Part shown: in pieces, positions 1 through 33,671 of the stretch
Layout: every line of letters starts with the position of its first letter
Position numbering within the stretch: the stretch's first letter is position 1
IMG/VR virus record: IMGVR_UViG_3300046028_003840
Coordinates: 1-33,671 of that record
Strand: one strand, 5' to 3'
Length of the DNA: 33,671 nt
DNA from: a virus
Position numbers and translations under genes: made by a program
Notes under the pieces: model-generated
What the model was told of the DNA's origin: nothing
The model's input: the letters and a program-made list of their open reading frames with translations, nothing else
The model's database searches: none

Positions 1-126
1 ACTGATAGCGAAAAAGCCGATATTAATAACCGTTTCAAAGGAACTTACACAGGCGAAACAGGGCAAAATACAATGATTACATTCAACGACAGAGACGATA
101 AAGCTCCAGACGTTGTAACCATTGGA
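1..126. repeat. Terminal direct repeat, left copy (genome closure overlap)
   Basis: These 126 bases are identical to 33543-33668. The repeat lies inside the portal gene, and joining the ends restores one open frame. It is therefore most simply the overlap left when a circular or circularly permuted genome was assembled as a linear contig. Confidence 0.95.
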
Positions 127-1380
127 GTTGATGAATTAGCAGTTAAATTTGAATTTACTTCTAAACGTGCTTTAAAGAAAATATTTGCAGGTCACGAAAT
201 GGCTTCAGAATTATTTAATATTAAATTTGACGATAGTTTTTTAAGTGGTTCGCCTGACTTAATTACTTTACAAAACTTATTTGTTAAAGGTTATGTTGAA
301 CCTAGACAAAATGATTTATTGGAATTTTTATCTTATTTATCTTATTTAAAAACAGGAGAATATTTAGAAATGATGTTCGAACCGATTAGTTTAATTGGTG
401 CGGATTTATCTAACGATACTGATTTAAGTGTAGACGAACGTCGTATATTAAAAGGTTATCCTGCATTAACTGCTCCAAAATTAGGAATTGATGGGCAACC
501 ATTACCAATACAAGCGGCCACAAATGATACATTAACTAATTTAACAGGTCGTCAATTACAAGGCTTATTAAGAATAGTATCTAAATATGATAATGGTAAA
601 ATAAATAAGGAAGCTGCGATATTAACTATGATGCAAGGCTTTAGTTTAACTCGTGAAGACGCTTTGACTTTCTTAGATGAGAACGATGCTGAAGTAACTC
701 CAATTACTAAAATGTCAAGTCAAGTCGATAATGTTTTAATGCAATTAGAAAAGGTAGGAACTATTGAAGACCCATCTACTTATATTGTTTTAAAGCGTGA
801 GAAAGTAAACTTTAAAAGTTCAAATGATGCTTTAAAATACGAACGTCAAATAATGAAGTTTGCCGATGTTTTAATTATTACCATAACAGAATTAGACTCA
901 GCAGTTTTAAATGCTTTAAAAGGTAATCCTAGCATAACAGTTAATGAACTAGCTAAGCAGTTAAACTTTAAACCTTACCAAATTGACGAATCAATTAAAC
1001 GTTCTTTAGATAAACAATTAATTGAAGTTTCGACAAGTGGATTCAAACCAACACCAAAGGCTTTAGAGAAAAAAACAGAACCGATAAAATCTAAAGAAAT
1101 TTATACTGTTTATACTTACGATTTGAATGAAGACGTTAGTTATGCTAGTAATCCAAATAAAGTAAGTAAAAACTTATTATCTACTTCTCATGATTTTTGT
1201 AAAAAAATGATACCATTATCAAATAGTGGAACTGTTTGGACTTTTGAACAAATAGATAATATGTCTAATGATTTTGGCGAAAATGGATGGGACTATCGTG
1301 GTGGATTTACTAATAAAGGCGGTTATATTGATAACACTTGCAACCATTCATGGTATGCAGAAACAAGACAAAGAAAATAA
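1..1380 (+). CDS. Portal protein, C-terminal 459 residues (gene split by window ends)
   Basis: This is the continuation of the frame that starts at 32832; joined across the repeat the protein is 696 residues. Portal proteins form the dodecameric ring at the capsid vertex through which DNA enters and leaves. The first residues continue the portal core. A later stretch (about nt 540-680, LTGRQLQGLLRIV) is a helical segment I associate with portals of Bacteroidota phages. About nt 889-1065 reads like a winged-helix (NPSITVNELAKQL followed by a second helix and a beta wing). The last 60 residues, with FCKK, GWDYRGGF and CNHSW, resemble the C-terminal tail of Mu F-type minor head proteins. At 696 residues it is long for a portal, which fits added domains. 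An internal ATG at 73 is not the true start. Confidence 0.85.
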   Translation, partial: TDSEKADINNRFKGTYTGETGQNTMITFNDRDDKAPDVVTIGVDELAVKFEFTSKRALKKIFAGHEMASELFNIKFDDSFLSGSPDLITLQNLFVKGYVEPRQNDLLEFLSYLSYLKTGEYLEMMFEPISLIGADLSNDTDLSVDERRILKGYPALTAPKLGIDGQPLPIQAATNDTLTNLTGRQLQGLLRIVSKYDNGKINKEAAILTMMQGFSLTREDALTFLDENDAEVTPITKMSSQVDNVLMQLEKVGTIEDPSTYIVLKREKVNFKSSNDALKYERQIMKFADVLIITITELDSAVLNALKGNPSITVNELAKQLNFKPYQIDESIKRSLDKQLIEVSTSGFKPTPKALEKKTEPIKSKEIYTVYTYDLNEDVSYASNPNKVSKNLLSTSHDFCKKMIPLSNSGTVWTFEQIDNMSNDFGENGWDYRGGFTNKGGYIDNTCNHSWYAETRQRK

Positions 1381-1382
1381 AC

Positions 1383-1949
1383 ATGGCAGACGTATTACTT
1401 ATAACCGAAAGTTATTTAAAAGAAATGAGCGTTATTAATGATAACGTGGATATGAAAATATTGAAACCTACTATTATAATGGTTCAGGATATTTACTTAC
1501 AAAAAATATTAGGAACTCCATTATATGAAGATATAAAAACTAAAATTACAAGTGATCCAACTTTAGTTACTTACCCAAATGAGAAAGCATTATTAGATAC
1601 TTATATTTCTAAAGCATTAGTTTGGTATATTAAAATGGAAGCCACAATGGAGTTCAAATTTAGATATATGAATAAAGGAGTAATGACTAAAAGCTCTGAA
1701 AATTCACAGCCTGCAGATACTGGGGATTTAAAAATGTTAATGGATAAGTGGCGTCAAAACGCAGAAATGTACGCACAGTTATTAACTGATTATTTGCGTT
1801 TTAATGTTGCAACTTTCCCAAAGTATTATGAATATACTAATACCGGAATGATACCAACTATTAAAAATTATACTTCAAATATATTTTTAAATGATTATGG
1901 TAATTATGACAATGTAATTAAACGTGGTACTAACGACTCAGATTTTTAA
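1383..1949 (+). CDS. Head-tail connector (head completion) protein, DUF6712-like
   Basis: The product has 188 residues. I place the start at the ATG at 1383, three bases after the portal stop, because an upstream start at 1338 would lie inside the portal gene. The N-terminal half (ITESYLKEM, then KPTIIMVQDIYLQKILG and LYEDI) follows the helical pattern of small phage adaptor proteins found just after portals in Bacteroidota phages. Such proteins form a ring below the portal and prepare it for tail attachment. The next gene starts on the last base of this one's stop (TAATG). The family name comes from memory of the motif pattern; the role as a neck protein is supported by position. Confidence 0.6.
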   Translation: MADVLLITESYLKEMSVINDNVDMKILKPTIIMVQDIYLQKILGTPLYEDIKTKITSDPTLVTYPNEKALLDTYISKALVWYIKMEATMEFKFRYMNKGVMTKSSENSQPADTGDLKMLMDKWRQNAEMYAQLLTDYLRFNVATFPKYYEYTNTGMIPTIKNYTSNIFLNDYGNYDNVIKRGTNDSDF

Positions 1950-2593
1950 TGGTAACTTTAAACCAAGATATTGAAATATTAAAAAACTTTGCTTTAAAAC
2001 ACAAAGGTATAAACACGTTCTACTTTGGCGATGAGTGGGAAGTTGGTGCATCTAATCCAATTGTTTATCCTTTAATGAATGCTATTTTGCAAAGTAGTGT
2101 AAGTGCAAAAGGTGTTATTAGCAGAAAGTATTTAATCGTTATTTCGGATTTAGTAAATAAAGATGAAAGTAATGAAAACCAAGTTTTAAGTGATACTGAA
2201 CAAATATGTTATGACTTACCAATGTATTTGCGTGGAGTTGTAAATAGCGGTCTTTTAAGCACGTTTAAAGTTGTTGAGGATATTTCATTAACTGACTTTA
2301 CAGAACGTAACGACGACGAAGTAAGCGGTCATTTCTTTGAAATTACTATGAGTTCCCATATTGGTAACTCGAGTTGTTTCTTACCAATTTCAGCGGGTAA
2401 CATTTTAGATAATAATTACATTTATTTAGGTGGCTCAACAACTTCATGCGGTTCTTTTGTAGTTGAAATAAAAGATTTAGACGGGAATATTTTACAAACA
2501 TTTAATACTTCAGGAACTTATACAGTTGAGGTTTTAACATTAATTAGAGATACAATAACAAGTAATACAAGTACAATAATAGACCCTTTATAA
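1949..2593 (+). CDS. Tail terminator-like (tail completion) protein
   Basis: The product has 214 residues. It begins with a helix, then NTFYFGDEWEVGA and YPLMNAIL, followed by VISDLVNKDESNENQVLSDT. This order (FGD.WE, then YP, then D.VNKDESNENEVLSDT) is one I recognise from neck proteins of Bacteroidota phages placed after the connector, where a tail terminator is expected. Such a protein caps the tail tube and joins it to the head. The last 60 residues (GGSTTSCGSFVVEIKDLDGN onward) look like a small added beta domain. It follows the connector with a one-base overlap and precedes the tail fibre by one base. Confidence 0.55.
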   Translation: MVTLNQDIEILKNFALKHKGINTFYFGDEWEVGASNPIVYPLMNAILQSSVSAKGVISRKYLIVISDLVNKDESNENQVLSDTEQICYDLPMYLRGVVNSGLLSTFKVVEDISLTDFTERNDDEVSGHFFEITMSSHIGNSSCFLPISAGNILDNNYIYLGGSTTSCGSFVVEIKDLDGNILQTFNTSGTYTVEVLTLIRDTITSNTSTIIDPL

Positions 2594-2594
2594 T

Positions 2595-4622
2595 ATGGCA
2601 AATGTAAATATAGAATTAGGATATAAGAATATGGCTTGGTTTACTGCTAATCCAACACTTGTATTATTAACAGGACAAATAGTTTATTTAGAACAAACAG
2701 GAACTTACAAAATAGGCGACGGTGTTTCAACATTAAGTGCTTTATCTTTTTTGGGTGTTAGTTCAGAAACACAAACTTTACAAAATGTAACCGACTTAGG
2801 TAATACAACTACAAACGATATTCAATTTGATACTGGTGTTGGTGTTTTATTAGATAACACTTCACGATTAAGAGAAGGTACTATTGATGCAGGTTATGGT
2901 GGTAATAAAGGAATAGCTCAAATATGTGCGGTTGGTTATGAACTAAAATGGGAGTCAGGAAGTTTATATGTAATGGACGGTAACGGTACGCATATAAGAC
3001 ACACTTTATATAATTTTGCTAGCGTTCCAAGTATTACTGAAGACATAACAAAAGGTTTTTTAGTTGGTACTCGTTGGAGTTTAGATAATGGAGACGTATA
3101 TGTTTGTAGCGATAACAGTATTGGTGCTGCGGTTTGGGTATTACAAAGTAATGGAGTTCCAACATTAGCTCAAGTATTAGCATCGGGAAATACTACTGGA
3201 AATATTGGAATTTTAAGTAGTGGTTTTGTATCAAGTTTAAGTGTAGAGGATTCAGACATTATTTTAACAACTGGTACTAGTCAAATATTAGTGGCTAGTA
3301 ATCAAAATAATATTTATAATGATAATTTAATTTCTTTAGAAGCTCCAAGTGTAACTAAAAATAGTGTTGAAATTGCAACAGTAAATGATATTCCAACTAA
3401 AACTTCAGATTTAATTAACGATGGCGACGATGGCAATCCATTTATTTCTTTAAATGATTTACCTTCTAATCTTATTTTATACGCTACAAATGCAGCTAGT
3501 GATATTCCTACTTACGTTAAGTTAGTAAGTAGTATAACAGACCCTAGTTATAATACAGTTGCAGTAAATGTAAGCACAGGTTCGATAACAACTACTAATC
3601 AATTTATTTCAGCTTTAATAACTTCGCCAAATGTAATAGTTGGTAATCCTGGCGTTTTAAATATATCTACAATTGGAAATATTAGAAGGACTGCTGGATC
3701 AGGAAATGCTGAATTTTATTTTGAAGTTTATAAAAGAGTATTAGCCGGAACGGAAACTTTAATTACTACTTCTGGAAGTACTCTTCCCGTATTTAATGGA
3801 ACTTATGCTGAATTTTCAGCAACTGCATTATGGAATGATGGTATATTTTTAGCAACTGATAGAATTGTTTTAAAGTTTTACGGAACTAGAATAGCTGGGG
3901 GTTCTAATCCTACTTATGATTTTCAATTTGGAGGCTCTGTTCCTGTACGTTCTTTAGTTCCAATTCCTTTAACTGTATCGCCAACTCCATTAAGTGAATT
4001 AGTAGCTAACAAACAGAACTCTTTAGCAGTTGATGGAACAGCTACTAAATACCCTACTGTTGATGCTGTTAATGTTGGATTGGCTACTAAAGGTTCAACA
4101 ACTTTAGATAATTTAATATTTAGTGGTTCTTATATGCCTGCTAAATTAGGATATGTTGCACCATCACATAGTGCTGGTATTACTGGTGTTTTACTATCAA
4201 AGAAAATGAGTGGAAGAAAAACTTGCATAATTACAAGTTTATCAGTTTGGGCATTAACGGGTGTTGCTGGTGGCAATGTTAGACTAGCTATTTATTCAGA
4301 TTTAAACGGATTACCAAAAAATTTAATAGTAGAAACAGGAAATATTGCTTGTACTAGTTCAGGATTAAAGGAAGGCGTAATAACTCCAACTACTTTATTA
4401 AGTGGAACTACTTATCATATAGTACATCAAGTAAGTTCAGCAACTATTAGTTTAAAATATAATATTAGTGAGGAAACAAATTATTACGACCCCACAAATT
4501 TTGTTTATGTATTTACTGTTTCATCAGTATTTGTTTATGCAGCATTTCCAGCAACATTTCCCGCAGTAACTTATCAAAGTGGAGCTGTATTTAATGAAAT
4601 TATTTATTTAAAAGCACAATAA
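2595..4622 (+). CDS. Tail fibre / receptor-binding protein with Mtd-like N-terminus
   Basis: The product has 675 residues. The first 55 residues (AWFTANPTLVLLTGQIVYLE, then TYKIGDGVSTLSALSFLG) match the attachment domain found at the start of many fibres, including the Bordetella phage tropism determinant (Mtd_N type), which anchors the fibre to the virion. The middle is Ser/Thr/Asn-rich with many short beta repeats. Near residues 470-500 there is a KQNSLAVDGTATKYPTVDAVN segment, typical of trimeric fibre shafts. The C-terminal 180 residues are a separate beta-rich part that may be the receptor-binding tip. The gene lies between neck and lysis genes. No chaperone or peptidase motif is visible at the end. 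Confidence 0.75.
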   Translation: MANVNIELGYKNMAWFTANPTLVLLTGQIVYLEQTGTYKIGDGVSTLSALSFLGVSSETQTLQNVTDLGNTTTNDIQFDTGVGVLLDNTSRLREGTIDAGYGGNKGIAQICAVGYELKWESGSLYVMDGNGTHIRHTLYNFASVPSITEDITKGFLVGTRWSLDNGDVYVCSDNSIGAAVWVLQSNGVPTLAQVLASGNTTGNIGILSSGFVSSLSVEDSDIILTTGTSQILVASNQNNIYNDNLISLEAPSVTKNSVEIATVNDIPTKTSDLINDGDDGNPFISLNDLPSNLILYATNAASDIPTYVKLVSSITDPSYNTVAVNVSTGSITTTNQFISALITSPNVIVGNPGVLNISTIGNIRRTAGSGNAEFYFEVYKRVLAGTETLITTSGSTLPVFNGTYAEFSATALWNDGIFLATDRIVLKFYGTRIAGGSNPTYDFQFGGSVPVRSLVPIPLTVSPTPLSELVANKQNSLAVDGTATKYPTVDAVNVGLATKGSTTLDNLIFSGSYMPAKLGYVAPSHSAGITGVLLSKKMSGRKTCIITSLSVWALTGVAGGNVRLAIYSDLNGLPKNLIVETGNIACTSSGLKEGVITPTTLLSGTTYHIVHQVSSATISLKYNISEETNYYDPTNFVYVFTVSSVFVYAAFPATFPAVTYQSGAVFNEIIYLKAQ

Positions 4623-4623
4623 A

Positions 4624-4827
4624 ATGGCATTCAACGAAATATACTCAAAGAAATTAGATAGTGAAGGTAATCCAATCTTAGTAGATGGGGACTTTGTAAT
4701 GGAGTTAATATCTAGTATTGAAGTACCTGACTTAGTAGTAGAACCAACTGACATAGTAGTAACTGATTTTAATAATAAAGAATCAGTTAATGAATTAATT
4801 TTAAAACTTCAAAATCTTAAATTGTAA
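4624..4827 (+). CDS. Small protein between tail fibre and lysis genes
   Basis: The product has 67 residues, is acidic and has no recognisable domain. It starts MAFNEIYSKKLDSEGNPILV and ends in a Leu-rich helix (NELILKLQNLKL). It begins one base after the fibre stop and overlaps the next start by one base (TAATG), so it is translated with the late operon. It could be a fibre assembly factor or a small virion protein; nothing in the sequence decides. Confidence 0.65.
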   Translation: MAFNEIYSKKLDSEGNPILVDGDFVMELISSIEVPDLVVEPTDIVVTDFNNKESVNELILKLQNLKL

Positions 4828-5090
4828 TGATCGCCCCTAAATCACTATTGAACTTTGAAAACATTGTTAAATTAAGCACTTTAATAGTTGTTGTATTGAC
4901 TAATTATTACGCAACAAAATCGGATATTAGAAATTTGAATACTGAGAAACGTTTTGAAATTACTCATATTCAATATCAATTAGACGAACTTAAAGATTGT
5001 TGTAATGATAAACAACCTAAACAAATAGTAATGAATCGAAATGAAGCAATTTTGCCTAATGGATTAAATTTTGAAGATGTTAAACGATAA
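4827..5090 (+). CDS. Single-pass membrane protein of the lysis cassette
   Basis: The product has 87 residues. One hydrophobic segment (about residues 15-31, KLSTLIVVVLTNYYATK) is followed by a charged, coiled-coil-like stretch (residues 33-58) and a polar tail with two adjacent cysteines (DCCN). The gene directly precedes the amidase and overlaps it by 14 bases, so a role in lysis as holin accessory, antiholin or spanin component is inferred from context. The topology (short N-terminus, one membrane span, soluble coil) fits an inner-membrane spanin subunit better than a classic holin, but no spanin partner is evident nearby. Confidence 0.6.
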   Translation: MIAPKSLLNFENIVKLSTLIVVVLTNYYATKSDIRNLNTEKRFEITHIQYQLDELKDCCNDKQPKQIVMNRNEAILPNGLNFEDVKR

Positions 5091-5667
5091 CCAATATTTT
5101 AAAGAGAAACAATTTAAAAACCAAATTGTAATACATCACACTGCGGGAGGTTCTAATGCGGATAATGTTATTCACGGTTGGAACTTTAATGTTGAACGCA
5201 TTGGAACTGCTTATTTAATTGATGGGTTAGGCGTGGTTAAAAAAGCCTTTGAGCCTGAGTATTGGGCTTATCATTTAGGCTTAAAAAGTGGTAACAATTT
5301 AAGTTTAAATAAAGGTAGCATTGGAATTGAAATATGCAACTGGGGACAACTGATTAAGAAAGGCGACAAATATTATAATTACGTTAATAAGGAAGTTCCT
5401 GAGAATGAAGTAGTATTTTTAAAGAAATTCAGAGGTTTTGAATACTATCATAAATATAATGATTTACAATTAGCATCTTTAAAGAAATTGTTAAATGAAT
5501 TGTGTTCTAAGTTTGCTATCAATAAAAAATATAATTCAGATATGTGGGATATTTCGCCAAATGCTTTAAAGGGAGTGAATGGTATTTATACACACGTTTC
5601 TTATAGGAGTGATAAAAACGATTGCAGTCCACAAATTAACTTAATAGAAATGTTAAAAACTTTATAA
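5077..5667 (+). CDS. Endolysin: N-acetylmuramoyl-L-alanine amidase (Amidase_2)
   Basis: The product has 196 residues. I chose the ATG at 5077 over a TTG two codons upstream. The enzyme cleaves the bond between muramic acid and the peptide stem to release progeny. The Amidase_2/T7-lysozyme pattern is clear: HHTAGG at residues 20-25 (first zinc ligand), YLIDG, then AYHLG, SIGIEICNWG, and near the end THVSYRSDKNDCSP with His173 and Cys183 as the other two zinc ligands (His/His/Cys, as in T7 lysozyme). No signal peptide and no separate cell-wall-binding domain is visible, so export probably depends on the neighbouring holin. Confidence 0.93.
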   Translation: MLNDNQYFKEKQFKNQIVIHHTAGGSNADNVIHGWNFNVERIGTAYLIDGLGVVKKAFEPEYWAYHLGLKSGNNLSLNKGSIGIEICNWGQLIKKGDKYYNYVNKEVPENEVVFLKKFRGFEYYHKYNDLQLASLKKLLNELCSKFAINKKYNSDMWDISPNALKGVNGIYTHVSYRSDKNDCSPQINLIEMLKTL

Positions 5668-5786
5668 TGGCAAAAAAAGAAACAAGCACTACCGCTTTAA
5701 TTAAGAAAGCAAAAGGTAATGGCAAAGCTAAAAAGCATCCTAATAAAAAGGAATCAGTTAAAAAGTATAAAGGACAAGGACGATGA
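5667..5786 (+). CDS. Small lysine-rich protein in the lysis cassette
   Basis: The product has 39 residues and is strongly basic, with about fourteen lysines and motifs KHPNKKESVKKYKGQGR at the end. It starts on the last base of the amidase stop (TAATG) and overlaps the holin start by four bases (ATGA), which supports real translation. Similar tiny basic proteins ending in KYKGQGR-type motifs occur beside lysis genes of Bacteroidota phages, as I recall. The function is unknown; it may bind nucleic acid or the membrane surface. Confidence 0.65.
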   Translation: MAKKETSTTALIKKAKGNGKAKKHPNKKESVKKYKGQGR

Positions 5787-6010
5787 TTAAGGATTTATTA
5801 AACAGTTTTAAAAATGATAAAGCTGGCTATTCGGGAAGAAAACTTTCAGCCTTTATAGGCGTTGCTACTGCTATTTATTTAACTATATTTAAAATACCAT
5901 TAGAACATCAGTTAGACGCTCTAATGGTATGGTTAGCTTTTAGTTTGCTTTGTTTAGGTATTGTTACCGTTCAAAATATAATTGAATTTAAGAATGGTAA
6001 AAAGGATTAA
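5783..6010 (+). CDS. Putative holin, two transmembrane segments
   Basis: The product has 75 residues. It has a short charged N-terminus, a first hydrophobic helix (about residues 21-40, LSAFIGVATAIYLTIFKI), a short linker, a second helix (about 45-66, LDALMVWLAFSLLCLGIVTVQNI) and a charged C-terminus (EFKNGKKD). This size and topology are those of class II holins, which open the inner membrane so that the amidase reaches the wall. It is the last gene of the rightward late unit. Its stop codon shares the palindrome TTAA with the stop of the opposing gene. A perfect 11-base inverted repeat lies in the linker region. Confidence 0.75.
   Translation: MIKDLLNSFKNDKAGYSGRKLSAFIGVATAIYLTIFKIPLEHQLDALMVWLAFSLLCLGIVTVQNIIEFKNGKKD
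5894..5930 (-). terminator. 11-base perfect inverted repeat inside the holin gene, candidate terminator for the leftward operon
   Basis: ATACCATTAGA at 5894-5904 is the exact reverse complement of 5920-5930, with a 15-base loop. On the minus strand the hairpin is followed by TTTAAATA, a weak U-rich tail. It lies about 80-110 bases beyond the last minus-strand stop (6007), where a terminator for that operon would be expected. It may be only a chance coding feature. Confidence 0.4.
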
Positions 6011-6495
6011 CGTATTTGCAAATTACGATTAGATTTAATTGAACATCCCGAAATAAACATACCACTTTTTAAAGCATCTTTAATCTTAAATTTATCCGCA
6101 GTTTCAGTTAATTTAATAGTTTTAAACTCATTAGGCAAGTCATTAACATCACTAACCTCAACACTTTCAGAGTTTCTAAATGAAATCTTAATTAAAGGCG
6201 TTTCAATTTTATTTACATCAAAAGTTAGCATAGCTAGTTCAATAGTATCTTTTAAACGCTGAATTGTTTTTTCTCTCGATTTCTTAGCTTGTTGCAATCG
6301 TTTTATTTCATTATCGATTATATCCATTTCGCCATCAAATTGCTTAGTTATGTAGGCATAGTTTTCAGACTTTGAATGAAAGTTATCTTTATTAATTTGC
6401 AAAGCTAATTCTATTTCTGGAGTTAACTCGCCACCATTTTCTATTAATTCATTTACTAATAGTTGGTATTCATGTTGAATGTTAAATATGTTCAT
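6007..6495 (-). CDS. Siphovirus Gp157-family protein
   Basis: The product has 162 residues. The N-terminal third is helical (residues 1-45), followed by a long coiled coil (about 50-92, DNEIKRLQQAKKSREKTI) and a compact C-terminal domain with DLPNEFK, KLTETADKFKIKDALKSG and CSIKSNRNLQIR. The order of coiled coil, P-EF/Y and K..LK.G....G....  ..L.IR is that of the Gp157 family (Pfam PF05565), commonly found beside single-strand annealing proteins in phages. The exact function is unsettled; a recombination role is inferred from neighbours. It is the last gene of the leftward operon and overlaps the ERF gene by one base. Confidence 0.8.
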   Translation of the reverse strand: MNIFNIQHEYQLLVNELIENGGELTPEIELALQINKDNFHSKSENYAYITKQFDGEMDIIDNEIKRLQQAKKSREKTIQRLKDTIELAMLTFDVNKIETPLIKISFRNSESVEVSDVNDLPNEFKTIKLTETADKFKIKDALKSGMFISGCSIKSNRNLQIR

Positions 6496-7040
6496 TATTT
6501 CAAAGTTGCTTTTAGTTTATCTTTTAATTCTATTACTTCTGTATTAGCCATTTCTAATTTAGGCAGTGATTCATAAACTTGTTTTAATTCTGAAAGTGTC
6601 TTAACAACAATTAGTTTAGCTTTTGCTCCTTCAATATCTATTGTTGGTTGTTCAACTTTTATAGCTGGCTTTTGACTATCAGCATCACTTTCAGTTTCAT
6701 CAATTAAGAATAAACCATTTAAAGCATACTTACGAGCGTAACTTGATGCCGTTCCAGTTGCCTGTTCAGCACTCATGCCTTTGTGTTCTGCTAATTCTGC
6801 ATAACCATTAGTCCATTGGTTAAATTCACCAATATAAATAGATGCAGTTGCTTTTAAGAATACCTTATTGCCAATAGCTACTATTTCATCACTAAGCGTT
6901 AAGGTAGCATTATATTTTAAAAGAATAGGTTTAACAGCTTCTAATATATCCTCGGCCGAGCGATATTTGTACTTACCAAAAGCGTTTACATTTTCTTTTG
7001 GTACTTTTAATTCGTTTTGAATTTTTACTAAATTTTCCAT
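6495..7040 (-). CDS. erf: ERF-family single-strand DNA annealing protein
   Basis: The product has 181 residues. ERF-type proteins bind single-stranded DNA, anneal complementary strands and drive phage recombination. The hallmark parts are visible: YKYRSAEDILEAVKP near residues 24-38, a central beta region, and GMSAEQATGTASSYARKYAL followed by NGLFLIDE (about 88-115). The remaining 60 residues are a charged, probably flexible tail with a short helix. It lies between a 25-codon leader frame and the Gp157 gene, under the promoter at 7142-7171, and forms a recombination module with the small OB-like protein at 7161-7421. Confidence 0.9.
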   Translation of the reverse strand: MENLVKIQNELKVPKENVNAFGKYKYRSAEDILEAVKPILLKYNATLTLSDEIVAIGNKVFLKATASIYIGEFNQWTNGYAELAEHKGMSAEQATGTASSYARKYALNGLFLIDETESDADSQKPAIKVEQPTIDIEGAKAKLIVVKTLSELKQVYESLPKLEMANTEVIELKDKLKATLK

Positions 7041-7043
7041 GTT

Positions 7044-7121
7044 TTATAATATAAGAAATCCCCAACTCGATAGCCCTACCACAGGCGTTTCAAATTGAGG
7101 ATTAATGGTTAATTTTTTCAT
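7044..7121 (-). CDS. 25-residue leader peptide upstream of ERF
   Basis: A 25-codon frame (MKKLTINPQFETPVV, then GLSSWGFLIL) starts just after the promoter and ATACTACC leader and ends three bases before the ERF start. Spacing and position make it a plausible translated gene or leader peptide whose translation is coupled to ERF. It has no recognised domain; the hydrophobic end (WGFLIL) is its only striking part. Confidence 0.5.
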   Translation of the reverse strand: MKKLTINPQFETPVVGLSSWGFLIL

Positions 7122-7141
7122 AAGTGGTAGTATTTATTTTA

Positions 7142-7171
7142 CAAATATAATATTAATTATTTAAAATGCAA
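7142..7171 (-). promoter_or_regulatory. Early promoter of the recombination genes (TTG-19-TATATTTG)
   Basis: On the minus strand, TTG (7171-7169) is followed after exactly 19 bases by TATATTTG (7149-7142), the Bacteroidota consensus. The downstream leader TTTGTAAAATAAATACTAC is identical over 19 bases to the one at 10411-10429. The promoter lies over the end of the upstream gene (stop at 7161). Confidence 0.75.
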
Positions 7172-7421
7172 CTTTCTTTTCAGCAATTATTATTTTGCCA
7201 TCAGTCCAAATTACTTTTGCATTACCTAGATAGGTCTTTGGTGCTTTAGCAGTTCGTTCCTCAACACTTTGATTAATTGACACGCTGGCATTATTGCCAT
7301 AAGTATCAGTTGTGTCATTAATTGATATGGTTAGGTTTAACCAACGTTTACCGTTTTTCTCGATAACTTTACTTTCTTCGATTTTTGTCAAATCTATTGA
7401 CGCACTTACAATTGAACTCAT
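7161..7421 (-). CDS. Small conserved phage protein, candidate ssDNA-binding protein
   Basis: The product has 86 residues. It is beta-rich: ASIDLTKIEESKV, then GKRWLNLTISINDTTDTYGN, SVSINQSVEER and TYLGNAKVIWTDGKI. I recall similar proteins beside recombination genes in Bacteroidota phages. The size, predicted beta strands and position directly upstream of ERF suggest an OB-like single-strand-binding helper. That function is inferred from context, since no motif proves it. The start at 7421 gives a compact protein with no spare N-terminus. Confidence 0.6.
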   Translation of the reverse strand: MSSIVSASIDLTKIEESKVIEKNGKRWLNLTISINDTTDTYGNNASVSINQSVEERTAKAPKTYLGNAKVIWTDGKIIIAEKKVAF

Positions 7422-7456
7422 TTTTTATTTGTTTTTAGGGGTTAGTATTTTATTAG

Positions 7457-7699
7457 TTACCATTTACCACTGTTAGTGATGCAGTATCTACTTCCAGGAT
7501 GTGCATTCATCCAGTCGCCTTCACTTAGGGTAAATGTTTTATTGTTATTGCTACATTCGTTTTTAATCACTACTGAGTAATCAACTACATTATCTGATTG
7601 AATTATTCCGCAATTACACGGTGATGTTTCTTTTATTTCTTTTTTCTTGCAAGAACTAATTAAAGCTACAATTGCTAGTATTAATGTTATTTTTTTCAT
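7457..7699 (-). CDS. Phage-encoded small lipoprotein
   Basis: The product has 80 residues. It has a classic lipoprotein signal: MKK, a hydrophobic core (ITLILAIVALIS) and a lipobox ISSC with Cys17, followed by KKKE. The mature part is about 64 residues with four further cysteines (CNC, NEC, YC) that could form disulphides. It should be lipidated and placed in the cell envelope. Small envelope lipoproteins made early in infection often block superinfection (for example Cor/Llp types in enteric phages); that role is only inferred here. It overlaps the upstream gene by four bases (ATGA). Confidence 0.75.
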   Translation of the reverse strand: MKKITLILAIVALISSCKKKEIKETSPCNCGIIQSDNVVDYSVVIKNECSNNNKTFTLSEGDWMNAHPGSRYCITNSGKW

Positions 7700-7860
7700 A
7701 AGTCTTCGTTTAAATGGTTAAGTAAATTCTTTTCAGTATATTTTAAATTTTGTAAACTTATTTCCAAAATTAATATTTGATTTTGGTGATAAGTAAGATT
7801 TTCTTCATTTTTAATTATTTCTTTTTTAATTAAAGCTAATATGTGTTCTGTTTTTTCCAT
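7696..7860 (-). CDS. Small helical protein, 54 residues
   Basis: A short frame starting MEKTEHILALIKKEIIKNEE. It is almost entirely charged and amphipathic, with Leu/Ile spaced as in a coiled coil (LILEISLQNLKYTEKNLL). It overlaps the lipoprotein start by four bases (ATGA) and begins five bases after the upstream stop, so it fits the operon. No domain is recognised. Confidence 0.6.
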   Translation of the reverse strand: MEKTEHILALIKKEIIKNEENLTYHQNQILILEISLQNLKYTEKNLLNHLNEDL

Positions 7861-7865
7861 TTTAG

Positions 7866-8210
7866 TTAGTTTTTTAAATCTTTGTAAAGTCTAATTTGTT
7901 CTTGAATAATTAATGATTGTTTGCCAGAGTTAAGAGCTTGCATATCTTTTGAAATAATTAAGCCATTTAATCCCTTTAAAAACTTTTCTTTTTGCTCGTT
8001 GTCATTCTCAACTACTGAGCCAACAAAACTAAAGCCATTCACTTTCTGCAGTTCCATAAATTCAAGTAATGAATCATAAAGCCTATCGCTAATTAAAGAA
8101 CCGCTAAATGTATCTGCTATATTCTTAACGTTTAAAAATGCACTTAGTTTTATTCTTTGTCTGTACCCTATCTTAGATAGTATTGGTATAAATACTTTAG
8201 ATTCTACCAT
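7866..8210 (-). CDS. Unknown early protein, 114 residues
   Basis: I do not recognise this protein. It is soluble and mixed alpha/beta, with IGYRQRIKLSAFLNVK near the start and SGKQSLIIQEQIRLYKDL at the end. It overlaps the upstream gene by seven bases, consistent with coupled translation in the leftward early operon. No signal peptide, membrane segment or catalytic motif is visible. Confidence 0.65.
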   Translation of the reverse strand: MVESKVFIPILSKIGYRQRIKLSAFLNVKNIADTFSGSLISDRLYDSLLEFMELQKVNGFSFVGSVVENDNEQKEKFLKGLNGLIISKDMQALNSGKQSLIIQEQIRLYKDLKN

Positions 8211-8545
8211 GATTCCTTATCGCTAAATTCCCAGTCCTGCATTTCACTATCAAATAGCTTGTCAACTATTAAGTCTAAAGCGTCGTTTATTTCATTTGTA
8301 TACTTTTGCAAAGAACTTGTTTTATTAATTATAAAGTAATAGTTATCACTTATAACATTTTCGCAGTCGTGTTCGTCGCATCCAACGTTCCAAAAGAAAG
8401 TAACTTTAATGTTATGGTCGCCGTAGTCTTGAATTTCATAGGTTACATTGTAATCCTTATCAATTGGTTCGATGTGTTCAAATTGGTTAATTATACCTAC
8501 TGTAATTAAGTCCAATTCTTTGTTGGTAAATTTAGTTAGTTTCAT
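8204..8545 (-). CDS. Unknown acidic early protein, 113 residues
   Basis: The product is very acidic, with repeated D/E runs (CDEHDCENVISDN, and DSEMQDWEFSDKESW at the end). The N-terminus MKLTKFTNKELDLITVGII is helical, followed by a beta-rich core with TYEIQDYGDHNIKVTFFW. The charge and size would suit a DNA mimic or an inhibitor of a host nucleic-acid-binding protein, but this is speculation. It lies between the membrane protein at 8549 and the unknown gene at 7866. Confidence 0.65.
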   Translation of the reverse strand: MKLTKFTNKELDLITVGIINQFEHIEPIDKDYNVTYEIQDYGDHNIKVTFFWNVGCDEHDCENVISDNYYFIINKTSSLQKYTNEINDALDLIVDKLFDSEMQDWEFSDKESW

Positions 8546-8548
8546 GGC

Positions 8549-8803
8549 TTATTTTTTAAAAGATAAAGTTAAATTGTCAAAAGTTAGTTCCTGGTTAGTT
8601 GCATCCATTTGTTTAATGATTAGATCACGTTGTTTAATTTGATAGTCTAATTGTTCATTTACAATTGATAGTCTTATTGCTATTCCTAAGAATATAATAG
8701 TTGCTAATGAAGTAATTACAAGTAAGCCAAAATAAAGACTTGCTTTATTGATGTGGTTACTTTCTGTTTTTTCAATTCCGTTGTTTAATAAATCCTCTTT
8801 CAT
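8549..8803 (-). CDS. Single-pass membrane protein with coiled coil
   Basis: The product has 84 residues. A polar N-terminus of about 22 residues precedes one strong membrane segment (about 24-47, LYFGLLVITSLATIIFLGIAI), then a coiled coil (about 48-75, NEQLDYQIKQRDLIIKQMDA). It is the first gene after the promoter at 8837-8868, so it heads a sub-operon of the leftward early region. The function is unknown; a role in the host envelope during early infection is possible. Confidence 0.65.
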   Translation of the reverse strand: MKEDLLNNGIEKTESNHINKASLYFGLLVITSLATIIFLGIAIRLSIVNEQLDYQIKQRDLIIKQMDATNQELTFDNLTLSFKK

Positions 8804-8836
8804 TTGTTTTAGTTTTAATTGGTTAGTAATATGATG

Positions 8837-8868
8837 TAAAGATATATTATTTATTTTGAATAAAAAAA
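8837..8868 (-). promoter_or_regulatory. Early promoter with shared TTTTTTTATTCAAA block
   Basis: On the minus strand the 14-base block TTTTTTTATTCAAA (8868-8855) is followed by TATCTTTA (8844-8837), one mismatch from TAnnTTTG. The same block lies upstream of the promoters at 10385 and 14842. It faces the gene starting at 8803. The rest of the 8804-8989 gap holds no gene that I can support. Confidence 0.55.
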
Positions 8869-8989
8869 TATATTTTCAAAATAAAACGTAACTGTTTGAC
8901 TATCAAAGTAATAAAATTAAACTAAGCACAAGTTATAACTAATATTCAGGACCCCAGTCGGATAATATTAATATAACTGTGCATTAGAA

Positions 8990-9520
8990 TCATTTTAAAG
9001 TACCTATTAAAAAACCACCTAAAAATGTGATTATTCCAACTTGAGCAATCTTTAATCTGCTATTCTTTTTAGCTTTTCTAAGGCTTAATGAATCGTTGTA
9101 ATGTTGAATATCTTTAACCATTACAATGTCTTTATAATTTACAATCATTTTAGAATAGTCTTTAATTATTGAATCCTGCATTAAAATAGTGCTATCGTTA
9201 ATTAAATCTATTTTATCATGCCATTTAATAATTGTATCAAAATATGTTTTGCATGTGTCTGGTGCTGTCAAATAAACATTCTTTACTTTATCTTTATACA
9301 CTACCTTTAAACCTTGTTTAGTTAGCTTTAGCAGTTGCAAAGATACATTTAGGTTAGTTATATCATTCGTTAAATTTGCATTGCTTAAATTAGCTTTAAT
9401 TAATAAGCTATCATTAATAGGTTTCAATCCTTCAACTGTTTTATTTCCGCAGTCTTTTAATGCTAGAAAAATCATAGCTATTAAAAATAATTCTAAGGTA
9501 ACTCTGTATTGTATTTTCAT
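8990..9520 (-). CDS. Two-span envelope protein with periplasmic coiled coil (spanin-like)
   Basis: The product has 176 residues from the ATG at 9520, five bases after the upstream stop. A longer frame from 9622 would overlap the neighbour almost fully. There is an N-terminal membrane segment (about 8-22, TLELFLIAMIFLAL), a long helical and coiled middle with KVKNVYLTAPDTCKTYFDTI, and a C-terminal hydrophobic segment (about 155-174, VGIITFLGGFLIGTL). The AP-DTC motif recurs, as I recall, in uncharacterised Bacteroidota phage membrane proteins. The layout could bridge the periplasm like a spanin, but its place in the early operon argues for another envelope role. Confidence 0.6.
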   Translation of the reverse strand: MKIQYRVTLELFLIAMIFLALKDCGNKTVEGLKPINDSLLIKANLSNANLTNDITNLNVSLQLLKLTKQGLKVVYKDKVKNVYLTAPDTCKTYFDTIIKWHDKIDLINDSTILMQDSIIKDYSKMIVNYKDIVMVKDIQHYNDSLSLRKAKKNSRLKIAQVGIITFLGGFLIGTLK

Positions 9521-9522
9521 GT

Positions 9523-9765
9523 TTAATGTTTTGTATAGTAAGTGAATGTGTCTTGGTATATAGAATAAATACCAAATGAAATAGATCCAATTATGATAAG
9601 TATCATAACACCAAAAACCCATGTTACAACGTGGTCACGATTTGTTCTAGTTATATTGAGAAGTTTATCAAGTAAAAGACCTACAAAGTAAGGTATGCCT
9701 ATAAATACAACTACTACTATTATTAATGTTATTATTGTTTCTAAGTGTATTATTAAATTTTCCAT
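9523..9765 (-). CDS. Small two-span membrane protein, 80 residues
   Basis: There are two hydrophobic helices (about residues 10-36, TIITLIIVVVVFIGIPYFVGLLL, and 47-69, VTWVFGVMILIIIGSISFGIY) separated by a basic loop (ITRTNRDH). It has no recognised domain. It is part of a run of membrane proteins in the leftward early operon. Holin-like topology is possible, but lysis genes lie elsewhere. Confidence 0.65.
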   Translation of the reverse strand: MENLIIHLETIITLIIVVVVFIGIPYFVGLLLDKLLNITRTNRDHVVTWVFGVMILIIIGSISFGIYSIYQDTFTYYTKH

Positions 9766-9810
9766 ATTAGTTTTGTTTGTTTAGTTTATTTATTTTTTTA
9801 TAGTTATAAA

Positions 9811-9924
9811 TTATTTCTTATTAAATAAAGTTATTATCCATGCACTGAATAAAATTAACAAGGCTATCGGCAAGCCTATCATAATCTCTATAATTATCCA
9901 AATGTAAAAAATTAGTTTTCTCAT
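9811..9924 (-). CDS. 37-residue single-span membrane peptide
   Basis: The frame MRKLIFYIWIIIEIMIG, then LPIALLILFSAWIITLFNKK, is nearly all hydrophobic with basic ends. It overlaps the upstream stop by four bases (ATGA), as real neighbours in this operon do. Small membrane peptides like this often modulate membrane enzymes or exclusion systems, but no specific role can be read here. Confidence 0.6.
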   Translation of the reverse strand: MRKLIFYIWIIIEIMIGLPIALLILFSAWIITLFNKK

Positions 9925-10205
9925 AATTCCGTTAATTCGTATGTGCTATTCATAGTTTGAAATTTAATATATTTATCTGTTTGTTCTATTATTTCAGTAA
10001 TTACAGTAGTCATCCAACCGTTATCTAATAATAAAGACCTACCTATTTTAATGTCATTATGTCTCCAAGCGAACTCCCCTTTATCGTTCCATTCAATATA
10101 CTCAACTTTAAATTTACCAACTTGAGTTAAGCCATCATTCATTCTTTTTAAGATAAATTTAGGCTTATAATCTTTTACTAAGTTAGCGTTGTATTTATCG
10201 TTCAT
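9921..10205 (-). CDS. Unknown early protein, 94 residues
   Basis: I do not recognise it. It is beta-rich and hydrophilic, with KFKVEYIEWNDKGEFAWRH and GRSLLLDNGWMTTVITEII, resembling a small barrel. It overlaps the 48-residue basic protein upstream and the membrane peptide downstream by three to four bases each, so it is an integral operon member. Confidence 0.65.
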   Translation of the reverse strand: MNDKYNANLVKDYKPKFILKRMNDGLTQVGKFKVEYIEWNDKGEFAWRHNDIKIGRSLLLDNGWMTTVITEIIEQTDKYIKFQTMNSTYELTEL

Positions 10206-10348
10206 AATCCTTTAGCTATTTTTTTAAGTTTTTCAACGTCGTAAACGCATACAGTTACCGATTTCTTTTTAATCAATTTCTTTGGAGCTCCTGCACCTTT
10301 ACGTTTGCCACCAGATAATTTAGGTTTTCCGTCTTTTTTTAGTTTCAT
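10202..10348 (-). CDS. 48-residue basic protein, first gene of the leftward operon
   Basis: The frame starts MKLKKDGKPKLSGGKRKGAG, followed by APKKLIKKKSVTVCVYDVEK and LKKIAKGL. The GGKRKGAGAPKK segment is an AT-hook-like or linker-type basic patch, and the end forms a short strand plus helix. It is the leader gene behind the TATATTTG promoter at 10354-10361. It could be a small DNA-binding regulator of the divergent promoters; this is inference from charge and position. Confidence 0.6.
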   Translation of the reverse strand: MKLKKDGKPKLSGGKRKGAGAPKKLIKKKSVTVCVYDVEKLKKIAKGL

Positions 10349-10353
10349 GTTTG

Positions 10354-10361
10354 CAAATATA
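10354..10361 (-). promoter_or_regulatory. Leftward early promoter -7 element TATATTTG
   Basis: On the minus strand TATATTTG is followed by CAAAC and the start codon of the 48-residue gene, leaving a leader of only a few bases. It diverges from the rightward promoter at 10385-10414. No TTG lies 19 bases upstream, so the -33 box is weak. Confidence 0.55.
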
Positions 10362-10384
10362 ATTATAATATTTTAATATAAAAA

Positions 10385-10414
10385 TTTTTTATTCAAATTA
10401 TTTTGTTAATTTTG
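10385..10414 (+). promoter_or_regulatory. Rightward early promoter for the methyltransferase operon
   Basis: The block TTTTTTATTCAAA (10385-10397) precedes TAATTTTG (10407-10414), a match to TAnnTTTG. The leader then reads GTAAAATAAATACTACTACC before the ATG at 10435, nearly the same as the leader of the leftward recombination genes at 7121-7142. The shared block and leader suggest co-regulation. Confidence 0.7.
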
Positions 10415-10434
10415 TAAAATAAATACTACTACCT

Positions 10435-11583
10435 ATGAATGTAATATCACTTTTTAATGGAATGAATACAGGTCGCCAAGCCTTAGAAAACGTTGGCATC
10501 AAAGTAAATAAATATTATTCAAGCGAAATTAAACCATACGCAATTGAATTAACTCAACATCACTTTCATGACACTATTCAAGTAGGCGACGTTACTAAAT
10601 GGCGAGAATGGGATATTGATTGGCAAAGTATTGATTTAATATTGAGTGGATCGCCTTGTCAAGATTTATCAGCAGCTGGTAAACGTGCGGGAATAAATGG
10701 TAAAAAGTCAAGTTTATTTTTTACATTTGTTGAAATATTAGAATATGTAAAAGCAGTTAATCCTAAAGTATTATTTTTACAAGAGAATGTAGGTAGTGCA
10801 AGTAAGTTAGATGTTGGTATTATGAGTAGGGCTTTAGGTGTTTATCCAGTTAGAATAAATAGTAGTTTATTAACGGCTCAATTAAGAGACCGTTATTATT
10901 GGAGTAATATTAGAACTAAAGAAACTATGTTTGATTTGGTTACTGATATTCCACAACCTAAAGATAAAGGAATAATGTTTAAAGATATTATTACTGATGG
11001 TAGAGTTGAAAGGGTAAAAGCTGTTTGTTTAATGGAAGGTACAATATCTAAACATAATTTTACGGATAATTTAAGTGATAAAGCACAAAACTATTTAAGG
11101 TCAAGAGGTGAAAAAAAAAATTTTATTTCATTAGTTTATGTAGATACTGATAAGCACAGTTGTTTAAATACAGGAAGTGGAAAAGGTGGAACTCAAAAAA
11201 GTTTAATTAAAAGAGATAGCACTACAAATATGGTTACTTTAATTTATGAAGTAAATGATGAACTAAGATGCAAAACAAATACTATAAAAGGTTATGATGT
11301 CGTTACTGAAAATGATTGTTTAGATTTATCTTTTCCAACTTCAATAACAAGACGTGCAAGAGTAACAAAAGGTAAAAGTCCTTGTTTAATGGAATCAAAT
11401 AATAATCTTTACAGTTATAAAGATGGAATGGTTAGAACTGTTAATCAAATTGAAATGGAACGTTTACAAGGCTTTCCTGATGGGTATACTTCAATACTAT
11501 CTAAGGCTAAAGCTGGTAGTCTTTTAGGTGATGGATGGACGTTACCAATAATTGAACACATATTTAAATTTATAAATAAATAA
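10435..11583 (+). CDS. DNA (cytosine-5) methyltransferase
   Basis: The product has 382 residues and transfers a methyl group from S-adenosylmethionine to carbon 5 of cytosine. Motif I is SLFNGMNTG (5-13). Motif IV is GSPCQDLS with catalytic Cys75. Motif VI is QENVG (Glu117), motif VIII is QLRDR (149-153), motif IX is VRTVNQIEMERLQGFPDGY near residues 331-349, and GDGWTLPIIEHI near the end is motif X. The target-recognition region (about 165-310) is large. The opening resembles the phage/DNMT3-like branch. It is first in an operon with a DUF1599 protein and a PP-loop protein, so it may protect phage DNA or provide a methylated base for further modification. Confidence 0.92.
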   Translation: MNVISLFNGMNTGRQALENVGIKVNKYYSSEIKPYAIELTQHHFHDTIQVGDVTKWREWDIDWQSIDLILSGSPCQDLSAAGKRAGINGKKSSLFFTFVEILEYVKAVNPKVLFLQENVGSASKLDVGIMSRALGVYPVRINSSLLTAQLRDRYYWSNIRTKETMFDLVTDIPQPKDKGIMFKDIITDGRVERVKAVCLMEGTISKHNFTDNLSDKAQNYLRSRGEKKNFISLVYVDTDKHSCLNTGSGKGGTQKSLIKRDSTTNMVTLIYEVNDELRCKTNTIKGYDVVTENDCLDLSFPTSITRRARVTKGKSPCLMESNNNLYSYKDGMVRTVNQIEMERLQGFPDGYTSILSKAKAGSLLGDGWTLPIIEHIFKFINK

Positions 11584-11587
11584 TAAA

Positions 11588-11881
11588 ATGGAATTAGAAA
11601 CAATAAATAATTTAATTAAGGCAGAATATCAAACTATGTGCGAACTTGCCATTGCTAAAAATATTTCTTACAACGGATCAATCTTTAATTCAGATTGGAT
11701 TATTAATGTAGATGGCATTGATAAAAGTAAGCAAGTTGAAATTGGTATTATAGCTCGCTGTAACGATAAAATTTCAAGAATTCAAAAGGTAGGCTTAACA
11801 GGTTTTAATGAAGACAATCTAACCGATTTGATAGGTTATTTAATGCTTTTAAAAATACATAAAAATGAAAACAGTAAATAG
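11588..11881 (+). CDS. DUF1599 / nucleotide-modification-associated (Nmad1-like) protein
   Basis: The product has 97 residues. The pattern AIAKNISYNGSIF near residues 21-33, IIARCNDKISRIQ in the middle, and EDNLTDLIGYLMLLKIH at the end is that of DUF1599, which comparative genomics (Iyer and co-workers) linked to phage DNA-base modification loci. The family is small, helical and probably binds a nucleotide or base. Here it lies four bases after a C5 methyltransferase and overlaps the PP-loop gene by 17 bases, exactly the kind of setting described for it. The family call rests on pattern recall rather than an alignment. Confidence 0.65.
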   Translation: MELETINNLIKAEYQTMCELAIAKNISYNGSIFNSDWIINVDGIDKSKQVEIGIIARCNDKISRIQKVGLTGFNEDNLTDLIGYLMLLKIHKNENSK

Positions 11882-12680
11882 TTTATCAGGGGGTAAAACA
11901 AGTTCGTATTTAGCATCTCATTATCCGGCCGACTATAATATATTTTCTTTAATAAGAATAGAAGACGAAAAGTGCAAGTCTAAAGATGATTCTATTATTA
12001 AATTTGTATCTGATAAAATAGGCCAAGAATTTATTGCCACTGCTGAATCTGATTTAACTTTAAAGGCAGTTATGGATTTAGAACAACTAATCGGTAAAGA
12101 GATAATTTGGGTTACTGGAAGAACATTTGAAGACGTTAATAGAAAGGCAACAGGAGGAAAAGGATTGCCTAATCAACAATGGAGGTTTTGTACAACTGAA
12201 ATGAAAATGAGGCCTATATTTGATTGGTGGTTTAAAAACATTGGAGAAAAATGCTTAATGGGAATTGGCTTTAGGTATGACGAAAAAGAAAGAGCTGAAA
12301 GATTAAGTACTAAATTTAAAGGAATAGTTGGTAAAAGGGGAACTAAAAATAAGTGGGAAGAAATAGAATGGAGAGAAGGATATTTTCCGTTAATAGAAGA
12401 TAAGGTTAATCACTTTAAAGTTAAACAATGGGCGGATTCAACTAATTTGATTTTTCCTTTAGACTCTAACTGTGTTGGATGTTTCCATAAACCAATGCAA
12501 CAATTAAGAAAGAATTGGGATTTGGAAGCTGATAAAATGCAATGGTTTTCCGACCAAGAAGGAATAAAAAAAAGATGGAAAAAAGAAGGGTTTTATAGTG
12601 ATTTTAAAAACTTAGGCATACAACAAGATTTTAATTTCGGAACAGGTAGTGGATGCCAAGCAGGATTTTGTACTGATTAA
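11865..12680 (+). CDS. PAPS-reductase-family PP-loop ATPase with Cys cluster
   Basis: The product has 271 residues. The PP-loop SLSGGKTSS (6-14) binds and adenylates or hydrolyses ATP. The family signature RFCTTEMKMRP holds Cys109. Further cysteines, Cys203/Cys206 (CVGC) and Cys264/Cys269 (GCQAGFC), could hold an iron-sulphur cluster, as in DndC-like and tRNA-thiolation relatives. Such enzymes usually move sulphur or reduce sulphate esters. No DndD/E-type partners are seen, so classic phosphorothioation is unlikely. With the adjacent methyltransferase and DUF1599 protein, a role in making or handling a modified nucleotide is a reasonable inference. Confidence 0.8.
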   Translation: MKTVNSLSGGKTSSYLASHYPADYNIFSLIRIEDEKCKSKDDSIIKFVSDKIGQEFIATAESDLTLKAVMDLEQLIGKEIIWVTGRTFEDVNRKATGGKGLPNQQWRFCTTEMKMRPIFDWWFKNIGEKCLMGIGFRYDEKERAERLSTKFKGIVGKRGTKNKWEEIEWREGYFPLIEDKVNHFKVKQWADSTNLIFPLDSNCVGCFHKPMQQLRKNWDLEADKMQWFSDQEGIKKRWKKEGFYSDFKNLGIQQDFNFGTGSGCQAGFCTD

Positions 12681-12697
12681 TAATTTAAAACAAAAAT

Positions 12698-12895
12698 ATG
12701 AAAAATAAAAAAACAGAAGCCGATACTGATGCCGCAGCGGAGATATTAGATGAGTTAGTTTCTTTATTAGACCAAAGAGTGTCTGATTTATACGAAGTAA
12801 AAGGAACGTCTGAATCAAGGCACGCTTACATATTTTACAGGTCAAAGGTGTGGGACGCTATTGAGGAATTGGAAAAAAATAAACTTAAATCTTAA
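12698..12895 (+). CDS. Small helical protein, 65 residues
   Basis: The product is charged, with an acidic first half (TEADTDAAAEILDELVSLLD) and a helical second half ending in WDAIEELEKNKLKS. I do not recognise a family. It lies 17 bases after the PP-loop gene and five bases before a cysteine-rich protein, in the same rightward operon. Confidence 0.6.
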   Translation: MKNKKTEADTDAAAEILDELVSLLDQRVSDLYEVKGTSESRHAYIFYRSKVWDAIEELEKNKLKS

Positions 12896-12900
12896 ATAAA

Positions 12901-13101
12901 ATGTCAGATATAACGAAATGCGAGGGTACTAATTGCCCACTAAAAGAAAACTGTTTTAGATTTACAGCACAGGGAAACCCTATTTATCAATCTTACTTTG
13001 TAGAAGTTCCATTTAAAGATAATGAATGCGAAATGTTTTGGGGTAAAAAATCAGAAAGTATATTTAACCAATTAAAAGATATAACAAATGGAAAAACATG
13101 A
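12901..13101 (+). CDS. Small cysteine-rich protein, possible metal binder
   Basis: The product has 66 residues. Four cysteines (KCEGTNCPLKENCFRF, then NECEMFW) with conserved aromatic spacing suggest a zinc or iron-sulphur site. I recall similar CP.K..C.RF proteins in phages of Bacteroidota, all uncharacterised. It overlaps the next gene by 14 bases. Confidence 0.65.
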   Translation: MSDITKCEGTNCPLKENCFRFTAQGNPIYQSYFVEVPFKDNECEMFWGKKSESIFNQLKDITNGKT

Positions 13102-13324
13102 AGTAAAAGCAGTTACAATGGTTACTGAGATTAACCGAATGCTATGCAGAAATTGCACCACTGATAAAGTAGGAATTGAAATAGCTATTTGGCAATGTAA
13201 AGAATATCGTAATACTTTATATCGCCACAATTTAATTCATGGTAGGAGTTCCAATAACTTTGAAGAATTAGAACAGGTTATTTTTTGGGATAAAGTTAAA
13301 GAATATTTAAAAACTTTATTATGA
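13088..13324 (+). CDS. Unknown early protein, 78 residues
   Basis: The product is mainly helical, with cysteines at MLCRNC and a basic segment (CKEYRNTLYRHNLIHGR). No family is recognised. It overlaps both neighbours (14 bases upstream, ATGA downstream), which supports translation in the operon. Confidence 0.6.
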   Translation: MEKHEVKAVTMVTEINRMLCRNCTTDKVGIEIAIWQCKEYRNTLYRHNLIHGRSSNNFEELEQVIFWDKVKEYLKTLL

Positions 13325-13455
13325 ACTTAACAGAAGCAATAGAAATATTAATGATTCACAGAAAATGGAGGTTAGGTGCTGAAATTGTAATGATTGAACC
13401 TAAAGAATTAACCGAAGCTATTGACGTTGTATTAGCTGAATTACTCAGCAAATAA
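13321..13455 (+). CDS. 44-residue protein ending the rightward operon
   Basis: The short frame MNLTEAIEILMIHRKWRLGA continues EIVMIEPKELTEAIDVVLAE and ends LLSK. It starts by an ATGA overlap and its last 15 bases overlap the end of the opposing gene at 13441, so two transcription units converge here without a visible terminator. No family is recognised. Confidence 0.6.
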   Translation: MNLTEAIEILMIHRKWRLGAEIVMIEPKELTEAIDVVLAELLSK

Positions 13456-13734
13456 AGGGATGTAATTCTCTAAATAATTCTTTTCAAAAGTATCAAATTT
13501 ACTAGATGCAAATAAATAACTACCATCCGATAATATAACCTTAGTGCATTCTCTAGGGTTATTATTAATATCAAATAAAATGTAAGCTCTAAATGATACA
13601 ATAGTTACTTCACTTGTTTCTATTGCACAGTTAAAAAATAGCCATTCGCCAAATGGTTTACAAAGCATAAAACCGTTTTCGTCAAACTCCTGACTCTCGT
13701 GTTTATCGATTATTCTAAATTTAAACAGTGCCAT
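13441..13734 (-). CDS. Unknown protein, 97 residues
   Basis: The product is soluble, beta-rich and aromatic (GEWLFFNCAIETSEVTIVSF, then SDGSYLFASSKFDTFEKNYL). It starts on the last base of the exonuclease stop, so the two form a minus-strand pair expressed from the promoter at 14480-14509. The function is unknown, possibly linked to the exonuclease. Confidence 0.6.
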   Translation of the reverse strand: MALFKFRIIDKHESQEFDENGFMLCKPFGEWLFFNCAIETSEVTIVSFRAYILFDINNNPRECTKVILSDGSYLFASSKFDTFEKNYLENYIPLFAE

Positions 13735-14462
13735 TACTTTAATTTGAATTTATTAGTTGAATATGCAAACCATTTATTACATTCATTACATTTAGCTCTT
13801 TGTGTTTTATTGCCTAAAGAACTTACTCTAAAACCTCTTAATTGAATGCTATCAGAACCACATTCAGGACAATCACATTTAACACCAGTAGCGTGTGTTT
13901 TAGACTTCATATATTTATTTAACTTATCAAACCATTGTTCTAATAAATTAACGTCCTGTTTGCAATATTTAACCATTCTCATTAATGCGGCTTGGTTATT
14001 TTCTCTCCATACCTTATGCCACAAATTAGGTTCATTCTCTAACTTTTGACCTAGATTGAAATATTTACCGATTGAGTCTAAACGATTAGAAGGTAAATTT
14101 AACAACTGCCTTGCTTGTTTTAATGTATCAATTGATTTAAAGTCTGGCATCATATCAATATCATGAATCATAGCTCGAGTTCTTAACCATTTAGTATCAA
14201 ACCTATCTGAATTATGACCAACTATCTCATCAGCTTTATGCATGATTTCAATGAATTTAATCATCATTTCTTTATCGCATTGGTTTTTATCCCATTTCAA
14301 ATAATAAATTTTAGGCGAGTAATTCCATTTATAACAAATGCAGATTATTTTAGCATCCTCTATAACATTACCGTAATTAAGGTTAGTTTGGTAACCTGGA
14401 CGCCAGAACCATCCTAAACATGGACTTGTTTCAATATCAAAAAATAATCGATTAATAGCCAT
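13734..14462 (-). CDS. DEDD-type 3'-5' exonuclease (RNase H-like) with C-terminal zinc ribbon
   Basis: The product has 242 residues. The nuclease fold shows the first acidic pair in FFDIETSP (Asp9, Glu11), VGHNSDRFD (81-89) with the second site, and YCKQD (Tyr166, Asp170) as the third motif of the DnaQ/PolB exonuclease family; these residues bind two metal ions and remove 3' nucleotides. Two cysteine pairs near the end (CPEC 198-201 and CNEC 225-228) form a zinc ribbon that may bind DNA. No polymerase domain is attached, so it probably acts in repair, recombination or host DNA turnover. It is transcribed against its neighbours. Confidence 0.8.
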   Translation of the reverse strand: MAINRLFFDIETSPCLGWFWRPGYQTNLNYGNVIEDAKIICICYKWNYSPKIYYLKWDKNQCDKEMMIKFIEIMHKADEIVGHNSDRFDTKWLRTRAMIHDIDMMPDFKSIDTLKQARQLLNLPSNRLDSIGKYFNLGQKLENEPNLWHKVWRENNQAALMRMVKYCKQDVNLLEQWFDKLNKYMKSKTHATGVKCDCPECGSDSIQLRGFRVSSLGNKTQRAKCNECNKWFAYSTNKFKLK

Positions 14463-14479
14463 AATTTATAAGTTTTCAA

Positions 14480-14509
14480 CAAATATAACTATTTTAATTA
14501 CATTTGCAA
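14480..14509 (-). promoter_or_regulatory. Promoter of the exonuclease pair (TTG-19-TATATTTG)
   Basis: On the minus strand TTG (14509-14507) lies exactly 19 bases before TATATTTG (14487-14480), a full Bacteroidota consensus. The start codon at 14462 follows after a short leader. Confidence 0.75.
14499..14506 (+). promoter_or_regulatory. Divergent promoter -7 element TACATTTG for RusA
   Basis: TACATTTG fits TAnnTTTG and is followed by CAAT and the ATG at 14511, so the transcript would be nearly leaderless. It overlaps the opposing promoter, suggesting mutual exclusion. Confidence 0.55.
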
Positions 14510-14510
14510 T

Positions 14511-14834
14511 ATGAATAAAATTAATATAAAACCATTATCAGTAAATAAGTGCTGGCAAGGTCGCAGATTTAAAACTAAAGATTACTTAAATTATGAAACT
14601 ATCATGTTAAATTTATTACCTAATTTATACATAATAGAACCACCTTATCGAGTTAATATAATAGTAGGTTTTAGCAATAAAGCAAGTGATATAGATAATA
14701 TTTTAAAGCCTTTTTTAGATATTTTACAAAAGAAATATAATATTAATGATAAAAATATTGAAATTTTACATATTGAAAAACAATTAGTTACAAAAAATAA
14801 CGACTTTATTTCATTTGAAATAGTAAATATTTGA
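14511..14834 (+). CDS. rusA: RusA-family Holliday junction resolvase
   Basis: The product has 107 residues. RusA is a small dimeric nuclease that resolves four-way DNA junctions. The pattern SVNKCWQGRRFKTKDY (10-25) and SDIDNILKPFLDILQKK (59-75) with the acidic cluster Asp60, Asp62 and Asp70 matches the family, whose conserved aspartates bind magnesium. The length is typical, slightly short. It complements the ERF annealing protein and would process branched replication intermediates before packaging. Confidence 0.85.
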   Translation: MNKINIKPLSVNKCWQGRRFKTKDYLNYETIMLNLLPNLYIIEPPYRVNIIVGFSNKASDIDNILKPFLDILQKKYNINDKNIEILHIEKQLVTKNNDFISFEIVNI

Positions 14835-14841
14835 AAATAAA

Positions 14842-14873
14842 TTTTTTTATTCAAAAGTAATTAAGTAATATTG
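14842..14873 (+). promoter_or_regulatory. Early promoter with shared TTTTTTTATTCAAA block
   Basis: TTTTTTTATTCAAA (14842-14855) is followed by TAATATTG (14866-14873), one mismatch from TAnnTTTG. The leader AAATACTACC (14891-14900) precedes the ATG at 14903, as in the two other ATACTACC leaders. Confidence 0.65.
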
Positions 14874-14902
14874 TAGAATATTAACCAATTAAATACTACC
14901 AA

Positions 14903-15058
14903 ATGAAAACAATTTATGAAGCTCTTAGTGAGTTTAAAAAAACAAATCCAATTCTTAAGCCAAGATTGTGCTTAAATGAATCAACAGGTTACTACCTTGT
15001 TACATTAGCTTTTAGCAAAGCGTATTGTGAATCAAAAAATCTAAAAGTTATATTATGA
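14903..15058 (+). CDS. 51-residue early protein
   Basis: The frame MKTIYEALSEFKKTNPILKP continues RLCLNESTGYYLVTLAFSKA and ends YCESKNLKVIL. It lies just behind the promoter at 14842-14873 and overlaps the next start by ATGA. No family is recognised. Confidence 0.6.
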   Translation: MKTIYEALSEFKKTNPILKPRLCLNESTGYYLVTLAFSKAYCESKNLKVIL

Positions 15059-15333
15059 GCGAATTAGAACAACAAACACAAAGAGCATTAATTGTTTTCT
15101 GCTCACTTGCAATGGTACAAAATGAAATGTATACTTATTTCTTAGGACGTTTTAAACACTTAGAAAAGCAAAAATTTAATGATTTGATTCGAGCTTCAGA
15201 TATGTTTGTTAAAACCATTAACAATAATTTAGATGAAGTAAGTTTAAAGGCAGTAATGCAAATGGATGAAAACATGCACAATTTTATTTATACATTAATT
15301 AAAAATGAGGATTTTATAGAACTTAAAAAATAA
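15055..15333 (+). CDS. Unknown helical early protein, 92 residues
   Basis: The product is almost wholly helical (QQTQRALIVFCSLAMVQNEM, then FKHLEKQKFNDLIRASDMFV), likely a small four-helix or dimeric helical protein. No domain is recognised. It lies six bases before the methyltransferase gene. Confidence 0.6.
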   Translation: MSELEQQTQRALIVFCSLAMVQNEMYTYFLGRFKHLEKQKFNDLIRASDMFVKTINNNLDEVSLKAVMQMDENMHNFIYTLIKNEDFIELKK

Positions 15334-15338
15334 AAATT

Positions 15339-16229
15339 ATGGAAAATTTAAAAGTAGATTTATTTGGAGAACCAATTATTGAAAATGTATTATTACGAAA
15401 AAAGTTTTTAGAGCCTCCATTTAGTGTTTTAGACACTAAGGGTGGTGATTGGCAAAATAGAAAAAGAGAATGGAAAACACTTGGAATTAAAAGTGAATTA
15501 GGTAGGGATGCCGAATGTCTGCCATCTTTTTTTGGAGGAGATTTAGATATTAATGGTCTTGATAAATATGGCAGAAAACCAATGACAGGAACTTCTGTTT
15601 TTGACCCTGCTTTATGTGAATTAATGTATCATTGGTATTGTCCAGAAAATGGAAATATATTAGACCCTTTTGCTGGTGGTTCCGTTCGTGGAATAATAGC
15701 TAATTATTTAGGTTATAATTATACAGGCATTGATATTAGAGAGGAACAAATTGAAAGTAATTACCAACAAGGTAGAGAAATTTTAGGTGAAAGATGCCCT
15801 AAATGGATTTGTAATGATTCAAATATAGAATTAGATTTATTTGATTGTAGTTTTGATATGGTTTTTAGTTGTCCACCATATGCAGATTTAGAAGTTTATA
15901 GTGATTTAGATGGAGATATTAGCAATAAAAATTATTCTGAATTTTTAAAACTTTATGAAAGTATAATTTATAAAAGTTGTAAATTATTAAAAAGTGGTGG
16001 TTATGCTATATTTGTAGTTGGTGATGTTAGAGATAAAAAAACAGGTTTTTATAAAGATTTTATTAGTGATACAAAAAAAGCATTTATTAATAGTGGTGTT
16101 GGTTTATATAATGAAGCAATATTATTACAGCCATTAGGGACAGCAATGTTAAGAGCTGGTAAAATTTTTACAAGTGGTGGAAAATTAACAAAAGTCCATG
16201 AAAACGTATTAATATTTAAAAAACCTTAA
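15339..16229 (+). CDS. DNA adenine-N6 or cytosine-N4 methyltransferase
   Basis: The product has 296 residues. S-adenosylmethionine-binding motif I is DPFAGGSVRG (109-118), preceded by a motif-X-like region (GTSVFDPALCELMYHWY). Catalytic motif IV is SCPPY (177-181), followed by ADLEVYSD, an arrangement I associate with phage orphan methyltransferases. The S-x-PPY form leaves open whether adenine N6 or cytosine N4 is the target. The N-terminal 85 residues (with EPPFSVLDTKGGDWQNRK) are typical of this phage group. No restriction enzyme lies nearby, so protection of phage DNA against host restriction is the likely purpose. Confidence 0.87.
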   Translation: MENLKVDLFGEPIIENVLLRKKFLEPPFSVLDTKGGDWQNRKREWKTLGIKSELGRDAECLPSFFGGDLDINGLDKYGRKPMTGTSVFDPALCELMYHWYCPENGNILDPFAGGSVRGIIANYLGYNYTGIDIREEQIESNYQQGREILGERCPKWICNDSNIELDLFDCSFDMVFSCPPYADLEVYSDLDGDISNKNYSEFLKLYESIIYKSCKLLKSGGYAIFVVGDVRDKKTGFYKDFISDTKKAFINSGVGLYNEAILLQPLGTAMLRAGKIFTSGGKLTKVHENVLIFKKP

Positions 16230-16259
16230 AATAAATTAGGATATTAAAAAACAATTTAC

Positions 16260-16267
16260 TATCTTTG
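16260..16267 (+). promoter_or_regulatory. Promoter -7 element TATCTTTG of the structured RNA
   Basis: TATCTTTG is a full TAnnTTTG match. It lies in the 141-base gap after the methyltransferase and would start transcription at about 16272, right at the first hairpin. The -33 region (TTAG) is weak. Confidence 0.6.
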
Positions 16268-16271
16268 TTAA

Positions 16272-16360
16272 AGCATAGGGCATTATGCAAATATAAAAAA
16301 TTAACATTAAACCTATTGGTTAGTAGTCATGCCCGACGAACACCGATAGGTTTTTTTATT
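16272..16360 (+). ncRNA. Structured small RNA or attenuator with complementary 6-base loops
   Basis: Hairpin 1 has stem GCATA/TATGC (16273-16277 and 16284-16288) with loop GGGCAT. The 3' hairpin is a 12-base-pair stem with one G-U pair (16309-16320 with 16342-16353). Within its 21-base loop, GTC/GAC closes a 6-base apical loop ATGCCC (16329-16334). The two 6-base loops are perfectly complementary, so they could kiss. A run of seven T follows the second stem. With the promoter at 16260 this gives an RNA of about 85-90 bases, or a 5' attenuator ahead of the replication genes. I do not match it to a named RNA family. Confidence 0.65.
16309..16357 (+). terminator. Intrinsic terminator before the replication operon
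   Basis: The stem AAACCTATTGGT (16309-16320) pairs with ACCGATAGGTTT (16342-16353), followed by a T run (16351-16357). Only 13 bases separate it from the ATG at 16371, leaving no room for another promoter, so downstream genes probably need read-through. Confidence 0.8.
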
Positions 16361-16370
16361 TAAAAAAATT

Positions 16371-16538
16371 ATGAAAATTTATTTACAAGATTTAGAAATT
16401 GAAAAAAAAGAAACAGGAATTGAAATATATTCTGAATCAGATTTAATTATTTTAACTTCTGTTTATGATGGAGAAGTTCAAATGGTTTGTGAAATTAGTT
16501 TAAGCGAGTTACAACAAGCAATTAAATTACTTAAATAA
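16371..16538 (+). CDS. 55-residue protein heading the replication operon
   Basis: The frame MKIYLQDLEIEKKETGIEIY, then SESDLIILTSVYDGEVQMVC, ends EISLSELQQAIKLLK. It is the first gene after the terminator at 16309-16357 and overlaps the initiator start by one base (TAATG). It looks like a small alpha/beta protein; no family is recognised. Confidence 0.65.
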   Translation: MKIYLQDLEIEKKETGIEIYSESDLIILTSVYDGEVQMVCEISLSELQQAIKLLK

Positions 16539-17395
16539 TGGCAAGGCAACAACAAAATACAGTCGATTATTTTCCATTTCTTTGTAAGGAAGGAGAAGCT
16601 ATGTTCTACATTGAAAATAAATATGGTAATGATGGTTATGCTACTTGGATTAAAATTTTAAGACAATTAGCAGTTACTAATTATCATTATTTAAATTTAT
16701 CTGAGTATAAAACTATAATGTTTTTAAGTTCAAAATGTAAAGTAGATGAAAAATTATTACTTGAAATAATAACAGATTTATGTAATATTGGAGAATTTAA
16801 TAAACAACTTTGGGAACAAAATAAAATTATTTATAGTGAAAAGTTTATTGAAAATATTAAAGATGCTTACTCAAGAAGAAAAAACGAATGTATCAATCTG
16901 CATACATTATGTATACATTTAAACACTTTAGGCGTTCAATCTGCATACATATTGAATCAAAATGTATACACAAAGCCACAAAGTGTAGACATAAATACGC
17001 ATAGTATAGTAGAGTATAGTATAGTAAAGGATATTAAAGTAAAAGATAATAAAGAAAATGATATAAATATATCTTTTGATGTTTTTTGGAATCTTTACAA
17101 TAAAAAAATTAATTCTAAGGATTGTGAAAGTAAATGGAATAAATTAAAAGATATTGATAGGCAGAAAATAATTGATACATTGCCAAACTTTTTAAATTCA
17201 ATAACAGATAAACAATACCAACCGCATCCAATTACATATCTTAATCAAAAACGTTGGAACGATGAACAAAGCAATACAATTAAAAAAGAATATGAACTTT
17301 ATTCTCAAAATGGAACTATTAAAATGAATTTAACAGAAATTGAATTAATTGAAAAAAAGAAAACAGGATTTTACAAAGAAAAACACGAAATATAA
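16538..17395 (+). CDS. Replication initiator (Lin1244/DUF4373-like N-terminus)
   Basis: The product has 285 residues. The N-terminal domain opens with DYFPFLCKEGEAMFYIENKY and GNDGYATWIKILRQL, the pattern of the DUF4373/Lin1244 winged-helix domain found in phage replisome organisers. A linker of about 55 residues (115-170) is encoded by repeat-rich DNA. The C-terminal part (FDVFWNLYNKKINSKDCESK, then HPITYLNQKRWNDE) resembles the DnaD-like or helicase-loading tail of these proteins. The likely role is to melt the origin and recruit the helicase encoded next. The origin itself may lie inside this gene, as in lambda O. The gene overlaps both neighbours by one base. Confidence 0.75.
   Translation: MARQQQNTVDYFPFLCKEGEAMFYIENKYGNDGYATWIKILRQLAVTNYHYLNLSEYKTIMFLSSKCKVDEKLLLEIITDLCNIGEFNKQLWEQNKIIYSEKFIENIKDAYSRRKNECINLHTLCIHLNTLGVQSAYILNQNVYTKPQSVDINTHSIVEYSIVKDIKVKDNKENDINISFDVFWNLYNKKINSKDCESKWNKLKDIDRQKIIDTLPNFLNSITDKQYQPHPITYLNQKRWNDEQSNTIKKEYELYSQNGTIKMNLTEIELIEKKKTGFYKEKHEI
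16893..17030 (+). other. Candidate replication origin: iteron-like repeats in the initiator gene
   Basis: TCAATCTGCATACAT occurs at 16893-16907 and 16936-16950, each followed by ATGTATACA (16909-16917 and 16962-16970). After them AGTATAGTA occurs three times (17003-17011, 17013-17021, 17018-17026), and AT-rich DNA follows. The repeats encode the initiator's linker. Direct repeats inside an initiator gene plus AT-rich DNA are the usual architecture of a theta-type phage origin. Confidence 0.5.
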
Positions 17396-19176
17396 TGGCA
17401 GATTTAAAAGTAATTAACTTAGCAGATAAAAAAGAATATATCATCGACGTACATAAAAATGGAGAAAATCAAATGGTTTGCCCTGAATGTTCAGCAACTC
17501 GTAAAAAGAAAACAGATAAATGCTTTTCTTTTAACCTTAACAAAGGAGCTGGACGTTGTAACCATTGTGGAATTGTTTTAGTAGAAAATAAACCATTCGA
17601 ACCAAAACGCATACAAATTGAATTTAAGCGTCCTAAAATAGTTGAATCAAGTAAATATACTGATAACTGTTTAAAGTTCTTTAAAAGTCGTTTAATTAGC
17701 GAAAAAACGTTATTAGAGTTAAAAGTTACAGAAGCAATTGAATGGATGCCAAATGCAAGGGCAGAAATACCAACAATTCAATTTAACTATTTTCGTAATG
17801 GAGAATTAATAAATATCAAATCTCGTGGCAAAAATAAAGACTTTAAACTTTTTAAAGACGCTGAATTAATTTTTTACAACCTAGACGCCACTATCGATAA
17901 TGAAACAATTATTATTTGTGAGGGCGAAATGGATGCCTTAGCAATTTATGAATGTGGTTTCAAAAATGTTATATCAGTTCCTAACGGTGCAGGATTAGGT
18001 AAAATAAACTTTGAATACTTAGATAATTGTATTGATTCTTTTTCAGATAACACAAAGTTTTTATTAGCACTCGATAATGACAAAGCGGGTTTAAACTTAC
18101 AAAATGAATTAGCAAGGCGTTTAGGCTTTGAAAATTGTAGTAAAATAACTTTTAAAGATTGTAAAGATGCAAACGATTGTTTAATTAAATACGGAATGAA
18201 AGCAGTTATTGATTTAATTAACGATGCTAAAGAGTTTCCAATTGTAGGTGTATTTAACGCCTTAGATATTGAACGTGACATTTACGAATATTATAACAAC
18301 GGTTTGCCATCAGGATGTGGAATTGGAGTTGGTGAAATAGATATGCATATTAAGTTCCAAGAGGGTTATTTAACAACTATTACTGGTATTCCAGGACATG
18401 GTAAAAGTGAGTTCTTAGATTTTCTTTTATGTAGGTTAAACATTTCGCATGATTGGAAAACAGCTTTATATTCTCCTGAAAACCATCCTTTAGAATTACA
18501 TTTTAGTAAGTTTGCTGAAAAAATTAGTGGAAAACCATTTGAAGGAACTAACCGATTAAGTCCTATTGATTTAAAAAATTTAATTGAATATCATGCTAAA
18601 AATTTCTTTTTTATTAATCCCGAAAATGATTTTACTTTAGACAATATCCTAGCCGCGGTTAGGCAATTAGTTCGTAAAAAAGGTATTAAAGCATTCGTTA
18701 TTGATGCGTGGAATAAAATAGACCATAAATATACAACTAATGAAACTAAATACATTTCAGAACAATTAGATATTATAACTAGATTTTGTGAAATAAATAA
18801 AGTACATTGTTTTTTAGTTGCTCATCCTACTAAGATACAAAAGGATAAGGCTACTGGTAAATATGAAATACCTAACCTTTATTCAATTAGTGGTTCAGCT
18901 AACTTTTACAATAAAACAGCTAACGGTATAACAGTTTACAGAGATTATGAAACAGGTATAACTGAAATATACGTTCAAAAGGTTAAGTTCAAACATTGGG
19001 GACAAACAGGTTGTATTAAAATGGCATGGGACAAAACAAATGGTAGGTACTATAAAGGAACTCCAAGCTATGAAAGTTGGATTAATAATATTGAAGCTAC
19101 AAAACAAATTGATAATACCAACTTTTTAAATGAAACAAGCGACTTAATTAATAATAATATAGAAAATCCATTCTAA
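17395..19176 (+). CDS. Primase-helicase, T7 gp4/Twinkle type
   Basis: The product has 593 residues. It unwinds DNA at the fork and makes RNA primers. The N-terminal zinc site uses Cys29/Cys32 (CPEC) and Cys55/Cys58 (CNHC). The TOPRIM primase core has ICEGEMDA (about 174-181) and LLALDNDKAG (about 222-231). The DnaB-like helicase domain has Walker A GIPGHGKS (331-338) and Walker B AFVIDAW (433-439), then LVAHPTK and the end motifs. No phage DNA polymerase is present in the window, so the host polymerase must finish the replisome. The gene starts on the last base of the initiator stop. Confidence 0.92.
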   Translation: MADLKVINLADKKEYIIDVHKNGENQMVCPECSATRKKKTDKCFSFNLNKGAGRCNHCGIVLVENKPFEPKRIQIEFKRPKIVESSKYTDNCLKFFKSRLISEKTLLELKVTEAIEWMPNARAEIPTIQFNYFRNGELINIKSRGKNKDFKLFKDAELIFYNLDATIDNETIIICEGEMDALAIYECGFKNVISVPNGAGLGKINFEYLDNCIDSFSDNTKFLLALDNDKAGLNLQNELARRLGFENCSKITFKDCKDANDCLIKYGMKAVIDLINDAKEFPIVGVFNALDIERDIYEYYNNGLPSGCGIGVGEIDMHIKFQEGYLTTITGIPGHGKSEFLDFLLCRLNISHDWKTALYSPENHPLELHFSKFAEKISGKPFEGTNRLSPIDLKNLIEYHAKNFFFINPENDFTLDNILAAVRQLVRKKGIKAFVIDAWNKIDHKYTTNETKYISEQLDIITRFCEINKVHCFLVAHPTKIQKDKATGKYEIPNLYSISGSANFYNKTANGITVYRDYETGITEIYVQKVKFKHWGQTGCIKMAWDKTNGRYYKGTPSYESWINNIEATKQIDNTNFLNETSDLINNNIENPF

Positions 19177-19253
19177 TGAATACAATAAACAATTTACCAA
19201 TTTGCCAACTAATAATAATAAATGATTTAATATTTGTTATTTATTGTAATTAA
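19176..19253 (+). CDS. Possible 25-residue peptide after the primase-helicase
   Basis: A short frame (MNTINNLPICQLIIINDLIF, then VIYCN) starts by a TAATG overlap with the primase stop. It is very AT-rich and overlaps the region where a promoter for the next gene should lie, so it may be chance. It is listed because the overlap pattern matches real genes here. Confidence 0.3.
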   Translation: MNTINNLPICQLIIINDLIFVIYCN

Positions 19254-19257
19254 TTGT

Positions 19258-19265
19258 TATATTTA
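19258..19265 (+). promoter_or_regulatory. Possible promoter of the sigma-like gene
   Basis: TATATTTA (one mismatch from TAnnTTTG) lies ten bases before the ATG at 19275, with TTG at 19234-19236, a spacing of 21 bases. This is weaker than other early promoters but suitable for a host-type polymerase. Confidence 0.4.
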
Positions 19266-19274
19266 CAAACAATT

Positions 19275-19787
19275 ATGAATAAATCTAAATTGTTAGTAAT
19301 AGGTGCAAACCATCCAATGTTAAAAAACTTAGCATTTAAGCTATGCAATGGTCGAGATATACATAATGATTTATTCCAGGAGTTCTTACTTTACTTATGC
19401 GAAAAGGACGAAGCATTCCTATTAAAGAAATATGAAGAGATACAATTCATAGCTTATTGCTCAAATATAATCAAAGGTCTTAACTCACACAGATATAGAG
19501 ATTCTAAGTGTATTAACTCTAAAAATACTTTAATAGAGAAATGTAACTCTTTTGAAGTATTAGATTTTGAAATGTCAGAAAATAATTATAACTTTGATAT
19601 TGATGATAAATTTGAAAGGACTGTTAAATTCATAAAAGAATATCCCGACAAATTTAAGTCGGAAATATTATTTAAGTCAATGGTTAGCAGCACTCGAGAA
19701 ATAGCATCAGAACTTGGATTAAACCAAAGACAGTTAATTTATCAGAACGTTAAATTTAAAGCAGAAATTAAAAGGAAAGTAAAATGA
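19275..19787 (+). CDS. Sigma-70-like transcription factor, candidate late-gene regulator
   Basis: The product has 170 residues from the ATG at 19275; a TTG seven codons upstream lies within the promoter region. Residues 13-75 resemble sigma region 2 (HPMLKNLAFKLCN, then DIHNDLFQEFLLYLCEKDEA). Residues about 135-166 (SSTREIASELGLNQRQLIYQ) form a helix-turn-helix like region 4. The middle is acidic and poorly conserved-looking. Phages of Bacteroidota often carry such short sigma-like proteins. The gene lies just before the terminase genes and could redirect host RNA polymerase to late promoters, perhaps the AAAAAGGTATATTA elements found three times in the late region. The link is inference. Confidence 0.6.
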   Translation: MNKSKLLVIGANHPMLKNLAFKLCNGRDIHNDLFQEFLLYLCEKDEAFLLKKYEEIQFIAYCSNIIKGLNSHRYRDSKCINSKNTLIEKCNSFEVLDFEMSENNYNFDIDDKFERTVKFIKEYPDKFKSEILFKSMVSSTREIASELGLNQRQLIYQNVKFKAEIKRKVK

Positions 19788-19999
19788 ATTATCATTGGGA
19801 AGGTTTAGATAATCGTAAATTTATAGAATCATTATCTATTTTTGATTATTATAATATTTATTTTCATTGGTGGTATATTCGATTAGCATTAAATAAATTT
19901 AATAAAGCAAGTTTTAATTTATGTGAATTTAAAGATTTTACGATTGAACAAGCATGTAATCATTATTGGAAATTTAAAAAAGAAATAAATATAAAATGA
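19784..19999 (+). CDS. Unknown aromatic-rich protein, 71 residues
   Basis: The product is rich in Tyr, Trp and Phe (FDYYNIYFHWWYIRLALNKF) and ends with a basic helix. It overlaps neighbours by four bases on each side. No family is recognised. Confidence 0.6.
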   Translation: MNYHWEGLDNRKFIESLSIFDYYNIYFHWWYIRLALNKFNKASFNLCEFKDFTIEQACNHYWKFKKEINIK

Positions 20000-20235
20000 A
20001 TACAATACTATTAAAACACTATGACTTCATTTGGGCAGTATCTAAGGACTTAATACGTCCTGATAGTTCAAATATTAAAGTTAAAGAAATATTAAAAGCA
20101 TATCACGAAATTGACACAACAGTTGATGTATTAGTTGAATGCTCAACTTGTGTCAACATTTACAAAGATGCGTTTAAATTGATTTTAGCTTATATTGATG
20201 CACCAATTGTTGAGGTTAAAAAATCTAAGAAATAA
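19996..20235 (+). CDS. Unknown helical protein, 79 residues
   Basis: The product begins MNTILLKHYDFIWAVSKDLI and contains VEILKAYHE-like helical segments plus ECSTCVNIYK. The end is basic (VEVKKSKK). The position two genes upstream of the small terminase subunit suggests a packaging-operon helper, but nothing in the sequence proves it. Confidence 0.6.
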   Translation: MNTILLKHYDFIWAVSKDLIRPDSSNIKVKEILKAYHEIDTTVDVLVECSTCVNIYKDAFKLILAYIDAPIVEVKKSKK

Positions 20236-20342
20236 TGGAACTAACATTTTGTGAATGGATTAAATTCCTTAAAATATATAAGTTTAATACTCCCGAATTC
20301 ATTGAATTAAGAAAGCTATATTATTTAGCTTATTTAGGGTAA
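20235..20342 (+). CDS. 35-residue peptide before the terminase genes
   Basis: The frame MELTFCEWIKFLKIYKFNTP continues EFIELRKLYYLAYLG. It starts by a TAATG overlap with the gene upstream, which supports translation. It forms one or two short helices; the function is unknown. Confidence 0.5.
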   Translation: MELTFCEWIKFLKIYKFNTPEFIELRKLYYLAYLG

Positions 20343-20381
20343 AGGAAATTTATTTACAAAAATTTAATATAGAAATAAATA

Positions 20382-20798
20382 ATGGCAAAGTCAATAGAAT
20401 TTATAGAAAATTTACCCGAATATGCTAATCAGTATATCGATATCTGTTTAACACACACTAAAGAGGTTGCAACGGGTTCTGGTAAGATAGTAGAACAAAA
20501 GGAAAGGCATATACCTACAATAGCCTTTTTCCTTAATATTTGGATGCCTAGAAACGTTGGGGACAGTATTGCTAGGAAAACATATTACGAGTGGTTAAAA
20601 GGCAATTGTGAGCTAAAAAGTAACACTATAAAAAAGATAGATGACTTATTCCTTGCATTAGCAGGCGATATCGTAGCAAATGAAGGTAAAGGTATATTCT
20701 ATGCTAAGAATAAATTAGGATGGACTGATAAATTACAAACTGAAAATAGGGATGTATCTATTCTTAATATAGATCCTATTGATAACCCAATGGATTAA
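20382..20798 (+). CDS. terS: Terminase small subunit
   Basis: The product has 138 residues. The subunit recognises phage DNA and loads the large subunit. The N-terminal part (about 1-50) is helical, then a DNA-binding region with PTIAFFLNIWMPRNVGDSIA and RKTYYEWLKGNCELKSNTIK resembles the helix-turn-helix of phage DNA-packaging proteins. The C-terminal part KNKLGWTDKLQTEN is the family-like segment that contacts the large subunit. The call is strengthened by the one-base overlap with the large subunit gene. Confidence 0.8.
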   Translation: MAKSIEFIENLPEYANQYIDICLTHTKEVATGSGKIVEQKERHIPTIAFFLNIWMPRNVGDSIARKTYYEWLKGNCELKSNTIKKIDDLFLALAGDIVANEGKGIFYAKNKLGWTDKLQTENRDVSILNIDPIDNPMD

Positions 20799-21976
20799 TG
20801 CCACTAAAACAAACAACCGCTTTAAAAAAGATATGTACTTTAAGAAAAAAGTATGTAGCAGTTCGAGGTGGACAAGGCTCATCTAAAACATTTAGCATAT
20901 TAACTTTATTGATTAATCATGCAAGTGGAAAACCAAATAGGAATATTTACGTTGTTTCTGCGGAACTTACAAAGATGCGTGAAACAGTTATAAAGGACTT
21001 TGTTTTTATTATGACTGAAGCTGGTATATTTAATGCGGATTACTTTCTAGCAGGTACGCTTTATAAATATCCTAATGGCTCAACTATTAAGTTCTTAGGA
21101 TTAGATAAGGAAGACGTCGGTAAAGGTTTGCGTTCTCATGTTGTTTACTTTAATGAGGTTAATAAAGTTAACCAGGAAACGTTTAGGCAAATGGCTTCAC
21201 GTTCCGATAAGATTTATTTAGATTATAATCCCGATGCTGAATTTTATATTGATACCGATATTATACCTAGACAAGACTGCGACTTTGTTCAACTTACATT
21301 TAAAGATAATGAATGTTTAAAGGAAGGCGAAAGAGAAGAGATATTGAATTACTACAATAAAGGTTATAATTCAGATGGAACTATTAAAGATGCCTACTGG
21401 TCAAACTTATGGCAGGTTTATGGATTAGGTAACATTGGTAACTTACAAGGTATTATATTTGATACCTGGAAGGAAATTAACGCTATTCCGATTAATGCTG
21501 AATTTATATCTTATGGTATGGACTTTGGGTTTACTTCAGACCCAACTACATTAACCGCAGTTTATAAGTTAGATAAAGATTTATATTTGAATGAATTGAT
21601 TTATAGTACTGGATTAACCAATTCGGATATAATAGCTAAGTTAAAAGAATTAGGTGTTACATCTCAACAAATGATAGTTGCCGATTCAGCCGAGCCAAAA
21701 TCTATTGAAGACTTAAGACGTGCAGGATTTAGAATTGAGGGTGCTAAGAAAGGACCAGACAGTATTAGAAGTTCAATTGATACTTTACAACAATATGGGT
21801 TGTTTATTACTTCAAATTCACTTAATGCTAAAAAGGAAGCTAGGGCATATCGTTGGGCTACTGATAGTAATGGTAAGAATATAAATGTACCCGAAGACAA
21901 GCATAATCACTTTTGGGATTCGGTTAGATATGTTGCCCTTAATCGATTAAAAAAATCGGTATTTCGTTATTCATAA
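20798..21976 (+). CDS. terL: Terminase large subunit
   Basis: The product has 392 residues. The packaging motor ATPase has Walker A GGQGSSKT (24-31) and Walker B VVYFNE (115-120), with Asn before the catalytic Glu as in many phages of this type. The RNase H-like nuclease that cuts concatemers shows SYGMDFGFTSDPTTL, then IVADSAEPKSIEDLR and NHFWDSVRY, which hold the three acidic metal-binding positions. It is short for a large subunit but complete. The class (pac or cos) cannot be told from sequence; the circular closure fits headful packaging. Confidence 0.95.
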   Translation: MPLKQTTALKKICTLRKKYVAVRGGQGSSKTFSILTLLINHASGKPNRNIYVVSAELTKMRETVIKDFVFIMTEAGIFNADYFLAGTLYKYPNGSTIKFLGLDKEDVGKGLRSHVVYFNEVNKVNQETFRQMASRSDKIYLDYNPDAEFYIDTDIIPRQDCDFVQLTFKDNECLKEGEREEILNYYNKGYNSDGTIKDAYWSNLWQVYGLGNIGNLQGIIFDTWKEINAIPINAEFISYGMDFGFTSDPTTLTAVYKLDKDLYLNELIYSTGLTNSDIIAKLKELGVTSQQMIVADSAEPKSIEDLRRAGFRIEGAKKGPDSIRSSIDTLQQYGLFITSNSLNAKKEARAYRWATDSNGKNINVPEDKHNHFWDSVRYVALNRLKKSVFRYS

Positions 21977-21990
21977 ATTGTAAAACGTTT

Positions 21991-22011
21991 TAAAAAAGGT
22001 ATATTAATATA
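21991..22011 (+). promoter_or_regulatory. Candidate late promoter element, copy A
   Basis: TAAAAAAGGTATATTAATATA directly precedes the ATG at 22012. The core AAAAAGGTATATTA is shared with copies at 29919-29945 and 32425-32447. It lacks TAnnTTTG, so it may need the phage sigma-like protein. The distance from GG to the start codon is 12 bases, as in copy C. Confidence 0.5.
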
Positions 22012-22644
22012 ATGATTATACCTAATTCATACAACAGTTTAACAATTGAACAGTTCCAAAAATTAACAGTTTTGGTAACTAAAGACCAGTCAATAGAGAG
22101 AGATATATTAATACTTTCTTTACTTACAGGCAAAAGTTCATTTGATATTGAAAAGTTAAGCCCTACTGTATTTTATAAGTACTTTGCTATGGCTTCATTC
22201 ATTAACGAACCTATTAAGTCAATCGGTTTAAAGAAATCAACTTGGTTAGGTTTAAAGAAATTCAAAGCCATTACTGAGATACACGACTTTACAACTGCTC
22301 AGCATAAAGACTTTACTGAAATAATGAAAGCAAACGATAATAATTATATTGCTTGCTTACCAAATATACTCGCTATTTGCCACAAAGAATTGACGCTAAC
22401 GGGTTTTAAATACGATAGTGATAATCATTATAAGAATGCTAAGATATTCAGCAAAGCAAAGGTTAAGGATGTATTAGGGGCTGTTTTTTTTTATTCAAAA
22501 TGTTTGAAAAGTTACAGCACGATTATAGAAAACTGTTTGGAATTACATATGAAAACGATAACAGCGATGTTAGAGGAGATAGAAAACGACAAGCCATTTC
22601 AGGATTTTTTGAACACTGGGGATGGGAATACTCAGTTAGCTTAA
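22012..22644 (+). CDS. Tail assembly chaperone, short form
   Basis: The product has 210 residues. It is helical and soluble, like the G-type tail chaperones that hold the tape measure protein while the tube polymerises. It begins MIIPNSYNSLTIEQFQKL; the middle repeats helix segments (FTTAQHKDFTEIMKANDNNY). At codons for V-F-F (22483-22491) it runs over nine T residues, the probable -1 frameshift site that makes the longer form. It lies directly behind late element A and before the neck and tail genes, where such chaperones sit. Confidence 0.7.
   Translation: MIIPNSYNSLTIEQFQKLTVLVTKDQSIERDILILSLLTGKSSFDIEKLSPTVFYKYFAMASFINEPIKSIGLKKSTWLGLKKFKAITEIHDFTTAQHKDFTEIMKANDNNYIACLPNILAICHKELTLTGFKYDSDNHYKNAKIFSKAKVKDVLGAVFFYSKCLKSYSTIIENCLELHMKTITAMLEEIENDKPFQDFLNTGDGNTQLA
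22484..22508 (+). other. Probable -1 ribosomal frameshift site
   Basis: Nine T residues (22484-22492) include a perfect T TTT TTT slippery heptamer in frame. Three bases after it TTCAAA/TTTGAA (22494-22499 and 22503-22508) forms a 6-base-pair hairpin with loop ATG. The -1 frame is open from 22467 through 22769, and its internal ATG is in the hairpin loop. Confidence 0.65.
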
Positions 22645-22769
22645 CGGTAATTGATAGTGGATTAAGTGAAGACGAAATTTATAAATGGAATGTTTTAAGG
22701 TTTCACAATAAGTTAAGTTATTTAAAGGATAAAGGTAAATTTGAAATAAGTTTAAATGGCAATAAGTAA
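22491..22769 (+). CDS. Tail assembly chaperone extension (GT-type, -1 frame)
   Basis: The frame continues from the slip site with LFKMFEKLQHDYRKLFGI and ends at 22769. Fused to the first 160 codons it gives about 252 residues, the long chaperone form that in other siphophages contacts the tail tube. An alternative is independent start at ATG 22500 (89 residues). The overlap of 154 bases with the short form and the -1 relation are what a G/GT pair predicts. Confidence 0.65.
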   Translation, partial: LFKMFEKLQHDYRKLFGITYENDNSDVRGDRKRQAISGFFEHWGWEYSVSLTVIDSGLSEDEIYKWNVLRFHNKLSYLKDKGKFEISLNGNK

Positions 22770-23331
22770 TGACATAGAACGATTATTAACAGTCTTTAGT
22801 GATAAGTTAATTAATGATACTAGAACCTCATTACAGACTAAGGCTAATCAAAAGGCTGCTAGTCAAAAAAATCCGTCTAAACAAAACGTTCAAAGTAGGT
22901 TATCGGCTAGTATTGAAGCTCCTATAACTTATGAAGATGGAAGTATTATTTTAAGACTTCAAATGAATAAGTACGGTGGGGCGGTTAATGATGGTAGGAA
23001 ACCAACAACAACAAGTGGAAGTGGGGATGTTAGACAAAATTTAATACGTTGGATTAAAACAAGGGGTTTAAAAGTTGAGATATCAAAACGAAGGGTTGAA
23101 AAGCATAAAGCATTAAAAGATAAGACTGAAAAGAAATCATTTAAAGCTATGTCTTATGAAAAGAAAGTTGAACAAATGGCTTATGCAATTGCTAACAAAA
23201 TTCATAAAGTTGGATATGAAGGTAACCATTTTTATGACGAAGTAATTAATGATGGGCGTATGGACGTATTAATAAATGATTTAAAAGAATTAATAAAAAC
23301 AGATTTTAATTTTGAAATAACAAAACCATAA
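22756..23331 (+). CDS. Neck or tail completion protein, HK97 gp10-like
   Basis: The product has 191 residues. The core has an alpha/beta layout with ITYEDGSIILRLQMNKYGGA and VNDGRKP, then LIRWIKTRGL, and finally AYAIANKIHKVGYEGNHFYD; the pattern YG..V..GR and A..I...I...G..G..FY is that of HK97 gp10-type tail completion proteins. Position between chaperone and tail-tip genes agrees. A basic stretch (KKSFKAMSYEKK) may bind the tail shaft. Confidence 0.55.
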   Translation: MAISNDIERLLTVFSDKLINDTRTSLQTKANQKAASQKNPSKQNVQSRLSASIEAPITYEDGSIILRLQMNKYGGAVNDGRKPTTTSGSGDVRQNLIRWIKTRGLKVEISKRRVEKHKALKDKTEKKSFKAMSYEKKVEQMAYAIANKIHKVGYEGNHFYDEVINDGRMDVLINDLKELIKTDFNFEITKP

Positions 23332-24492
23332 ATGGCATTAACAGTAACACAAACTCCACAATTATTTACCCCTGCTTATAACAGGCAAATATTCTCTGCG
23401 ATTAGTAGCCAAATTGCTGTAACTGATTTTAAATACATTGTTACGGTGCAAGTAAATGGAGGTGCTATATTAACTGAAAATATATTACAACGTCCAGACG
23501 GGCGTGTTGTATTTGATGCAATGGAAAAGGTTAAAAACTATTTAGCACATAAATTAGTTCCTACTTCATTAACATTTGCTGAAGCTACTAATAATGCGGT
23601 TAGTGTAACTGTTGTTATCAAAGAATATTATAGCGGTGCTATTCAAGCAACAAGTTCTTATTCTTATACAGCGTGGAATGCTTGCTTAACTGATGACGAA
23701 TTTAGAACTTTTAATTATGTGAACTACGTTTCAAATAGTGGAGTTATAAAATTACTTTCTAATAATCCAAATGAGTATTTAAGTCCAGATAGTCAAGTTT
23801 CTTTGAACTCTGATTTATGGTTGTATTTCTTTAAAGATAATGCGAATACTATTGATGCTAGCTTGTTTGATAGTGTAGGCACACTTATTGGAACGGTTAG
23901 TAAAAACTTACCCGCATCTTCTAACTTAATTGTGTATGGTAATATCGGTGCTAATTTCTTTGATGGTTCGGCTTATACTCCAGTAGTTGGCGATTCAGTT
24001 GAATTTGATATTATAACAGGAGGTAGCTCTGTATTCTTTGGTGCTTATACATTTGTTGCACCTTGCACTAATTACACTGAATATAATGTTTATTATTTAA
24101 AGCGTAATGGTTCTATTGGGTTTAAACGTTTTGAATTACTTAGCTCTGAAAGTGAAACTAAGAAAGTAAATAAAGTTAGAATGAATACCAACGTATTAAC
24201 TGCAGGCGTTTATGGTTCTAATGTTTGGGACAGAGAAAACAACATAGCATCAACTATAATCACAAATACAATTACTTTAAATTCAAATTGGATTAGTGAA
24301 ACTCAAAGCAATTCATTAGTTGAATTGTTTAACAGTCCTTTAGTTTGGATACAAAAAGAGGGCGGCGAATATACAGCTGTTTCAATTACTGATACTTCAT
24401 ATGCGTTTAAAAAACATATTAACGAAAGTTTATTTAATTATACTATTCAATGCGAATATGACATTCAAGAAACTAGACAAAGAGCGATATAA
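23332..24492 (+). CDS. Distal tail-like structural protein
   Basis: The product has 386 residues and is beta-rich throughout, beginning LTVTQTPQLFTPAYNRQIFS. The ends of the protein (WDRENNIASTIITNTITLNS, then ESLFNYTIQCEYDIQETRQR) suggest a tail-assembly surface. No enzymatic motif is visible. Its place beside the large tail-tip protein supports a role at the tail's distal end, similar to Dit. It starts directly after the upstream stop and overlaps the next start by one base. Confidence 0.5.
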   Translation: MALTVTQTPQLFTPAYNRQIFSAISSQIAVTDFKYIVTVQVNGGAILTENILQRPDGRVVFDAMEKVKNYLAHKLVPTSLTFAEATNNAVSVTVVIKEYYSGAIQATSSYSYTAWNACLTDDEFRTFNYVNYVSNSGVIKLLSNNPNEYLSPDSQVSLNSDLWLYFFKDNANTIDASLFDSVGTLIGTVSKNLPASSNLIVYGNIGANFFDGSAYTPVVGDSVEFDIITGGSSVFFGAYTFVAPCTNYTEYNVYYLKRNGSIGFKRFELLSSESETKKVNKVRMNTNVLTAGVYGSNVWDRENNIASTIITNTITLNSNWISETQSNSLVELFNSPLVWIQKEGGEYTAVSITDTSYAFKKHINESLFNYTIQCEYDIQETRQRAI

Positions 24493-27275
24493 TGGTAAGA
24501 ACTAGATTAGAGATTACAGACTTAAGCGTTCCATTTGCAGAACAAATACCCGTTAGTATTAATTACAATATAGCGGATATTAGAGAGCCAGATAAGTTTA
24601 AAAGTTCATTTAGTAAGACTATTAACTTAATCGGAACTAATGCAATTAATTTAATATTTGAAAATATATTTGAAGTAAATGTTGCAACTCAATATTTCAA
24701 TAAGAATAAGAAAACGAAGGTTAAATACTTTGTAGATGATATTCAAAACTTTGAAGGGGATTTACAATTAATGCAAATTAAGATTAATACTGATAATTCA
24801 ATAATTTATGAATGTAGTATTAAAGGCGAGGGCGGTTCTTTGTTTACTGATATTGGCGATAATTATATTACGGGTAATGCGGATGTAACAAAGGATTTAG
24901 ATTTCTCGAGTTATAACCATACTTATGATAGGCCTAATCAAATTACTAAGCGTGCTAATGCTGGCTTAGGTTATGACTGTATTTATGGCCATATTGAAAA
25001 TGGAAGTAATGGAGGGAGTGAAGTTGTTTTTGAAACTAGGAACTTTATACCAATGTTTCATGTTAGGGAATACGTTAAAAAGATTATTGAATTAACAGGC
25101 AGAACTTATACTTCAACCATTTTAGATAGTTCTGAATTTCGTAAACACGTTATTTACCCAAACGTTTTGAATATTGGATTAAGCCAAACACAAATTGATA
25201 ACAAACAATTCTATTGTGGTTTAACTACTGATTATACTTTGACTAATGGGGCTACTTATGTAGTTGCTTTACCAAATGAAACTGCACCATTTTTTGATGT
25301 AGGAAATCAAGGCGTTTCAGGAAATACTTATTTTACTTTGAATTCAAATGGTAATTACAATATAGTTGCAAGTGATAAAACAAGTATTTTAATTACTCAC
25401 ACAGATCCAACAGTTATTTCATGCCAAATAATAGTTCAGCAAGTTTCATCTATTCGTAAAAGTGGGGATGGGGGTGCTACATGGTTTACACTTTCAACAC
25501 TATCAACTAATATAATTGATACACCAGATATGCCATTAATTGGCACAACTTATTTTAAAACAAATGAAATTGCAACAACTAGTCAATTCTTTTCTGCGGG
25601 AGATTCATTTGAACATAGAGTTTATTATGTTTATACGGTTTATAATTATTATACAGCTTTGGGGATTTATTCAGGTGTAGGAACAGGAACAATTGTTTCT
25701 AAATTATTAAGTGGTGCTTTAGGTACTTCATTTTACGCTTTGCTAACTGATAAAACACTTGCGGATGGGGACTTATTAAATTGTAACCTATGCTTACCAA
25801 ATAAGATTAAACAAAAGGATTTTTTAAAAAGTATTATTTCAGCTTTTAAACTTCAAATTGATATTGATAAAAACGACAGTAATAATTTAATAATTGAAAC
25901 GTTTGATGTATTTCATAATGGACCAATATTAAACTATGAAAATAAAACAGATTTAGACAAAGAGCAAACTAATAACATTAATACTTTAGATGCTAAAACT
26001 TATAACTTTGCTTATAAGAGTGATGCGGATTTTTACAATACATTATATCAAAATAAATATAATGAAACATTCGGAACTGAAAACATAGTAACTGAAAATG
26101 ATTTTAGCCAGGAAGTTAAAAAAACCGAATTAATATTCTCAGGAACTCCAAACGTTGCAAACTACGCTTTAGGTATTGCAGTGCCTAAGATATACAAAAA
26201 AGAGGGTAGCGTTATTAGTTCAATCGTGCCTAACATACGTTTACTAACGTGTGGCGGTATTAAGACTGCAAAGAATAACTATACTTACAATGGCTTAGGA
26301 TTAACGCCTTTGGTAACTAATCAATATTTATATTGTGGCCACACAGACGACGCTTTTGACCCAAATTACGACCTAAACTTTGGTGTATTAAAAGAATGTT
26401 TTTATACTTACATTAATACTTATTTCACAACTAATAATCTTTACAATAAATATTCTAAAAATTATATTTTAAACATTTCAGACAGGGATGCTAAATTTAT
26501 TAGTAAGTATCTTTGGGTAACTGCTAAAGATTTAAACGAGTTTAGTTTTAGAAATAGATTGTTTATTGACGGTGCATATTACTCAGTTAATAAGATTGAG
26601 AATTACACGCCTTTAGATGAAACGTCTACTAAATACGAGTTAATAAAATTAATACATACAAAAGCCTATGTACCAACTAGGGGCTTGTTTAGTGATAATC
26701 CTTTAGTTCCAAGTGGTGGCGAAGTTAGCACTTCATTACCTGAAGGTGCAACTGTAGAATCATTAGGAGTTGGTTCTTCATTGAGAAGTACAAATACAGT
26801 AGGAATAGGCGACGGTGTGTTAAGTCCTGCGAGTGCTAGAAATATATTAGTTGTTGGAGACAATACAATAGTTCCCGAAGATGCTGAGAACTTTGTTCAA
26901 TTCAATGATATTTATTATCCAAATATATTAGGAGACAATTCAGATATTAGTTTAGTAACGGGTGTAGCAAGTTACAATGTTACTAAATTAGATAGCACTA
27001 TTTTAATTGATGGGTTAGGTAGTGGTACTTCGGTTAGTGTTACATTTCCAACTGATGAATATGTTTTTGAAACTGCTAGTTTTTATGCTAATCAAAATTT
27101 AAGAACTCGGAATTTTAGTAAGAAATTAACGTTTAAAAAGATTGATGCAAATGTAAATAACATTATAATAACGCCAACTGTTGGAACGATTGATGGTTCT
27201 GCTAGTTATACATTAAGCAACCAATACGATGTTATTACAATTCAATTTGACGGTACTAACTGGTTTATAATTTAA
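24492..27275 (+). CDS. Large tail-tip protein with C-terminal receptor-binding-like region
   Basis: The product has 927 residues. The first 150 residues (RLEITDLSVPFAEQIPVSIN, then IADIREPDKFKSSFSKTINL) are a pattern I recognise from Bacteroidota phage tail-tip proteins. The middle is a long beta-rich body with KTIIELTG-like and YKSDADFYNTLYQNKY segments. The last 110 residues contain VASYNVTKLDSTILIDGLG, VTFPTDEY and DGTNWFII, a small module often found at fibre ends. It probably forms the baseplate hub or tip and contacts the host surface. Confidence 0.6.
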   Translation: MVRTRLEITDLSVPFAEQIPVSINYNIADIREPDKFKSSFSKTINLIGTNAINLIFENIFEVNVATQYFNKNKKTKVKYFVDDIQNFEGDLQLMQIKINTDNSIIYECSIKGEGGSLFTDIGDNYITGNADVTKDLDFSSYNHTYDRPNQITKRANAGLGYDCIYGHIENGSNGGSEVVFETRNFIPMFHVREYVKKIIELTGRTYTSTILDSSEFRKHVIYPNVLNIGLSQTQIDNKQFYCGLTTDYTLTNGATYVVALPNETAPFFDVGNQGVSGNTYFTLNSNGNYNIVASDKTSILITHTDPTVISCQIIVQQVSSIRKSGDGGATWFTLSTLSTNIIDTPDMPLIGTTYFKTNEIATTSQFFSAGDSFEHRVYYVYTVYNYYTALGIYSGVGTGTIVSKLLSGALGTSFYALLTDKTLADGDLLNCNLCLPNKIKQKDFLKSIISAFKLQIDIDKNDSNNLIIETFDVFHNGPILNYENKTDLDKEQTNNINTLDAKTYNFAYKSDADFYNTLYQNKYNETFGTENIVTENDFSQEVKKTELIFSGTPNVANYALGIAVPKIYKKEGSVISSIVPNIRLLTCGGIKTAKNNYTYNGLGLTPLVTNQYLYCGHTDDAFDPNYDLNFGVLKECFYTYINTYFTTNNLYNKYSKNYILNISDRDAKFISKYLWVTAKDLNEFSFRNRLFIDGAYYSVNKIENYTPLDETSTKYELIKLIHTKAYVPTRGLFSDNPLVPSGGEVSTSLPEGATVESLGVGSSLRSTNTVGIGDGVLSPASARNILVVGDNTIVPEDAENFVQFNDIYYPNILGDNSDISLVTGVASYNVTKLDSTILIDGLGSGTSVSVTFPTDEYVFETASFYANQNLRTRNFSKKLTFKKIDANVNNIIITPTVGTIDGSASYTLSNQYDVITIQFDGTNWFII

Positions 27276-27279
27276 GAAA

Positions 27280-27429
27280 ATGGATATAGAAAATTTAATA
27301 AAAGAAAGTGAAAACATTTTGCACGAACCTACTTTAATGGATGGTTTAATTTGTATTCATATGATTTTAGATGTAGCATTAACAGGGAATGAAGACCTTA
27401 TAAAAGAATTAGAAAATGGCAGAAGATAA
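27280..27429 (+). CDS. 49-residue protein before the tape measure gene
   Basis: The frame MDIENLIKESENILHEPTLM continues DGLICIHMILDVALTGNEDL and ends IKELENGRR. It lies four bases after the tail-tip stop and overlaps the tape measure start by 14 bases. It is acidic and helical. A chaperone-like role is possible given position, but unproven. Confidence 0.6.
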   Translation: MDIENLIKESENILHEPTLMDGLICIHMILDVALTGNEDLIKELENGRR

Positions 27430-29311
27430 GAATATTGCAATTAAAGTAGAAATTGAAGGAGTTGAAAAATCAATAACAACGGTTAAGGATTTAAAAGACT
27501 CTATAAAGAAATTACAGGAACAAGCTGAAAACTCAGACTTTGGTAGTGAAAGTTATAAAAATGCGGTTGAGGAATTAGATAGGTTAAACGCGTCTTTAAA
27601 ATCAGTTACCCAAACAGAAGAGCAATATGCGAAATCTTTACAGGATATTGTTAAAGCTGAAAAGGAAGCTATTGTTGAAAGTCAAGACTTAAGAAAGCAA
27701 TTTGAAAAGTTAGAAAATGAACTGTTTTTAATGGCAGGTCAAGGAAAACAAAATACTAAAGAATTTAGAGCCTTAACAGTTGAGGCTGCTAATTTAAATA
27801 AAAAGATTGATGCGGTTAATGGTTCTTTAGGCGAAAACTCAGCAGGTAGAGCTTCAGCAGGATTTGCACAATTAAAAGACGGTTTAGTTAATTTAGATTT
27901 TAATTCAGTTAAGGCTGGATTAACTGCTATGAAAACAGCATTAGCCTCAACGGGTATAATGTTAATCGTTATGGCTGTTAGTTATCTAATTACAAACTTT
28001 GAAGAGTTAAGTAAAGGCACAGGATTATTAGGACTTGTATTAAGGTCTGTCGGTGCATACATTCAGGTTTTTATCGATGCCTTAACATGGTTTACTGATA
28101 AAATTGGATTAACTACTTCGGAGTTAGATGCAATGCGTGAATCAATGGTTGCAAATGCTGAAAAGGCAAAGGAAGCATTAGGCGAACAAGTAAAAGAATA
28201 CGATAGGTTAATTGCAGTTGCTAAATCAAACGGAGAAAGTACAGTTCAAATTGAATTAGATAAACAAAGAGCTATTCAAGCTACTAATGAAATGATACTT
28301 CGCCAAATGTTGGCACAAATTAAAAGCGGTGTTGAATTAGATGAAGCTCAAAAGAAATTACTAACCTCAACTTTAGCAAGTGTTAAAGATACACACACTG
28401 CTATTACTGTTATTGAAAATACTGATAGGAGAGATAAAGCTGAAAAAGATAAAAAAGCGGCTGAAGATTGGGCCGCAAAAAAGAAATCTATTGACGATAA
28501 AGCAGCAGCCGATAAAAAAACATTAGATGAGAAAGCAGCAGCCGATAAAAAGATTATTGACGATAAATTATTAGCCGATGAGAAAGCATTAAATGAACAA
28601 AGAAAAAAATCATTAGAAGAGTTAAGGCAATTAAAATATAAAGCCGATAACGATGAGAATGCTGCTAATGAAGCTAAAATGGCAGCCGATAAAGTTATTA
28701 GTGATAAAAAATTAGCAGAACATGAAGCCTTTGAAAAGGATAAAGTAAATATAGCCTCCAATGTTACATTAAAAGGATTAGAAGCAGCTCAACAATTATC
28801 CGATTTATTCTTTGCGTTTAAAAGACGTAATATGCAAAAAGGAAGTGCTGAAGAGTTAGCAGCTGCTAAGAAACAATTTAAAATTAATAAAGCCTTAGCG
28901 ATTACAACTGCTACAATTCAAGGAGTGCAAGGTGTTTTGGCTGCCTTTAGTTCGGGTGCTGCAGTTCCCGTTGTAGGTGCAGTACTAGGACCTGCCTATG
29001 CAGTTTTAGCTGGTGTTGTTGCTGCTGCTAATATTGCTAAGATAGCAAGTGCTAAATTTGACGAAGGTGGCGGTGGTGGTGGTGGTGGTGCAGTTACTAG
29101 CGGTGGTGCAACTCCTAGCGTTCCAATACCAAGTCCACCAACTTTAAACACTCCAGGTGCTAACACAAATTCAGGAACTACATTTGATAGTACGGGCAAA
29201 AATACAAGTGCAACAACTCCAACAATTAACGTTAATGCAACTATTGGAGTAGACGAAATAAATTCAAAACAAAACAGAGTAAGCGTATTAGAAAAACAAT
29301 CAACATTTTAA
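27416..29311 (+). CDS. Tail tape measure protein
   Basis: The product has 631 residues. It sets tail length and is ejected with DNA. N-terminal coiled coils (about 20-140) are followed by hydrophobic segments (about 175-225, STGIMLIVMAVSYLITNF), a second helical region, then 11-residue repeats (about 355-400, DDKAAADKKT and variants). Another hydrophobic part (about 480-540, ending AAANIAKIASAKFDEGG) is followed by a glycine run and a polar end. By the usual 0.15 nm per residue the tail would be roughly 95 nm. Unusually, the tail-tip genes precede it. Confidence 0.85.
   Translation: MAEDKNIAIKVEIEGVEKSITTVKDLKDSIKKLQEQAENSDFGSESYKNAVEELDRLNASLKSVTQTEEQYAKSLQDIVKAEKEAIVESQDLRKQFEKLENELFLMAGQGKQNTKEFRALTVEAANLNKKIDAVNGSLGENSAGRASAGFAQLKDGLVNLDFNSVKAGLTAMKTALASTGIMLIVMAVSYLITNFEELSKGTGLLGLVLRSVGAYIQVFIDALTWFTDKIGLTTSELDAMRESMVANAEKAKEALGEQVKEYDRLIAVAKSNGESTVQIELDKQRAIQATNEMILRQMLAQIKSGVELDEAQKKLLTSTLASVKDTHTAITVIENTDRRDKAEKDKKAAEDWAAKKKSIDDKAAADKKTLDEKAAADKKIIDDKLLADEKALNEQRKKSLEELRQLKYKADNDENAANEAKMAADKVISDKKLAEHEAFEKDKVNIASNVTLKGLEAAQQLSDLFFAFKRRNMQKGSAEELAAAKKQFKINKALAITTATIQGVQGVLAAFSSGAAVPVVGAVLGPAYAVLAGVVAAANIAKIASAKFDEGGGGGGGGAVTSGGATPSVPIPSPPTLNTPGANTNSGTTFDSTGKNTSATTPTINVNATIGVDEINSKQNRVSVLEKQSTF
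28499..28551 (+). repeat. 33-base tandem repeat in the tape measure gene
   Basis: AAAGCAGCAGCCGATAAAAA occurs at 28499-28518 and 28532-28551, period 33. The protein shows three 11-residue units of the DDKAAADKKTL type, a hendecad coiled-coil repeat whose copy number could change tail length. Confidence 0.8.
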
Positions 29312-29314
29312 ATT

Positions 29315-29911
29315 ATGGAAAACAAATTACCGATTTTTTACGCATCAATAGACGATAGCCTAAAAGGAATAGAATTAAAAGAGCAAGGGGTACAATCAAT
29401 CGCTTTAGTAGATAGCCCTGCTATGATGTCCGAATGGCTTATGTTCAATAAAACTGAAAATGTGAACATGAAGTTTGCATTAAATGAAGAGCAAAGAATT
29501 ATTACAGCACCCGTTATTGTTGCCGATTTACCAATATATCGTAAAGTTGACGATAAAGAATTTTATGTAGTTTATAAGAAACCAACGATCATGCAAATTG
29601 CACAAAAGTACGGTGCTGAAAATAGAAACAAATTAATAAAACTTACGCACGATACTGATTTAATCAGTAAAGATATTTTTGTTTTTGAATCATTTGTTAG
29701 TGATGAAAGTAGAGGTATATCTCAACCTAAAGGTTTTGACTTACCCGACGGTACTTGGTTTGTATCTATGAAAATAAACAATCCTGAAATTTGGGCTAAG
29801 GCTAAGAGTGGCGAAATTAAAGGTGTTTCACTTGAAGGCTTTTTTGATTTAGAACAAACAGCTACTTTATCGGATAATGAAGTGAAAGCTATCATACAAA
29901 ATATTTTGTAA
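29315..29911 (+). CDS. Prohead serine protease, XkdF-like (S78_2)
   Basis: The product has 198 residues and cleaves scaffold and capsid precursors. The family-type pattern is clear: AQKYGAENRNKLIKLTHDTD with the probable catalytic His, then DESRGISQPKGFDLPDG, and WFVSMKINNPEIWAKAKSGE followed by IKGVSLEGFF with the probable catalytic Ser. This matches PBSX XkdF-type proteases. It lies three bases after the tape measure gene and before late element B, so protease and scaffold are in different transcription units. Confidence 0.85.
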   Translation: MENKLPIFYASIDDSLKGIELKEQGVQSIALVDSPAMMSEWLMFNKTENVNMKFALNEEQRIITAPVIVADLPIYRKVDDKEFYVVYKKPTIMQIAQKYGAENRNKLIKLTHDTDLISKDIFVFESFVSDESRGISQPKGFDLPDGTWFVSMKINNPEIWAKAKSGEIKGVSLEGFFDLEQTATLSDNEVKAIIQNIL

Positions 29912-29918
29912 AAAGCAA

Positions 29919-29945
29919 ATAAAAAGGTATATTATTAATATAAAC
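29919..29945 (+). promoter_or_regulatory. Candidate late promoter element, copy B
   Basis: ATAAAAAGGTATATTATTAATATA lies between protease and scaffold genes, with a leader of about 15-20 bases to the ATG at 29960. It shares the AAAAAGGTATATTA core with copies A and C and would drive scaffold, capsid and tail tube. Confidence 0.5.
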
Positions 29946-29959
29946 TAAAAAACATTTAA

Positions 29960-30550
29960 ATGGGTTATAGAGAAGAGTTCACAGAATTACTAGGAGTTGA
30001 CTTAGTAGCAAAGGTTAAAGCCTTAGCATTAAAATTTTCAACAGAAACAGTTGTTGTAGCTCCTGAAGCTCCGACTGCAGAGGTTAAACTTGAAGACGTT
30101 ATGTTAAAAGACGGTACTGTATTACAGGTTGAGAAAATGGAAGTAGGTGCAATGGCTAACATTGTAACTCCTGAAGGTGTAATGCCTGCTGCTGATGGCG
30201 AATACGTTGCTGAAAATGATACTGTTATTATGGTTATGGGTGGTTTAATTTCTGAAATTAAAGTTGCTGAAATTGTAGAAGAGGTTGAAGTTGAAGAGGC
30301 TCCCGTTGTTGCTGGTATCAATTCACAATTAGAAGCAGTTACTAAAAGACTTGCTGATATTGAAGCTAAATTTGAATCACAAACAATTGAATTAAACGAA
30401 ACAAAAAAAGGTTTAGGTGTTGCTTTGTCAAGTGTTGAAAAATTAACAAAACAACCCGTTGCAATTTCTTTAGAAAAACAAAAACCAACTTCTAAAAGAA
30501 TTGAAGAGATGACAGAACTAGAAAAATTTAGAGCTTATAAATCTAAATAA
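29960..30550 (+). CDS. Capsid scaffolding protein with embedded beta domain
   Basis: The product has 196 residues. An N-terminal helix (about 1-30) is followed by a beta-rich insert (about 40-105, VMLKDGTVLQVEKM, then VTPEGVMPAADGEYVAEN and GGLISEIKVAE). An acidic linker (VEEVEVEEAP) leads to a coiled coil (about 120-165, QLEAVTKRLADIEAKFESQT) and a basic C-terminal tail (KPTSKRIEEMTELEKFRAYK). This is the layout of a scaffold that docks to the capsid by its C-terminus and is removed by the protease upstream. The beta insert is typical of phages of this host group, as I recall. Confidence 0.7.
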   Translation: MGYREEFTELLGVDLVAKVKALALKFSTETVVVAPEAPTAEVKLEDVMLKDGTVLQVEKMEVGAMANIVTPEGVMPAADGEYVAENDTVIMVMGGLISEIKVAEIVEEVEVEEAPVVAGINSQLEAVTKRLADIEAKFESQTIELNETKKGLGVALSSVEKLTKQPVAISLEKQKPTSKRIEEMTELEKFRAYKSK

Positions 30551-30552
30551 TC

Positions 30553-30750
30553 ATGGCTAAAGTTATAATAGATACTAAAGAACAATTCTTTGTTAATCCA
30601 TTTCATTTTGGGATTAACTACGATATGTTTTTAGATGCCATGAAAGGCAAGACAGTAAAAGAATATTGTAAATCTAATTTAACCGATGAGCAAATAGATT
30701 GGTTAGAAAACGATTTGAAACATTACACAGAAAATAAAAAAAATAAATAA
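30553..30750 (+). CDS. Small protein before the capsid gene
   Basis: The product has 65 residues and starts MAKVIIDTKEQFFVNPFHFG. The later part is helical with CKSNLTDEQIDWLENDLKHY and a basic end. It lies two bases after the scaffold gene and 23 bases before the capsid gene. It may be a minor head protein; no family is recognised. Confidence 0.6.
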   Translation: MAKVIIDTKEQFFVNPFHFGINYDMFLDAMKGKTVKEYCKSNLTDEQIDWLENDLKHYTENKKNK

Positions 30751-30773
30751 ACAATTAAAAACAAAATAAAAAA

Positions 30774-31790
30774 ATGGCAATAGCTTATTCAACAGCAACA
30801 GAACCCAAAGCGGTTATTGAAGCAATTTTAGAAGAAGTATTATTTGAAAACAATACCATAAAAGATGGTTACGTTACATTTAATTCTGATATCAAAGCAG
30901 GTACAATTATCACAGATGAATCAATGTCAGTAACTGCTCAGTTGTATACTGGTGCTGCATTGGCTAGTTCAGGAACTATCACTTTAGTTGACCGTACAAT
31001 TGTACCAACTAAATTAGAGTACAAACAAACATTTTTACAAGATGCTTTACGTTCATCTCGTTTTAAACGTAGCATGAAACCAGGAGCATTCAACATTGAA
31101 AGTTCTGAATTCGCTTCTACAGTTTTAGCAAAATACGGGCCTAATGTTTCTGAAGATTCTGAAAACATTTTTTGGGGTGGAATTACTGCAGCTACTCAAG
31201 CTGCTATTGCTGGTTTAGTACCAGGAGCTGGTCAAGGTTCTATTACTGCTGCTACACAAACTGCAATCGCTTTATTAACTCCAGGTTTAGTTGACGGTGT
31301 ATTTGCAAAAGCAATTTATGATAACGCTGCTTTAGGTGGTTATATCAAAGTTACAGGAACTACTGTTTCTTCTTCTAACATAGCTTCTCAAATGGCACTT
31401 ATTTATGCTGCAATCAAGCCCGTAGTATTAGCTAGTACTTCTAATCCTCCAGTTATTGCTTGTCCACGTGCTTGGCGTCAATTAGCTCGTATTGCTAATA
31501 ATGCAGTAGGTGCTTCTCAACAAATTAACTTTAGCTTTGATTCTGACAGAGCAGATGCTAAATGTTTTTATAACGGTGTTGAAATGTTATTCGTTCCAAC
31601 TCCTAATAACTTAATGGCTTATTCTTACCAAAAATCTGCAGTGTCTTGGAATACTGATTTAGTTGATGATGTTAATCGTTTTGAAACAGGATTAGTTGTT
31701 AATGACGGAGATACACAATTTGTAAGAGCTATCTACACTTTAGCTGCAAATGTTGGTCAAGCTACTAACGGAGTTCTTTACGGAGGATAA
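30774..31790 (+). CDS. Major capsid protein
   Basis: The product has 338 residues. It follows the scaffold and precedes a terminator-like hairpin. The N-terminus (ATEPKAVIEAILEEVLFENN), the strand region TLVDRTIVPTKLEYKQTFLQ, and the late part with VIACPRAWRQLARI and DSDRADAKCFYNGVEMLFVP fit an HK97-fold capsid subunit of Bacteroidota phages. Codons are more uniform than in neighbours (GCT, TCT, GTT, CGT frequent), as for a highly expressed gene. Residues 137-175 hold a tandem 20-residue duplication (ITAATQAAIAGLVPG and ITAATQTAIALLTPG). Confidence 0.85.
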   Translation: MAIAYSTATEPKAVIEAILEEVLFENNTIKDGYVTFNSDIKAGTIITDESMSVTAQLYTGAALASSGTITLVDRTIVPTKLEYKQTFLQDALRSSRFKRSMKPGAFNIESSEFASTVLAKYGPNVSEDSENIFWGGITAATQAAIAGLVPGAGQGSITAATQTAIALLTPGLVDGVFAKAIYDNAALGGYIKVTGTTVSSSNIASQMALIYAAIKPVVLASTSNPPVIACPRAWRQLARIANNAVGASQQINFSFDSDRADAKCFYNGVEMLFVPTPNNLMAYSYQKSAVSWNTDLVDDVNRFETGLVVNDGDTQFVRAIYTLAANVGQATNGVLYGG

Positions 31791-31799
31791 AAAATAAAG

Positions 31800-31823
31800 G
31801 AGGGGTTATTAATTTAACCCCTC
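31800..31823 (+). terminator. Hairpin after the capsid gene, partial terminator
   Basis: GAGGGGTTA (31800-31808) pairs exactly with TAACCCCTC (31815-31823), loop TTAATT, followed by an AT-rich tail with TTTTT further on. It is GC-rich for this genome and would reduce transcription of downstream genes or protect the capsid mRNA 3' end. Confidence 0.6.
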
Positions 31824-31852
31824 TTAATATTAATTTTTAAAAATATAAAAAG

Positions 31853-32359
31853 ATGTCGTGTCCACTTACACAAAATTATGTTAATAAAGATTGTAAATCA
31901 GTAGCTGGTGTAAAGAAATTTTATATCACTCCATTTGCAAATTTATTAACTACTACAGTAGTAGCAAATGTTATTACTGCAATTACAAAAACATTAGCTT
32001 GGAATACATACGCTCAAGAAAGTGAAATCGCTAATTGGGATTACACAGGAACTGGTTCTTTAGCTAATGGAACTTATGCTTATGATTTTAACGCTACAAT
32101 GAAATGTATGGGTTTAAATACATTAGATAGTCAAGAATTTGAAACGTTACTTAAAAACAAATTGGTATTAATTGCTGAAATGGAAAACGGAGACTTTTGG
32201 ATGTTAGGTAAAGATTATGGATGTTCAGTTGATAACACTAAGTTTGAAACAGGAACTGCATTTGGCGACTTTATCGGTAGTACAATAGCTATCAAAGGAC
32301 GTTCTAATACTTCAATGTTAAAAGTAGATCCTACAATTATCGCTGCATTATTAGTTTAA
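31853..32359 (+). CDS. Putative major tail tube protein
   Basis: The product has 168 residues. It opens SCPLTQNYVNKDCKSVAGVK and KFYITPFAN, then has a middle strand ending DYTGTGSLANGTYAYDFNAT, EFETLLKNKLVLIAEMENGD, and FWMLGKDYGCSVD; the end reads GTAFGDFIGSTIAIKG. I recall this order (CPLT, C.DS.GG.K, LLG, TGTAFGD) from abundant structural proteins of Bacteroidota phages. Tail tube is the likely role, since the other virion genes leave that role open. It lies between a hairpin and a strong terminator. Confidence 0.55.
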   Translation: MSCPLTQNYVNKDCKSVAGVKKFYITPFANLLTTTVVANVITAITKTLAWNTYAQESEIANWDYTGTGSLANGTYAYDFNATMKCMGLNTLDSQEFETLLKNKLVLIAEMENGDFWMLGKDYGCSVDNTKFETGTAFGDFIGSTIAIKGRSNTSMLKVDPTIIAALLV

Positions 32360-32382
32360 TAGTTTAAATTATTTGTTTAAAG

Positions 32383-32414
32383 AAAGCCTATCATTTATTT
32401 GTTAGGCTTTTTTT
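32383..32414 (+). terminator. Strong intrinsic terminator after the tail tube gene
   Basis: AAAGCCTA (32383-32390) pairs with TAGGCTTT (32403-32410), 12-base loop, followed by seven T residues (32408-32414). It closes the capsid unit just before late element C. Confidence 0.85.
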
Positions 32415-32424
32415 GTAAATGTAT

Positions 32425-32447
32425 AATAAAAAGGTATATTATAATAG
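32425..32447 (+). promoter_or_regulatory. Candidate late promoter element, copy C
   Basis: AATAAAAAGGTATATTATAATAG lies immediately after the terminator and ends on the GTG start at 32447. The spacing of 12 bases from GG to the start codon equals that in copy A, so transcripts may be almost leaderless. Confidence 0.5.
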
Positions 32448-32842
32448 TGATATTAATAAACGAAAATACAAGTAATACAGTAATATTAACGTTATCTGAA
32501 AAGACAACTTTAATTAATGTAAATTATTTATTTGAAGTTTATAATGATATGACTAACATTTATAAATACTTTATAGCACAGGATATTAGTACAAATAAAG
32601 GTAGGTATAATGAATTTAATATTATTGAAAGTACAATGGAAAATCTTTTAGGTGGTCGCATCAATTTGATTACTGAGGGTTTTTATAAATATAATGTTTA
32701 CGAGCAAGCAAGCTCAACTAATTTAAATCCGTTATTGGCTTTGAATTTAATTGATAAAGGAAAACTAAAATTTGTTAAGGGTGCAACTACTAATGTTGTG
32801 TATACTGGCAATCAAATTAATTATGTAGAATATGGCGGATAA
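32447..32842 (+). CDS. Conserved phage protein upstream of portal, 131 residues
   Basis: I place the start at GTG 32447, because the frame further upstream runs into the terminator hairpin and the promoter-like element. The product is beta-rich, with TVILTLSEKTTLINVNYLFE, AQDISTNKGRYNEFNI and EGFYKYNVYEQAS, and ends TNVVYTGNQINYVEYGG. I recall this pattern (YLF.., RYN.F, YN.YEQ) from proteins just upstream of portals in Bacteroidota phages, without known function. It may be a minor virion or assembly protein. It overlaps the portal start by 11 bases. Confidence 0.6.
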   Translation: MILINENTSNTVILTLSEKTTLINVNYLFEVYNDMTNIYKYFIAQDISTNKGRYNEFNIIESTMENLLGGRINLITEGFYKYNVYEQASSTNLNPLLALNLIDKGKLKFVKGATTNVVYTGNQINYVEYGG

Positions 32843-33671
32843 GTTTCAATTTACGGATAATAATAAAATGGCATTGCTTAATATGAAAGCTATGCAAAAG
32901 TTAGTGTTTGTTGACGATGCTCGTAATGGATGGGTAAAGTATGGTAAAGATAATTTATATCCACAAGAGATAATTAGATTGTTTAATGAACATCCTGAAC
33001 ACAGAGCTATCATAAATAGAAAAGCTCGTTACATTTGGGGCAATGGATTAAAGGCGGTTAAACCTGAAGACGACATTAAAGTAAATGCTTTTATAGATAG
33101 CTTTAATCGTTTTGAAACACTTAACCAAGTTGGTAAAAAAATAACTCCAAATACTGAATTGTTTAACGGTTGTTACATTGAAGTTATAACAGATTTGAAT
33201 GGTTTACCTATTGAATTTTATTTATTGAACTCTGCTAATTGTCGTATCTCTGAAGACCAAACAAAACTATTTTTTAGTAAAAATTGGAATAAAAACATTA
33301 GAGGTAATGAAGTTCAAACAATTGAAAAGTATACTAAAGGTGCTGAAGCAGGAACTTATTTTATTGAGTTTAAATATTACACTCCTTCGGCTACTTATTT
33401 AGAAAGTGTTTATCCTAATCCTAATTATCAAGGTATTATTGAAGACATTAATACTGATGTCGATATTAGTACGTTTAATAAGAATTATGTGGCTAGTGGA
33501 TTTAGTGTTGGAACTATTATAAACTTTTATAATGGCACTCCTACTGATAGCGAAAAAGCCGATATTAATAACCGTTTCAAAGGAACTTACACAGGCGAAA
33601 CAGGGCAAAATACAATGATTACATTCAACGACAGAGACGATAAAGCTCCAGACGTTGTAACCATTGGACCC
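32832..33671 (+). CDS. Portal protein, N-terminal part (continues at position 1)
   Basis: The start ATG at 32832 lies in the end of the preceding gene. The 279 codons before the last three bases include GWVKYGKDNLYPQEIIRLFN, EHRAIINRKARYIWGNGL and LFNGCYIEVITDLNGLPIEF, which I recognise as the clip and wing regions of portals in this phage group. At 33543 the frame enters the terminal repeat, so 237 unique codons here join the 459 codons at the left end. The final three bases (CCC instead of GTT) disagree with the left copy and are probably an assembly-end error. Confidence 0.87.
   Translation, partial: MADKFQFTDNNKMALLNMKAMQKLVFVDDARNGWVKYGKDNLYPQEIIRLFNEHPEHRAIINRKARYIWGNGLKAVKPEDDIKVNAFIDSFNRFETLNQVGKKITPNTELFNGCYIEVITDLNGLPIEFYLLNSANCRISEDQTKLFFSKNWNKNIRGNEVQTIEKYTKGAEAGTYFIEFKYYTPSATYLESVYPNPNYQGIIEDINTDVDISTFNKNYVASGFSVGTIINFYNGTPTDSEKADINNRFKGTYTGETGQNTMITFNDRDDKAPDVVTIGP
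33543..33668. repeat. Terminal direct repeat, right copy
   Basis: Exact copy of positions 1-126, in the same reading frame of the portal gene. The last three bases of the window (33669-33671, CCC) do not match the left copy (GTT at 127-129). Confidence 0.95.

Follow-up and report, generated by a model that had tools for sequence, protein, structure and literature searches.

The DNA analysed here, a stretch of 33,671 nucleotides from the viral record IMGVR_UViG_3300046028_003840 (the window), carries directly before its replication genes a predicted RNA of approximately 85 nt, encoded at about 16272-16357, in which the loop of a 5' hairpin kisses the apical loop of an intrinsic terminator. The feature belongs to a large family, much bigger than one locus, that is carried by phages of Flavobacteriia and related Bacteroidota. 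The RNA structure and its position before a start codon are well supported by the comparison of related sequences. We assume, with a probability of roughly one half, that the unit is a promoter-proximal leader that would attenuate the transcription of the early DNA-metabolism operon of the phage and would also release a compact RNA of about 85 nt. We also propose, tentatively and with somewhat more reserve, a new class of Bacteroidota phage RNA: a terminator close to the promoter would have its apical loop bound by the start of the transcript, either as a kissing hairpin or as free sequence, and the stop ahead of the early DNA-metabolism genes would then hinge on a tertiary contact whose letters diverge freely. 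The argument is carried by covariation counts, a swap control, a genome-wide control and the frequency of the unit at primase-helicase loci.

The first-pass annotation had described a promoter box, a hairpin 1, two exactly complementary six-base loops, a terminator hairpin and seven T, and all of these elements are present (Table 1). In Flavobacterium psychrophilum, the sigma-A box TAnnTTTG sits at -12 to -5 (PMC9723704), thus the start is predicted at 16272 and hairpin 1 would begin at +2. The minimum free energy fold of the window RNA is the nested structure (-23.4 kcal/mol, z = -3.8, 0 of 200 shuffled sequences as stable). A terminator scan missed the hairpin because the maximum loop of the scan was 8. 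The internal loop UUAGUA/GAACA resembles a bulged-G motif (AGUA/GAA; sarcin-ricin type). It is conserved within type A (units L073, L074, L076 and L087), and similar internal loops are present in the F. columnare phage FCL-2 (L197, near 17676) and in the consensus of the Rfam family RT-14.

Table 1. Coordinates of the two leader units and the adjoining genes in the window
Feature	Position	Strand	Remarks
-7 promoter box TATCTTTG	16260-16267	+	Bacteroidota sigma-A type TAnnTTTG
Hairpin 1, GCATA 16273-16277 / TATGC 16284-16288	16273-16288	+	read from sequence and fold; compensatory stem changes in related groups
Loop 1, GGGCAT	16278-16283	+	5' arm of kissing helix
Linker	16289-16308	+	A/T-rich, single-stranded
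Terminator hairpin, 12-bp lower stem 16309-16320 / 16342-16353	16309-16353	+	from fold
Internal loop, 5' side TTAGTA	16320-16325	+	opposite GAACA 16338-16342
Apical mini-stem, GTC 16326-16328 / GAC 16335-16337	16326-16337	+	presents loop 2
Loop 2, ATGCCC	16329-16334	+	3' arm of kissing helix
U-run of intrinsic terminator, seven T	16351-16357	+	13 nt to next ATG at 16371
First downstream ORF, 55 aa	16371-16538	+	no Pfam or PHROGs match
Replication initiation protein	16538-17395	+	Lin1244_N, phrog_2562
DNA primase/helicase	17395-19176	+	Toprim, DnaB-like C-terminal part; phrog_239
Second unit, class II	7137-7053	-	precedes Erf gene; predicted start 7137
-7 box of second unit TATATTTG	7149-7142	-	
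Free 5' segment CTACCAC	7130-7124	-	complementary to GTGGTAG 7082-7076, apical part of terminator hairpin
Terminator hairpin arms of second unit	7102-7095 / 7065-7058	-	
Tail TTTCTT	7058-7053	-	
Leader ORF, 25 codons (MKKLTINPQFETPVVGLSSWGFLIL)	7044-7121	-	runs through terminator of second unit
Erf-like ssDNA-annealing protein gene	6495-7040	-	phrog_155; downstream of second unit

Relatives were gathered by searches with the replication initiation protein and with the primase-helicase, which led to viral contigs, and a script identified hairpin loops whose complement sits in the apical loop of the following terminator. A loose scan for units returned mostly noise from coding regions, and stricter versions were used in its place. 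Seventy-two leaders were curated from viral contigs, Bacteroidota genome contigs and isolated phages of Cellulophaga, Flavobacterium, Tenacibaculum and Olleya; they present 47 different pairing sequences of 6-10 bases each. Complementarity of 100 % within the units is by construction, since it was a search requirement. With this number of different exact complements among the relatives, a chance match of the loops is excluded, and the loop pair noticed in the window is confirmed as real. The arms are mostly 38-48 nt apart, and the kissing sequences have a GC content of 59 % compared to 30 % in the surrounding regions. When loop 1 and loop 2 were taken from different units, a match of at least 6 occurred in 2.0 % of 4996 pairs. 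A strict scan of 945 kb on both strands yielded 12 units, against 3 from the reversed or complemented sequences that served as controls; of the former, the unit in phage P12002L is doubtful because no ORF or ATG follows. Sixty-five primase-helicase loci have 900 bases or more ahead of them; they are not independent, because many are near duplicates, and 59 of them have a unit: 47 were found by the script, eight more were added (L122, L123, L127-L131, L139) and four were read by eye, namely L090 with one G-U pair, L096, L120 and L145, the last two of which the script confirmed as exact.

Cultivated phages are among the carriers. In Cellulophaga phages phi10:1 and phi19:1, Flavobacterium phage tooticki6-1 and Tenacibaculum phage JQ, the RNA occupies the intergenic space ahead of the genes that lead up to the primase; in Flavobacterium phages morran9-1, snusmum9-1 and mumin6-1, Olleya phage Harreka_1 and Cellulophaga phage Nekkels_1, it precedes replication or helicase genes. 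The strict genome-wide scan also detects Flavobacterium phage 11b, Riemerella phage RAP44 and FCL-2, and gave no match in crAss001 (first 79 kb), B124-14, phi38:1 (40 kb) and phiST. Comparison to phage records by blastn revealed no close isolate for the window RNA or for L039.

Compensating changes in the two loops between relatives, which the first-pass annotation had named as support for its reading, were found many times. In the type B alignment of 16 sequences (A2), 99.1 % of the cells are standard pairs, compared to 37-53 % when the partner is slid by 1-3 columns. All 112 cells of its 7-bp kissing helix hold a pair; four of the seven pairs vary, each with both partners exchanged, and a change of a single partner does not occur. 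The refuting case named in the annotation, relatives that retain the terminator but lose loop complementarity, was looked for, and the reading withstood this test. Among four closely related Muminvirus/Lillamyvirus isolates, three of eight kissing pairs are changed on both sides, and in the window group GGGCAT/ATGCCC has become GTGCAT/ATGCAC in L074. The nearest relatives, L005-L008, keep the promoter DNA of the window nearly letter for letter, while their RNA bodies are unrelated and their loops differ, yet are complementary. The loops are TTCGGG/CCCGAA in L006 and GTAGGAG/CTCCTAC in L007; other relatives have CTGGAAG/CTTCCAG (L004) and GTCGAAG/CTTCGAC (L003). The exchange point lies exactly at the promoter in near-identical phages (window 16230-16267, L006 2358-2391, L007 2500-2532). 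A DNA-level operator in form of an inverted repeat was rejected, because each arm lies in a loop with its own covarying stem.

The annotation had treated one locus and had missed the second unit of the window, on the minus strand, as well as all other units with a free 5' end. In this class II the hairpin 1 is lacking and a free 5' segment pairs with the terminator loop instead; the fold of the window's class II unit has -22.4 kcal/mol (z = -3.2). Pairing starts at the predicted +1 in L120, L142, L161 and L166. Usually an ATG directly follows the 5' pairing segment and opens a leader ORF (L120, L126, L142, L147, L155, L166 and the window), which crosses the terminator in L126, L142, L155, L166 and the window unit. 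To judge from this arrangement, the leader ORF suggests a coupling of translation to termination. Class I and class II occupy the same place, because the Erf gene of the relative G005 is preceded by a unit of class I (GTAGAGA/TCTCTAC; L211), and we infer that both classes share one job. L166, on a contig filed as Candidatus Staskawiczbacteria, has a Bacteroidota-type promoter and a class II unit before a primase-like gene; it is probably a mis-binned phage contig.

The terminator lies between the promoter and the first gene, the layout of an attenuator. In 72 of 72 units, an ORF starts 4-56 nt past the U-run, in most of them 8-24 nt, so that there is little or no room for a second promoter and transcripts of the operon must read through the terminator. 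The dependence of replication on read-through, stated by the annotation from the 13 bases in the window, is supported. The first downstream genes tested code mostly for replication initiators or primosomal proteins, DNA helicase, recombinase (Erf), ParB-like proteins and endonuclease. Several genomes have two units with different loops (L125, L138, L140, L149, L086, L126), the upstream one preceding helicase, ParB-like, endonuclease or unknown genes. Between terminator and first gene, about 46 bp are conserved in Cellulophaga phage phi10:1 and Flavobacterium phages of Muminvirus/Lillamyvirus (L148 10339-10384, L149 12737-12782). The annotation had left the choice between a free-standing RNA and an attenuator or riboswitch. 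A cis-acting leader is favoured because all units end so close before an ORF; a ligand-binding riboswitch is unlikely, given that the types have hardly any sequence in common. The types share architecture, not sequence; conserved unpaired pocket nucleotides were not found across them, and the conserved letters of the internal loop are confined to type A.

In the attenuator that we prefer, transcription would begin at about 16272 and hairpin 1 would be the first element to fold. Its loop would catch the apical loop of the terminator hairpin as this emerges from the polymerase, and the kiss would stabilize the mini-stem of three base pairs and help the terminator to close. Most polymerases would stop in the U-run and release an RNA of about 85 nt, a compact pseudoknot whose two ends are base-paired, whereas those that read through would allow the expression of the replication initiator and the primase/helicase. 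Some factor presumably alters the read-through during infection; the released RNA is probably stable, and the kiss may drive or tune termination. The apical stem alone is weak, with a free energy of -1 kcal/mol or above in 39 of 72 units, and pairing of the loops contributes about -8.8 kcal/mol (median), hence the proposal that the contact aids the terminator and ties termination to the 5' end. Since neither kissing arm is part of the terminator stem, the kiss and termination can go together; as the kiss does not compete with that stem, this is not a classical attenuator with mutually exclusive folds. A sensor, an antiterminator protein or a conserved alternative fold were not found.

The covariation fits equally to a trans-acting RNA or a stabilizer of the mRNA. 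One of the two main rivals, rather unlikely, is that the terminated RNA itself is the product: a stable small RNA would target RNA or protein of the host or the phage in trans and use the kissing fold as its scaffold, and the gene would be reached by read-through or from upstream. An own promoter box and terminator, a compact pseudoknot with paired ends and several genomes with two units of different loops agree with such a role, and IsrK of Gifsy-1, described as a short terminated RNA with a read-through mRNA (PMC4825925), offers an analogue. However, no unpaired seed is conserved across types, almost only the shape is kept, and the fixed position close to a start codon in 72 of 72 units is needless for a free RNA gene. 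The other main rival, which we consider improbable, is that the leader stabilizes or translationally gates the replication mRNA; the pseudoknot would hide the 5' end, a hairpin would stand 8-20 nt ahead of the ATG, and termination would be secondary. The 5' end is sequestered in both classes, several class II units pair from +1 on, the distance to the ATG is short and constant, and class II has usually a leader ORF adjoining the pairing segment; but intrinsic terminators normally look just like this, a GC-containing stem with a U-run directly behind it, and most transcripts would be expected to end there. A U-run was a scan requirement, so that its universality is partly built in.

An RNA-based immunity or incompatibility, comparable to CI of P4, C4 of P1 or plasmid RNAI, appears very improbable. 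The hypervariable loops would confer specificity, and RNA made by one phage would target, in trans, the emerging leader of another phage whose loops are identical. The loops are indeed hypervariable and GC-rich, the near-identical phages of the window, L006 and L007 carry exchanged RNA bodies downstream of one and the same promoter, and in P4 the leader precedes the replication operon, as it does here. But both pairing partners reside in one molecule, and the opposite strand shows no clear excess of promoter boxes (16 versus 11.1 expected), which argues against an RNAI-like antisense gene. That the virulent phage FCL-2 (PMC8092290) has a unit argues against immunity as an obligatory function. 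Hardly credible is a part of the replication origin, in which the transcript would prime DNA synthesis and the arms would matter as DNA or as primer structure: the unit adjoins replication initiator and primase-helicase genes in most phages, but second copies are located ahead of Erf, helicase, ParB-like and HNH genes, and the covariation of the stems including G-U pairs points to RNA.

The control of early genes in phages of Flavobacteriia, abundant marine and freshwater bacteria, is little known. One RNA architecture before replication and recombination operons, present in cultivated phages, makes this control directly testable. It would exemplify an RNA family that models built on sequence cannot see, since nearly all but the pairing diverges, and a terminator whose loop joins a tertiary contact.

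The window contains no Rfam family at its cut-off, including the curated family for P4 CI / C4 RNA. The families of a large survey of candidate structured RNAs of 2017 are reportedly contained in Rfam, which this search covered. The best match below threshold in a search with 221 bases was RT-14 (RF02921; 32.1 bits versus a cut-off of 48.1, E = 0.0056). It shares with the window RNA the internal loop UUAGUA ... GAA in its terminal hairpin, while the remainder of the match is promoter DNA; RT-14 had no match in L002-L009 and none in 395 genomes of the class; since the controls gave no match either, the scan of the 395 genomes carries no information. Skipping-rope (RF02924), a small RNA of about 80 positions that is also reported from phages (PMC8501573) and was considered because of two hairpins with paired loops, was rejected, with no match in the window, none reaching the cut-off of 36.7 bits in 17 phage records and 9 genomes, and none in the 395 genomes or in the controls. 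In contrast to the window RNA, it has an outer closing stem around its hairpins and a conserved GGAAA..GGcagCC.

No earlier description of this RNA was found in the literature searched, and it gives the impression of a widespread RNA switch or small RNA that is so far undescribed; its parts have counterparts in several known systems. The CI RNA of P4 and the C4 RNA of P1 and P7 are small RNAs from the leader of a phage replication operon and cause premature termination before the replication genes. They pair with separate leader sites and serve immunity, whereas here both partners are in one RNA of 85 nt and a virulent phage is among the carriers. RNAI and RNAII of ColE1 and other kissing loops of 7 bases have fully paired hairpin loops of 6-7 bases, hypervariable with complementarity kept and adjoining replication functions; here, in contrast, the kiss is within one transcript and an antisense gene was not found. 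The put RNA of HK022 is structured, stands at the start of early phage transcripts and controls termination. It is conserved in sequence and acts on RNA polymerase before distant terminators, whereas the leaders described here keep only their shape and include the terminator in the fold. For IsrK of the Salmonella prophage Gifsy-1, the published account, as far as drawn on here, describes no kiss between a loop and a terminator loop kept across relatives, and phages, hosts and downstream genes differ (PMC4825925). As described there, IsrK is nevertheless alike in being a phage RNA with own promoter and terminator that heads a phage transcript, a short terminated RNA and a read-through mRNA arising from one locus.
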